From a virus: DNA of 37,829 nucleotides. The notes under the pieces were generated by a model that was not told the origin of the DNA, did not search any database, and saw only the letters and a list, made by a program, of their open reading frames with translations. This document shows positions 1 through 37,829 of this stretch, one piece after another. The DNA lies in IMG/VR virus record IMGVR_UViG_3300042731_007593, positions 1 to 37,829 of that record, one strand, 5' to 3'. A program made the position numbers and the translations under genes. Numbering within the stretch: the stretch's first letter is position 1; every line of letters begins with the position of its first letter.

Positions 1-230
1 CGTCTCACTTTATTAGAAGTATACATATCCATATACGGAAGAACTCTGTTAAAACCAAGGTTATGGAGAACCTCTTGGTCACCGGCGTTTAAAAGCGCAT
101 CTGTGTTCGCTTCAGACTGAAAGGTTTGATTAGCTGATCCATGGCTATTATAAAAATCTTGTATTCGTTCCTGTGCTTCTTTTGTTTTACCATCTATTAA
201 TGCTGATGTAGAAAAAATCTTCTTTACCAT
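1..230 (-). CDS. Portal protein, N-terminal part (gene continues at the other end of the window)
   Basis: These are the first 76 codons, plus two bases of the next, of the portal gene whose remainder lies at 36047-37829. The start ATG (228-230) follows a GGGGAGAGGA ribosome binding site and sits 41 bases after the large terminase stop, the usual terminase-portal order. The reading frame is open to base 1. Joined to base 37829 it continues in frame through NKVRR-TSLVSGIQRRNRKS, a stretch typical of P22-like portal N-terminal regions (known for the family). The portal forms the dodecameric DNA entry ring at one capsid vertex. The split is only an effect of where the circle was opened. Confidence 0.9.
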   Translation of the reverse strand, partial: MVKKIFSTSALIDGKTKEAQERIQDFYNSHGSANQTFQSEANTDALLNAGDQEVLHNLGFNRVLPYMDMYTSNKVR

Positions 231-271
231 TCCTCTCCCCTTATTGGATTATCATCTTTTAGGATACATAA

Positions 272-1594
272 TCACTTAAATTTTCCATATGAACGTGGTC
301 CTAATGATGATACCGCAGACATACGCAATTCGTCTAGATCTTGAGCAGAAAAGTCATCTGATATAAGAGGAATCCCCAAAGACATATACCCAAATGCATC
401 TGCTGCATGACTTGACCAGTCATGGACTCCATCAGTATCTCTAAATATTTCATGCTTATCATTATAATCGTAATGATAAAATTGCAATGCATTAATCAAA
501 ACCTTACATTCCTTTTTATCAATACGTACTCTTCGGATGGTTACTCTTCCTGCTTCTATTTTATCATTCCTTCTTTTTGGTTTTTGAAGCCTAAAAGGAT
601 GTATCCCATAATTAGCTAATTGTTCTATACGACTTAAACCAGATCCCCATTCTCTATTTATAGTATCATGAGGCATAATATGGTGACCATACACATAGGG
701 CTTAGACTTCAGTATTTCTACATAGTGAGGCGCTCCTTCACCACGATTCTCATAATATCCGATGATATTAACTGCATTATTAATAAGCTGAAAAAAAATA
801 ATAGCAGTTGCATCAGAAATTCCAATGTCCCATGCAGTATGAACGGGATATGCTGCATCATATAATACTTCTCCTATACGATGTTCATCATACATATCTT
901 TAATATAGTGAGCATAAATAGCACCTTGCATACCACACTCAAACGATGAATAATATTCTTGCAAAAAACGCTCTGTAGAGAATCGTTCTTTTTCAGCTGC
1001 AAGTTCTTCAGGCTCGACATGTTTTGTATCGTCTACAGTGAGCTTGAGCGAAAACCATTCCTTGGGATTCTTCAAAGCAAATTGATATAAATCGTAAAAA
1101 TGATTTTTAGAACATGGTGTGGATATAAAACACGCCCATCCCTTATTTGCAGCTAAGCATGGTGATAGCACGTCAAACACACGAGGATGCTGATATGCGT
1201 ACTCTGACAGAATAACACCAGCTGGATTGGTTCCCCTTAAACGATCGTATTTATCTGAACCACAAAATTTTATGATAGATCCGTTGTGCTTAAAAGTAAT
1301 CTTCATATAAGAATTATTTTTCTTACATATTTCATCCGGAAAGTAATCAAGTAATCGGATACCATCAAAAGAATGGCCTTCCCAAATAGTGTCACGAGCT
1401 TGGTTATAGGTAGGCAGCACATACAAGATAGTACATGGTGTACGCACGGCAGCCCGTAAAGCTAACTGAATAGCAACAAAATCTTTTCCTCCACGGCGTG
1501 GAATTATAGGAATAAGACGCCTATAATTGTGCTCTTCAAAAGCGTTAAGTATCTGAGTTTGGTAAGGCCGCAGTATCACTTTGTGTAAGGTCAT
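272..1594 (-). CDS. terL: Terminase large subunit (packaging ATPase/nuclease)
   Basis: This 440-residue motor protein pumps DNA into the prohead through the portal and cuts concatemers. Visible motifs are a Walker A-like PRRGGKD at residues 32-38, a Walker B-like strand GVILSEYA at 126-133 (the usual D-E pair is S-E here), a coupling motif FISTP near 157-160, and RNase H-fold nuclease acidic positions around D256/D261 (WDIGISDAT) and D399 (HAADAF). Its start overlaps the end of the small subunit gene by 50 bases, suggesting coupled translation. The length is close to that of P22/T7-like large terminases. Portal follows directly downstream. Confidence 0.93.
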   Translation of the reverse strand: MTLHKVILRPYQTQILNAFEEHNYRRLIPIIPRRGGKDFVAIQLALRAAVRTPCTILYVLPTYNQARDTIWEGHSFDGIRLLDYFPDEICKKNNSYMKITFKHNGSIIKFCGSDKYDRLRGTNPAGVILSEYAYQHPRVFDVLSPCLAANKGWACFISTPCSKNHFYDLYQFALKNPKEWFSLKLTVDDTKHVEPEELAAEKERFSTERFLQEYYSSFECGMQGAIYAHYIKDMYDEHRIGEVLYDAAYPVHTAWDIGISDATAIIFFQLINNAVNIIGYYENRGEGAPHYVEILKSKPYVYGHHIMPHDTINREWGSGLSRIEQLANYGIHPFRLQKPKRRNDKIEAGRVTIRRVRIDKKECKVLINALQFYHYDYNDKHEIFRDTDGVHDWSSHAADAFGYMSLGIPLISDDFSAQDLDELRMSAVSSLGPRSYGKFK

Positions 1595-2072
1595 CTTTCT
1601 CTTTTTTTATTACATGTTTTTTATGAACCTCTTCAAAAATTTCTTTGATAAGCTCGATGGATGTATCATCTTTAAATTTTGATTGAAGAGCTGCATGATA
1701 CTCATTTGCCTTATCCCATCGTGGAAGATAATAGTGCAAACACCATGCAGTATAACGCGGTTCAAGTTTACGAAATAACATCCCTATTTCTCGACGAACT
1801 CCTATTACCATCTTAGCGTACTCGATACCTTCATCAAGAAATATACACCGTTTTCTCCAGTCATCTACTGATTTTTTAGATATTTTTTGTATTACACAAA
1901 ATTGTTCAAGAGAAAGTGCATCGTCATTCTCATCTACCCATTCGATTAATGTTGAGGCTAATTTTTCCAACTCACCTACAGGAACTTTTCTAAAAAGACG
2001 CTTTCTCCCAAAAGCACGCTTATCCACTTTATCGGGCGCTTTCACCGTCCTTCCCATGCGATGCTTACTCAT
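1545..2072 (-). CDS. terS: Terminase small subunit
   Basis: A 175-residue, charged, helical protein directly upstream of and overlapping the large terminase. It resembles P22 gp3-like DNA-packaging proteins: a basic N-terminus, a helix-turn-helix-like part around residues 55-75 (LEQFCVIQKISKKSVDDWRK), and the segment LEPRYTAWCLHYYLPRWDK, typical of this group. Its role would be to recognise the packaging start and load the large subunit. The start ATG overlaps the TGA of the preceding small gene (ATGA). The assignment rests on position plus family resemblance; the pac site itself is not visible. Confidence 0.82.
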   Translation of the reverse strand: MSKHRMGRTVKAPDKVDKRAFGRKRLFRKVPVGELEKLASTLIEWVDENDDALSLEQFCVIQKISKKSVDDWRKRCIFLDEGIEYAKMVIGVRREIGMLFRKLEPRYTAWCLHYYLPRWDKANEYHAALQSKFKDDTSIELIKEIFEEVHKKHVIKKEKDDLTQSDTAALPNSDT

Positions 2073-2320
2073 TCATTCTCTCCTTTTATGTTTGATAAAT
2101 TGCTTCTATTCTGGTGAACTATTTTGCGTATATTCCATAAAGCTTCAGATTGTCTTTCAAGCTGTCGATTAGTCTTTGTCAACTCTGCTTGAAGATTACC
2201 AGCAAAGTTAGAAAGAGCGGTCAAAGATCGCTCCAAATAACTGATCTTGCGTTCAAACTTAGTAAACTTAGTCACTAATTCCTTTTGTTCGTGCAGGCAA
2301 GAAAGTTTGTTGGGTTCCAT
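2069..2320 (-). CDS. Small coiled-coil protein of unknown function
   Basis: The frame is open upstream to 2380, but the ATG at 2320 has a GGAGAC ribosome binding site, so I chose an 83-residue product. It is almost entirely helical with heptad-like spacing (KFERKISYLERSLTALSNF, then LQAELTKTNRQLERQ). No catalytic motif is visible. It begins inside the 3' end of rusA and ends in an ATGA overlap with the small terminase gene, so it is translated as part of the packaging operon. Position suggests a packaging or recombination accessory role, but this is only inference. Confidence 0.65.
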   Translation of the reverse strand: MEPNKLSCLHEQKELVTKFTKFERKISYLERSLTALSNFAGNLQAELTKTNRQLERQSEALWNIRKIVHQNRSNLSNIKGENE

Positions 2321-2759
2321 GCTTTGTCTCCAGGATAGGTTCTTGTAAGACTTCTGTAACAGTAACTTCAGTTCTTGCATATCTATGAGTGTAACATTTT
2401 ATGGCGCTTATTTTGAATATATACGCATCATCGGCATAAAGAAGACCGGAACAACAGTCAAGAATAAACTTTTGCAGGTTATCACAATCTGGTTTAGAAA
2501 TATGGTAGAGTCCTTTTTTTTTTCTGAGTGATTTTGTTTTGGGAAGGCTGAAATAGAATTTTATTTGAATTGCAAGAGGACCACAAAGAAGATGTTCTTT
2601 GAGTGAGGAATATTTCTCGGTGGCTCTTTTTATCAATATGCGGTAGTAGAGTTTATCTTTTTTGCACGGGTCATAGGTAACTCCTGCTTTTGTGTGTCGA
2701 TGTCTCTTTTGAGCAATTGGCTTCTCATTTAATATAAATGCTATTTCTCTTAGGCTCAT
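2268..2759 (-). CDS. rusA: RusA-family Holliday junction resolvase
   Basis: A 163-residue endonuclease of the RusA family, which cuts four-way DNA junctions as homodimers and helps phages resolve recombination or packaging branches. The family signature is clear: KPDCDNLQK at residues 89-97 with the acidic pair D91/D93, then LLYADDAYI with D110/D111; an N-terminal KPIAQKRHRH motif lies at 13-22. The length is a little above that of E. coli RusA (about 120 residues), with a C-terminal tail. The ribosome binding site GGAG precedes the ATG at 2759. The first 17 codons are duplicated exactly 1369 bases upstream, on the other side of the methyltransferase gene. Confidence 0.92.
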   Translation of the reverse strand: MSLREIAFILNEKPIAQKRHRHTKAGVTYDPCKKDKLYYRILIKRATEKYSSLKEHLLCGPLAIQIKFYFSLPKTKSLRKKKGLYHISKPDCDNLQKFILDCCSGLLYADDAYIFKISAIKCYTHRYARTEVTVTEVLQEPILETKHGTQQTFLPARTKGISD

Positions 2760-2771
2760 TTACTCTCCTTC
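2708..2771. repeat. 64-bp direct repeat, copy 1 (rusA start region)
   Basis: An exact 64-base match to 4077-4140. It covers the ribosome binding site and first 17 codons of intact rusA. The flanks diverge immediately on both sides (CATACG against CCTCGT after the repeat). The two copies bound the methyltransferase gene. Confidence 0.96.
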
Positions 2772-4055
2772 ATACGTAACAACCTTAAAACTACCTCCAG
2801 TTGGAATAGTTAATATCGTTTGTTTGTTCCATTTTCCTGATATAACTCGTTTTATTCGTTCAGCGGTCAATGACTTGCAAAAATAAGCGTTCTCAATGAG
2901 AATAAATTTACGATTAGCATCCTTGAGATTTAAATTGAGAACGGCATGAGCCGTTGTAGCTGATCCTCCAAATGCGTCAACAACTAGGCCATCTTTGGGG
3001 CAAAACATTTCAATAAGACGCTCAGTTAGCTTGAGAGGTTTAGGTGTATTAAATGGACAATTAGCCCCAAGAATCGATTTAATAAGTTTTTTGGCTGCGT
3101 CATTATGCCCCGAAACTTTGTGGGGGAAACTCAAATTTATATGTTCATCAGATTTCCATTTTTCATCAAGAATTTCATCTGAAGACCAATAAGTTCCAAT
3201 ATTTCTACCCTTGTTCCTTTTAACAACATCTTTTAAATAGGACTTAAGCCGGGGGACACCATGTCCTGATTTTCCAAAATTAAGAATGGGCCATGGTTTT
3301 AACAGTTTTTTTTCTAGTTCTTTTAAGCTGTATTTTCCATAAGTAACAAGATTTCCGCGTTGGTCTTCTTTATATTTAACTCCCCATTGTTCTAACATTT
3401 TTTTAATGTTTTTTTTTGATCTTCGCCAATATGCATTTTTGGGATAATGTATTTTTTTAGTAAATGGATTTTGAATACCATATCTATAAGAATCATTGCC
3501 CGAAGTTGCTAACAATGGTGTTGATTTCCATGGATTTTTATCTCCATCTGGACTATGATATCGAGCGTTCATCTTTTCAGTTCTTGGAATTACCCCACGA
3601 AAGGCAAATTTTTTATCCTTCGCATATACTAAAACATAATCAGTCGTAGATGGGATAGCATTTTTTTTATCATTTTTTGGGCTGTAATAGCATTCCCAAT
3701 TAACAATGCCAAGTCTATTGTTTTCACCAAATACCTCATCCATTAAAAGGCCAAGTCGAAATAATTCATGATAGCTAATGTGAACTGCTATTATCCCTGA
3801 TTCCTTAAGGAGTTTTTTCGCTAATTGCAATCTGACTTCCATGAAAGAAAGCCATTTAGAGTGCTCATCTTTTTTATTATCATAAAACCTGTCATTAAAA
3901 ATGAAATCATTTCCTGTGTTATAGGGTGGGTCCCAAACCATAAGATCAACAATACAATCTTGATCAAGCATACTCTTCATAACGTCTAAATTGTCACCAC
4001 AAATAAGCAAATTATCACCTTGTGACTTTATACTTTCTATTAATTTTTTCTTCAT
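2760..4055 (-). CDS. DNA methyltransferase, type III Mod-like (beta-class amino-methyltransferase)
   Basis: This S-adenosylmethionine-dependent enzyme is predicted to methylate an exocyclic amino group (N6-adenine or N4-cytosine). The target motif DPPY lies at residues 42-45 (WDPPYNTGNDF), while the cofactor-binding motif I (DAFGGSATT) comes late, near residue 360. This circular order is that of the beta class and of type III Mod subunits; RKFILIE and AERIKRVI after it are also typical. The chosen start is 4055 (431 residues, MKKKLIES). The frame is open to 4097, but those extra codons lie partly in the duplicated rusA sequence. No restriction subunit is next to it, so it is an orphan enzyme, probably protecting phage DNA. 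It sits between two copies of the rusA start, so it looks like a later insertion. Confidence 0.9.
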   Translation of the reverse strand: MKKKLIESIKSQGDNLLICGDNLDVMKSMLDQDCIVDLMVWDPPYNTGNDFIFNDRFYDNKKDEHSKWLSFMEVRLQLAKKLLKESGIIAVHISYHELFRLGLLMDEVFGENNRLGIVNWECYYSPKNDKKNAIPSTTDYVLVYAKDKKFAFRGVIPRTEKMNARYHSPDGDKNPWKSTPLLATSGNDSYRYGIQNPFTKKIHYPKNAYWRRSKKNIKKMLEQWGVKYKEDQRGNLVTYGKYSLKELEKKLLKPWPILNFGKSGHGVPRLKSYLKDVVKRNKGRNIGTYWSSDEILDEKWKSDEHINLSFPHKVSGHNDAAKKLIKSILGANCPFNTPKPLKLTERLIEMFCPKDGLVVDAFGGSATTAHAVLNLNLKDANRKFILIENAYFCKSLTAERIKRVISGKWNKQTILTIPTGGSFKVVTYEGE

Positions 4056-4128
4056 ACTTAGCTGACTTTTCCTTAGTTTGAGCAATTGGCTTCTCATTTA
4101 ATATAAATGCTATTTCTCTTAGGCTCAT
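4015..4128 (-). pseudogene. Truncated duplicate of the rusA 5' end
   Basis: The ATG at 4128 has the same ribosome binding site and first 17 residues as rusA (MSLREIAFILNEKPIAQ). After the 64-bp repeat ends, the frame runs into unrelated codons and stops with TGA at 4015-4017, inside the methyltransferase gene. The result is a 37-residue fragment with none of the catalytic aspartates. It may be translated, and could couple ribosomes to the methyltransferase start at 4055, whose own ribosome binding site is poorly spaced. It appears to be the scar of a recombination event that placed the methyltransferase here. Confidence 0.8.
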
Positions 4129-4140
4129 TTACTCTCCTTC
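4077..4140. repeat. 64-bp direct repeat, copy 2
   Basis: Identical over 64 bases to 2708-2771, offset by 1369 bases. The interval holds the methyltransferase gene. Recombination between the copies would delete the methyltransferase precisely and leave an intact rusA. Confidence 0.96.
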
Positions 4141-4164
4141 CTCGTTTAACCAAGTACTATATCT

Positions 4165-4296
4165 TCAGCGGCAGGAAAAAAGATTTGTAAAATAGGTAGC
4201 CACTGCTTCTTCGAGTCTGCAAAAAGATCTTTCATGTCGATGTCTTTTTTGTGGTATTGGTCGTTCGTAGATGGTAAATTGTACTTCTCGCAGCAT
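4165..4296 (-). pseudogene. Decayed second RusA-like N-terminal remnant
   Basis: A 43-codon frame beginning at 4296 after a GGAGAG ribosome binding site reads MLREVQFTIYERPIPQKRHR and then drifts off into unrelated residues before a TGA at 4165. The start is clearly homologous to the RusA N-terminus (LREIAF...KPIAQKRHRH), but it differs at many bases, unlike the exact repeat beside it. This suggests an older, diverged rusA gene stood here and was mostly lost when the present rusA/methyltransferase segment was acquired. It overlaps no other gene. Confidence 0.72.
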
Positions 4297-4312
4297 CTAC
4301 TCTCCTTTTCCT

Positions 4313-4813
4313 TTACAGATTAGCCTTTCGTCTAAGAAAGTCTAAATATTCTTGAGAAATAATATGATCACCTGGTTGCAACGTATAACGTCCCTCGTAG
4401 TATGCTCTTGATTTAAGAATATCTTGTTTTTCTTGTTCGCATATTGCATAGGGACCGCTTGCTGGATATGTTTTGGTGTCCTGAAAATCATCGTCAAACA
4501 TGATGTTTTTCCTTTCTTTCTTGTTTGAACCTAAAGCGTTGGCAAGTTGTTTACGAAACTCGTAGTTTATTTTTATTCCATATTGTTGGTGCCATTTCTT
4601 AGCATTGACATGAAACCATCCAACTGGATTTGAAGATCCCTCATAGTGCTCAAGCGCATGTTGTAATGCAGCTGGTTCGTAACACATGAAATCTATCTTT
4701 TCCTGCAAGCAAAGGTGTTCAGGCATTGCATGTATCTGCGGATAAATATCGTCCTGTGAGAACTGTCCTTGTTTGGCTTTTTGGACAATCTTCTGTTGTT
4801 CCTTAGAAAACAT
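4313..4813 (-). CDS. Hypothetical protein, 166 residues
   Basis: I do not recognise this protein. It is soluble, with an N-terminal helical part (FSKEQQKIVQKAKQG), a middle segment rich in aromatic residues (NPVGWFHVNAKKWHQQYGI), and an acidic linker (FDDDFQDTK) before a C-terminal YLDFLRRKANL. The layout resembles small replication or helicase-loader-like phage proteins (helical end, linker, W-rich domain), but no motif settles this. The start at 4813 has AAAGGAACGT upstream. It is the first gene after the non-coding gap 4814-5166 and leads the packaging-side operon. Confidence 0.65.
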   Translation of the reverse strand: MFSKEQQKIVQKAKQGQFSQDDIYPQIHAMPEHLCLQEKIDFMCYEPAALQHALEHYEGSSNPVGWFHVNAKKWHQQYGIKINYEFRKQLANALGSNKKERKNIMFDDDFQDTKTYPASGPYAICEQEKQDILKSRAYYEGRYTLQPGDHIISQEYLDFLRRKANL

Positions 4814-5166
4814 ACGTTCCTTTCGTGTTATAAAGTACCATTATTTGAGTATATTGTCACAGTTGCTTGGAAGCTGTTGCTCTGTATTATGCACATATAC
4901 TACTCACACGCACTTTTTCCTTTTTTCGGTGAAAAAAGTGCTTTGTTCGTAAAGATGGGGAAAAAAAGATCGATCTATACTTCCCATTTCAGGGCTCCCC
5001 TTCTTTACGTACACGAATATTTCCTTAAAAAGGAAGGACGGCGGTTTGTGCTCCATGCGGATGGTCCCTGTCTTTCCCCTCTCCCCCCCCTTATAAAAAA
5101 AAACAACTGACGTCTATAATGCACGGCGCAGTTTCAAGCCAATAGGCGCAGTAGTGGCGTGTATAC
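4814..5166. other. Non-coding interval with hairpin, homopolymer tracts and purine-rich DNA
   Basis: No convincing gene is seen on either strand; one plus-strand open frame has no ribosome binding site and an odd composition. The interval holds the hairpin at 4910-4941, a run of eight or more C near 5083-5091 followed by a run of A to 5103 (a T-run on the minus strand, possibly ending the gene at 5167), a TATAAT box near 5115 and a short repeated GGCGCAG. The mixture could serve as a replication origin, a small RNA locus or a promoter for the gene at 4813. I cannot decide between these. Confidence 0.5.
4910..4941. repeat. Hairpin I (GCAC-T5 / A6-GTGC)
   Basis: Arms GCACTTTTT and AAAAAAGTGC flank a loop CC-TTTTTTCGGT-G. 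A closely related hairpin stands at 5214-5245 with the same loop, but its stem-end pairs are changed on both arms. The flanks also share CTCAC and CGCAC words. Confidence 0.75.
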
Positions 5167-6204
5167 CTAGACTACACCTGGGGTTTGGCGTGTGCTAGAG
5201 AGCTCACTCGCACACGCTTTTTCCTTTTTTCGTTGAAAAAAGCGTTTTGCATCGTGAGGGGGAGTGTACATTACAGAGTTTTTGGTTATGGTTATTGTCC
5301 CTAGTATTATATTCTTAACTATAGTGTGACATGAGTTTATTACATATTGAAAACCTTTATCTGGAAGGGTTTCTAGTAGGTCTTGGATGATGTCTACAAA
5401 ATCATAAATCATTGGATGTATGATGTATGTGTTTACGTTCCAGGTTTTCTTACCTGATTTTATATTTATGAGTTTTAGGCCTGTTTCTTTTTCGAGTTTC
5501 TTTTGTTCTTGTAAGAATACTTTTAGTACTCGGTGTTCATGCCTTCTGGTTATTCCAGCGCTTTCGTATCCGATACGGGCAACAGATCTACGAGTATATT
5601 GTTTGGCTTGAGTGATAAGATAGCCTACGAGTTTTTCTGCCCCATTAGAATGCAATCTGAGTTTACATCTGTAGAAGAAATCTCTTATTGCCATTTTGGC
5701 GGCTTCGCTAGCAATATCAATTTGCATTCTCATTCTTTGAACTGCATCGTAATCTTGACATTGTGCTAGATTATAGTCTGTTTTTTCCCGGGTTTTTCCG
5801 GGTTTTTTAAGGATTTTGTTTGACTTTGGTGACCGGTTATGATAGTTTGTTTGTAACTTTATGTTGGTCATATATTGATCATACCATAAATCCTCAGTGT
5901 TACAACTGGGGATTTTGTGGTTTCTGGGGGTCTCTAAATTATATTCTGTTTTTTCCCAGGTTTCTTTGGGGTTTTTTGAACTTGGCTCTTGACGGCGAGC
6001 CTTACCTTTGTTAGATTCTGTTATGGTTTTCATTGTGGTAAATGTACCATACCAAAGATCCTGGGACTTGTCCTGGGTTTTTTTGGTTTCTGGGGTCTTC
6101 TTATAATTATATTCTTGGTTTTTGCTGGATTTTTCAGGTTTTTTTTGATTTATCCCTTGACACCGGGATCGGGTTTTGGTAGATTCTTCTTGTTGTTTCG
6201 TCAT
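5167..6204 (-). CDS. Repeat-bearing putative DNA-binding or replication initiator protein
   Basis: A 345-residue, strongly basic protein. Residues about 10-150 consist of three copies of a 56-residue repeat (marked by EYNYKK, EYNLET and DYNLAQ, and by DLWY at 49-52 and 105-108), low-complexity and rich in K, T, N and S. Residues about 150-290 form a compact domain whose ARIGYESAGITRRHEHRVLKVF segment looks like a helix-turn-helix/winged helix, followed by TWNVNTYIIHP. This suits a phage replication initiator or a transcription factor. It is transcribed divergently from 6291, with a possible promoter (TTGACT, 17 bases, TAGTGT) so close to the ATG that the message may be leaderless. The C-terminal codons contain hairpin II. 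Function is inferred, not recognised. Confidence 0.6.
   Translation of the reverse strand: MTKQQEESTKTRSRCQGINQKKPEKSSKNQEYNYKKTPETKKTQDKSQDLWYGTFTTMKTITESNKGKARRQEPSSKNPKETWEKTEYNLETPRNHKIPSCNTEDLWYDQYMTNIKLQTNYHNRSPKSNKILKKPGKTREKTDYNLAQCQDYDAVQRMRMQIDIASEAAKMAIRDFFYRCKLRLHSNGAEKLVGYLITQAKQYTRRSVARIGYESAGITRRHEHRVLKVFLQEQKKLEKETGLKLINIKSGKKTWNVNTYIIHPMIYDFVDIIQDLLETLPDKGFQYVINSCHTIVKNIILGTITITKNSVMYTPPHDAKRFFQRKKEKACASELSSTRQTPGVV
5214..5245. repeat. Hairpin II (ACGC-T5 / A6-GCGT)
   Basis: Arms ACGCTTTTT and AAAAAAGCGT flank CC-TTTTTTCGTT-G. It lies inside the last 15-20 codons of the gene at 5167-6204. It matches hairpin I except for stem bases that changed in pairs, so the structure is kept while the sequence is not. 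Confidence 0.75.
5755..6177. repeat. Three imperfect 168-bp in-gene repeats
   Basis: The coding region for residues about 10-150 of the putative initiator holds three units of 56 codons (roughly 6177-6010, 6009-5842, and a partial 5841-5755). Each contains a tract of TTTTTCC-type pyrimidines on the plus strand, and the first two carry a GGTTTCTGGGG word and a small dyad (for example AAATCC...GGATTT around 5888-5915). Lambda-type initiator genes carry iterons within themselves, so this may be an origin as well as a protein repeat; that is inference. Confidence 0.65.
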
Positions 6205-6211
6205 AGTAACG

Positions 6212-6240
6212 ACACTAAAAAAGTTTTAAGGAGTAGTCAA
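6212..6240 (-). promoter_or_regulatory. Possible promoter of the initiator-like gene
   Basis: Read on the minus strand: TTGACT (6240-6235), 17-base spacer, TAGTGT (6217-6212). The start codon at 6204 would lie at or just after the transcription start, so a leaderless message is possible. Confidence 0.4.
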
Positions 6241-6290
6241 GTTTTTTCTTGGCTGCTCCATTCTTTTTTAGTCAATATTGGAGAAAAAAA

Positions 6291-6716
6291 ATGATTCCTG
6301 AAATACTGGAAGACCTCTTTGAGACCATGTTTGAGAGACATGGTTACACCGTAAAACAAATTCAAGAAAAAAAAATATCCATAGACACCATTAGCTATAA
6401 CACGAGTTGCATTTCTGTTGCATGGAGCCCAGAAGATAAAGAAGCTCAATATATAGCGCTGCTTATATCAGAATTCATCAGAGAAAACGTTGAAACGCCT
6501 GCGGAAGTAAAAGTACTTATAAAAGAATTCAACGCTAAGAAGAAGAATTATCATAGATATACTATTCCTAAGGGTGAGCTTTATACTAATAAGAAGGATA
6601 TTCAAAAATTAAAAGATGATCGCCTCAATAAGTTAAAATATGGTATTGGAAAAGTAAAAGAAATGCTTAATGGCATCGAAGAAAGAGCAGAAGACGAAAA
6701 GAAAGATGATGAATAA
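6291..6716 (+). CDS. Hypothetical acidic/helical protein, 141 residues
   Basis: I do not recognise this protein. An upstream in-frame ATG exists at 6249, but the ATG at 6291 has TTGGAG seven to eight bases ahead, so 141 residues (MIPEILEDLFETMFERHGYT...) is preferred. The first half looks globular (residues 1-70). The second is highly charged and helical, ending in KMLN-like and EERAEDEKKDDE stretches. It heads a two-gene rightward operon diverging from the initiator-like gene, and its stop overlaps the next gene's start. An early regulatory or host-interaction role is plausible from position only. Confidence 0.62.
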   Translation: MIPEILEDLFETMFERHGYTVKQIQEKKISIDTISYNTSCISVAWSPEDKEAQYIALLISEFIRENVETPAEVKVLIKEFNAKKKNYHRYTIPKGELYTNKKDIQKLKDDRLNKLKYGIGKVKEMLNGIEERAEDEKKDDE

Positions 6717-6879
6717 AAATGAAGATCAACTCATACAAGTTCATCTAAGTGAAATAAGAAAGCTTAATAAAGAACTAGAATTAAATAAAAAAAAGCTTAA
6801 AGACCTTAAGCGGAAATATAGACTTGTAAAAGAGGTGATGCAAGCTCTTCGTATCACGATCAGTAACCAGCTCAGCTAA
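6706..6879 (+). CDS. Small coiled-coil protein, 57 residues
   Basis: The start is ATG at 6706 or 6709, overlapping the upstream stop (GATGATGAATAA), with GAAAAGAAAG as a purine-rich binding site. The product is one long amphipathic helix (QVHLSEIRKLNKELELNKKK, then LKDLKRKYRLVKEV). No domain is recognised. Translational coupling to the 141-residue protein suggests that the two work together. Transcription probably ends at the hairpin at 6980-7006. Confidence 0.55.
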   Translation: MMNKNEDQLIQVHLSEIRKLNKELELNKKKLKDLKRKYRLVKEVMQALRITISNQLS

Positions 6880-6979
6880 CGTTGCTATAGATGTGCTGAC
6901 AGCAGGAACTCTCTTCATAGAATTTGAATATTTGTTTTGGAAGTATCTTGTTTTCAACCATACATAATAAATTTATCCC

Positions 6980-7006
6980 CCCTTTTTTGACCATGAAGGG
7001 TTTTTT
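6980..7006 (+). terminator. Rho-independent terminator of the 6291-6879 operon
   Basis: CCCTT (6980-6984), an 11-base loop, AAGGG (6996-7000), then T6. The stem is short, but the U-run directly follows it. It lies just before the antiparallel tRNA copy. Confidence 0.6.
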
Positions 7007-7140
7007 ATAACGTGTCCCCACCCGGATTCGAACCGAGACAATTGCATCGAAAGTGCAATATTCTACCCTTAAATTACAGGGACGCACATCTGTTCTTTTT
7101 ATGTCTTTGGATTCATTGGCTGCATTTTTTGTTCCTGTTC
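7005..7140. repeat. Duplicated tRNA-portal-end block, copy 1 (127 bp exact core 7014-7140)
   Basis: Bases 7014-7140 are identical to 35962-36088. Similarity extends a few bases further (TTATAACGT), interrupted by an extra GT pair here (read AC on the tRNA strand). The block holds a tRNA-Glu gene and, upstream of it, the last 13 codons and stop of portal. Since portal is complete at the other site, this copy is the derived one. It then joins abruptly to unrelated sequence at 7141. Confidence 0.95.
7013..7083 (-). tRNA. tRNA-Glu (UUC), second copy with altered discriminator
   Basis: The cloverleaf is the same as that of the copy at 35961-36031: acceptor GTCCCTG/TGGGGAC, a weak D arm (ATT/AAT), anticodon arm TTGCA-CTTTCGA-TGCAA with anticodon TTC, and T arm CTCGG-TTCGAAT-CCGGG. 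After C72 the next base is A followed by CG, whereas the other copy has G73, the usual discriminator for bacterial tRNA-Glu. No CCA is encoded. The change in the discriminator suggests that this copy may be poorly charged or serve as a recombination site. Confidence 0.85.
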
Positions 7141-7143
7141 AAT

Positions 7144-7173
7144 TTGTATAAAAAGAAAATATCATAGTATACT
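7144..7173 (+). promoter_or_regulatory. Probable promoter for the gene at 7214
   Basis: TTGTAT (7144-7149), 18-base spacer, TATACT (7168-7173). The -10 box overlaps the first arm of the 15-bp inverted repeat. Confidence 0.5.
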
Positions 7174-7224
7174 GTACTCTTTTATTTAAACACAAAAAAA
7201 AGGAAGCAGTACTATGATATTTTC
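7155..7224. repeat. 15-bp perfect inverted repeat flanking promoter and start codon
   Basis: GAAAATATCATAGTA (7155-7169) and its exact complement TACTATGATATTTTC (7210-7224). With a two-base bulge the pairing extends through CTG/CAG to 18 pairs. The first arm covers the -10 region and the second covers the start codon at 7214. It could be a paired operator, or an RNA hairpin hiding the start codon in read-through transcripts. Confidence 0.85.
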
Positions 7225-7468
7225 AACTCAAGACAAGCTTAGAACATTAATCAAAAATTCTCAAGAGACAAAATCTGGAACAATTCTACTTTTAAATAGT
7301 TTTGAAATCTTTGACTTGCTAAAGAAAGATAAGTGTTTTGAGCAAGTTTTTCAAACAATTCTTATACTAGTTAATCAAGATAGACAGCTTTTAGTTGAAG
7401 CAAAAGAAGCTTTGCTTGAGTATTTGAATTCCTCTTACCTTTTTCATCCCCTAAATCAATATCTGTAA
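7214..7468 (+). CDS. Hypothetical protein, 84 residues
   Basis: I do not recognise this protein. It starts at ATG 7214 after AAAAAGGAAGCAG and is helical, with alternating charged and leucine-rich stretches (SFEIFDLLKKDK, FQTILILVNQ). The last 98 bases overlap, tail to tail, the minus-strand partner of the repressor. Its promoter and start codon are framed by the 15-bp inverted repeat, so its expression is probably tightly controlled. Position next to the XRE repressor suggests an immunity or lysogeny-related role, unproven. Confidence 0.55.
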   Translation: MIFSTQDKLRTLIKNSQETKSGTILLLNSFEIFDLLKKDKCFEQVFQTILILVNQDRQLLVEAKEALLEYLNSSYLFHPLNQYL

Positions 7469-7625
7469 TTAAGCGAAACTCACACATTGGATAAACAACA
7501 TAATCATAAATTTCTTGTACATTAACTATAATATCATCAAAAAATTTCCATTTTTTTTCAGCTATATATTTTATCAAACATTGATTAGCAATTACTTCAG
7601 GCATAAAACTATACAGCTTATCCAT
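7371..7625 (-). CDS. Hypothetical repressor-coupled protein, 84 residues
   Basis: The frame is open to 7661, but the ATG at 7625 has AAAGGGAG in front and overlaps the repressor stop by 8 bases, so MDKLYSFMPEVIANQ is the likely start. No HExxH metalloprotease motif of ImmA-type antirepressors is present, and no toxin signature is clear. The aromatic-rich core (KKWKFFDDIIVNVQEIYDYV) looks folded, but the last 30 residues lie in the region that also encodes the opposite gene and look less natural. It is probably co-translated with the repressor. Confidence 0.5.
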   Translation of the reverse strand: MDKLYSFMPEVIANQCLIKYIAEKKWKFFDDIIVNVQEIYDYVVYPMCEFRLITDIDLGDEKGKRNSNTQAKLLLLQLKAVYLD

Positions 7626-7926
7626 CTCCCTTTTTTCTCCGTTGTAATCGATATAATCCAACTGCTCGCTGATACTTTTTACTTAATCCATCTTCAAATT
7701 GTTGAACTTTTATCTCTTTTGCATCCTCAAGTAATTCTTGCTCTTTTATCCCAAAAACGTCTGCTATTTTGCAAATTAACTCAGGACTAGGAATTTCACC
7801 ATGCACTTCAATTTTAGTGACATAAGAAGGGGATAAATCATTTCCAAGTTTTTCAATGAACTGTTTTACAGTCCACCCTTTTCCCCGTCTATAAGCCTGA
7901 ATTTTTTCGCCAAATGTTTTTTTCAT
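7618..7926 (-). CDS. XRE-family (cI-like) transcriptional repressor
   Basis: A 102-residue protein with an N-terminal helix-turn-helix of the Xre/Cro-CI family at about residues 6-60 (FGEKIQAYRRGKGWTVKQFI, then LSPSYVTKIEVHGEIPSPEL). There is no C-terminal LexA-like peptidase, so it would not be SOS-cleaved. Such proteins hold early promoters off in lysogens. It has its own promoter (7948-7975) and a GGGAG ribosome binding site, and overlaps the next gene by 8 bases. The divergent switch at 9047-9121 is the most likely target, but dyads closer by (8072-8090) are also candidates. Confidence 0.83.
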   Translation of the reverse strand: MKKTFGEKIQAYRRGKGWTVKQFIEKLGNDLSPSYVTKIEVHGEIPSPELICKIADVFGIKEQELLEDAKEIKVQQFEDGLSKKYQRAVGLYRLQRRKKGDG

Positions 7927-7947
7927 AATTTATACTCCCAAAGATTG

Positions 7948-7975
7948 AATTTACTAAATTTGGTTAATTCGTCAA
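7948..7975 (-). promoter_or_regulatory. Promoter of the XRE repressor gene
   Basis: Minus strand: TTGACG (7975-7970), 16-base spacer, TAAATT (7953-7948), leader of about 15-20 bases, then GGGAG and ATG at 7926. Confidence 0.6.
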
Positions 7976-8232
7976 GACAAAATTTACTTTAAGGCAATTT
8001 CTGCGATTAAAAAATATATGTTTTAATTTTTTACCAAGCAATATCCTACCTGCAAGCACCTTTTTTATTGATTGATACTCATGTTATCAATGATTGACTT
8101 TATTTCAAAGGATTTAAAATTTTCAAAAGAATAAGTTATAAAATAGTCCACCAATGGAACACGACTTGAGAGTGTTTGAATTTTTTACTGGATGTTGGGG
8201 GTTTTATAATTGCGAACAGTTACCTAAGTTTT
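7976..8232. other. Non-coding interval upstream of the repressor, with a small dyad
   Basis: AT-rich with no supported gene; a 28-codon plus-strand frame from 8154 has no ribosome binding site. TTGATA (8072-8077) and TATCAA (8085-8090) form a dyad spaced by 7 bases, and weaker matching extends outward. It is a candidate repressor operator. It also contains the 3' untranslated region of the leftward trio ending at 8233; I see no clear terminator. Confidence 0.45.
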
Positions 8233-8592
8233 TTAGATAGATGATCTCTTATTTTTATATCGTTGTCTTTCTTGCATTTCCAGTTCTGTAACTTTTTCAT
8301 AGTGCTTATCAAGCCATGCTACATAGCGTGGTTCTTTATTAAATGCTCGTATTTCGCGTTCATATGGTCGCGCATCTTTCAGAAGATATGCAATCGATAA
8401 AAGTAAACCAGCTTTTCTTTCTGGGGGTGTAGCGTCGTCCTTTTCTTTCTTGGCTCTAAATTCTATCATCTTAATAGTTTCTGTTACAAATGTTGACACT
8501 ACTTCTCTCATGGCTTCTGTTACTTCATATGGAACATTCCCTTTTTTTATGTGTTCTTCAAGAGCCTTAATGGCTCTAATTGTGTTTTTCAC
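8233..8592 (-). CDS. Hypothetical protein, 119 residues
   Basis: I do not recognise this protein. It is helical and highly charged throughout (IRAIKALEEHIKKGN, FRAKKEKDDATPPERK, ending ERQRYKNKRSSI). It is the last gene of the leftward trio headed by the MerR-like protein, overlapping its neighbour by 17 bases, so the three are translated as a unit. The middle contains a short hydrophobic helix (LLLSIAYLL) that is too short to be a confident membrane segment. Confidence 0.62.
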   Translation of the reverse strand: MKNTIRAIKALEEHIKKGNVPYEVTEAMREVVSTFVTETIKMIEFRAKKEKDDATPPERKAGLLLSIAYLLKDARPYEREIRAFNKEPRYVAWLDKHYEKVTELEMQERQRYKNKRSSI

Positions 8593-8821
8593 ATTCTTTC
8601 CTTGGTATTGCTTTTATTTTTTCTAACTTTTTTCTTAATTCATCCAGAAAGAAAGTATCTTCTGGAAAAAATTCATAAAGGGCACTGAGTACATCTTTAG
8701 CCTTTTTTTTTAAATAATTAGGTTCTAACGTCGCGATGATTTTTTCTACATGGCGATAATGATACGCACCTTTATATGTATCTTTGAGCGATTGTATTTG
8801 TCTTTCCTCAATAAGCGTCAT
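8576..8821 (-). CDS. Hypothetical protein, 81 residues
   Basis: I do not recognise this protein. It starts at ATG 8821, sharing an ATGA overlap with the stop of the MerR-like gene. It is helical, with LEPNYLKKKAKDVLSALYEF in the middle. Its LEPNYLKKKAK part is reminiscent of LEPRYTAW in the small terminase and EPRYVAWL in the following protein, but this is too short to claim kinship. It is a middle member of the leftward regulatory operon. Confidence 0.6.
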   Translation of the reverse strand: MTLIEERQIQSLKDTYKGAYHYRHVEKIIATLEPNYLKKKAKDVLSALYEFFPEDTFFLDELRKKLEKIKAIPRKECEKHN

Positions 8822-9003
8822 CTAGTTCCTTTATTTTCTTTGTTCTTAAACTTTTCTAGTTGATCTTGTCTATATAATCTATAGCCGGTTTTTTTCAAGA
8901 TACCCACCGGTAATAACTTTCTTGTGGTTTCCCATTTTCTTAATGTCTGTTGTGAAATACCAAGAAGCTTAGCAGCTTCTCCTATAAGCATATATTCTTT
9001 CAT
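8818..9003 (-). CDS. MerR/excisionase-like helix-turn-helix protein, 61 residues
   Basis: The whole protein is a winged-helix of the MerR/HTH_17 type: IGEAAKLLGISQQTLRKWE (residues 7-25), then a wing TGYRLYRQDQLEKF. Proteins of this size act as excisionase-like recombination directionality factors or as small phage regulators. No integrase is present to partner it, so a regulatory role at the adjacent switch is equally likely. It is the first gene of the leftward operon, with a near-consensus promoter at 9047-9074 and GAAAGGATA-like sites in the leader. Confidence 0.82.
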   Translation of the reverse strand: MKEYMLIGEAAKLLGISQQTLRKWETTRKLLPVGILKKTGYRLYRQDQLEKFKNKENKGTR

Positions 9004-9046
9004 TATCTTATCCTTCTTTTTTGCATATATATCCTTTCAAAATATA

Positions 9047-9074
9047 ATTATATAGCAAAGATGTTTAATGTCAA
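9047..9074 (-). promoter_or_regulatory. Leftward switch promoter
   Basis: Minus strand: perfect TTGACA (9074-9069), 16-base spacer, perfect TATAAT (9052-9047). It drives the MerR-like gene. Its -35 box is one arm of an inverted repeat shared with the rightward promoter. Confidence 0.8.
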
Positions 9075-9100
9075 ACATCCGATATCAAACACTTGACATT
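9060..9100. promoter_or_regulatory. Composite operator between divergent promoters
   Basis: Two overlapping dyads: GATGTTT (9060-9066) with AAACATC (9073-9079), and AATGTCAA (9067-9074) with TTGACATT (9093-9100). The second places the -35 boxes of both promoters in its arms, so a single bound protein could block both or choose between them. Confidence 0.7.
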
Positions 9101-9121
9101 GCATTAAACCCCTGCTAGTAT
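9093..9121 (+). promoter_or_regulatory. Rightward switch promoter
   Basis: TTGACA (9093-9098), 17-base spacer, TAGTAT (9116-9121), followed by a leader of about 35-40 bases and a GAGGGGG ribosome binding site before ATG 9166. Confidence 0.75.
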
Positions 9122-9165
9122 GATAGTGGTAAGTTAAAAGATAAATCTAATTTGAGGGGGATTTT

Positions 9166-9540
9166 ATGATAGTTGATAAAAAGACAAAGACATTTTACTG
9201 GAAAGGTAGTTCTTCTGACACCGCAAAGCGTTATTATACTTATAAAGAGATTTTAGAAAAGCGGGATGTTTTGCTGGAGGCACAGAATAGATGGCAAAAA
9301 GCTGCAGATGTTATTTACGAAAAGAACGGTGGCGAAGCGATGGGATCTTGTGTTTTAGGGGATCATATTAAAGCCTATGTTCTGATGAAGGGTTGCAGAA
9401 AGCCAAGACTGGTGACTATAGTTCATGCTCCTGCTTATCAGGATTGTTCTATAAAAGAAGAAAGTTCAATTAAAGTACTTAAATGGTTAAAAGAAGTTCA
9501 TGGAATAGAATGCAGACAGGCAAGTGGAAGAATGGACTAA
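9166..9540 (+). CDS. Hypothetical protein, 124 residues, first gene of the rightward operon
   Basis: I do not recognise this protein. The start at 9166 has a strong GAGGGGG site. The sequence looks like a small alpha/beta domain: KTFYWKGSSSDTAKRYYTYKE at the start, a helix, then strands AYVLMKG and RLVTIVHAPAYQD. Three cysteines occur (CVLG, GCRK, ECRQ) but do not form an evident metal site. It is controlled by the rightward switch promoter, so it should be an early or lytic-phase protein. Confidence 0.65.
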   Translation: MIVDKKTKTFYWKGSSSDTAKRYYTYKEILEKRDVLLEAQNRWQKAADVIYEKNGGEAMGSCVLGDHIKAYVLMKGCRKPRLVTIVHAPAYQDCSIKEESSIKVLKWLKEVHGIECRQASGRMD

Positions 9541-9594
9541 AAAGCATATTATTATAGATTTTAATGGAAAAACAATTTACGGAAAGGATAAATA

Positions 9595-9897
9595 ATGTAT
9601 TTACAAGAACTAGAGAAAACAATAAACAAAGAGGCCCATGCTTTAATTGATTATCTAGGAAAAGATGGTAGATATGCTACAAGGTTCGACGTTTATATAG
9701 AAGACATGGAAGATGACTCAATGGCTCTCTCTTGGGTTGAGGATAACTTATACTTAACGTCTAATGAAGATGCCATTCTCTATGATGAACTTGATATTCA
9801 AGGCAAATTATTGGTAGCTTATTATTTGGATGGTTTTATTTCTGAGTTTAATGATTACTTACACGAAGAAACATCAAAGCACACAGGCTGTTCATAA
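9595..9897 (+). CDS. Hypothetical acidic protein, 100 residues
   Basis: I do not recognise this protein. It is very acidic (IEDMEDDSMALSWVEDNLYL, NEDAILYDELD) and small, with no membrane segment. It starts at 9595 after GGAAAGGATAAATA. Small acidic early phage proteins are often DNA mimics or inhibitors of host enzymes, but nothing here proves this. It is the second gene of the rightward operon, 54 bases after the first. Confidence 0.62.
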   Translation: MYLQELEKTINKEAHALIDYLGKDGRYATRFDVYIEDMEDDSMALSWVEDNLYLTSNEDAILYDELDIQGKLLVAYYLDGFISEFNDYLHEETSKHTGCS

Positions 9898-9917
9898 TAA
9901 AAAGATTGGGGGATATT

Positions 9918-10400
9918 ATGAGAAAAGCTCTATTGGTTGCTATGTTATCTGTATGTCTACAGGGATCAATTCTAAGTAATGACACTGGCATCAAAGATCC
10001 GCTTGATAAGTATCAACCGGTTGATAGTCGTAAAGAGGGTTATTATGCTGGGTGTATGATCAATGCTGGACGCATGCTAAGAAGCACGTATAATTTCTTT
10101 AATGAGAATATAGATTATCTTTTAACGAGTAAGGGAGTTACCAAGACAGTAGTGGTCTTAGCTCCCTTCGTTGTTCTTTATGGACATTATCTTGGGTTAG
10201 ATCCCATCAAGGATGTAGGCCGCAGTTTATTATCAACCATAGGCAGAGCGCAGGCATTTTATGAATTACAAAAGACAATCGGTGCTAACCAACAGCTCTT
10301 AGAAGAAATAGCCACACAGCCATGGAAGATGTTTGGGATAGCTGCAGTAGAGTTGATTAAGAGTATGGGCAAAAAGATTAAGATACCTTTTATTATGTAG
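9918..10400 (+). CDS. Exported or membrane protein with signal peptide, 160 residues
   Basis: The ATG at 9918 follows GGGGGATATT and gives a classic signal peptide (MRKALLVAMLSVCLQGSILS). An in-frame TTG at 9906 is less likely. A second hydrophobic stretch (TKTVVVLAPFVVLYGHYLGL, about residues 75-97) is a likely transmembrane helix, and GMINAG-like glycines precede it. The product is therefore periplasmic or membrane-anchored. Encoded under the rightward switch, it might be a superinfection-exclusion or lysis factor. Function unknown. Confidence 0.62.
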   Translation: MRKALLVAMLSVCLQGSILSNDTGIKDPLDKYQPVDSRKEGYYAGCMINAGRMLRSTYNFFNENIDYLLTSKGVTKTVVVLAPFVVLYGHYLGLDPIKDVGRSLLSTIGRAQAFYELQKTIGANQQLLEEIATQPWKMFGIAAVELIKSMGKKIKIPFIM

Positions 10401-10408
10401 GGAAAAAG

Positions 10409-10651
10409 ATGGCTAATTTTAAGTTAATATGTGTAACAGATGTAACAAAAGAGATTTCAGAAGAAGTTAAGGAGATTGCCAGAAGAGAGCATCATGATGC
10501 GATGCCATTAAATTTCCTTCTTATTAGAAAAGACAACGACGTTGATATTTACGTTAATATTGGTGAGATTGAAAACATGGTAGATGAGAAACCCAAAAAA
10601 TATATAGTAATTCGTGAATGCTGTGGTTGTAAAGACGTTATAAATAGATGA
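10409..10651 (+). CDS. Hypothetical protein, 80 residues
   Basis: I do not recognise this protein. It starts at 10409 with AGGGAAAAAG upstream, 8 bases after the previous stop. It looks like a small alpha/beta protein: FKLICVTDV strand, helix EVKEIARREHH, strand LNFLLIRK, strand DVDIYVNIG. A CCGCK cysteine cluster lies near the C-terminus (residues 72-75) and could bind metal or form disulphides. Rightward operon member. Confidence 0.58.
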   Translation: MANFKLICVTDVTKEISEEVKEIARREHHDAMPLNFLLIRKDNDVDIYVNIGEIENMVDEKPKKYIVIRECCGCKDVINR

Positions 10652-10689
10652 TATGCACAAACGTGATACAGATGCCGTTAGGGTAAGAC

Positions 10690-11202
10690 ATGAATAAAAA
10701 GATAAACCAACAAGAGCTAATTAAAGTTTTGCAGGAAGCTGATTTTCCATTACAGGCTACCTTATGGGAAGAATATGCCAAAAAAGATGGAAATATAGAT
10801 TCCTGGTTAATGAATATTCCTATGGATTTGATAAGAAAATATGAAGATGCGCTCGAAGATCTTAAAGAGGGTGAAACGTTACTTGATAGCACACTACTTT
10901 CTGAACACGAAGTAGCAGATTTGTGTGGTGCTGCAGTTGTACTTCTTGCTTTTAATAATAACAATAAAGGAAATTCGTCAGAAGAAGTGGTAGAAACTAT
11001 GAAGAAAATTGTAACAAGGATGATCCCTCTGGTAATAAATGAAAAAGTAAGAATCCAATCTGAAAATAGCGTTGGCCCTTTACTAGAAGCTGTTCCCGAT
11101 AAAAAACATCCATGGGATATTGATAAAGGATCAGTTCGTCTAGTAAAAACGTGTGACCAAATGTCACACGTTGAAAGGAATATAAGGAAACCACATGAAT
11201 AA
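10690..11202 (+). CDS. Hypothetical protein, 170 residues
   Basis: I do not recognise this protein. It is soluble and mostly helical, with LQATLWEEYAKK, an acidic middle (KYEDALEDLKEGETLLDSTL) and a short hydrophobic helix VADLCGAAVVLLAF near residue 75. The ribosome binding site (TTAGGGTAAGAC) is weak. The last codons contain a perfect 10-bp palindrome (11148-11172) ahead of a small final gene. It is the longest gene of the rightward operon. Confidence 0.58.
   Translation: MNKKINQQELIKVLQEADFPLQATLWEEYAKKDGNIDSWLMNIPMDLIRKYEDALEDLKEGETLLDSTLLSEHEVADLCGAAVVLLAFNNNNKGNSSEEVVETMKKIVTRMIPLVINEKVRIQSENSVGPLLEAVPDKKHPWDIDKGSVRLVKTCDQMSHVERNIRKPHE
11148..11172. repeat. 10-bp perfect inverted repeat in the end of the 170-residue gene
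   Basis: AACGTGTGAC (11148-11157), CAAAT loop, GTCACACGTT (11163-11172). The right arm begins a 21-base sequence (11163-11183) found again, inverted on the map, at 15280-15300 just before the Hint gene, where the left arm is not present. Confidence 0.8.
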
Positions 11203-11278
11203 ATGGATTAAAACAGCTATTGGAAATTTTGTCCTGAGAAACTTGGAAGTACAAGCTTTCGACTTTAGTCGAGAGTAG
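11195..11278 (+). CDS. Possible 27-residue terminal peptide of the rightward operon
   Basis: The ATG at 11195 follows AAGGAAACCAC and overlaps the preceding stop region. The product MNKWIKTAIGNFVLRNLEVQ-AFDFSRE is small and amphipathic at its start, as in small membrane-active peptides. The codons near the end form a hairpin (CTTTCGAC/GTCGAGAG with one mismatch). Only the ribosome binding site and position support it. Confidence 0.35.
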   Translation: MNKWIKTAIGNFVLRNLEVQAFDFSRE

Positions 11279-11300
11279 TTGACCCCTTACATTACCTTTT

Positions 11301-11338
11301 AATAGGCGCCCAGTTTGCGTTATTGGGGGGCGCCTATT
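11301..11338. terminator. Strong bidirectional terminator between converging operons
   Basis: AATAGGCGCCC (11301-11311) and GGGCGCCTATT (11328-11338) pair over 11 bases, GC-rich, loop of 16. It lies between the rightward operon end (11278) and the leftward late operon end (11368). U-runs are short on both sides, so it may act as a roadblock hairpin. Confidence 0.75.
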
Positions 11339-11367
11339 TGAATGTGTGATTAAAAAGGGAGAATTTT

Positions 11368-11655
11368 TTAGCGTTTTAATTTGTTTGTTGTTTTGACGGG
11401 TGGTTCAATGCTAAAGAGATATTCTTTAATTTCTTTTGCTTCTTTTGGACTTGGATCTTCGAAGAAATCATCAAAAGACGTAACTTCTGCTTCTTCTTTG
11501 ATGTCATCTGGCAATGTTATTTCTATGACACTGTCTTTGAATTTTTTATGATGTTGATAAAATGAATACCAAATAAAAAAAATATAAGTAAGAATGGTAA
11601 TAATAACCATACTTCCAAAAACTTTAAACCATATATCATGTGAGGAGGGCCTCAT
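11368..11655 (-). CDS. Single-pass membrane protein, 95 residues (holin/spanin-like candidate)
   Basis: The frame extends to 11736, but the ATG at 11655 has AAAGGAAAAACCG and yields MRPSSHDIWFKVFG followed by one transmembrane helix (about residues 12-33, VFGSMVIITILTYIFFIWYS), then a charged acidic tail. A short N-tail with one TM and a long soluble tail matches the layout of inner-membrane spanins or class-III-like holins, yet the tail lacks an obvious coiled coil. It is the last gene of the late transcript, where lysis genes can sit. Function inferred only from topology and place. Confidence 0.55.
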   Translation of the reverse strand: MRPSSHDIWFKVFGSMVIITILTYIFFIWYSFYQHHKKFKDSVIEITLPDDIKEEAEVTSFDDFFEDPSPKEAKEIKEYLFSIEPPVKTTNKLKR

Positions 11656-11736
11656 CGGTTTTTCCTTTCTTTTTTTTGTAACTTTTTCTAGTGTACCATA
11701 CATAAGCAAATGCATTCTACAGGGAGGTTCTATCAT

Positions 11737-11766
11737 AGCTTCCCCTCAGAAGAAGGGAAGCTTTTT
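11737..11766 (+). terminator. Plus-strand terminator antisense to the late operon
   Basis: AGCTTCCC (11737-11744), 10-base loop, GGGAAGCT (11755-11762), then TTTT. It would stop rightward transcripts that pass the terminator at 11301. Confidence 0.6.
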
Positions 11767-11769
11767 ATA

Positions 11770-11806
11770 AAAAAGAAAAAAGTAGGTTCTCTGTTGGAGA
11801 CAGAGA
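11770..11806 (-). terminator. Weak leftward terminator after the ERF gene
   Basis: On the minus strand, TCTCTGT/ACAGAGA (11806-11788) with a 5-base loop is followed after a few bases by a T-rich tract (11780-11770). It may reduce transcription into the last late gene. Confidence 0.45.
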
Positions 11807-11823
11807 CATAAGTAGAGTGGCAG

Positions 11824-12537
11824 TTAAATATCTTTGTGTGCCTTTCTTTCAGTTCGTATTCCTGTGATGGTTTTTTGGAATCCATCAAGGGGGATATCAG
11901 CAAGATTACGAATTTTAAAATGTCGCAATATTTTCTCTTTATAGTGTGGCACATATTGTAGTTCATGTTCAATCTTTTTAAGGTCATCGCGTGTTATTGT
12001 TTCCATACTTGTATTTTTATGGCCTTCTCCATGCACACCAATATTCTTATAAGCTTCTTTTAATGCTTCATATCCATTATCATCAAATTGGTCATTGGCA
12101 ATTGTAATATTAAGGAGCGCCATCACTTGTGACTTTTTTAATTCATTTAATTCAGAGACATAAATATCTATATTATTTTGTGTTGGTAAAAATCGTTCAA
12201 TGGTTTGTATCCATTGGCCACTATTATGCCATATTCTTGTTTGAAGAAACGTTTTGCCGCTATTAGGGGCCAGTGTTCGTTGGGTAATAGAAATGCCGTG
12301 CTTGCCTAAAATTGGACGCATTTCACGCATAATATTATCCAGGTCAGTATATGCATTATTCATGTACGTGTCTTTGCGATTAAGAAGTATGAGGGGATAT
12401 TCACATTGAGCTTTAGCAAGAGCGGTATTTATTTTATCTGTTTCTTTTGATTCATGTATGTGAAAAGAAGCTTGAGGATCAATGAGCTCAGTAAGTTCTT
12501 CAAGTTTTGCATAGACATCTTCTAAGGTAATCTTCAT
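11824..12537 (-). CDS. erf: ERF-family single-strand annealing protein
   Basis: A 237-residue protein with the ERF superfamily signature YTDLDNIMREMRPILGKHGI followed by SITQRT...GKTFLQTRIWHNSGQWIQT (about residues 62-110). P22 Erf anneals complementary single strands and circularises terminally redundant phage DNA, which fits a genome that closes into a circle. The start at 12537 has AAGGATGAGAAATA. It is unusual that a recombination gene lies in the tail end of the late block rather than in the early region. A hairpin lies just upstream at 12561-12609. Confidence 0.88.
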   Translation of the reverse strand: MKITLEDVYAKLEELTELIDPQASFHIHESKETDKINTALAKAQCEYPLILLNRKDTYMNNAYTDLDNIMREMRPILGKHGISITQRTLAPNSGKTFLQTRIWHNSGQWIQTIERFLPTQNNIDIYVSELNELKKSQVMALLNITIANDQFDDNGYEALKEAYKNIGVHGEGHKNTSMETITRDDLKKIEHELQYVPHYKEKILRHFKIRNLADIPLDGFQKTITGIRTERKAHKDI

Positions 12538-12560
12538 TATTTCTCATCCTTTATCTAGCT

Positions 12561-12609
12561 AAGTGAGCCTCCATTCCAAGAAAGGAACAAAATAAAATGG
12601 AGGCTACTT
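12561..12609. terminator. Stem-loop upstream of the ERF gene
   Basis: AGCCTCCATT (12566-12575) pairs perfectly with AATGGAGGCT (12596-12605); AAGT/ACTT extends the stem with one bulge. Loop of 20 bases. It sits between the lipoprotein-like gene and erf. No U-run follows, so it may be an attenuator or mRNA-processing site. Confidence 0.6.
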
Positions 12610-12628
12610 AAAATGGAGAAAGTACTAA

Positions 12629-13075
12629 TCACTTCCTCTCCCGAATAAATTCGGGAGTTTCCACCAAAGGAATATTATGAGTTGTTTTTTCAAAGATCAT
12701 ATCAGGTTTATAAATTATAACCTTTTCTTTTTTATTTGAATCTTTAAATGATTTGTATGTGTAACAATCCAGTTTTACCTGCTGTTTAGATGTTTCAAGC
12801 AACGGAACCTTATTCCAATAGTTATGGACAATTTTTACTTCTTGCCTTTTCGAACAAGCCGAAAAAACAAGAAGTAACGTAAATGGAATCAGTTTTAAAA
12901 TATCTTTCTTTTCTTTTTTTTTAGATAACGGAAGTTTATACTTTTTATAATAGGAAAGGCGATACAGTTTTTCCTGGAAGGTCCTTGGAGGTGGAGGGGG
13001 GGAGTCACAAGGTGATTTCTTAGGCCACTTGTGACTTATATATTTTTTAATTTTCTGTATAAGTTTTTTATACAT
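12629..13075 (-). CDS. Lipoprotein-like protein with unusual long N-terminus, 148 residues
   Basis: Residues about 60-73 (LKLIPFTLLLVFSAC) look like a lipoprotein signal with lipobox ending in Cys, followed by SKRQEVKIVHNY. It is preceded by a basic N-terminal extension holding a proline run (PPPPP) at about residues 26-30. The true start may therefore be a non-ATG codon near 12910, or the segment may be a signal anchor of a longer protein. The mature part (about 75 residues) is polar with two further short motifs (DCYTYKSF, PLVETPEF). It lies right after another lipoprotein gene. An outer-membrane spanin-like or envelope role is possible, not proven. Confidence 0.55.
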   Translation of the reverse strand: MYKKLIQKIKKYISHKWPKKSPCDSPPPPPRTFQEKLYRLSYYKKYKLPLSKKKEKKDILKLIPFTLLLVFSACSKRQEVKIVHNYWNKVPLLETSKQQVKLDCYTYKSFKDSNKKEKVIIYKPDMIFEKTTHNIPLVETPEFIRERK

Positions 13076-13094
13076 GCCAGTCTTTCATGTATTG

Positions 13095-13319
13095 TTATAG
13101 GATATCTTCAATGATGTCTTCTGCGATATCAATAGAATCTTCAACAATATCTTCGACAATTTCTCCTTCTGTTTGATCTGGTTCTGGTTCCGGATCATGG
13201 ATGTTTGTTGGATGTAAGTGTAATATTTTTTGAACAGTTTTGAGTATTTTCTTACGTGAACATCCAGCAAAACAACAGAAACAAAAACAACATATCATAC
13301 CATAAAAAAGATAACGCAT
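13095..13319 (-). CDS. Small lipoprotein, 74 residues
   Basis: MRYLFYGMICCFCFCCFAGC is a clear lipoprotein signal with a lipobox FAGC and Ser at +2, which predicts outer membrane sorting in Gram-negatives. The mature part is basic at first (SRKKILKTVQKI), then acidic with repeated IVEDIVEDSIDIAEDIIEDI. Such short acidic lipoproteins occur as Rz1-like spanins and as exclusion lipoproteins. The gene abuts its upstream neighbour and is 19 bases from the next lipoprotein-like gene, so the two may be a functional pair. Confidence 0.7.
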   Translation of the reverse strand: MRYLFYGMICCFCFCCFAGCSRKKILKTVQKILHLHPTNIHDPEPEPDQTEGEIVEDIVEDSIDIAEDIIEDIL

Positions 13320-13567
13320 TATTTCTCCTCTTTTTTTTTATGAGAAATTTTCTTTTTTGTTTTTCTTTTTCCAGAACGATTGCGTTTTTTCTTAGATGAT
13401 TTAGATTGGCCTGATTCTGACAATGCAATTGCAATTGCTTGCTTTCTACTTGTCACTAGAGGTCCTTTTTTAGAACCACTATGCAATGCACCAGACTTAA
13501 ATTCATGCATAACTGTTTCAACAGCTTTTTTCTTTTCTTTTTTTGTTTCTGGTTTGCGTATTGGCAT
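13319..13567 (-). CDS. Basic small phage protein (DUF6496-like), 82 residues
   Basis: It contains VMHEFKSGALHSGSKKGPLVTSRKQAIAIALSES, split here as the motif HEFKSG...LHSG...RKQAIAIALSE characteristic of a widespread small phage family (DUF6496 as I know it). The rest is a lysine/serine-rich tail. Function of the family is unknown; its strong charge suggests nucleic-acid binding, perhaps virion-packaged. It is paired with another basic protein directly upstream. Confidence 0.75.
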   Translation of the reverse strand: MPIRKPETKKEKKKAVETVMHEFKSGALHSGSKKGPLVTSRKQAIAIALSESGQSKSSKKKRNRSGKRKTKKKISHKKKEEK

Positions 13568-13767
13568 TATTTACTTTTCTTTTTTTTCTTAGAAAGTTTT
13601 TTTAAGGTAAGTGCCAATCGAGCCCTGCGTCCTGTGATGCCTTTCTTTTTTGCTGCTTTTTTTAATTTTTTTTCTGGAATATCTTTTCCCTTTTTTGCAC
13701 CAAGTGTTTTACGCAGAGCACCTGGTTTTTTTATAGCTGCTTGTATCCATTTTTTTTTCTGTGCCAT
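13567..13767 (-). CDS. Highly basic small phage protein, 66 residues
   Basis: The pattern WIQAAIKKPGALRKTLG, then GKDIPEKKLKKAAKKKGI and RRARLALTLKKL is that of small basic proteins seen in many uncultured phages (from memory of the family, function unknown). About 40 percent of residues are K or R. It could bind DNA in the capsid or act like a histone-like condensing protein. It abuts the DUF6496-like gene at 13567. Confidence 0.72.
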   Translation of the reverse strand: MAQKKKWIQAAIKKPGALRKTLGAKKGKDIPEKKLKKAAKKKGITGRRARLALTLKKLSKKKKKSK

Positions 13768-13785
13768 TACTCGTCCTTTCAGCTT

Positions 13786-14103
13786 TTATTTTTGTTTTGT
13801 ACGGTTTTTTTTATATATAGTATACCCAATAGCCTTTATAACATTTCCAAGACTTTCATAATCGTTGTAGGAAAATGACATATCTTTATCTTGTAAACGC
13901 TTTAAGATACTTTCAAGGTCATCTCTTAAGTCTGCAACCGTTGGCTCCGGTTTTTCAAGTTTTTGTCCATCATCAAACATTGTTACCCAAAATGTAGTAT
14001 AACTCAAATCAAATTCTTCTTTCTGAAGACACAATGTTATCTCAGTCAAAAAGAGATTAAGGATAGTTTCTAGTTCTTTTCTGGTTATCTTCATAAAAAT
14101 CAT
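13786..14103 (-). CDS. Hypothetical protein, 105 residues
   Basis: I do not recognise this protein. The ATG at 14103 overlaps the TAA of the Hint gene (TAATG), so translation is coupled; a second ATG at 14094 is also possible. It is soluble, acidic in the centre (VADLRDDLESILKRLQDKDM) and has no motif. Its tight coupling to the exported Hint protein makes it a candidate partner or chaperone, by position only. Confidence 0.6.
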   Translation of the reverse strand: MIFMKITRKELETILNLFLTEITLCLQKEEFDLSYTTFWVTMFDDGQKLEKPEPTVADLRDDLESILKRLQDKDMSFSYNDYESLGNVIKAIGYTIYKKNRTKQK

Positions 14104-15278
14104 TAGAGCGTTTTATTGAGATATTCAAGTGCATTTTGTATTTCTTCACACTCGTTAGTAAAGTTATTAATTTCTTTTATCAGATGGTTTACGCGGGTAT
14201 TAATAATGGTTACTCGTTGTTCTTCAGATGCATTGGTTAAAAGACCTCGATCATCATATTTGTCTGGGTTCTCTATGTATTTTTTAAGTTTATCAACGTG
14301 TTCACTTAATCTCTTGAATGATGATTTATGTCCTTTACGTAATTGCCTACTATTTCTATGACTGTATTTGTAGTTGATTTCTTGTAGTTTACGTTCTTCA
14401 TCTTTTGGATCGGGGTCTTTTCCACCAGATGGTTTTTGTGCATCTTTTATTTTAGCCATTCTATCATCTATTTTTTTAAGTTTTTCAACGATATCTTGTG
14501 TATTTCGTACTAATGTAGGTGGTGAGGAAATTTCTGGATATGCTTCTTTTATTACTCTTCGCAGTTCTTTCTTGCGTCTGCGATGATGAAAAAAACTCGT
14601 GATGCCATGATATGCTTTTTTGGTTGCCAATCCTATTCCTCGTCCTATAGCATAACAATGAACAGCCACAACCGCTGGTGCAGTAAAGGTCCATAAAAAA
14701 CCAAGAATGGTTGGAATAGTAGTTGAGGATATTAAAGAAATCTTAACCGGCAAGCTCGCAAGATATAAACTCATCAATGTGACGGGTTCATTGTGAATAA
14801 GAAGTGATTCTCCACTTGAATCAGCAATATATAAAACAGGACACGCTTCAAGTGTAAAATTATAAATGTCCACCGGTACCAACAAGGTGAGATATGCTAT
14901 TTCTTTTAAGCGAACTTCTCGTCCTTGCAAGGTGGTTAAAGTATCACATCGATTTAAGTACTTTGCTTTTATCCATTTTAGTCGATTAAAAGAAAAAAAA
15001 CGTTCCTCAGGGTCAACTATTAATTGGCCATGTTCTGTTCTTATAAATACAATTCTGTTTGTCTGATGCTTTTCTATATTTTGAATTTTAATAGAAATAG
15101 ATTTGATGTTCCCGTTTACATCGATTGATGAAAGAACTGAGTCGCCTACTTTAAAATTTTCTGCTTTTTTTTTGTTAAAGGCAGAGCAGGGATGCTTAAT
15201 AAAAACAGGGGTTTTTCCAATGATACCTGCATCTACGGATGAGACACTTAAAAGTAAAAATAATATTATTTTTTTCAT
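14103..15278 (-). CDS. Exported Hint (hedgehog/intein)-fold membrane protein, 391 residues
   Basis: A signal peptide (MKKIILFLLLSVSSVDA) is followed by a Hint-type domain at about residues 28-163. It has Cys31 (HPCSAF), FKVGDSVLSS, a block-B-like LIVDPEERFF in place of TxxH, WIKAKYLNRCDTL, VDIYNFTLE and a closing LLIHN (H162-N163). One or two hydrophobic segments follow (about 165-215), then basic residues and a long helical coiled-coil region to the end. Hint domains cleave or splice proteins or release polymorphic toxins; here the block B Thr/His appear changed, so catalysis may be reduced. The order Hint, membrane helix, coiled coil suggests a processed envelope protein. It has an AAAGGA ribosome site and a 15-bp hairpin in its leader. 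Confidence 0.72.
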   Translation of the reverse strand: MKKIILFLLLSVSSVDAGIIGKTPVFIKHPCSAFNKKKAENFKVGDSVLSSIDVNGNIKSISIKIQNIEKHQTNRIVFIRTEHGQLIVDPEERFFSFNRLKWIKAKYLNRCDTLTTLQGREVRLKEIAYLTLLVPVDIYNFTLEACPVLYIADSSGESLLIHNEPVTLMSLYLASLPVKISLISSTTIPTILGFLWTFTAPAVVAVHCYAIGRGIGLATKKAYHGITSFFHHRRRKKELRRVIKEAYPEISSPPTLVRNTQDIVEKLKKIDDRMAKIKDAQKPSGGKDPDPKDEERKLQEINYKYSHRNSRQLRKGHKSSFKRLSEHVDKLKKYIENPDKYDDRGLLTNASEEQRVTIINTRVNHLIKEINNFTNECEEIQNALEYLNKTL

Positions 15279-15469
15279 GATATTCCTTTCAACGTGTGAC
15301 GTTTGGGCATGCTCTCAGTTGCCGACAAGTTGTCGGCAACTGAGATGCTATTTCTTTAAGATATTTCTAAGATACTTATTAAGTATTTGTAACACAAGTT
15401 TTTCATAATTACTTCGTTTATAGTGTAATAATCTGTACATAAAAATTAAAAGATATTAATGTGAATATT
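15279..15469. promoter_or_regulatory. Leader of the Hint gene with hairpin and dyad
   Basis: It contains a perfect 15-bp inverted repeat, CTCAGTTGCCGACAA (15314-15328) with TTGTCGGCAACTGAG (15330-15344), a dyad ATACTTATTAAGTAT (15372-15386) and the 21-base sequence (15280-15300) also seen at 11163-11183. The GC-rich hairpin could terminate the fibre transcript or act in the Hint message leader. No gene is seen here. Confidence 0.65.
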
Positions 15470-16447
15470 TTAAGACGTTGGGCTTGTAGCTAATTTACCA
15501 CTGACTCCAGTTGCTACCCAATATGAATTACTATTATATATTCCATAGATATCTGTACCTGAAAATGAACTGGTTTGTTCAGTCCAACTTGTTCCATTTA
15601 AACTCGTATATAATTTTGCATCTCCTCCAACTGCTACATAGACACCAGACGTACTATCATAACGAATTCCTTGCGGCTCTGCATTTTGTGGAAAAGGAGA
15701 CGTATAACTTGCCCAGCTGCTCGTAGGATCACTTGCTATAAATAAAAATGTATTGCCTGTTCCAATATTATATCCCATAAGAAGCCATTTACTGCCGTCA
15801 TATATTGCACAGGTAATATTATCAAATTGAACTGCACCACAATCCCTAACACTCCAGGTCCCCGTAGGATCAGTGGCCGTTGCAATCGCATATCCAGACC
15901 CATCAACAGAACCCCCAATCACATAATATGTTCCATCAAAACCACACCAATTAAGAGGGGCTCCAAGATTAGTTGTTCTTTGTGTCCACGTACCTGTAGG
16001 TGATGTACTTGTTGCTAATTGACCACTCCCTCCTCCTCCACCAGCAGCCATATAATACGTAGAACCATCATAGGCAACTCCATTAATAACACTAGAACCA
16101 AAAGAGGAAGTCCGTTGTGTCCACGTTGTAGTTGGTGATGTACTTGTTGCTAACTTACCATTATCACCAACCGCTACCCAATACGTAGAACCATCATAGG
16201 CAACTCCATTAATACCACTAGAACCAAAAGAGGAAGTCCGTTGTGTCCATGTTGTAGTTGGTGATGTACTTGTTGCTAACTTACCATTTTGACCTACTGC
16301 TACCCACGTCCCACCACCATAATGAACATCAAATATTGTATCTGTACCTGCAAATGATGAAGTTCGTTGTGTCCATGAAGTTGGAACATAAGGAGTGCTT
16401 CCCGCACTTCCTGAATATATACCAGCCATTTGTGTTAATATTGACAT
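15470..16447 (-). CDS. Beta-propeller tail-fibre or receptor-binding protein
   Basis: 325 residues built from about seven 40-residue repeats with the pattern W-T-Q-R-T-S-S-F, then IxGVAYDGSTYWVAVG, then NGKLATSTSP. This is a BNR/sialidase-like blade, common in phage tail fibres. Two units are nearly identical at DNA level with a 126-base period (first around 16061, next at 16187), so the array is recently expanded or recombining. The start at 16447 has GGAG and overlaps the preceding mini-gene's end by context. It probably sits at the fibre tip and binds the host surface. Confidence 0.78.
   Translation of the reverse strand: MSILTQMAGIYSGSAGSTPYVPTSWTQRTSSFAGTDTIFDVHYGGGTWVAVGQNGKLATSTSPTTTWTQRTSSFGSSGINGVAYDGSTYWVAVGDNGKLATSTSPTTTWTQRTSSFGSSVINGVAYDGSTYYMAAGGGGGSGQLATSTSPTGTWTQRTTNLGAPLNWCGFDGTYYVIGGSVDGSGYAIATATDPTGTWSVRDCGAVQFDNITCAIYDGSKWLLMGYNIGTGNTFLFIASDPTSSWASYTSPFPQNAEPQGIRYDSTSGVYVAVGGDAKLYTSLNGTSWTEQTSSFSGTDIYGIYNSNSYWVATGVSGKLATSPTS
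16061..16312. repeat. 126-bp tandem repeats within the beta-propeller gene
   Basis: Two consecutive 126-base units start at AGAACCATCATAGG (16061 and 16187) and match almost base for base across 42 codons. Such near-identity allows unequal recombination and change of blade number. Confidence 0.85.
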
Positions 16448-16449
16448 AC

Positions 16450-16566
16450 TTACTCCATTTCTCTTCTTTTTCTAAATAATTCTTTTTTTGATTCACTCAT
16501 TTTTTTCTTGGCCTCTTCAGTATGTTTTTTGCCTTTATTCCATGGCGCTTGACCCTTTTTAAACAA
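16450..16566 (-). CDS. NUMOD3-like mini-protein, 38 residues
   Basis: The frame from TTG 16566 to TAA 16450 reads MFKKGQAPWNKGKKHTEEAK and continues KKMSESKKELFRKRREME. The PWNKGKKHTEEAKKKMSES stretch matches the NUMOD3 DNA-binding motif found in homing endonucleases (from memory), here without any nuclease domain. No ATG start and only a weak GGTG site are present, so it may be a remnant of a homing enzyme or a true small protein. It ends 3 bases before the propeller gene start, so coupling is possible. Confidence 0.5.
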   Translation of the reverse strand: MFKKGQAPWNKGKKHTEEAKKKMSESKKELFRKRREME

Positions 16567-16594
16567 AACACCTGATGAATATTGTCAATACATG

Positions 16595-18856
16595 CTAAGA
16601 CAGGCTTCCAGCGAGCCACCAAATATTTGTATCGGTTTTTGTTAATGTTGCCATTGCATAAGTTCCAGATAGATCAGTAAGTGCTCCAACGGAATTTATA
16701 GTAACGCCTCCTGCGGGTGCTACTGTTACTGTTCCAGCTCCTCCTTGCCCTATAGAGATGACGGTTCCTATTTCAAAAGCAACCGTTGCATTTGCTGGTA
16801 CTGTTAATGTAATAGCTGCTGCGTTTGTAAGTGTTATTGTTTTTCCAGCGTCTCCAGCTGCCAGTTGATACGTGGTTCCTGTTTGTGCATTAATTTCTGA
16901 TTTTGTAGTAGCAACTGCAAGCGTACCAGCTCCTTCGGTAATATCTATATTTGTACCTTCTGTAACAGAAGAAAAAACGGGATCATTATTTGTTGAGCCA
17001 AGAAGTACTTGTCCATTTGTTCCTGCTGTTATTGGTGTAATTGCAGCTGCACCTGATCCAACAAGTACACAGTGATCGGTAGGAGCCGTCAATCCAGTTC
17101 CACCATAGCCAACTGCTAATGCTGTTGTTAAGGTGAGTTCGGTACCAGTAATGACTCCAGTTCCTTTTGGTGTCAATTTGATATCAATGTTTGCATCGGT
17201 TCCAGCAGCCCCTATTTCATTTGCCGTAAGGACAAGTCCAATAGCTGGATCTATATTAGTATAAAATCCATATGCTGCAACGGTTCCGGTTGCCAAAACA
17301 CCTCCCGTTACTAAAACAATTCCAGTTCCTTTTGGTGTCAATTTGATATCAATGTTTGCATCGGTTCCAGTAGCAGATACCTCATTAGTAGAAAGAGATA
17401 AAGCTTTTGTTAAACTTGTAGTATAAATGGGTTGTCCTCCTATAGCTCCTTGTGCTACAACAGATCCATCTACTAAAACAGCACCCCCTCCCTTGGGAAA
17501 CAACGAAATATCAATGTTTGTATTAGTTCCATCGGCTGTAATAGAGTCACTTGTAATTGTAAGACCATCTGCTGCATCAGATGTATAAAATGTATCTGCA
17601 GTCACACTGGTCAATGTAGGCGTAAGTGTAGATCCAAGTTGGTCAATTGAATTTACAATAACAACGCCGCGATCAACACCACCACTTGGTGTTACACTTT
17701 CAATTCCGGCTATATAACATAACGAATGTGTATTTCCAATTCTTATAGTATCATTATCACCAACCACTCCAGAATGTCCTATGATAATATTTCTCGATTC
17801 AGTAGTTTGATATGTATATGCAGCATTTATTCCAATTGCTATATTATCATGTGCATCCTCAGCAAGTGATAAAGCGCCTGACCCATATATAGTATTTTGT
17901 GTGCCGGAGGTGATGCTACTCCCTGCTCCGCGTCCTACTACAACATTTGAATACCCATCCTGTAAATCAAATAATGCCTGATAACCAATTCCAATGTTTT
18001 TATTACCAGTGGTTTGTGAATATAAAACATCTTCTCCTATTCCAATACAACTACCCACCCCAATTTCAGTAAAATTTCCTGCTCCTCCAATATATACATT
18101 AGATGAACCGTATGCATGAAAATAGGGGATACTGTTAATGGTAATTTGTCCCACATCTGCTGTTGTAGTAGGCAAGTTTACTTTGCCCGTTAGTGTAAGT
18201 TCTGTGCTTGACAAAACACCCGTTCCTTTGGGAGTAATAGTTACATCTATATTGGCATCACTTCCATCTGCAACAATAGTATTATCAGTAATAGTCAATC
18301 CTGTTGCTGTATTAGATGTATAAAGTGTATCTACCAACAATGTACCTGTTATAGCAGCGGATCCATTTACGAGAACTGCTCCGGTTCCTTTTGGAACAAG
18401 ACTAATATCTACATTAGTATCACTTCCTACTGCTCTGATTTCATTATCAGTAAGTGTTAAGCCCGTAGCTAGTGTGGTAGTATATAATTCATTAGCACCA
18501 ATAGTTCCTGTTGCCAAAATATAACTTGTATTTATAACACCATTTCCTTTTGGTTCTATATCAATATCGATATCTGCATTACTTCCATCTGCCAAGATGG
18601 TATTGCCTGTAATTGTTAAACCATCTACCGCATCTGATGTGTAAAATAAATCTGCAGTTACACTGGTAAGAATAATATCATCATCAAGATCAAATGTGAT
18701 TTTATGACTACCTGCAACACCAATAGTTTCTATATTAGCGCCACCTTCAAGCGTTATATTTCCAGCAAGAGGAGAAATTGCACCACCACTATCACCGGTT
18801 AATGTCGAAACATATCCTAATAACTCTGGATTAAAATATGAGCCTGTTTTAGACAT
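16595..18856 (-). CDS. Long repetitive tail fibre with YadA-like head segment, 753 residues
   Basis: Starts at 18856 with AAGGGG. Repeating blocks of about 55 residues carry LYTSxxATGLTITDN, ADGSDANID and PKGTGV, in two sets either side of a central domain (about residues 245-395) with NIGIGYQAL, NVVVGRGAG, NIAIGINAA and NDTIRIGNTHSLCYIAGI. The latter is the trimeric left-handed roll typical of YadA-like adhesins and fibre shafts. The C-terminus is a compact beta-rich knob (TLTVPANATV). It lacks an S74 chaperone peptidase. Structural role: side or tail fibre shaft. Confidence 0.8.
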   Translation of the reverse strand: MSKTGSYFNPELLGYVSTLTGDSGGAISPLAGNITLEGGANIETIGVAGSHKITFDLDDDIILTSVTADLFYTSDAVDGLTITGNTILADGSNADIDIDIEPKGNGVINTSYILATGTIGANELYTTTLATGLTLTDNEIRAVGSDTNVDISLVPKGTGAVLVNGSAAITGTLLVDTLYTSNTATGLTITDNTIVADGSDANIDVTITPKGTGVLSSTELTLTGKVNLPTTTADVGQITINSIPYFHAYGSSNVYIGGAGNFTEIGVGSCIGIGEDVLYSQTTGNKNIGIGYQALFDLQDGYSNVVVGRGAGSSITSGTQNTIYGSGALSLAEDAHDNIAIGINAAYTYQTTESRNIIIGHSGVVGDNDTIRIGNTHSLCYIAGIESVTPSGGVDRGVVIVNSIDQLGSTLTPTLTSVTADTFYTSDAADGLTITSDSITADGTNTNIDISLFPKGGGAVLVDGSVVAQGAIGGQPIYTTSLTKALSLSTNEVSATGTDANIDIKLTPKGTGIVLVTGGVLATGTVAAYGFYTNIDPAIGLVLTANEIGAAGTDANIDIKLTPKGTGVITGTELTLTTALAVGYGGTGLTAPTDHCVLVGSGAAAITPITAGTNGQVLLGSTNNDPVFSSVTEGTNIDITEGAGTLAVATTKSEINAQTGTTYQLAAGDAGKTITLTNAAAITLTVPANATVAFEIGTVISIGQGGAGTVTVAPAGGVTINSVGALTDLSGTYAMATLTKTDTNIWWLAGSLS

Positions 18857-18866
18857 GTTTTTCCCC

Positions 18867-19202
18867 TTATCTCAAGTAACTCATAGCAACTTCAACAGTT
18901 CCTGTTGTAGGAACCCCTACCTGTTTTACATAGAAGGTAGTTCCAACTTCCATCTCAGCACTTTTTGCACCTTGTCTATTAGTCGCAATATCAATCTCAC
19001 GATATCCGGCTGCTGGAAGCTTACATTTTTCATTTATCCCATCTGTAGAAAAAGACAACGTTGCATCCGTCAAATTCTGTATCAAAACCTCTACCGCCGG
19101 ATAATCAAATGCGGTTCCTATTGCAGTATAATCAACTCCGATGGAACCAAATGCAAGCGATCTTCCGTCATCCATCTCAAATATAACGCTTAAATCTGCC
19201 AT
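18867..19202 (-). CDS. Virion-associated beta protein, 111 residues
   Basis: Starts at 19202 after AGGAGAGG. Beta-rich with alternating FGSIGVDYTAIG, VEVLIQNLTDATLSFSTDG and TGTVEVAMSYLR. It shares its plan (VLIQN-T-D-T-x-S-F-S-x-D-G ... YREID ... GTTFYVK) with the next protein upstream (FFNNSDTDVFVSIDG ... YEYSDN ... GTKIYVRG), so these two are tandem paralogues. It stands between two fibre genes and is likely a fibre-base or decoration component; no family name is assigned. Confidence 0.68.
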   Translation of the reverse strand: MADLSVIFEMDDGRSLAFGSIGVDYTAIGTAFDYPAVEVLIQNLTDATLSFSTDGINEKCKLPAAGYREIDIATNRQGAKSAEMEVGTTFYVKQVGVPTTGTVEVAMSYLR

Positions 19203-19210
19203 TTCCTCTC

Positions 19211-19534
19211 CTATTCTTGATAATATCCGGACACATAAAAGTAGCCAGTCCCAGCTGTGCCACGGACATATATTTTGGTTCCTTTTTTAAGAACACCTTC
19301 TCTTTGACTATTAGATTGAAAATTATCAGAATATTCATAATCAGCAGGAACTACCCAGTGATCATTTGTGCCATCAATGCTTACAAAGACATCTGTATCA
19401 GAATTATTAAAAAATCGTATGCTTGATAAAGGACCATCCACTCCATCTGCATCGAGCACAGAATATGCTCCGTCTGCAATACCAGCTGTATCAATAGACT
19501 GTAATACCATAGGGGTTATATAATTACTCTTCAT
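19211..19534 (-). CDS. Virion-associated beta protein, 107 residues, paralogue of the 18867 gene
   Basis: Starts at 19534 after AGGAG. Beta-rich, with FFNNSDTDVFVSIDGTNDHW and GTKIYVRGTAGTGYFYVSGY, paralleling the neighbour downstream. A terminator-like hairpin lies between this gene and the upstream 105-residue gene, so it may be made from less or separate mRNA. Likely part of the tail or fibre assembly. Confidence 0.68.
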   Translation of the reverse strand: MKSNYITPMVLQSIDTAGIADGAYSVLDADGVDGPLSSIRFFNNSDTDVFVSIDGTNDHWVVPADYEYSDNFQSNSQREGVLKKGTKIYVRGTAGTGYFYVSGYYQE

Positions 19535-19550
19535 AAAAACTCCTTTTTTT

Positions 19551-19579
19551 AAAAAAAGGGGTCATGCATGCATAACCCC
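19551..19579 (-). terminator. Intra-operon rho-independent terminator
   Basis: On the minus strand, GGGGTTATGCATGCATGACCCC (written here as GGGGT...ACCCC arms with an ATGCATGCAT core) is followed by T7 (19557-19551). It stands between the 105-residue gene and the 107-residue gene and would reduce expression of the distal fibre genes. Confidence 0.72.
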
Positions 19580-19584
19580 GTATC

Positions 19585-19902
19585 TTATTTCAATCTATCA
19601 GTTTGTTTTTTTGTATCCTCTGATTTTTCTACTGCGCCGACTTCTTTATCCTCTGATTTTTCTGCTTGTGCTTCTTCAATAAGTGCTTTTTTGTAACTCT
19701 CAATAACTGCTGGACGATGATGGGCTATAATAAACTCTGAAAGAAGTCGATAAGCTGCCTGTTCAAGTAATTCAATCTTAGCATTTTCAGGAAAATAAAA
19801 TAAACAATCTCCATCAGGATGAGCAATTAAAAGACTTTTTTTCTTTATTTCTTGCTCTTCTGGTTTATTTTCTGTTGTTTCTTTTTGTACCTCTTCTGCC
19901 AT
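19585..19902 (-). CDS. Hypothetical protein, 105 residues, with charged tails
   Basis: I do not recognise this protein. The N-terminus is acidic/lysine-rich (EVQKETTENKPEEQEIKKKS), a folded middle (LLIAHPDGDCLFYFPENA, LLEQAAYRLLSEFIIAHH) follows, and the C-terminus has an imperfect duplication (AEKSEDKEVGAVEKSEDTKK). Start 19902 after AAAAAGGATAGATT. It sits between the giant fibre and the two small beta proteins; a fibre-assembly chaperone is possible. Confidence 0.58.
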   Translation of the reverse strand: MAEEVQKETTENKPEEQEIKKKSLLIAHPDGDCLFYFPENAKIELLEQAAYRLLSEFIIAHHRPAVIESYKKALIEEAQAEKSEDKEVGAVEKSEDTKKQTDRLK

Positions 19903-20002
19903 AATCTATCCTTTTTTTTAAAAATTAAACATATAGGCAATTCTAACATAAAGATGACGCACCATCACCATGATAGCACGCCCGTTACCTAATGTGAGAG
20001 TC

Positions 20003-23000
20003 TTAGTTAAGTACCCAAAATGATATTATAACATCCCCGTTTAAGAAGTTTCCTCCATTGTTCTTTGTTTTTACTTCAAACGATCCGGATGCTGGTTTTA
20101 CTTGCTGTAAAGTCATTTGAGCATCATTTGTACCAACATTTGCAACTGTCACTAATATACCTGAACTTGCAGATACTTCTGTATTTGTAATGGTAAATGT
20201 TTGAGCAGCCCCAGAGGCCGTTGATTGACCCGTAAATGTTGCAACACCAACTTTAGCACTTAATGTTAATGCCACACCCGCAACACTGTTAGTGGCAGGC
20301 GTTGCTTGAATATCACCAGTGTTTCCACCTGTAAGGGTAATGCTTGAACCTGCTGTAGAATTACCAATCACAATATCTCTATTAGCAGCTCCAGTACCTA
20401 TATTAACACCATATGCATCAGCATCATTACCAATACTAATAGCACCACCACTTGAATTCAATTCTATAACATCGGCACAATCCATAAGAATATCATTATT
20501 CATGGCAATTATAGCTGTATTGGCATTCAATGTTAAAATACCAGCCCCATCAAGAGTAATAGCATCCGTTGATGTAATATTAACATCTCCGGTTCCAGAC
20601 TGAATAACAGTCGCAGACGTAGTATTTGTAGAACCAACCGTTGTAGTATGAGCTGTGGCAGATGTTCCTACGTTAACCCCTCCAGTACCGCAATTGAGAT
20701 CAATTTGTGTTGCCCCAGTCGTATTACCAACCGTGAGAGTTCTGGCAGCAGCCCCTGTACCAATGTTGATTCCATAGGCATTTGCATCGTTACCAATACT
20801 AATGATGCCACCGCTCGAATTCAATTCTAAGACACCAGCACCATCAACGGTAATGTCATCAGCAGAAGTAACAATAACATTTCCAGTTCCAGATTGAATA
20901 ACCGTAGAAGACGTAGTGGTTGTTGAACCAATAGTAGTAGTATGCGCTGTGGCAGATGTTCCTACATTGACACCACCGCTTCCACAATTAAGATCAATTT
21001 GTGTTACTCCTGTTACATTACCTATGGTGATAGTTCTAGCAGCTGCACCGGTCCCTATATTTATTGGATGAGCATCAGCATCCGAGCCTATAGATATTGA
21101 TCCAGTAATACTGTCAATGGTTACATTGCCTATTGCATCGATGTTATAAACACCTCGTGAATCAAATTTACAACCTCCTGTACCAGCTTGTAACACAGTA
21201 TCAGACGTTGTATCAACAGACCCTAAAGTAGTAGTATGTGCAGTCGCAGATGCACCAATACTTATACCACCAGTTCCACAATCCATTACAACAGAAGTAG
21301 TTCCTGTAATATTACCGACGGTCAATATTCTATTAGAGGCTCCTGTACCTATATTTATTGGTTGATCTACTCCATCATTTCCAATGTATATAGGACCTGC
21401 AGAGGAATTAAATTCCATGTTGCTTGCAGCATCAATTAAAAACGTATCAGTAGAAGTAAGTGCAATACCACCAGTTCCTGTTGTATTAATATTAAAACCA
21501 CCTGTTCCAGCATTAACATTGACCGCAGTAGCCCCTGTCGTATTTCCTATAGTGATGGTCTTTGCAACCGCATCTGTTCCTAGATTGACTGCTCCCGTTC
21601 CGGTTTGTAGCGTGAATGCTCCATTAGCACCATCAACTGCCATACCCCCCGTTCCATAGTCTACGTCAATACCACCTGCTGCATCTGTTGCATTTAAATT
21701 AATAGCATCAGCAGTATTAAGCGCAGCTGTCAGTGTAATACCACCAGCCTCAGCCTCTATATCAATTGCATTTGCGGCGGTTCCTTGTTTATTTTCAAGA
21801 TGAATTGTTTCTGAAGTGCCACCATTAGTTTGTATAATAATTGCATCTGCTGCATCATAAGGTGTGCTAAGATACAGTTGATCACTATCAGACCCAATAA
21901 CAACTGACCCTATAGCAGCGACCGCTATACCGCCCGTTCCAGCCGATAGCTGACAAGCGTTTACACCGGCTACACTTCCAATATAAATATTATGATCAGT
22001 TAAATCAGCCCCAATTCTAAGGTCACCGGTTCCCGTTTGAAGAGTGAAATCACTATTGATACCATCAACAACCATGCCGCCCGTTCCATAGTCAATATTA
22101 ACTGCAGTTGCACCTGTTTGATTACCTATAGTGAGAGTTTTTGCAGCGGCATCTGCACCTATATTTATTGCACCGGTTCCGGTTTGGAGGGTATATGCAC
22201 CATTGGCTCCATCTACAGTCATCCCTCCAGTTCCATAGTCAATATCTATACCACCAGCGGCGTCTGAAGCATCAAGAACAATTGCATCAGCAGCTGCTTG
22301 AGAAGACGCTATATTAACTTGTAAGGCACCATCCATATCAATACCGCCGTTTGTAGCAACAAGATTAATGGCATCGTTAGCAGCTAACCCTGTGGTGAGT
22401 GTAAAACCACCAACATCTGAAACAAGGTCAATTGAATTAGCACCTGTTCCTTGATCGGCATGAAGATGAATTGTTTCAGCGGTACCTCCATTAGCATGCA
22501 ATACAATTGCATGTGCAGCATTTTCTGTAGAAGTAAGATTAATAGAAGAACTGGCAGTTATATCAATGTCTTCACCAGCACCACCGGTAGAAATAATATC
22601 AATGCCACCAGCACTTGCAGTCATAACTATTGCGTCCGCAGTATTTTTATCGGACAATATATTGATATTGGTTGCAGCATATACGTCAATGCCACCATTA
22701 GTAGCTTCAATCGTTATGGCATCGGAAGTATTAAGACCGGCTACAAAAGCTAAACCACCAACATCCGAATGTGCATAAATAGAATCATACCCAGTTCCTT
22801 GATCAGCGTGAAGTTCTATTCCTTCTGACGTACCACCATTTGCATGCAAGTAAATTGTGCGTGGAGCATCTGTTGTACCGGTAATAGTACAGTCCCCAGA
22901 TGTCATATTAAGATCCACACCTGCCGTAAGAGAACCAGAAACAGAAGGACTATTATCAAGATTAATAGTAACCGTTGAACCTGCACCAGCAGTGTTAATA

Positions 23001-23566
23001 TTTGTACCTCCTGCAATGGTTGTTGCTCCTGCTGCCGGTGTTGCTGTTCCCGCATCTGTTGGAAACGTAGAAGCAACTGCTCCTGTTGCAGTAATTGTGA
23101 TACTGTGTGCGCCAGTGGTAATATTAATACCAGCTCCAGCTGTTAAACCACTCCAACTAGGAACACCAGCTCCCGTATCACCAATAAGTACCTGGCCGTC
23201 AGTACCATGCGCCAAAGAACTCATTACGCCAGCGGCACTTAATAATGCCGTACCTGCAGTCAATCCATCAAATGTAATAGTTCCAGAAGCGGTAAGATTT
23301 GCTCCAATAGTTGCATCGTCAATAACGGTTATATTTTCAAATTGACCGCTTGCCCCACTCAAATTAAGCCAACGCGCACTTCCCAGTTGTTTTGCTGCCA
23401 GAATATAGACATCATCTGTGCCAGATCCTTCAGCATAAATCCATAGCTGCCCAATAGGATACTCAAGGTCATTTGTAGTAGGTACCCGATTAGCTTCCTT
23501 TGGACGAGGAAACACTTCAACGCGTGGCGATTTTACACCCACGGCATTCTTTACATAACTACCCAT
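20003..23566 (-). CDS. Giant repetitive tail fibre, 1187 residues
   Basis: The frame is open to 23701, but ATG 23566 has AAAGGAGCCCTG and gives MGSYVKNAVGVKSPRVEVFP, a tail-attachment N-terminus. Residues beyond about 150 are glycine/threonine-rich repeats: VDYGTGGMAVDG, TLQTGTGA, KTLTIGNTTGATQI, GVNVGTSATAHTTT. The C-terminus ends in a small beta domain. The last part has a 98-codon near-exact DNA repeat. It is rich in G, T, N and D with almost no charge, as in triple-beta-helix shafts. It is probably the main fibre or spike. Confidence 0.82.
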   Translation of the reverse strand: MGSYVKNAVGVKSPRVEVFPRPKEANRVPTTNDLEYPIGQLWIYAEGSGTDDVYILAAKQLGSARWLNLSGASGQFENITVIDDATIGANLTASGTITFDGLTAGTALLSAAGVMSSLAHGTDGQVLIGDTGAGVPSWSGLTAGAGINITTGAHSITITATGAVASTFPTDAGTATPAAGATTIAGGTNINTAGAGSTVTINLDNSPSVSGSLTAGVDLNMTSGDCTITGTTDAPRTIYLHANGGTSEGIELHADQGTGYDSIYAHSDVGGLAFVAGLNTSDAITIEATNGGIDVYAATNINILSDKNTADAIVMTASAGGIDIISTGGAGEDIDITASSSINLTSTENAAHAIVLHANGGTAETIHLHADQGTGANSIDLVSDVGGFTLTTGLAANDAINLVATNGGIDMDGALQVNIASSQAAADAIVLDASDAAGGIDIDYGTGGMTVDGANGAYTLQTGTGAINIGADAAAKTLTIGNQTGATAVNIDYGTGGMVVDGINSDFTLQTGTGDLRIGADLTDHNIYIGSVAGVNACQLSAGTGGIAVAAIGSVVIGSDSDQLYLSTPYDAADAIIIQTNGGTSETIHLENKQGTAANAIDIEAEAGGITLTAALNTADAINLNATDAAGGIDVDYGTGGMAVDGANGAFTLQTGTGAVNLGTDAVAKTITIGNTTGATAVNVNAGTGGFNINTTGTGGIALTSTDTFLIDAASNMEFNSSAGPIYIGNDGVDQPINIGTGASNRILTVGNITGTTSVVMDCGTGGISIGASATAHTTTLGSVDTTSDTVLQAGTGGCKFDSRGVYNIDAIGNVTIDSITGSISIGSDADAHPINIGTGAAARTITIGNVTGVTQIDLNCGSGGVNVGTSATAHTTTIGSTTTTSSTVIQSGTGNVIVTSADDITVDGAGVLELNSSGGIISIGNDANAYGINIGTGAAARTLTVGNTTGATQIDLNCGTGGVNVGTSATAHTTTVGSTNTTSATVIQSGTGDVNITSTDAITLDGAGILTLNANTAIIAMNNDILMDCADVIELNSSGGAISIGNDADAYGVNIGTGAANRDIVIGNSTAGSSITLTGGNTGDIQATPATNSVAGVALTLSAKVGVATFTGQSTASGAAQTFTITNTEVSASSGILVTVANVGTNDAQMTLQQVKPASGSFEVKTKNNGGNFLNGDVIISFWVLN
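20641..21010. repeat. 294-bp repeats in the giant fibre gene
   Basis: The segment around 20644-20717 recurs around 20938-21010 with over 80 percent identity by eye; the register is 294 bases (98 codons). Further diverged copies continue toward 21600. The repeats make this gene prone to recombination and hard to assemble. Confidence 0.8.
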
Positions 23567-23693
23567 CAGGGCTCCTTTTTTGTTTTCATTACCACTTATA
23601 TCATGGTCATGAGCGATACATATATTACTACTGTCATCAGTATCACATAGGGTGCTATCAGAGGCAATAAAGCCCCAAAGAATGAGACACAAT

Positions 23694-23710
23694 TGTGACA
23701 ATATGTTACA
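23694..23710. promoter_or_regulatory. Putative operator/promoter dyad of the ribbon-helix-helix gene
   Basis: TGTGAC (23694-23699) and GTTACA (23705-23710) form an inverted repeat with one mismatch and a 5-base spacer, ending 8 bases before the start codon. TATATG just after it may be a -10 box. Confidence 0.4.
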
Positions 23711-23718
23711 CTATATGT

Positions 23719-23883
23719 ATGAAAAAAAAAAGAGTACGTATAACGTTTGAAGTTCCAGAAGTTATTCATAGAGCCATAAAAATAGCTGCTACAGATGAAT
23801 GTATTTCGATGCGCATGTATCTTCTAAGATTGATTTTAGAAAAACTAGCCAAAGACAAATATATCAGAATTAACGAGCCCTAA
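23719..23883 (+). CDS. Arc/CopG-like ribbon-helix-helix regulator, 54 residues
   Basis: The only plus-strand gene found in the late block. MKKKRVRITFEVPEVIHRAI then KIAATDECISMRMYLLRLIL shows a basic strand (RVRITFEVP) and two helices, the Arc/CopG/MetJ fold. It lies between the giant fibre gene (divergent) and the ejection-type gene (convergent, with a 14-base overlap of ends). The ATG has no ribosome binding site; a TGTGAC-AATAT-GTTACA dyad lies 10-25 bases upstream, a possible self-operator. It could repress late gene expression or its own synthesis. Confidence 0.68.
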   Translation: MKKKRVRITFEVPEVIHRAIKIAATDECISMRMYLLRLILEKLAKDKYIRINEP

Positions 23884-26851
23884 GTTTATTTTTTACTCGT
23901 GTAATGCGGCTTTTTATTTGTCTGTCAGTATATTTGTTTTCACGCAATGCAGATTTAATACGTGCAAGTAATCGTACATTTTTAGTTTTAAGCGCTTCTT
24001 CTATGTATGATTCTGATTTAAATAATGTTAATCCTTTTGAGATTGGAATTGCACCAGCACCAGCTGCTATAAATGGAGCACCACCGTGTTCATAGAATGA
24101 TTTAAATCCAAACGGCATTACATCATCTAAAATAGCTTTTCCACGAGAAACAAGACGTTCTGGTGAAAATTCTTCCGTTGCATCCCATGGCATAAATTTG
24201 CCACCTTTATATTTCCCTCGTACGGTAAAATATTGATCTTTATAAGGTGTTACGCCTAATACTTGTTTTAAAAACATTTGAACAAGAGGATTTGCTTTTA
24301 CAAACATCTGATTCATAGGACGTATATAATTACCAATTTCCAATGCTTGTTTGCCAAAGTGTGTATAAAGACGTTCACCCCGTTCATTTCTTCCAAAGTT
24401 TCTCACTTTTCCAGCTATTTTTACTGGTAAATCAGGTAATGGAATTTTAAACCATGTACCAGGTTGATCAGACAATGTTTTATCAACAGCCCGTTTGAAA
24501 TCAAATCTAATCCCTTTAATAGAATTATTTTTTTCATCTCGCTGTACTAAGCCATTGTACATAAACTTTAAAAGACCGGTAATGCTTGCAAGCCCAACTC
24601 CATAACGCAACCAATATTTCCTTGTTAACTTTCCTTTAAGACCAGGATTTAAAACGTTTGCTGCTTGACGCGCTGCACTAACCGTCCAGTCAGGATACCC
24701 TACTGTTCTACTCATAAGCTTTCTATTACGCTCATTATTTACAAAGCGCATTCTATCCCAATTTTGTCCTCCATAAATATCATTTACATACTCAGCAACA
24801 TCTCTTTTAATTAATTTTAATTCTGAATCTGAAACAGATTTTCTACTATCTATCTCTTGTTGCACTAAATCTCGCCACGTAAATGCTTTTAAATTGGGAT
24901 GAAATTCCTGAAAAAGATAATTCTGTGCTTTAATAAGTTTTCCCATACCACCTTTAAATATTTTTTTACCGGGAAATTTCTGAGGCAATTTCTTAAATGC
25001 ACTATCAGAAAGTTTATCTAGTCCTCGTTTAACTTCTTCAATACCAAGTTCTGGTCTTTTAAGTTTTAATCCAGAACGTGCTGCATCCATCATGAATTCT
25101 CTATCGCCACGCAACATTCTTCCACGCTTCATGATAGCCGGCAGTCTAAATATTTTAAGTCCAAGTGCACCCAGTCCACTTTCCCCTAATGCGGTATAGT
25201 GAAATAGCGGGGAGGCTGATACTCTGAAATAACGAACAAGATTACTTGTTTTATCATATGATTTCCAAAAAGGATGTTCTGGTTTATATGCATCACGAGA
25301 AAAAACACCCTGAAAAGCAGATGCAAAGTCTGGATTGACTAACGCAGGCATTTCGCTTCCTTTTCTAAGAAATGGATCTCTAAATGGTTCATATCCCATC
25401 TTTTTTGCCTGTTCATAGAGCATTTTTTCTTTTTTAAACTCTGCACTACGAGGAGCACGTACAATTATTTGTTCGCCGGTTGCTTTTTCAATATTCTTTA
25501 TATCATTAACAAGTTTTGTATTTGCAAGAACTTTTATCATAGTGCGATCATATGCCTGCATAATATCAAAAATATTCTTATATCGTGGTTTTAAGCCTGC
25601 TTTTTCATAAGCATCTAAGTAATTAAGAAATACTTTTGTATTTGCAAGTGGATTTTTTTCCTTAAAGCGTTTACTGATATCGGCAGTTGCACGCGCAAAC
25701 TTTTCTGCATCATATTCATAGAGCCCTGGAAGATAAAATTCTTCCATACCTTCACGTGGATTAATATTTTTTGTTAATGGATTTTCATTCCATTCTTTTA
25801 ATGAGTTTTTTAAATGTGTATCTACTACTGTTTTAACAAACTTTTTACTTTCAGGATGCAACCGTTTTCTAAGAGCTTCATAGGTATCTCCTTCAATAAA
25901 AGGATTACCTGTTTTTTGACGATAATAAATCATATCGGCAAGATCTTGTTTTGGTATATTGTGTTCTTTTACTAACCGATCATATTGATTTTTCCATTTA
26001 AAAGTGCTCTTCACATATTGAGCATCTTTTTCTCCTAAGAAATCTTTTAACTTACCAAACCACTCTTTCTTCTTGGGGGTAAATGTAAATTTTTTAACTG
26101 ACTCTGTAATATCTTTTACCACATCTGGTGTGTAAGCAGCGCTTTTTTTCTTAATTTCTTCTGGGATAAATGGTTTGCCTGCTCTTTTTTGTGATATACG
26201 GCCACCTATAAGCGCTGCTCCTTTTAAGCCACCAATAATCAATGCATTATCAATTAATTCTTGTTTTGATGGTAATTCTTGCTCAACTAACGCTTTACCA
26301 CCAGTTAAACCTCCATATTCGACGCCTGCACCAATAGCAGCACGTCCTAATTTTGAATTAGCTAATTTATCTAAACCAGGAACTTTAGTTAAAATAGGTG
26401 CAAGAATTTTTCCTGCTGCTCCCGTTATTCCTCCAACGGCGGCTGCCTTTGCAGTTTCTTTTCCAAGCGTATATAACGATCCCAATGCATCTTCAATAGT
26501 TACTTCGGTTGGTTTTTGACTTAATTTTTCTAGTTCTGCTCTGCCTGTTTTAATAGCAGAGGGCAAAGCAAAAGCACCTGCCGCAGACCCAATTGGTCCC
26601 CCTAGGGCACCTAAAGCTCCACCAGCTATAAAGGCTGGAATATCCGATATCACTTCTCCACCCAATGATGCAAGATGCTCTATAAATGATTCATCTTCAG
26701 GTACACGTTGAGAAGATGAACCTAATAATGCACCCGTAGACCCAGAACGTAGCCCTCTAAACAATGAAGGTAAAATACCGCGCTCTTGTGCTGGTTCTTT
26801 ATAACGCATTTCTTTCATTTCAGCAGAAACTTTGTCAAATATATCAGCCAT
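23870..26851 (-). CDS. Large internal virion / DNA ejection-type protein, 993 residues
   Basis: Starts at 26851 with GGGAG. Residues about 60-210 carry long Gly/Ala-rich hydrophobic helices (AGGALGALGGPIGSAAGAF, AAVGGITGAAGKILAPIL, ALIIGGLKGAALIGG), as in ejection proteins that form a channel across the envelope. The middle and C-terminal parts are helical and basic, ending RIKSALRENKYTDRQIK. Place, size and company (two smaller Gly/Ala/Gln-rich proteins just upstream) match the P22 gp7-gp20-gp16 or N4 internal-protein cassettes. No lysozyme or transglycosylase motif is seen. Confidence 0.72.
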   Translation of the reverse strand: MADIFDKVSAEMKEMRYKEPAQERGILPSLFRGLRSGSTGALLGSSSQRVPEDESFIEHLASLGGEVISDIPAFIAGGALGALGGPIGSAAGAFALPSAIKTGRAELEKLSQKPTEVTIEDALGSLYTLGKETAKAAAVGGITGAAGKILAPILTKVPGLDKLANSKLGRAAIGAGVEYGGLTGGKALVEQELPSKQELIDNALIIGGLKGAALIGGRISQKRAGKPFIPEEIKKKSAAYTPDVVKDITESVKKFTFTPKKKEWFGKLKDFLGEKDAQYVKSTFKWKNQYDRLVKEHNIPKQDLADMIYYRQKTGNPFIEGDTYEALRKRLHPESKKFVKTVVDTHLKNSLKEWNENPLTKNINPREGMEEFYLPGLYEYDAEKFARATADISKRFKEKNPLANTKVFLNYLDAYEKAGLKPRYKNIFDIMQAYDRTMIKVLANTKLVNDIKNIEKATGEQIIVRAPRSAEFKKEKMLYEQAKKMGYEPFRDPFLRKGSEMPALVNPDFASAFQGVFSRDAYKPEHPFWKSYDKTSNLVRYFRVSASPLFHYTALGESGLGALGLKIFRLPAIMKRGRMLRGDREFMMDAARSGLKLKRPELGIEEVKRGLDKLSDSAFKKLPQKFPGKKIFKGGMGKLIKAQNYLFQEFHPNLKAFTWRDLVQQEIDSRKSVSDSELKLIKRDVAEYVNDIYGGQNWDRMRFVNNERNRKLMSRTVGYPDWTVSAARQAANVLNPGLKGKLTRKYWLRYGVGLASITGLLKFMYNGLVQRDEKNNSIKGIRFDFKRAVDKTLSDQPGTWFKIPLPDLPVKIAGKVRNFGRNERGERLYTHFGKQALEIGNYIRPMNQMFVKANPLVQMFLKQVLGVTPYKDQYFTVRGKYKGGKFMPWDATEEFSPERLVSRGKAILDDVMPFGFKSFYEHGGAPFIAAGAGAIPISKGLTLFKSESYIEEALKTKNVRLLARIKSALRENKYTDRQIKSRITRVKNKLRAR

Positions 26852-26860
26852 GGTATCTCC

Positions 26861-27229
26861 CTACAATAAAAAACCAGCCCTTTTTGCAAGTAAACGTGCT
26901 GTATTTTTGTCTCCTCCTACAAGTTCTAAAAACATCTTTGCTTGCTCATCTGTCAAATTTTTACCTTTTCCAGGTAAATTCCCTAATATATTACCGCCTC
27001 TTCTACTTAAAAGAGCAAATTGAAGATAATTCGGCAAATAAGAAAACATCTTTGCATTTTCTGGTGACATAAAAGAAGAAAGACCCGCTAACATAGATGC
27101 TCGTTTTTTTTGTTGCTGCATGTTTTGTAATTGCATCTGAGCAAGATTTTGCAATGCACTTATTATAGGACTCCCTACATTATAAGCTACTTGTTGTCCA
27201 GCACTTGGTTTTTGTAATATATATGCCAT
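26861..27229 (-). CDS. Small internal virion-type protein, 122 residues
   Basis: Starts at 27229 with AGGAGAAAGAA. Helical, with LQNLAQMQLQNMQQQKKRAS followed by LAGLSSFMSPENAK and a C-terminal LLAKRAGFLL. It lies between the two other ejection-type genes with gaps of about 10 bases, so it is probably a third component of the ejection apparatus. No database family is recognised. Confidence 0.6.
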   Translation of the reverse strand: MAYILQKPSAGQQVAYNVGSPIISALQNLAQMQLQNMQQQKKRASMLAGLSSFMSPENAKMFSYLPNYLQFALLSRRGGNILGNLPGKGKNLTDEQAKMFLELVGGDKNTARLLAKRAGFLL

Positions 27230-27238
27230 TTCTTTCTC

Positions 27239-27829
27239 CTATGCTTGTGTTTTTTTAAATGCTTCTATTGCATTAGAAAGTTCCTTCATCAATGGTTTAT
27301 TTTGATAATAAGAACCAATCACATTTGATAAACCCCCTAATCCTTGTCCCATTAAAGTAGAACCAAGCATTTGCGCACCACCTGCTGCTCCGGGTTCATA
27401 TATATTCTCAAATTGAGGTCGAAAGAATTGACCCAATAAACCAGATAATGCACTTAATCGTTGATTGCCAAACAATGCTTTTTGAGCAGCCAAACTTCTT
27501 TCTAGTTGCGCTCCTGCACCTTGCATAGCTGATTGATAGCCACTTGATCGTAATGCCCCTAAACCACCAAATCTGTTCGCTATCATTGGTAATGTTTTTG
27601 ATTGAAGATTGGCACGAGCTTCTTCGGCTATAGGCTCAAATCCTTTTGTAGGATCTTGAATTCCTTCAAGAAGCGTAGGACCTAATTGATTAAATAATTC
27701 TTGTTGTGCCGATGTGATAGTTGGTAACTGTGTGACACCTGGTTGTCTTTTTTTGCCAAATAGTGACATCCCAGCTCCTACCGCTGTTGGAACTGCTTGC
27801 GCAATTAATGATGCCCATGGAAAAGCCAT
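27239..27829 (-). CDS. Internal virion / ejection-type protein, 196 residues
   Basis: Starts at 27829 with AAGGAGAATATA. The N-terminus (MAFPWASLIAQAVPTAVGAGMS) is hydrophobic; the body is Gln/Leu/Gly-rich, with many LGQFF, LLGQ and GLGG segments. This resembles podovirus internal proteins that leave the capsid with the DNA. Gene order places it directly before the two other ejection-type genes. Confidence 0.65.
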   Translation of the reverse strand: MAFPWASLIAQAVPTAVGAGMSLFGKKRQPGVTQLPTITSAQQELFNQLGPTLLEGIQDPTKGFEPIAEEARANLQSKTLPMIANRFGGLGALRSSGYQSAMQGAGAQLERSLAAQKALFGNQRLSALSGLLGQFFRPQFENIYEPGAAGGAQMLGSTLMGQGLGGLSNVIGSYYQNKPLMKELSNAIEAFKKTQA

Positions 27830-27844
27830 TATATTCTCCTTCTC

Positions 27845-28294
27845 TCATTTTAATAAAAATTCTATATATATATCAACCTCATAAGAACTTCTGTTTTTTC
27901 CTATGCGGATATATATATCCGTAGTATCTATCCATACTTCTATTGCATCACCTGCAACTGTAGACATAAATGGAAGTGTTAATGCTATACCAGCAGTTGT
28001 ATCATTTGCAATACCCCAATAATGAAAAATCTTTGCAAATTTCAACCCATGGGGATAAGTGTGCGTGCCTGGACCGTTCTCTAAGGCTGCAATGTGAAAA
28101 CTCTTACGTTTTACAGCGGTTCCTCCATTTTGTTCGGGATATTGTATTATTCCTGTTTCAGTTTGAAGTACCGAATAAATACCACTTTCTTTTTGAGATA
28201 ATACTATTGATAATGTATTAAAATTTTGATGTAACTGCGTAGGAAAAGATTTATCTTTAACATTCCATGCTTGATCAGCTGGTAAAACTCCCAT
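27845..28294 (-). CDS. Virion/tail protein with gp53-like end, 149 residues
   Basis: Starts at 28294, 2 bases after the previous stop, with AGGAGG 12 bases upstream. The end is beta-rich (DAIEVWIDTTDIYIRIGKN, VDIYIEFLLK) and the HGLKFAKIFHYWGIAND part matches the pattern of fibre-tip domains. It shares its layout with the 195-residue protein upstream (LKLNFGRGT...ISFALLGVAG...), so the two may be related. Likely a tail or head-tail component. Confidence 0.6.
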   Translation of the reverse strand: MGVLPADQAWNVKDKSFPTQLHQNFNTLSIVLSQKESGIYSVLQTETGIIQYPEQNGGTAVKRKSFHIAALENGPGTHTYPHGLKFAKIFHYWGIANDTTAGIALTLPFMSTVAGDAIEVWIDTTDIYIRIGKNRSSYEVDIYIEFLLK

Positions 28295-28296
28295 GC

Positions 28297-30528
28297 TTAT
28301 CCCATTCCTCCTGTTGGACTTGTTTCTAAAATAATACCCTGTATTTCAAAATCACTACTTACAATACTTTTATTTCTTATCTGTGTATCATTCCATGTCA
28401 ACTGTATCTGGACCGTATTTCCTTCTGCTTGCAAGTAGACACTATGCCATAAAAGATCTTGTGATGCTTCTAACGGAATTAAATCATAGGGACCTGTTTC
28501 CAGAACATTTGTTCCAATTGCTGCACCCGTTGCTTGAGCAGCGGTTATAAAATCAGCTCGTGCTTGAGAAGGATAATAATTAACAGAAATTTCACCATTC
28601 ACTGTCTTTTTCACACCAAATATAATCTTAGAAAGTGATACATTTCTTCCTTTATTATTATAAGGATTCCATGCAGTAGAAACGATATTTATCTTTGATA
28701 CCCGAGAGATTGTGGCTCCTCCTCGATATCCAGCTACTACAATTCCTACAACAGTACATGTATCATCAGTAGGAACACTATCAACTCTATATATGAGATC
28801 ATAATCAGCATCTCCACAGTTATGTAATTGTATATAGTCTCCTACTTGTAAGTTATGATCATAGACCGTTAAGGTAGTTCCTACAATATTAGTCACCTGT
28901 AAAACGGGCGCATTGGTATTATCATTATCTGTCAACGCAAATACAAATCCATGCTGATTGCCCGCAATTACTTTAAGATAACCAGCAAGTTCATCTGCAT
29001 CTTCCCATGTACTATCATCATCTTCCCACATTTGATAATCTTCTTCCCATGTATCACTAATTTTTTGTTCTAAATAACCAAATGCCGTAATACAATCATC
29101 AAAGATTGCAAATGAATCATTTTCATAGTTATACGTTAAAATTTTATCAGGATACTTTTCAGTATCAGCAGCTCTTTGTGCCGGTATAGACCAATAAAAA
29201 ACTTCTCTATCAAAATTTTTAATACCACAGATTCGTTTAACTGCAGTATTTTCTTTTAAATACGTAGAAATTTGATCAGGAATTTTCTGATCGATACGTG
29301 AAACTCTTACTCCATTACATATATGAATACCTGTATCACCAATCGTAAGTACTCCATTTTCAGATTGTACTGATGAAAACTGAGACGCAGATCCCAGATC
29401 ACTACTAATTCGTTGTAAGATAAAGGGATATGATTCATTAAAAGTAAATACTAATTCATAGGTAGAACGTTCAAAATAAACAATAAGTCTATCTTGCACA
29501 TACCCTATTGAAACTATTTCTTCTTCTACCGGCGCATCTAGAAAACCACCACCAGTATAACCATCTTCTGTGCCTGGAAGCCATGCATAATCAGTATCAA
29601 GAGGTTTTCCCGGTGTACACCATCGTATACGATTTTTAAACGTTTTATATGTATAGGTAATGGGAGGTCCTAATCCAGCAACAGTACGTTCGTATGTCCC
29701 AAACAATAATAGAGAACTTTTAAACGGTGCAATAATTTTAGCTGTTGCTACTTCAACTCTTCCTATACCACCATTTGGTACTACAATAGGGGTAAAAGCA
29801 TTCCATGTTGTAATATCCTGCGTATAATACATAAGATCGGTATTCGCTTCATCCGCATTATAATTAGTAACAAAGAGCGCAGTTTCATCTGGATCTTCAC
29901 CTTCAAAATTAGTAGCCCAAAAATAGTTAGTATTATCACCCCTAAACACAGTTGTTCCTGAGCGTGTCCATGCAATTCCACTAAACTGATAAATAAATTG
30001 AGGATCAAAGCCTATGGCTGTTCTATTATGAATATCACCTTTTTCCCATAAAGTAAGACCCATGACTGGATCAGCTGGATACCAATACACATTTGTTAAA
30101 GCAGTTGCATCTTCAAAATTATACGTACCTGCAGGATTAACACCCGCAACAGTGCTGTAATTATACACAGTTGCTGCTCCTCCAGATACTAACATATCTT
30201 GTTCATACCCCCCAGTTACAACAGTATAAATTTCACTTCCAATAGAAAAGATTTGACCTGTTCTAAAAACAGCACCAGGAACTACGCCCGTTGCATCTCC
30301 ATTTTCATCTGTAGTATCAACATGGATACGAAACCGTGATTTTAATTGTGCTGTTTGTTCAGTGGTAGCACCGGTGCCTATATACATAGATCCAAATCTT
30401 TTTTTTATAACTCCTCGATGAATATATGCATTCTCTAACGTATAAAATGAGTCTTCAGGTGTTTGCCATACAGGAAGATTACATTGTAACCCAGAATTAA
30501 AAGGCGCTATCAAGAACCTGTTTGCCAT
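28297..30528 (-). CDS. Tail/stabilisation protein, 743 residues
   Basis: The frame opens with a TTG at 30540, but ATG 30528 has GGAGATTAAG and the expected MANRFLIAPFNSGLQ start. N-terminal LIAPFNSGLQCNLPVWQTPE and ENAYIHRGVIKKRFGS match a phage family placed at the head-tail stabilisation ring (P22 gp10-like by position). The centre is beta-rich (propeller-like LVTFNESYPFILQRIS, VRVSRIDQKIP) and a later FCCH-like segment (VGDYIQLHNCGDADYDLIYRV) is present. It closes the tail after packaging in P22; here that role is inferred. Confidence 0.7.
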   Translation of the reverse strand: MANRFLIAPFNSGLQCNLPVWQTPEDSFYTLENAYIHRGVIKKRFGSMYIGTGATTEQTAQLKSRFRIHVDTTDENGDATGVVPGAVFRTGQIFSIGSEIYTVVTGGYEQDMLVSGGAATVYNYSTVAGVNPAGTYNFEDATALTNVYWYPADPVMGLTLWEKGDIHNRTAIGFDPQFIYQFSGIAWTRSGTTVFRGDNTNYFWATNFEGEDPDETALFVTNYNADEANTDLMYYTQDITTWNAFTPIVVPNGGIGRVEVATAKIIAPFKSSLLLFGTYERTVAGLGPPITYTYKTFKNRIRWCTPGKPLDTDYAWLPGTEDGYTGGGFLDAPVEEEIVSIGYVQDRLIVYFERSTYELVFTFNESYPFILQRISSDLGSASQFSSVQSENGVLTIGDTGIHICNGVRVSRIDQKIPDQISTYLKENTAVKRICGIKNFDREVFYWSIPAQRAADTEKYPDKILTYNYENDSFAIFDDCITAFGYLEQKISDTWEEDYQMWEDDDSTWEDADELAGYLKVIAGNQHGFVFALTDNDNTNAPVLQVTNIVGTTLTVYDHNLQVGDYIQLHNCGDADYDLIYRVDSVPTDDTCTVVGIVVAGYRGGATISRVSKINIVSTAWNPYNNKGRNVSLSKIIFGVKKTVNGEISVNYYPSQARADFITAAQATGAAIGTNVLETGPYDLIPLEASQDLLWHSVYLQAEGNTVQIQLTWNDTQIRNKSIVSSDFEIQGIILETSPTGGMG

Positions 30529-30529
30529 C

Positions 30530-31117
30530 TTAATCTCCAATAGCTATATAAGAAAATGATATGTCAGATCCATGATAACCAGGACGAATACGTGTTGGTA
30601 TAAATCCCGTCTCATCTAAACCAGCTGCATAAAAATGCCAATCTGCTCCATCATAACTCCCAGCCACTCCTAATAAAGCAAAAGATATTGCATAACAATC
30701 AGTGCTAAATTCACTTTCAAATGTAATAACTGCTCCTGTGTCTGAGCCTGCACTAATTGTACCTCTTCCAAAATTAAGTTTTAATCCAGAAGGAAGCATA
30801 GTATAGCCATTATGACCATCAGCCTCAAAAGCCGTCATCTCAATAACATTTCCATTATTTTGTCGTTGCCAAAAAATACCAGTTTCAGCAGTAATATCTG
30901 AAACTTTAGAATAGACGGCTATATCAGTTGCAGCCGTTCCTGGATCTGCCCCTTGTCTTGTATATGTTACATATTTATGTTTGCCAGCGTTGGGGGTATT
31001 AAATTGTTCATGATCTTGGCCTACAAAGTTATAAATTTGAAGAAAATTCTCTAAAATAACTGGCTGAGAGGCGCTTTTTGTATCAGTTGATTGGGGTTTC
31101 GTCTGATCATATGCCAT
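30530..31117 (-). CDS. Tail-associated protein with gp53-like beta end, 195 residues
   Basis: Starts at 31117 with GGAG and ends 1 base before the start of the 743-residue gene. Beta-rich: LKLNFGRGTISAGSDTGAVI, AISFALLGVAGSYDGADWHF and ISFSYIAIGD fit the gp53-like tail-fibre C-terminal fold. The N-terminus (SQPVILENFLQIYNFV) would attach to the tail. Between an adaptor-like and a stabilisation-like protein it is likely a tail component, possibly a short fibre. Confidence 0.65.
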   Translation of the reverse strand: MAYDQTKPQSTDTKSASQPVILENFLQIYNFVGQDHEQFNTPNAGKHKYVTYTRQGADPGTAATDIAVYSKVSDITAETGIFWQRQNNGNVIEMTAFEADGHNGYTMLPSGLKLNFGRGTISAGSDTGAVITFESEFSTDCYAISFALLGVAGSYDGADWHFYAAGLDETGFIPTRIRPGYHGSDISFSYIAIGD

Positions 31118-31119
31118 AA

Positions 31120-32040
31120 TTATACTCCATATCCATCTTGCATTGAGTTCTGCATAATGGTTTTATATAAAACGTGTTCTTCTTTCTTTGCTAACTCTCT
31201 TTCTAAAATAGTAGCGGTATCATAATCTGCTCGATCAATTAATATTTTTCTTGCACTTCCAATGGCTATATATTCCCACCACTCAGAAAGATCTGGTAAT
31301 TGACCTGCATCAATTAACTCTGTTGGTCGTTGATATACCTCTACTTCAACCGGATAGGCTTTGTCAGGTATAGGACGCAGATAGAACGTATCTTGGAAAT
31401 AAAGAATCGTATTAGGCTTAGAAACTCGATAGGTTGCACGTTGACAATATACATCTTCTCCCGTTGCTGGTGCTGTCGTAAAAATAATATCATACACACC
31501 TGTTATATAATCTATCCCACCTGCTCCATCTCCTTCAAAGGTACCATTTCCATCATCGTACATTTTAATATACGCATCTACGACATTCTTTGATGCAAAC
31601 ACAACATTATTTCGATAGACGGGATAACCAGTTAATGTACCAGTAAAGTTAGTAGTTACATCATCTCCTGTTCCAATACTTTCTTGCTGGTTAGTGCGTG
31701 GATATCGTTGATAGAAATCAGATCGTGATTCAGTAAAATAAGCTAAGTCTCCTCCTATAAAAACGGTATTAGATGCAAGAGCATAATTATTCTTAAAATT
31801 ATAAAGTGCATCTGTCTCTGTTTCACTGGTGCTATAGGATTCTATATAGGGTTCTGTATAAAAACGTAATACTTTTTTAAGACTGTTAAGACTCACATCG
31901 GGCGGCATATCATACAAGATGAAAGAGTTAATATAAGTATCAATTGTATTAGTAGGTAATTGAGATTCCCCTGGTGATTTTGTTAAACGTCTTATTTTTG
32001 TACGTATACTGCCTAATGTAGACAATGTACTATCAGGCAT
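31120..32040 (-). CDS. Head-tail adaptor-like protein, 306 residues
   Basis: Starts at 32040 with AAAGGAGAGGGTA. The N-terminal helix IRTKIRRLTKSPGESQLPTN and C-terminal EWWEYIAIGSARKILIDRAD, with ILERELAKKEEHVLYKTI, follow the helical adaptor pattern of P22 gp4 / T7 gp11. A beta-rich insert (about residues 95-200, FTGTLTGYPVYRNNVV, GGIDYITGVYDIIF) enlarges it. It would bind under the portal and receive the tail. Assigned by plan and place, no enzyme motif. Confidence 0.65.
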   Translation of the reverse strand: MPDSTLSTLGSIRTKIRRLTKSPGESQLPTNTIDTYINSFILYDMPPDVSLNSLKKVLRFYTEPYIESYSTSETETDALYNFKNNYALASNTVFIGGDLAYFTESRSDFYQRYPRTNQQESIGTGDDVTTNFTGTLTGYPVYRNNVVFASKNVVDAYIKMYDDGNGTFEGDGAGGIDYITGVYDIIFTTAPATGEDVYCQRATYRVSKPNTILYFQDTFYLRPIPDKAYPVEVEVYQRPTELIDAGQLPDLSEWWEYIAIGSARKILIDRADYDTATILERELAKKEEHVLYKTIMQNSMQDGYGV

Positions 32041-32058
32041 TACCCTCTCCTTTCTCTT

Positions 32059-32478
32059 TTAATCTAAAAACTGAGCACTTTCTATAGTGCTTGGTTCTAA
32101 TTCAGCAAGTTCTTCATTTGATAAAAGATCCATAGGCCTGAAATAATATATTTGCTCATTATCATTTACTTGTACATGTCGTTGATTTCCATCACTATCT
32201 TCTAAACGCATCGGCACATGTTTATTTCTTTTAAGAATGCCACTTTTATTTAAATCTACTGCGTAATGAAATGGAATTTCAATGATATCCATATGTTTTA
32301 CTTTTTTGGTATGTATTTGATGTGGTTTCGTAAGATCACGCCATACCAAGTCTTTTTCTTTAATGCCACGCATATGGTAAAACATAATGCGACCACGTAT
32401 CATTTTTTGTGCTTTTTGAATGTACTCTTTTTTAATGGTTTCTTTGCTTTTTTTAATAGGGGCGGTTTTATTTTCCAT
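32059..32478 (-). CDS. Hypothetical virion-region protein, 139 residues
   Basis: I do not recognise this protein. Basic N-terminus (ENKTAPIKKSKETIKKEYIQ) and a mixed alpha/beta body with GRIMFYHMRGIKE, DIIEIPFHYAVDL, and an acidic end. Starts at 32478 with GAGGAG, just after the 34-bp palindrome at 32492-32525. Next to adaptor and head genes, it is probably a minor head or head-completion protein. Confidence 0.6.
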   Translation of the reverse strand: MENKTAPIKKSKETIKKEYIQKAQKMIRGRIMFYHMRGIKEKDLVWRDLTKPHQIHTKKVKHMDIIEIPFHYAVDLNKSGILKRNKHVPMRLEDSDGNQRHVQVNDNEQIYYFRPMDLLSNEELAELEPSTIESAQFLD

Positions 32479-32491
32479 ACATCTCCTCTAA

Positions 32492-32525
32492 AATATTGGC
32501 GCTCTTTTAAAAGAGCGCCAATATT
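32492..32525. terminator. 34-bp perfect palindrome between head genes
   Basis: AATATTGGCGCTCTTTT (32492-32508) is directly followed by its exact complement AAAAGAGCGCCAATATT (32509-32525); 17 bp without a loop. On the minus strand TTTTAGAG follows, then the ribosome site of the 139-residue gene. It likely attenuates or processes the message after the 335-residue head protein gene. Confidence 0.75.
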
Positions 32526-32529
32526 ACTA

Positions 32530-33537
32530 CTAATAGGTGGTTGCAGCTTTCCATGCTTGCCAATGAATAGTATCACCATCATTACCTGCTGGATATGCTG
32601 TACCAGCTCTTAAAATAACACCTCTAAAGGCACGTCGTGAAATAGCACCTCCATAATATGTTTCTAAATCGCCAGTTACTGAATTAACCGTATATGTATC
32701 ACCTGCCGGTATTACATAGGCTTTCTTCAGACTTGTTGCATTATACACAGGAAACTGGAATGCAGTATAAGCACTCGTATCAATATCAACCGTAAAGGTG
32801 TATGGATGAGCAGCTGTACTTACTGCTGTTACTCTTCCAGTTTGACCATTAAGTTCTGTCATACCACAAGAAGATGGTACGTAGAATTTAACGTAATCAC
32901 CAATCTGATGACCAGAGTCTACCAGTGTTGTCACAACTGCACTTGCTGCTTGTGTGATATTTGATATTACACGAGCAGAAGGATATATAATGTCATATAT
33001 CTCTCTATTAGGGGCAACCAATTGATAATAAAATACACCAGCTGGTCCCGTGGCTCCTGTTTCAGCTGTTCTACCAGGGGCAGTAGCCAAGTCGTTTGCA
33101 AGATCAAAAGAAACACCGGCAGCAATAGTGTCAATAGTAAAATCAACACCATTCAAGTTGGTAAATCCAGAACTATTTAAACGTACTACACATCCTTCAT
33201 AAAGATTAGTAGTAGTAGCAGTACTAATTCGTGGACCTACAACGTTTGTACCAGCAGTTGCAGTTACATTAGCTCCTACACTGTAATTTGAAGAATCAAA
33301 CTGTGTAAAACTATTAGCAACTACATCACTAGCAGCGGTAGCATCTGCTGCTGGATGGTAATTGGTATACATGCTAGTACCCATGGAAGCACTCCATTCA
33401 TAGAGATATCCATATCCGTTGTTTGTAGCAGCTGCTTGGGTAGCATTAATAACTCTAAATCCCTGTATTCCTACACCAAGATCAAGCACTTTATTTGTAC
33501 CATCAGAAGTAAATGTTCCATATAATCTGTTATTCAT
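32530..33537 (-). CDS. Head decoration-type protein with FCCH-like domain, 335 residues
   Basis: Starts at 33537 with AAGGAGAG. Almost all beta, Ala/Thr/Gly-rich. Residues about 205-250 (HQIGDYVKFYVPSSCGMTEL-NGQTGRVTAV then FTVDIDTSAYTAF) carry the G-x-T-x-L-N-G signature of FCCH-like domains often seen in phage structural proteins. A related pattern occurs near 110-155 (FTNLNGVDFTIDTI). It follows the major capsid gene directly and is likely an abundant head-surface or head-completion protein. Confidence 0.65.
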   Translation of the reverse strand: MNNRLYGTFTSDGTNKVLDLGVGIQGFRVINATQAAATNNGYGYLYEWSASMGTSMYTNYHPAADATAASDVVANSFTQFDSSNYSVGANVTATAGTNVVGPRISTATTTNLYEGCVVRLNSSGFTNLNGVDFTIDTIAAGVSFDLANDLATAPGRTAETGATGPAGVFYYQLVAPNREIYDIIYPSARVISNITQAASAVVTTLVDSGHQIGDYVKFYVPSSCGMTELNGQTGRVTAVSTAAHPYTFTVDIDTSAYTAFQFPVYNATSLKKAYVIPAGDTYTVNSVTGDLETYYGGAISRRAFRGVILRAGTAYPAGNDGDTIHWQAWKAATTY

Positions 33538-33553
33538 TTTCTCTCCTTCGGTA

Positions 33554-34507
33554 TTATAAGGCGGTTGAACGGGTAGAAGTTACTTTAGCAACATGTTGAT
33601 CAAAGAGTAATGCACCCGTAAAAGAAGTCTTAATACCAAATCGATATTTATCTTCTAGAGCGCCTGTTTTTGTAGGACCAACAAGTGTGCCATTCTCACC
33701 ACCTTGTTTAACAAGTGTGAACGCATCTTTACCCAATATTAAATTGTTATATACAGTAGCACCTAAAATAGATGTGCCCGTATCTTTACGTACTTGTGTT
33801 GTTTGCACAAAACGAATACGTGAATACGCACCCCATTCTGCATCCATTGGATTATAGCCTGAGCCATACTTCTCAACAGGTACAAAATCATCCATAGCTT
33901 CAAGATCAGGAATAAGATCTGGATGGGTAATACCCATATATGCTTGTGCAACTGGTGCAGTTCCAATTTTATTAGAACCTTGAATCATTTCTTTAATTGG
34001 TTTTGCAATAGCACCTGCAAGTGTTGCAATTACTGCAGATAAATCCTTTTCACTTAGTTGTGTTGGCATATCACCATTTCCACCTGAAACACATGGAATA
34101 GATGCGGTAGTTGTAAGTAAAATATCACGGGTAAGCAAGTCTTCTGTCTTTCTTAATGCTGAATTTAATTCGTCCGCATGAACACGCAATATATCTTCTG
34201 GATTTTGATCTACTGTTCTTTCAGTGATAAGGAAATAAGTACCATAATAAGCAATTTGTGCATCAATAAATGTCTTTGCAAGTACTTGAGGGTCAATATC
34301 TAATTCAGATTCTGGAAGAGGGGTAGTAAATGCATCAGCACGTGAATACTTTGGAAACCGTTTTGTATCCCCATGTCCCTTTTTTAATTGGGTCATAATG
34401 GCTGTCTTGGTGTATACAAAATTAGGTTCTGGATCCAAAAAAACAGTATCTGATAGTTCTGCTTTTAAGGAAAGAGGAATGTTTTCTAATGTTGTAAGAT
34501 TTGCCAT
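33554..34507 (-). CDS. Major capsid protein, N4-gp56 family
   Basis: 317 residues of HK97-like fold. The pattern KGHGDTKRFPKYSRADAFTT-PLPESE, AKTFIDAQIAYYGTYFLITE, LTRDILLTTT, and the later GITHPDLIPDLEAMDDF agrees with N4-gp56-type capsid proteins, which are typical of podoviruses with 35-75 kb genomes. Start at 34507 with AAGGAGACATC. It follows the scaffold after a strong terminator (34714-34753) and a structured leader (34540-34690), so it probably has its own promoter to supply hundreds of copies. Confidence 0.88.
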   Translation of the reverse strand: MANLTTLENIPLSLKAELSDTVFLDPEPNFVYTKTAIMTQLKKGHGDTKRFPKYSRADAFTTPLPESELDIDPQVLAKTFIDAQIAYYGTYFLITERTVDQNPEDILRVHADELNSALRKTEDLLTRDILLTTTASIPCVSGGNGDMPTQLSEKDLSAVIATLAGAIAKPIKEMIQGSNKIGTAPVAQAYMGITHPDLIPDLEAMDDFVPVEKYGSGYNPMDAEWGAYSRIRFVQTTQVRKDTGTSILGATVYNNLILGKDAFTLVKQGGENGTLVGPTKTGALEDKYRFGIKTSFTGALLFDQHVAKVTSTRSTAL

Positions 34508-34539
34508 GATGTCTCCTTAAAATAAAAAATGTTTTATCT

Positions 34540-34690
34540 TAAAGATCGGCGAATTCTTTCGAACAATTTAACGCCTGTATGATAGCAATTCATACGATAA
34601 TCAAGAATGGCGAATTCCTTTGCTTCGTTTAACGCCTCTAAGCGTGAGCGATGCGCTTAGAATTTTTAACGCTCCCTTCTATGATAATAT
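34540..34690 (-). promoter_or_regulatory. Structured leader of the major capsid gene with 28-bp repeats
   Basis: On the minus strand two 28-base units begin GGCGTTAAA and end GAATTCGCC (rc of 34548-34575 and of 34608-34635); a third partial copy GCGTTAAAAATTC lies near 34665. Between them are perfect small hairpins, GTATGA/TCATAC and TCTAAGCG/CGCTTAGA. Consensus -10 boxes are not clear, although TTGACA stands near 34698. It may hold a phage-specific promoter, a translational control element or recombination sites. Confidence 0.6.
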
Positions 34691-34713
34691 ATGTTGTCAA
34701 AAAATAACAAGAA

Positions 34714-34753
34714 ATAATCGGGAAACATGAATGCATTCACGTCTCCCGATTAT
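34714..34753 (-). terminator. Very strong terminator between scaffold and major capsid genes
   Basis: A 40-base dyad: arms ATAATCGGGA and TCCCGATTAT extended by GACGTGAATG / CATTCATGTT. As minus-strand RNA all 20 pairs form (two G-U wobbles) with practically no loop, followed by a T-rich tract (ATTTCTTGTTATTTTTTG). It separates portal/scaffold expression from capsid expression. Confidence 0.85.
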
Positions 34754-34790
34754 AAAAAAAGGAAAAAAGTAAATGAGAAATCAATGACCC

Positions 34791-35489
34791 TTACAGTCTT
34801 GATCGGGCAAGTTGAGCTTTTCTACGTAGTTCATTTTGATATTGCGGCGAATTAAGTCTATCAATAGGTGCTACATCTACATTTCCTTCTTTGGGAAGAG
34901 CACCCGCTGGTCTAGGCTTTTTCATATTACGCAATATAGCTTCTTTTTTTGTTTGTGCATTCGTTGCTGCTTCGTAAATGTTGTGTTTTAAAATACCTTT
35001 ATAAGCCAAATCAGCCTTTTTTATAATATCAGGTTCTTCTTGTATTTTATCATAAAGCGTTGTGTCTTGTTCCTGTAAAATAGCCATATTTACATTGCTT
35101 ACCACATCTGCAAAATCAGGATACTTTGTTACAATTTGCTTTTCGGCTCTTTCTAAGTTCATTTGCTGCATTAAAGCAGCTTGTTGTTCTTTTAATTCTT
35201 GTATTTCTTTAACATATTCTTTTTCATCTGATGTATCATCAAGATCTTCATATTCAGACTCATATTTTTTAATTTTCTCTTGCAGTTGTTTTTTTTCGTT
35301 AAGTAAATATTTATTTTGTTGCTCTACTTTTTCTTTTGCCTGTGCAATAAGCCGCAAATTTCGTGATCTTATATCTTCTTTTTCTTCTTCTTGTACACTT
35401 TCAGTTTCTTGCCGCTCTTGAAGTTCCTCTTGTTGTTCTTCTGGCGCACTTTCTGGTACGGATTCTTTTATGTCTTCTTGTTCAGTCAT
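34791..35489 (-). CDS. Scaffolding protein, 232 residues
   Basis: Directly upstream of major capsid, as is normal for phage scaffolds. Acidic N-terminus (EEQQEELQERQETESVQEEE), long coiled coil (residues about 45-115, KEKVEQQNKYLLNEKKQ, EIQELKEQQAALMQQMNLER), and a basic C-terminal tail (PRPAGAL, LRRKAQLARSRL) that would bind capsid. Start ATG overlaps the TGA of the preceding gene (ATGA) and has AAGGAG. Lost before DNA packaging in related systems. Confidence 0.82.
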   Translation of the reverse strand: MTEQEDIKESVPESAPEEQQEELQERQETESVQEEEKEDIRSRNLRLIAQAKEKVEQQNKYLLNEKKQLQEKIKKYESEYEDLDDTSDEKEYVKEIQELKEQQAALMQQMNLERAEKQIVTKYPDFADVVSNVNMAILQEQDTTLYDKIQEEPDIIKKADLAYKGILKHNIYEAATNAQTKKEAILRNMKKPRPAGALPKEGNVDVAPIDRLNSPQYQNELRRKAQLARSRL

Positions 35490-35944
35490 GCATTCTCCTT
35501 ACTGATAAATGATTCATATATCTTAAAAAAATCACCTCTTCTAAAAGCAGCCATATTTTCAAGTAATTCTTGGTTTCCTTCTTCTCCGATATGCAACAAT
35601 TCAGGATGATCAAAGAAAAACTTCTGAGGAATGTGCCATAACATTTCTACTCTATCTTCTTTTCTTTTATAGTGAAATAGAGCACGTCCATACATAGGAA
35701 CAGGACACCTTAAACGTAACCGAGGTATAATCTTAAATAATTTAAAGAAAAGTGCATCACGCTTAAAATGCATCTCTACAAAAAAATCCCCCCTGGTTTT
35801 TCTATAGCCATCATTAAGACTTTCTTGTAATACCTCTTTATAACTTTGCTGAGTAATCTTTGCCATCTCTGCTTTGTTTATAATCGGTGCATAACTTCCT
35901 AAATCATGCAATATCTTTTGGCCAATCGGATAGTGATTTCGCAT
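35486..35944 (-). CDS. Hypothetical protein, 152 residues, between tRNA and scaffold
   Basis: The frame is open to 35995, inside the tRNA gene, but ATG 35944 has AAGGAGAGAGC, so the upstream extension is rejected. I do not recognise the product: helical start (ILHDLGSYAPIINKAEMAKI), then aromatic, basic middle (FFVEMHFKRDALFFKLFKII). It shares a context with small proteins found between portal and scaffold of N4-like phages. It is coupled by ATGA to the scaffold gene. Confidence 0.62.
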   Translation of the reverse strand: MRNHYPIGQKILHDLGSYAPIINKAEMAKITQQSYKEVLQESLNDGYRKTRGDFFVEMHFKRDALFFKLFKIIPRLRLRCPVPMYGRALFHYKRKEDRVEMLWHIPQKFFFDHPELLHIGEEGNQELLENMAAFRRGDFFKIYESFISKENA

Positions 35945-35954
35945 TGCTCTCTCC

Positions 35955-36088
35955 TTATAACGTCCCCACCCGGATTCGAACCGAGACAATTGCATCGAAA
36001 GTGCAATATTCTACCCTTAAATTACAGGGACGCACATCTGTTCTTTTTATGTCTTTGGATTCATTGGCTGCATTTTTTGTTCCTGTTC
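35955..36088. repeat. Duplicated tRNA-portal-end block, copy 2 (127 bp exact core 35962-36088)
   Basis: Identical over 127 bases to 7014-7140. Here the block lies at its natural place: the last 13 codons of portal, then the tRNA gene, then the ribosome site of the next gene. This marks the copy as the source. Confidence 0.95.
35961..36031 (-). tRNA. tRNA-Glu (UUC)
   Basis: 71 bases, all arms present: acceptor GTCCCTG/TGGGGAC with G73, D arm with GGGTAG loop, anticodon arm TTGCA-CTTTCGA-TGCAA (anticodon TTC), T arm CTCGG-TTCGAAT-CCGGG. G73 and the U1-like acceptor resemble bacterial tRNA-Glu. No CCA encoded. It sits between portal and the 152-residue gene on the same strand, so it is processed from the late transcript. 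It could boost GAA decoding late in infection. Confidence 0.9.
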
Positions 36089-37829
36089 GGTTGCTTTAAA
36101 ATCATTTGCTAAGGTAATTAACTTTTCAAGGTGTGCTAAATCCATTGAAAAAAGTTCTTTAATAGCCTTAATCTTATCTAATGTTGCCTGCTCATCGTCT
36201 TTATTTGCTTCTGCAAGATTTGCTAATGCTCGTGTTTGTTGTTCTCCTATTTTTGATTCACGTTCAGCTGCTAATGACAAATCTGCCTGCGCACGTGCTT
36301 GGACAAGAGCAGCTTCAGCTTGTTGCAATTCCTGTGTTATTTGTGTTTCTTGTTGTTGCGTCTGTGCTTGTTCTTGAGCAAGATTATTCATATATTCAGT
36401 AATCTCATTTTTATTCTGTAATGTCGATAGTTGAATAACAAGTTCATCTGGAATTTGTACACCAGCTTGGCGCATAGCCATGACCTGTGCAAATTGATTC
36501 TGTTTCTGCGTAGTTGTATTAACTCCTTCTTCAATAGCCGCATCATAATCAGCAAACGATCTATTATAAAATTCTATCGTTGGCTCTTCATTTGTAATAC
36601 GCATTACCTTTTCTGGTAAATAATTTTTTTGGATAGTCTTTATCTGTAAGCGTCCAACCTGTTTTTGAGAACGATCAAGAAAATCTAAGAGCGGCTTAAT
36701 AATTGTTTGACCTGATGTCTGACGCAACATCGATAATATACCAGCCATCGTATCATTTTCAGTTGACCCAAAGAGTTCTTCATTTCCTCCATCATTTTCC
36801 ATCAGATCTTTTGCAGACTGTTCACGAATCAGCGGAATAGACGTAGGAATATCCATAGGATTTATAAATTGAATATCTTGTGGAAAACCACTTTTTTTAA
36901 GAGCAAGTCCATTAGAAAGATCACGATTCTCTATAAGTTTTGGATTTACCAATGAGGTAGGCTTATAAATAACAATTGGATTAACCCGTGACTGCACATA
37001 TTCCACTTCTAATGATGTCATAAGATTATAAAGAAACTGCAAATCACGCATTCCACGAGGAAGACCTTGAAATCGTAGGTACATATCAGTCATAGAGGGA
37101 CTTTGTTGACCAAAAAATGGAACAAATGGAAATTCATCAATTCCTAATGGATTCTCTCCATCGTACATAACAATACCATTCACCAAAATACACAGCTTTA
37201 CCGTAGGAATCTTTTCTTTGTTGTGAATTATAGAACGATTTTGCTTAAGAAAATATGAAAGGACGTCTTTTTCTTTTCCAAAATATTCACGTTTTTTATT
37301 AAGAACCGTATCAATAAGCATATCTGCAGTTCGATAATCACGATAATAATACTCATCATAAGATAGATATTTATCTTTTGCATCAAACGTAGGCGCTAAA
37401 TACGGAAAGACATCATCATAAGGTCCACTATTATTTGATATATATTCTATTTTATCTGATTGGTCTGGTAATAACGCTTTACATGCATTGGGGGTAAGAT
37501 ATGACCGCTTCCAAATAGTTGAACAATCAGATAAATCAGGTTTTCTGAATGTTGAATCAATAAAAAATGAATTATAAGGACACATATCTACTTTTAAACT
37601 ACCTGATTCCGGGTCATCGGCATAATCATTCCACATTTGCAATAATGTTAAACCCGTAATAACTGCCATCTGAAACGTATCAGATATAGTTTCTAAAACA
37701 GCTCCATTCGTATTCATATTATAAATAATTTTTGATAGTTGATCAGCAGTCTTTTGATCAGAGCCTTCGACGGGTATTACAATGGTTGATTTACGATTTC
37801 TTCGTTGAATACCAGAGACTAATGAAGTA
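36047..37829 (-). CDS. Portal protein, main and C-terminal part
   Basis: Continuation of the gene that starts at 230; the frame is open from base 37829 to the TAA at 36047. Together it makes about 670 residues, near P22 gp1 (725). Key stretches are RTSLVSGIQRRNRKSTIVIP, then DPESGSLKVDMCPYNSFFID, RGMRDLQFLYNLMTSLEVEY and a C-terminal Gln/Glu/Ala-rich helix (EQAQTQQQETQITQELQQAE). The last codons (EQEQKMQPMNPKT) lie in the duplicated block also present at 7.1 kb. An internal ATG at 37717 is not the real start. Confidence 0.92.
   Translation of the reverse strand, partial: TSLVSGIQRRNRKSTIVIPVEGSDQKTADQLSKIIYNMNTNGAVLETISDTFQMAVITGLTLLQMWNDYADDPESGSLKVDMCPYNSFFIDSTFRKPDLSDCSTIWKRSYLTPNACKALLPDQSDKIEYISNNSGPYDDVFPYLAPTFDAKDKYLSYDEYYYRDYRTADMLIDTVLNKKREYFGKEKDVLSYFLKQNRSIIHNKEKIPTVKLCILVNGIVMYDGENPLGIDEFPFVPFFGQQSPSMTDMYLRFQGLPRGMRDLQFLYNLMTSLEVEYVQSRVNPIVIYKPTSLVNPKLIENRDLSNGLALKKSGFPQDIQFINPMDIPTSIPLIREQSAKDLMENDGGNEELFGSTENDTMAGILSMLRQTSGQTIIKPLLDFLDRSQKQVGRLQIKTIQKNYLPEKVMRITNEEPTIEFYNRSFADYDAAIEEGVNTTTQKQNQFAQVMAMRQAGVQIPDELVIQLSTLQNKNEITEYMNNLAQEQAQTQQQETQITQELQQAEAALVQARAQADLSLAAERESKIGEQQTRALANLAEANKDDEQATLDKIKAIKELFSMDLAHLEKLITLANDFKATEQEQKMQPMNPKT

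Follow-up and report, generated by a model that had tools for sequence, protein, structure and literature searches.

This locus raises the question of why one viral genome should carry the end of its portal gene and an adjoining tRNA-Glu gene twice, about 29 kb apart, and whether the pair is an attachment site, a recombination scar or a product of assembly. Throughout, the window is the whole 37,829-nt stretch of DNA analysed here. The original prediction described 127 identical bases at 7014-7140 and 35962-36088 in the same orientation, a block holding the last portal codons and a whole tRNA-Glu, and both statements were confirmed. The block is an exact direct repeat of 127 bp, whereas the longest exact direct repeats in shuffled windows (n = 10) were 14-16 bp, and its contents are established by the end of the portal open reading frame (ORF), ARAGORN and Rfam. 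In an alignment of the two copies, the left edge of the block is followed by a 2-bp indel and then by seven matching bases (TTATAAC), a match with a chance probability of about 8 in 10,000. With this extension, the full duplicated piece is approximately 134 bp long, spanning 7005-7140 (copy A) and 35955-36088 (copy B).

35955-36088, minus strand: copy B, the source; last portal codons, a short spacer, tRNA-Glu(UUC) and GTTATAA, which runs into the ribosome-binding site of the gene that follows (gene order kept in the relative G002, introduced below).
7005-7140, minus strand: copy A, derived; portal-tail fragment and tRNA-Glu, with 127 identical bp and, past the 2-bp indel, a further 7 matching bases (alignment).
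35960-36032, minus strand: tRNA-Glu, anticodon TTC, G at position 73 (ARAGORN; Rfam RF00005, 57.7 bits).
7012-7083, minus strand: tRNA-Glu, anticodon TTC, A at position 73 (ARAGORN; Rfam RF00005, 59.1 bits).
36047-37829, minus strand: 3' part of a P22-like portal gene, with the 5' part at 230-1 and the last codons inside the repeat (Pfam P22_portal, 1.3e-51; 49% identity to the relative over its length).

Both tRNA genes have a tRNA fold and a recognised anticodon according to ARAGORN and Rfam. The only difference between the copies within the duplicated piece is the 2 bp past the acceptor end of the tRNA, which read GT on the plus strand and AC on the tRNA strand. Because these bases lie directly behind the acceptor end, position 73 is A in the 7-kb gene and G in the 36-kb gene, in agreement with the proposed change of discriminator from G to A through an AC insertion. 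The indel also bears on the origin of the repeat: a pure assembler product was considered and rejected, since homology continues on either side of the indel that distinguishes the copies, so the repeat itself is no assembly artefact.

The portal gene indicates which copy came first. Its ORF terminates inside copy B, and copy A contains only its last codons. The encoded protein aligns over almost its full length with the portal of the closest relative found, G002 (IMG/VR record 3300009494_000409, 32,386 bp); the match is weak at the tail, and the tail contributed by the repeat is in frame. Gene order in G002 matches that of the window, with RusA, small terminase, large terminase, portal, the next gene, scaffold, capsid and tail in succession at 28-70% protein identity, the small terminase and scaffold being named by position. 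No tRNA was found in the 32,386 bp of G002. Because the gene order around the 36-kb site is conserved in G002 and G002 lacks the tRNA, copy B is the original and copy A the derived copy, as had been proposed from the portal fragment. The 36-kb context is the inherited one, with the tRNA as an addition behind the portal gene and the 7-kb copy as a derived duplication. As a separate observation, the G002 capsid gene (5966-8183) is interrupted after about residue 145 by approximately 1.25 kb, in which an ORF continues into the remaining capsid sequence; the interruption had no Rfam or Pfam match and is possibly an intron or other insertion.

Terminase, P22-like portal and major head protein genes follow in order, which identifies the window as a tailed phage with a P22-like portal head module. 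The terminase relatives are distant (28-45% identity), and although many are found in Alphaproteobacteria, they do not fix the host. The portal frame continues from position 37829 to position 1, so the window can be read as a circle. At this join, the portal is one codon short of its nearest relative (RR-TS compared with RRITS), and a few bases may be absent there. Because of this codon, the circle, likely in itself, is perhaps not base-perfect.

A search with the tRNA pattern returned a second IMG/VR record, IMGVR_UViG_3300034989_000049, which is identical to window positions 7014-36088 over 29,075 of 29,075 bases, with no mismatch; a looser tRNA pattern matched only this record among the viral contigs. 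The record has the 127-bp direct repeat at its ends, a length equal to an assembler k-mer length, and it lacks the portal, terminase and rusA genes. Contigs that metaSPAdes breaks at repeats end in overlaps of the maximum k, with values up to 127 in use (COBRA paper, PMC10914622), and the lengths of end repeats in metagenome contigs are concentrated at the k values of assemblers (CheckV paper, PMC8116208). De Bruijn graphs of the window circle were built at common values of k. At k = 127, the graph consists of exactly two unitigs, 7014-36088 (29,075 bp) and 35962-7140 (9,008 bp), and the ends of the record coincide with its branching node. The loop measures 29,019 bp at k = 99 and 29,059 bp at k = 119, and the circle is unbroken at k = 141. 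Since the exact match is 127 bp long, both copies fall on a single shared node when an assembler uses k = 127, and the circle is cut into pieces of 29,075 and 9,008 bp.

The original prediction also stated that exchange between the copies would split the circle into rings of 29 kb and 8.9 kb, and these sizes are arithmetically right. The tRNA copies could be real recombination sites at which homologous exchange regularly resolves the two rings, one of them deposited as the 29,075-bp record. In favour of this, the record matches the predicted ring exactly in sequence, with closure at the repeat; a 127-bp identical stretch should suffice for homologous exchange, and the phage has a gene for an Erf-like annealing protein. 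Against this, assembly would open a lone ring at a random position, and the record is cut exactly at the graph node; the other arm was therefore most likely attached to the same node in that sample. The 29-kb ring would also be without portal, terminase and rusA and so could not package itself. We consider regular resolution into rings very improbable. A population in which part of the genomes occur as separate 29-kb and 8.9-kb rings, parting and rejoining by exchange at the duplicated tRNA genes, is likewise very improbable; if true, it would part the packaging genes from the remaining structural genes. The 8.9-kb partner arm was not seen among the viral contigs, where a terminase scan gave distant relatives only, although near-identical records were perhaps omitted by that scan.

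The 29,075-bp record is thus most likely a breakpoint loop from a presumed assembly at k = 127 and would represent no separate virus. The suggestion of an assembly artefact, which fails for the repeat, is in this way most likely correct for the 29-kb ring. No paper naming sample 3300034989 or the assembly settings of the record was found in the literature. That the exact repeat has the length of a standard k is a coincidence that we roughly guess at one in a hundred and cannot fully explain; the assembler might have influenced the sequence of the window itself.

The reading that we prefer as a whole, at a probability of roughly 0.8, is one genome of approximately 37.8 kb carrying a recent duplication of approximately 134 bp as a scar, with the 29-kb record as an assembly loop. 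The genome would be a single circle or a circularly permuted molecule. Recombination would have copied the portal end and the tRNA-Glu gene behind it from copy B into the intergenic control region, leaving copy A as a scar and possibly a spare tRNA gene, and a k = 127 assembler would split the circle at the shared node to give the 29,075-bp loop found in IMG/VR. Of the origins first offered for the repeat, a recombination scar is thus supported for the 7-kb copy, derived as it is from the 36-kb copy. Copy A was probably produced by recombination and probably has little function.

The surroundings of copy A were inspected for signs of use.

6978-7012, plus strand: terminator-like hairpin with a T tract, immediately to the left of copy A (fold -6.4 kcal/mol, z -1.6; weak).
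7155-7225, plus strand: strong hairpin just right of copy A, over the start codon of an 84-aa ORF at 7214-7468 (fold of 7150-7235: -24.8 kcal/mol, z -7.9).

The left hairpin was not listed by a terminator scan; the right one could hide the start of the 84-aa ORF in read-through transcripts. If copy A had been selected as a second tRNA-Glu gene, it would be expressed early from the control region, and copy B with the late structural transcripts. Both tRNAs look intact, with good scores, 5.5% of the codons in twelve phage genes are GAA, and a weak promoter-like match lies on the correct strand at 7190-7161. Such matches are about as frequent in shuffled sequence (13.3, sd 3.7) as in the window (17), however, and copy A carries a useless portal fragment, is found in no relative and has a changed position 73. 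Selection for a second gene is accordingly hard to credit, and a scar of little function is the better account of copy A.

tRNA genes are common phage attachment sites, and the original prediction had raised the option of an att-like core. Copy A, or the pair, would then be a tRNA-derived core beside the repressor region, for integration into a host tRNA-Glu gene. The common use of tRNA genes for this purpose speaks for the idea, as does the position of copy A near genes for an HTH repressor (7618-7926) and for an excisionase-like or MerR-like protein (8818-9003). Three results speak against it. Neither a tyrosine recombinase (PF00589) nor a serine recombinase (PF00239) was matched in six frames of the window, in a search for which control genomes were positive. 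An exact 60-base tRNA pattern was absent from 84,980 species genomes, and searches of 385 genomes (the class to which one terminase-relative genome belongs) and of plasmids gave no significant match to the tRNA, although as host searches these are weak. Finally, the identity between the copies includes portal codons, which would not be expected in a host attB. Comparison of the tRNA with phages returned nothing but short matches, most of them to tRNA-Arg from Streptomyces phages, and no source. The att-like core is therefore unsupported, and we regard integration at this tRNA as highly unlikely.

The preferred reading, a recombination scar, is in keeping with other features of the genome. It encodes the Erf-like annealing protein (11824-12537) and a RusA-like resolvase (rusA, 2268-2759), and it contains a second exact direct repeat, of 64 bp, which flanks a DNA methyltransferase gene (2760-4097).

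2708-2771, minus strand: second repeat, copy 1; methyltransferase end, ribosome-binding site and rusA start (exact repeat).
4077-4140, minus strand: second repeat, copy 2; rusA-start fragment, now the methyltransferase start region (exact repeat).

The methyltransferase region has the look of a gene acquired at the start of rusA, and the 64-bp repeat suggests the same kind of recombination scar as the tRNA repeat. Within the same interval (2708-4140), both the first and the last codons of the methyltransferase gene come from the 64-bp repeat. A third, diverged rusA-like 5' fragment (MLREVQFTIYERPIPQKRHRH...) lies upstream of the methyltransferase at 4230-4297, making a third rusA start within 1.6 kb. 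Given the 64-bp duplication and this third start, repeated recombination at gene boundaries is likely in this genome, and the tRNA piece fits such a history; copy A may have been made via the Erf pathway. No relatives of the methyltransferase or of a 345-aa ORF were found among the viral contigs. Elsewhere in the window, a 391-aa protein (14103-15278) begins with a signal-like segment and matches Pretoxin HINT weakly, below the family cut-off.

Three known systems can be set beside this locus. It shares with tRNA-derived phage attachment sites the involvement of a tRNA gene and the position of one copy near regulatory genes, but here two whole tRNA copies lie in one phage, portal codons are shared between them and no integrase was found. 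Scars of recombination and gained genes, known from tailed-phage mosaicism, offer a second comparison: here too, small pieces are duplicated at gene boundaries in a genome with annealing protein and resolvase genes, and a small tRNA-bearing duplication of this kind is ordinary phage biology. The difference is that the donor is the phage's own portal-tRNA junction and that no inserted gene accompanies copy A.

The 29,075-bp record resembles the de Bruijn contig breakpoints at repeats described previously (PMC10914622; PMC8116208), in that it starts and ends on the shared k = 127 node and would pass as closed under a rule requiring a direct terminal repeat of at least 20 bp. This publicly deposited record would thus pass an end-repeat completeness test, and it appears to be without portal and terminase because of a repeat of length k. 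Similar records could be screened for by three signs: the end repeat has length k, the ends recur within longer records, and packaging genes are absent. What sets the present case apart from those breakpoints is that a single phage genuinely carries this k-length, tRNA-bearing duplication, which gives the false loop the look of a biological ring.
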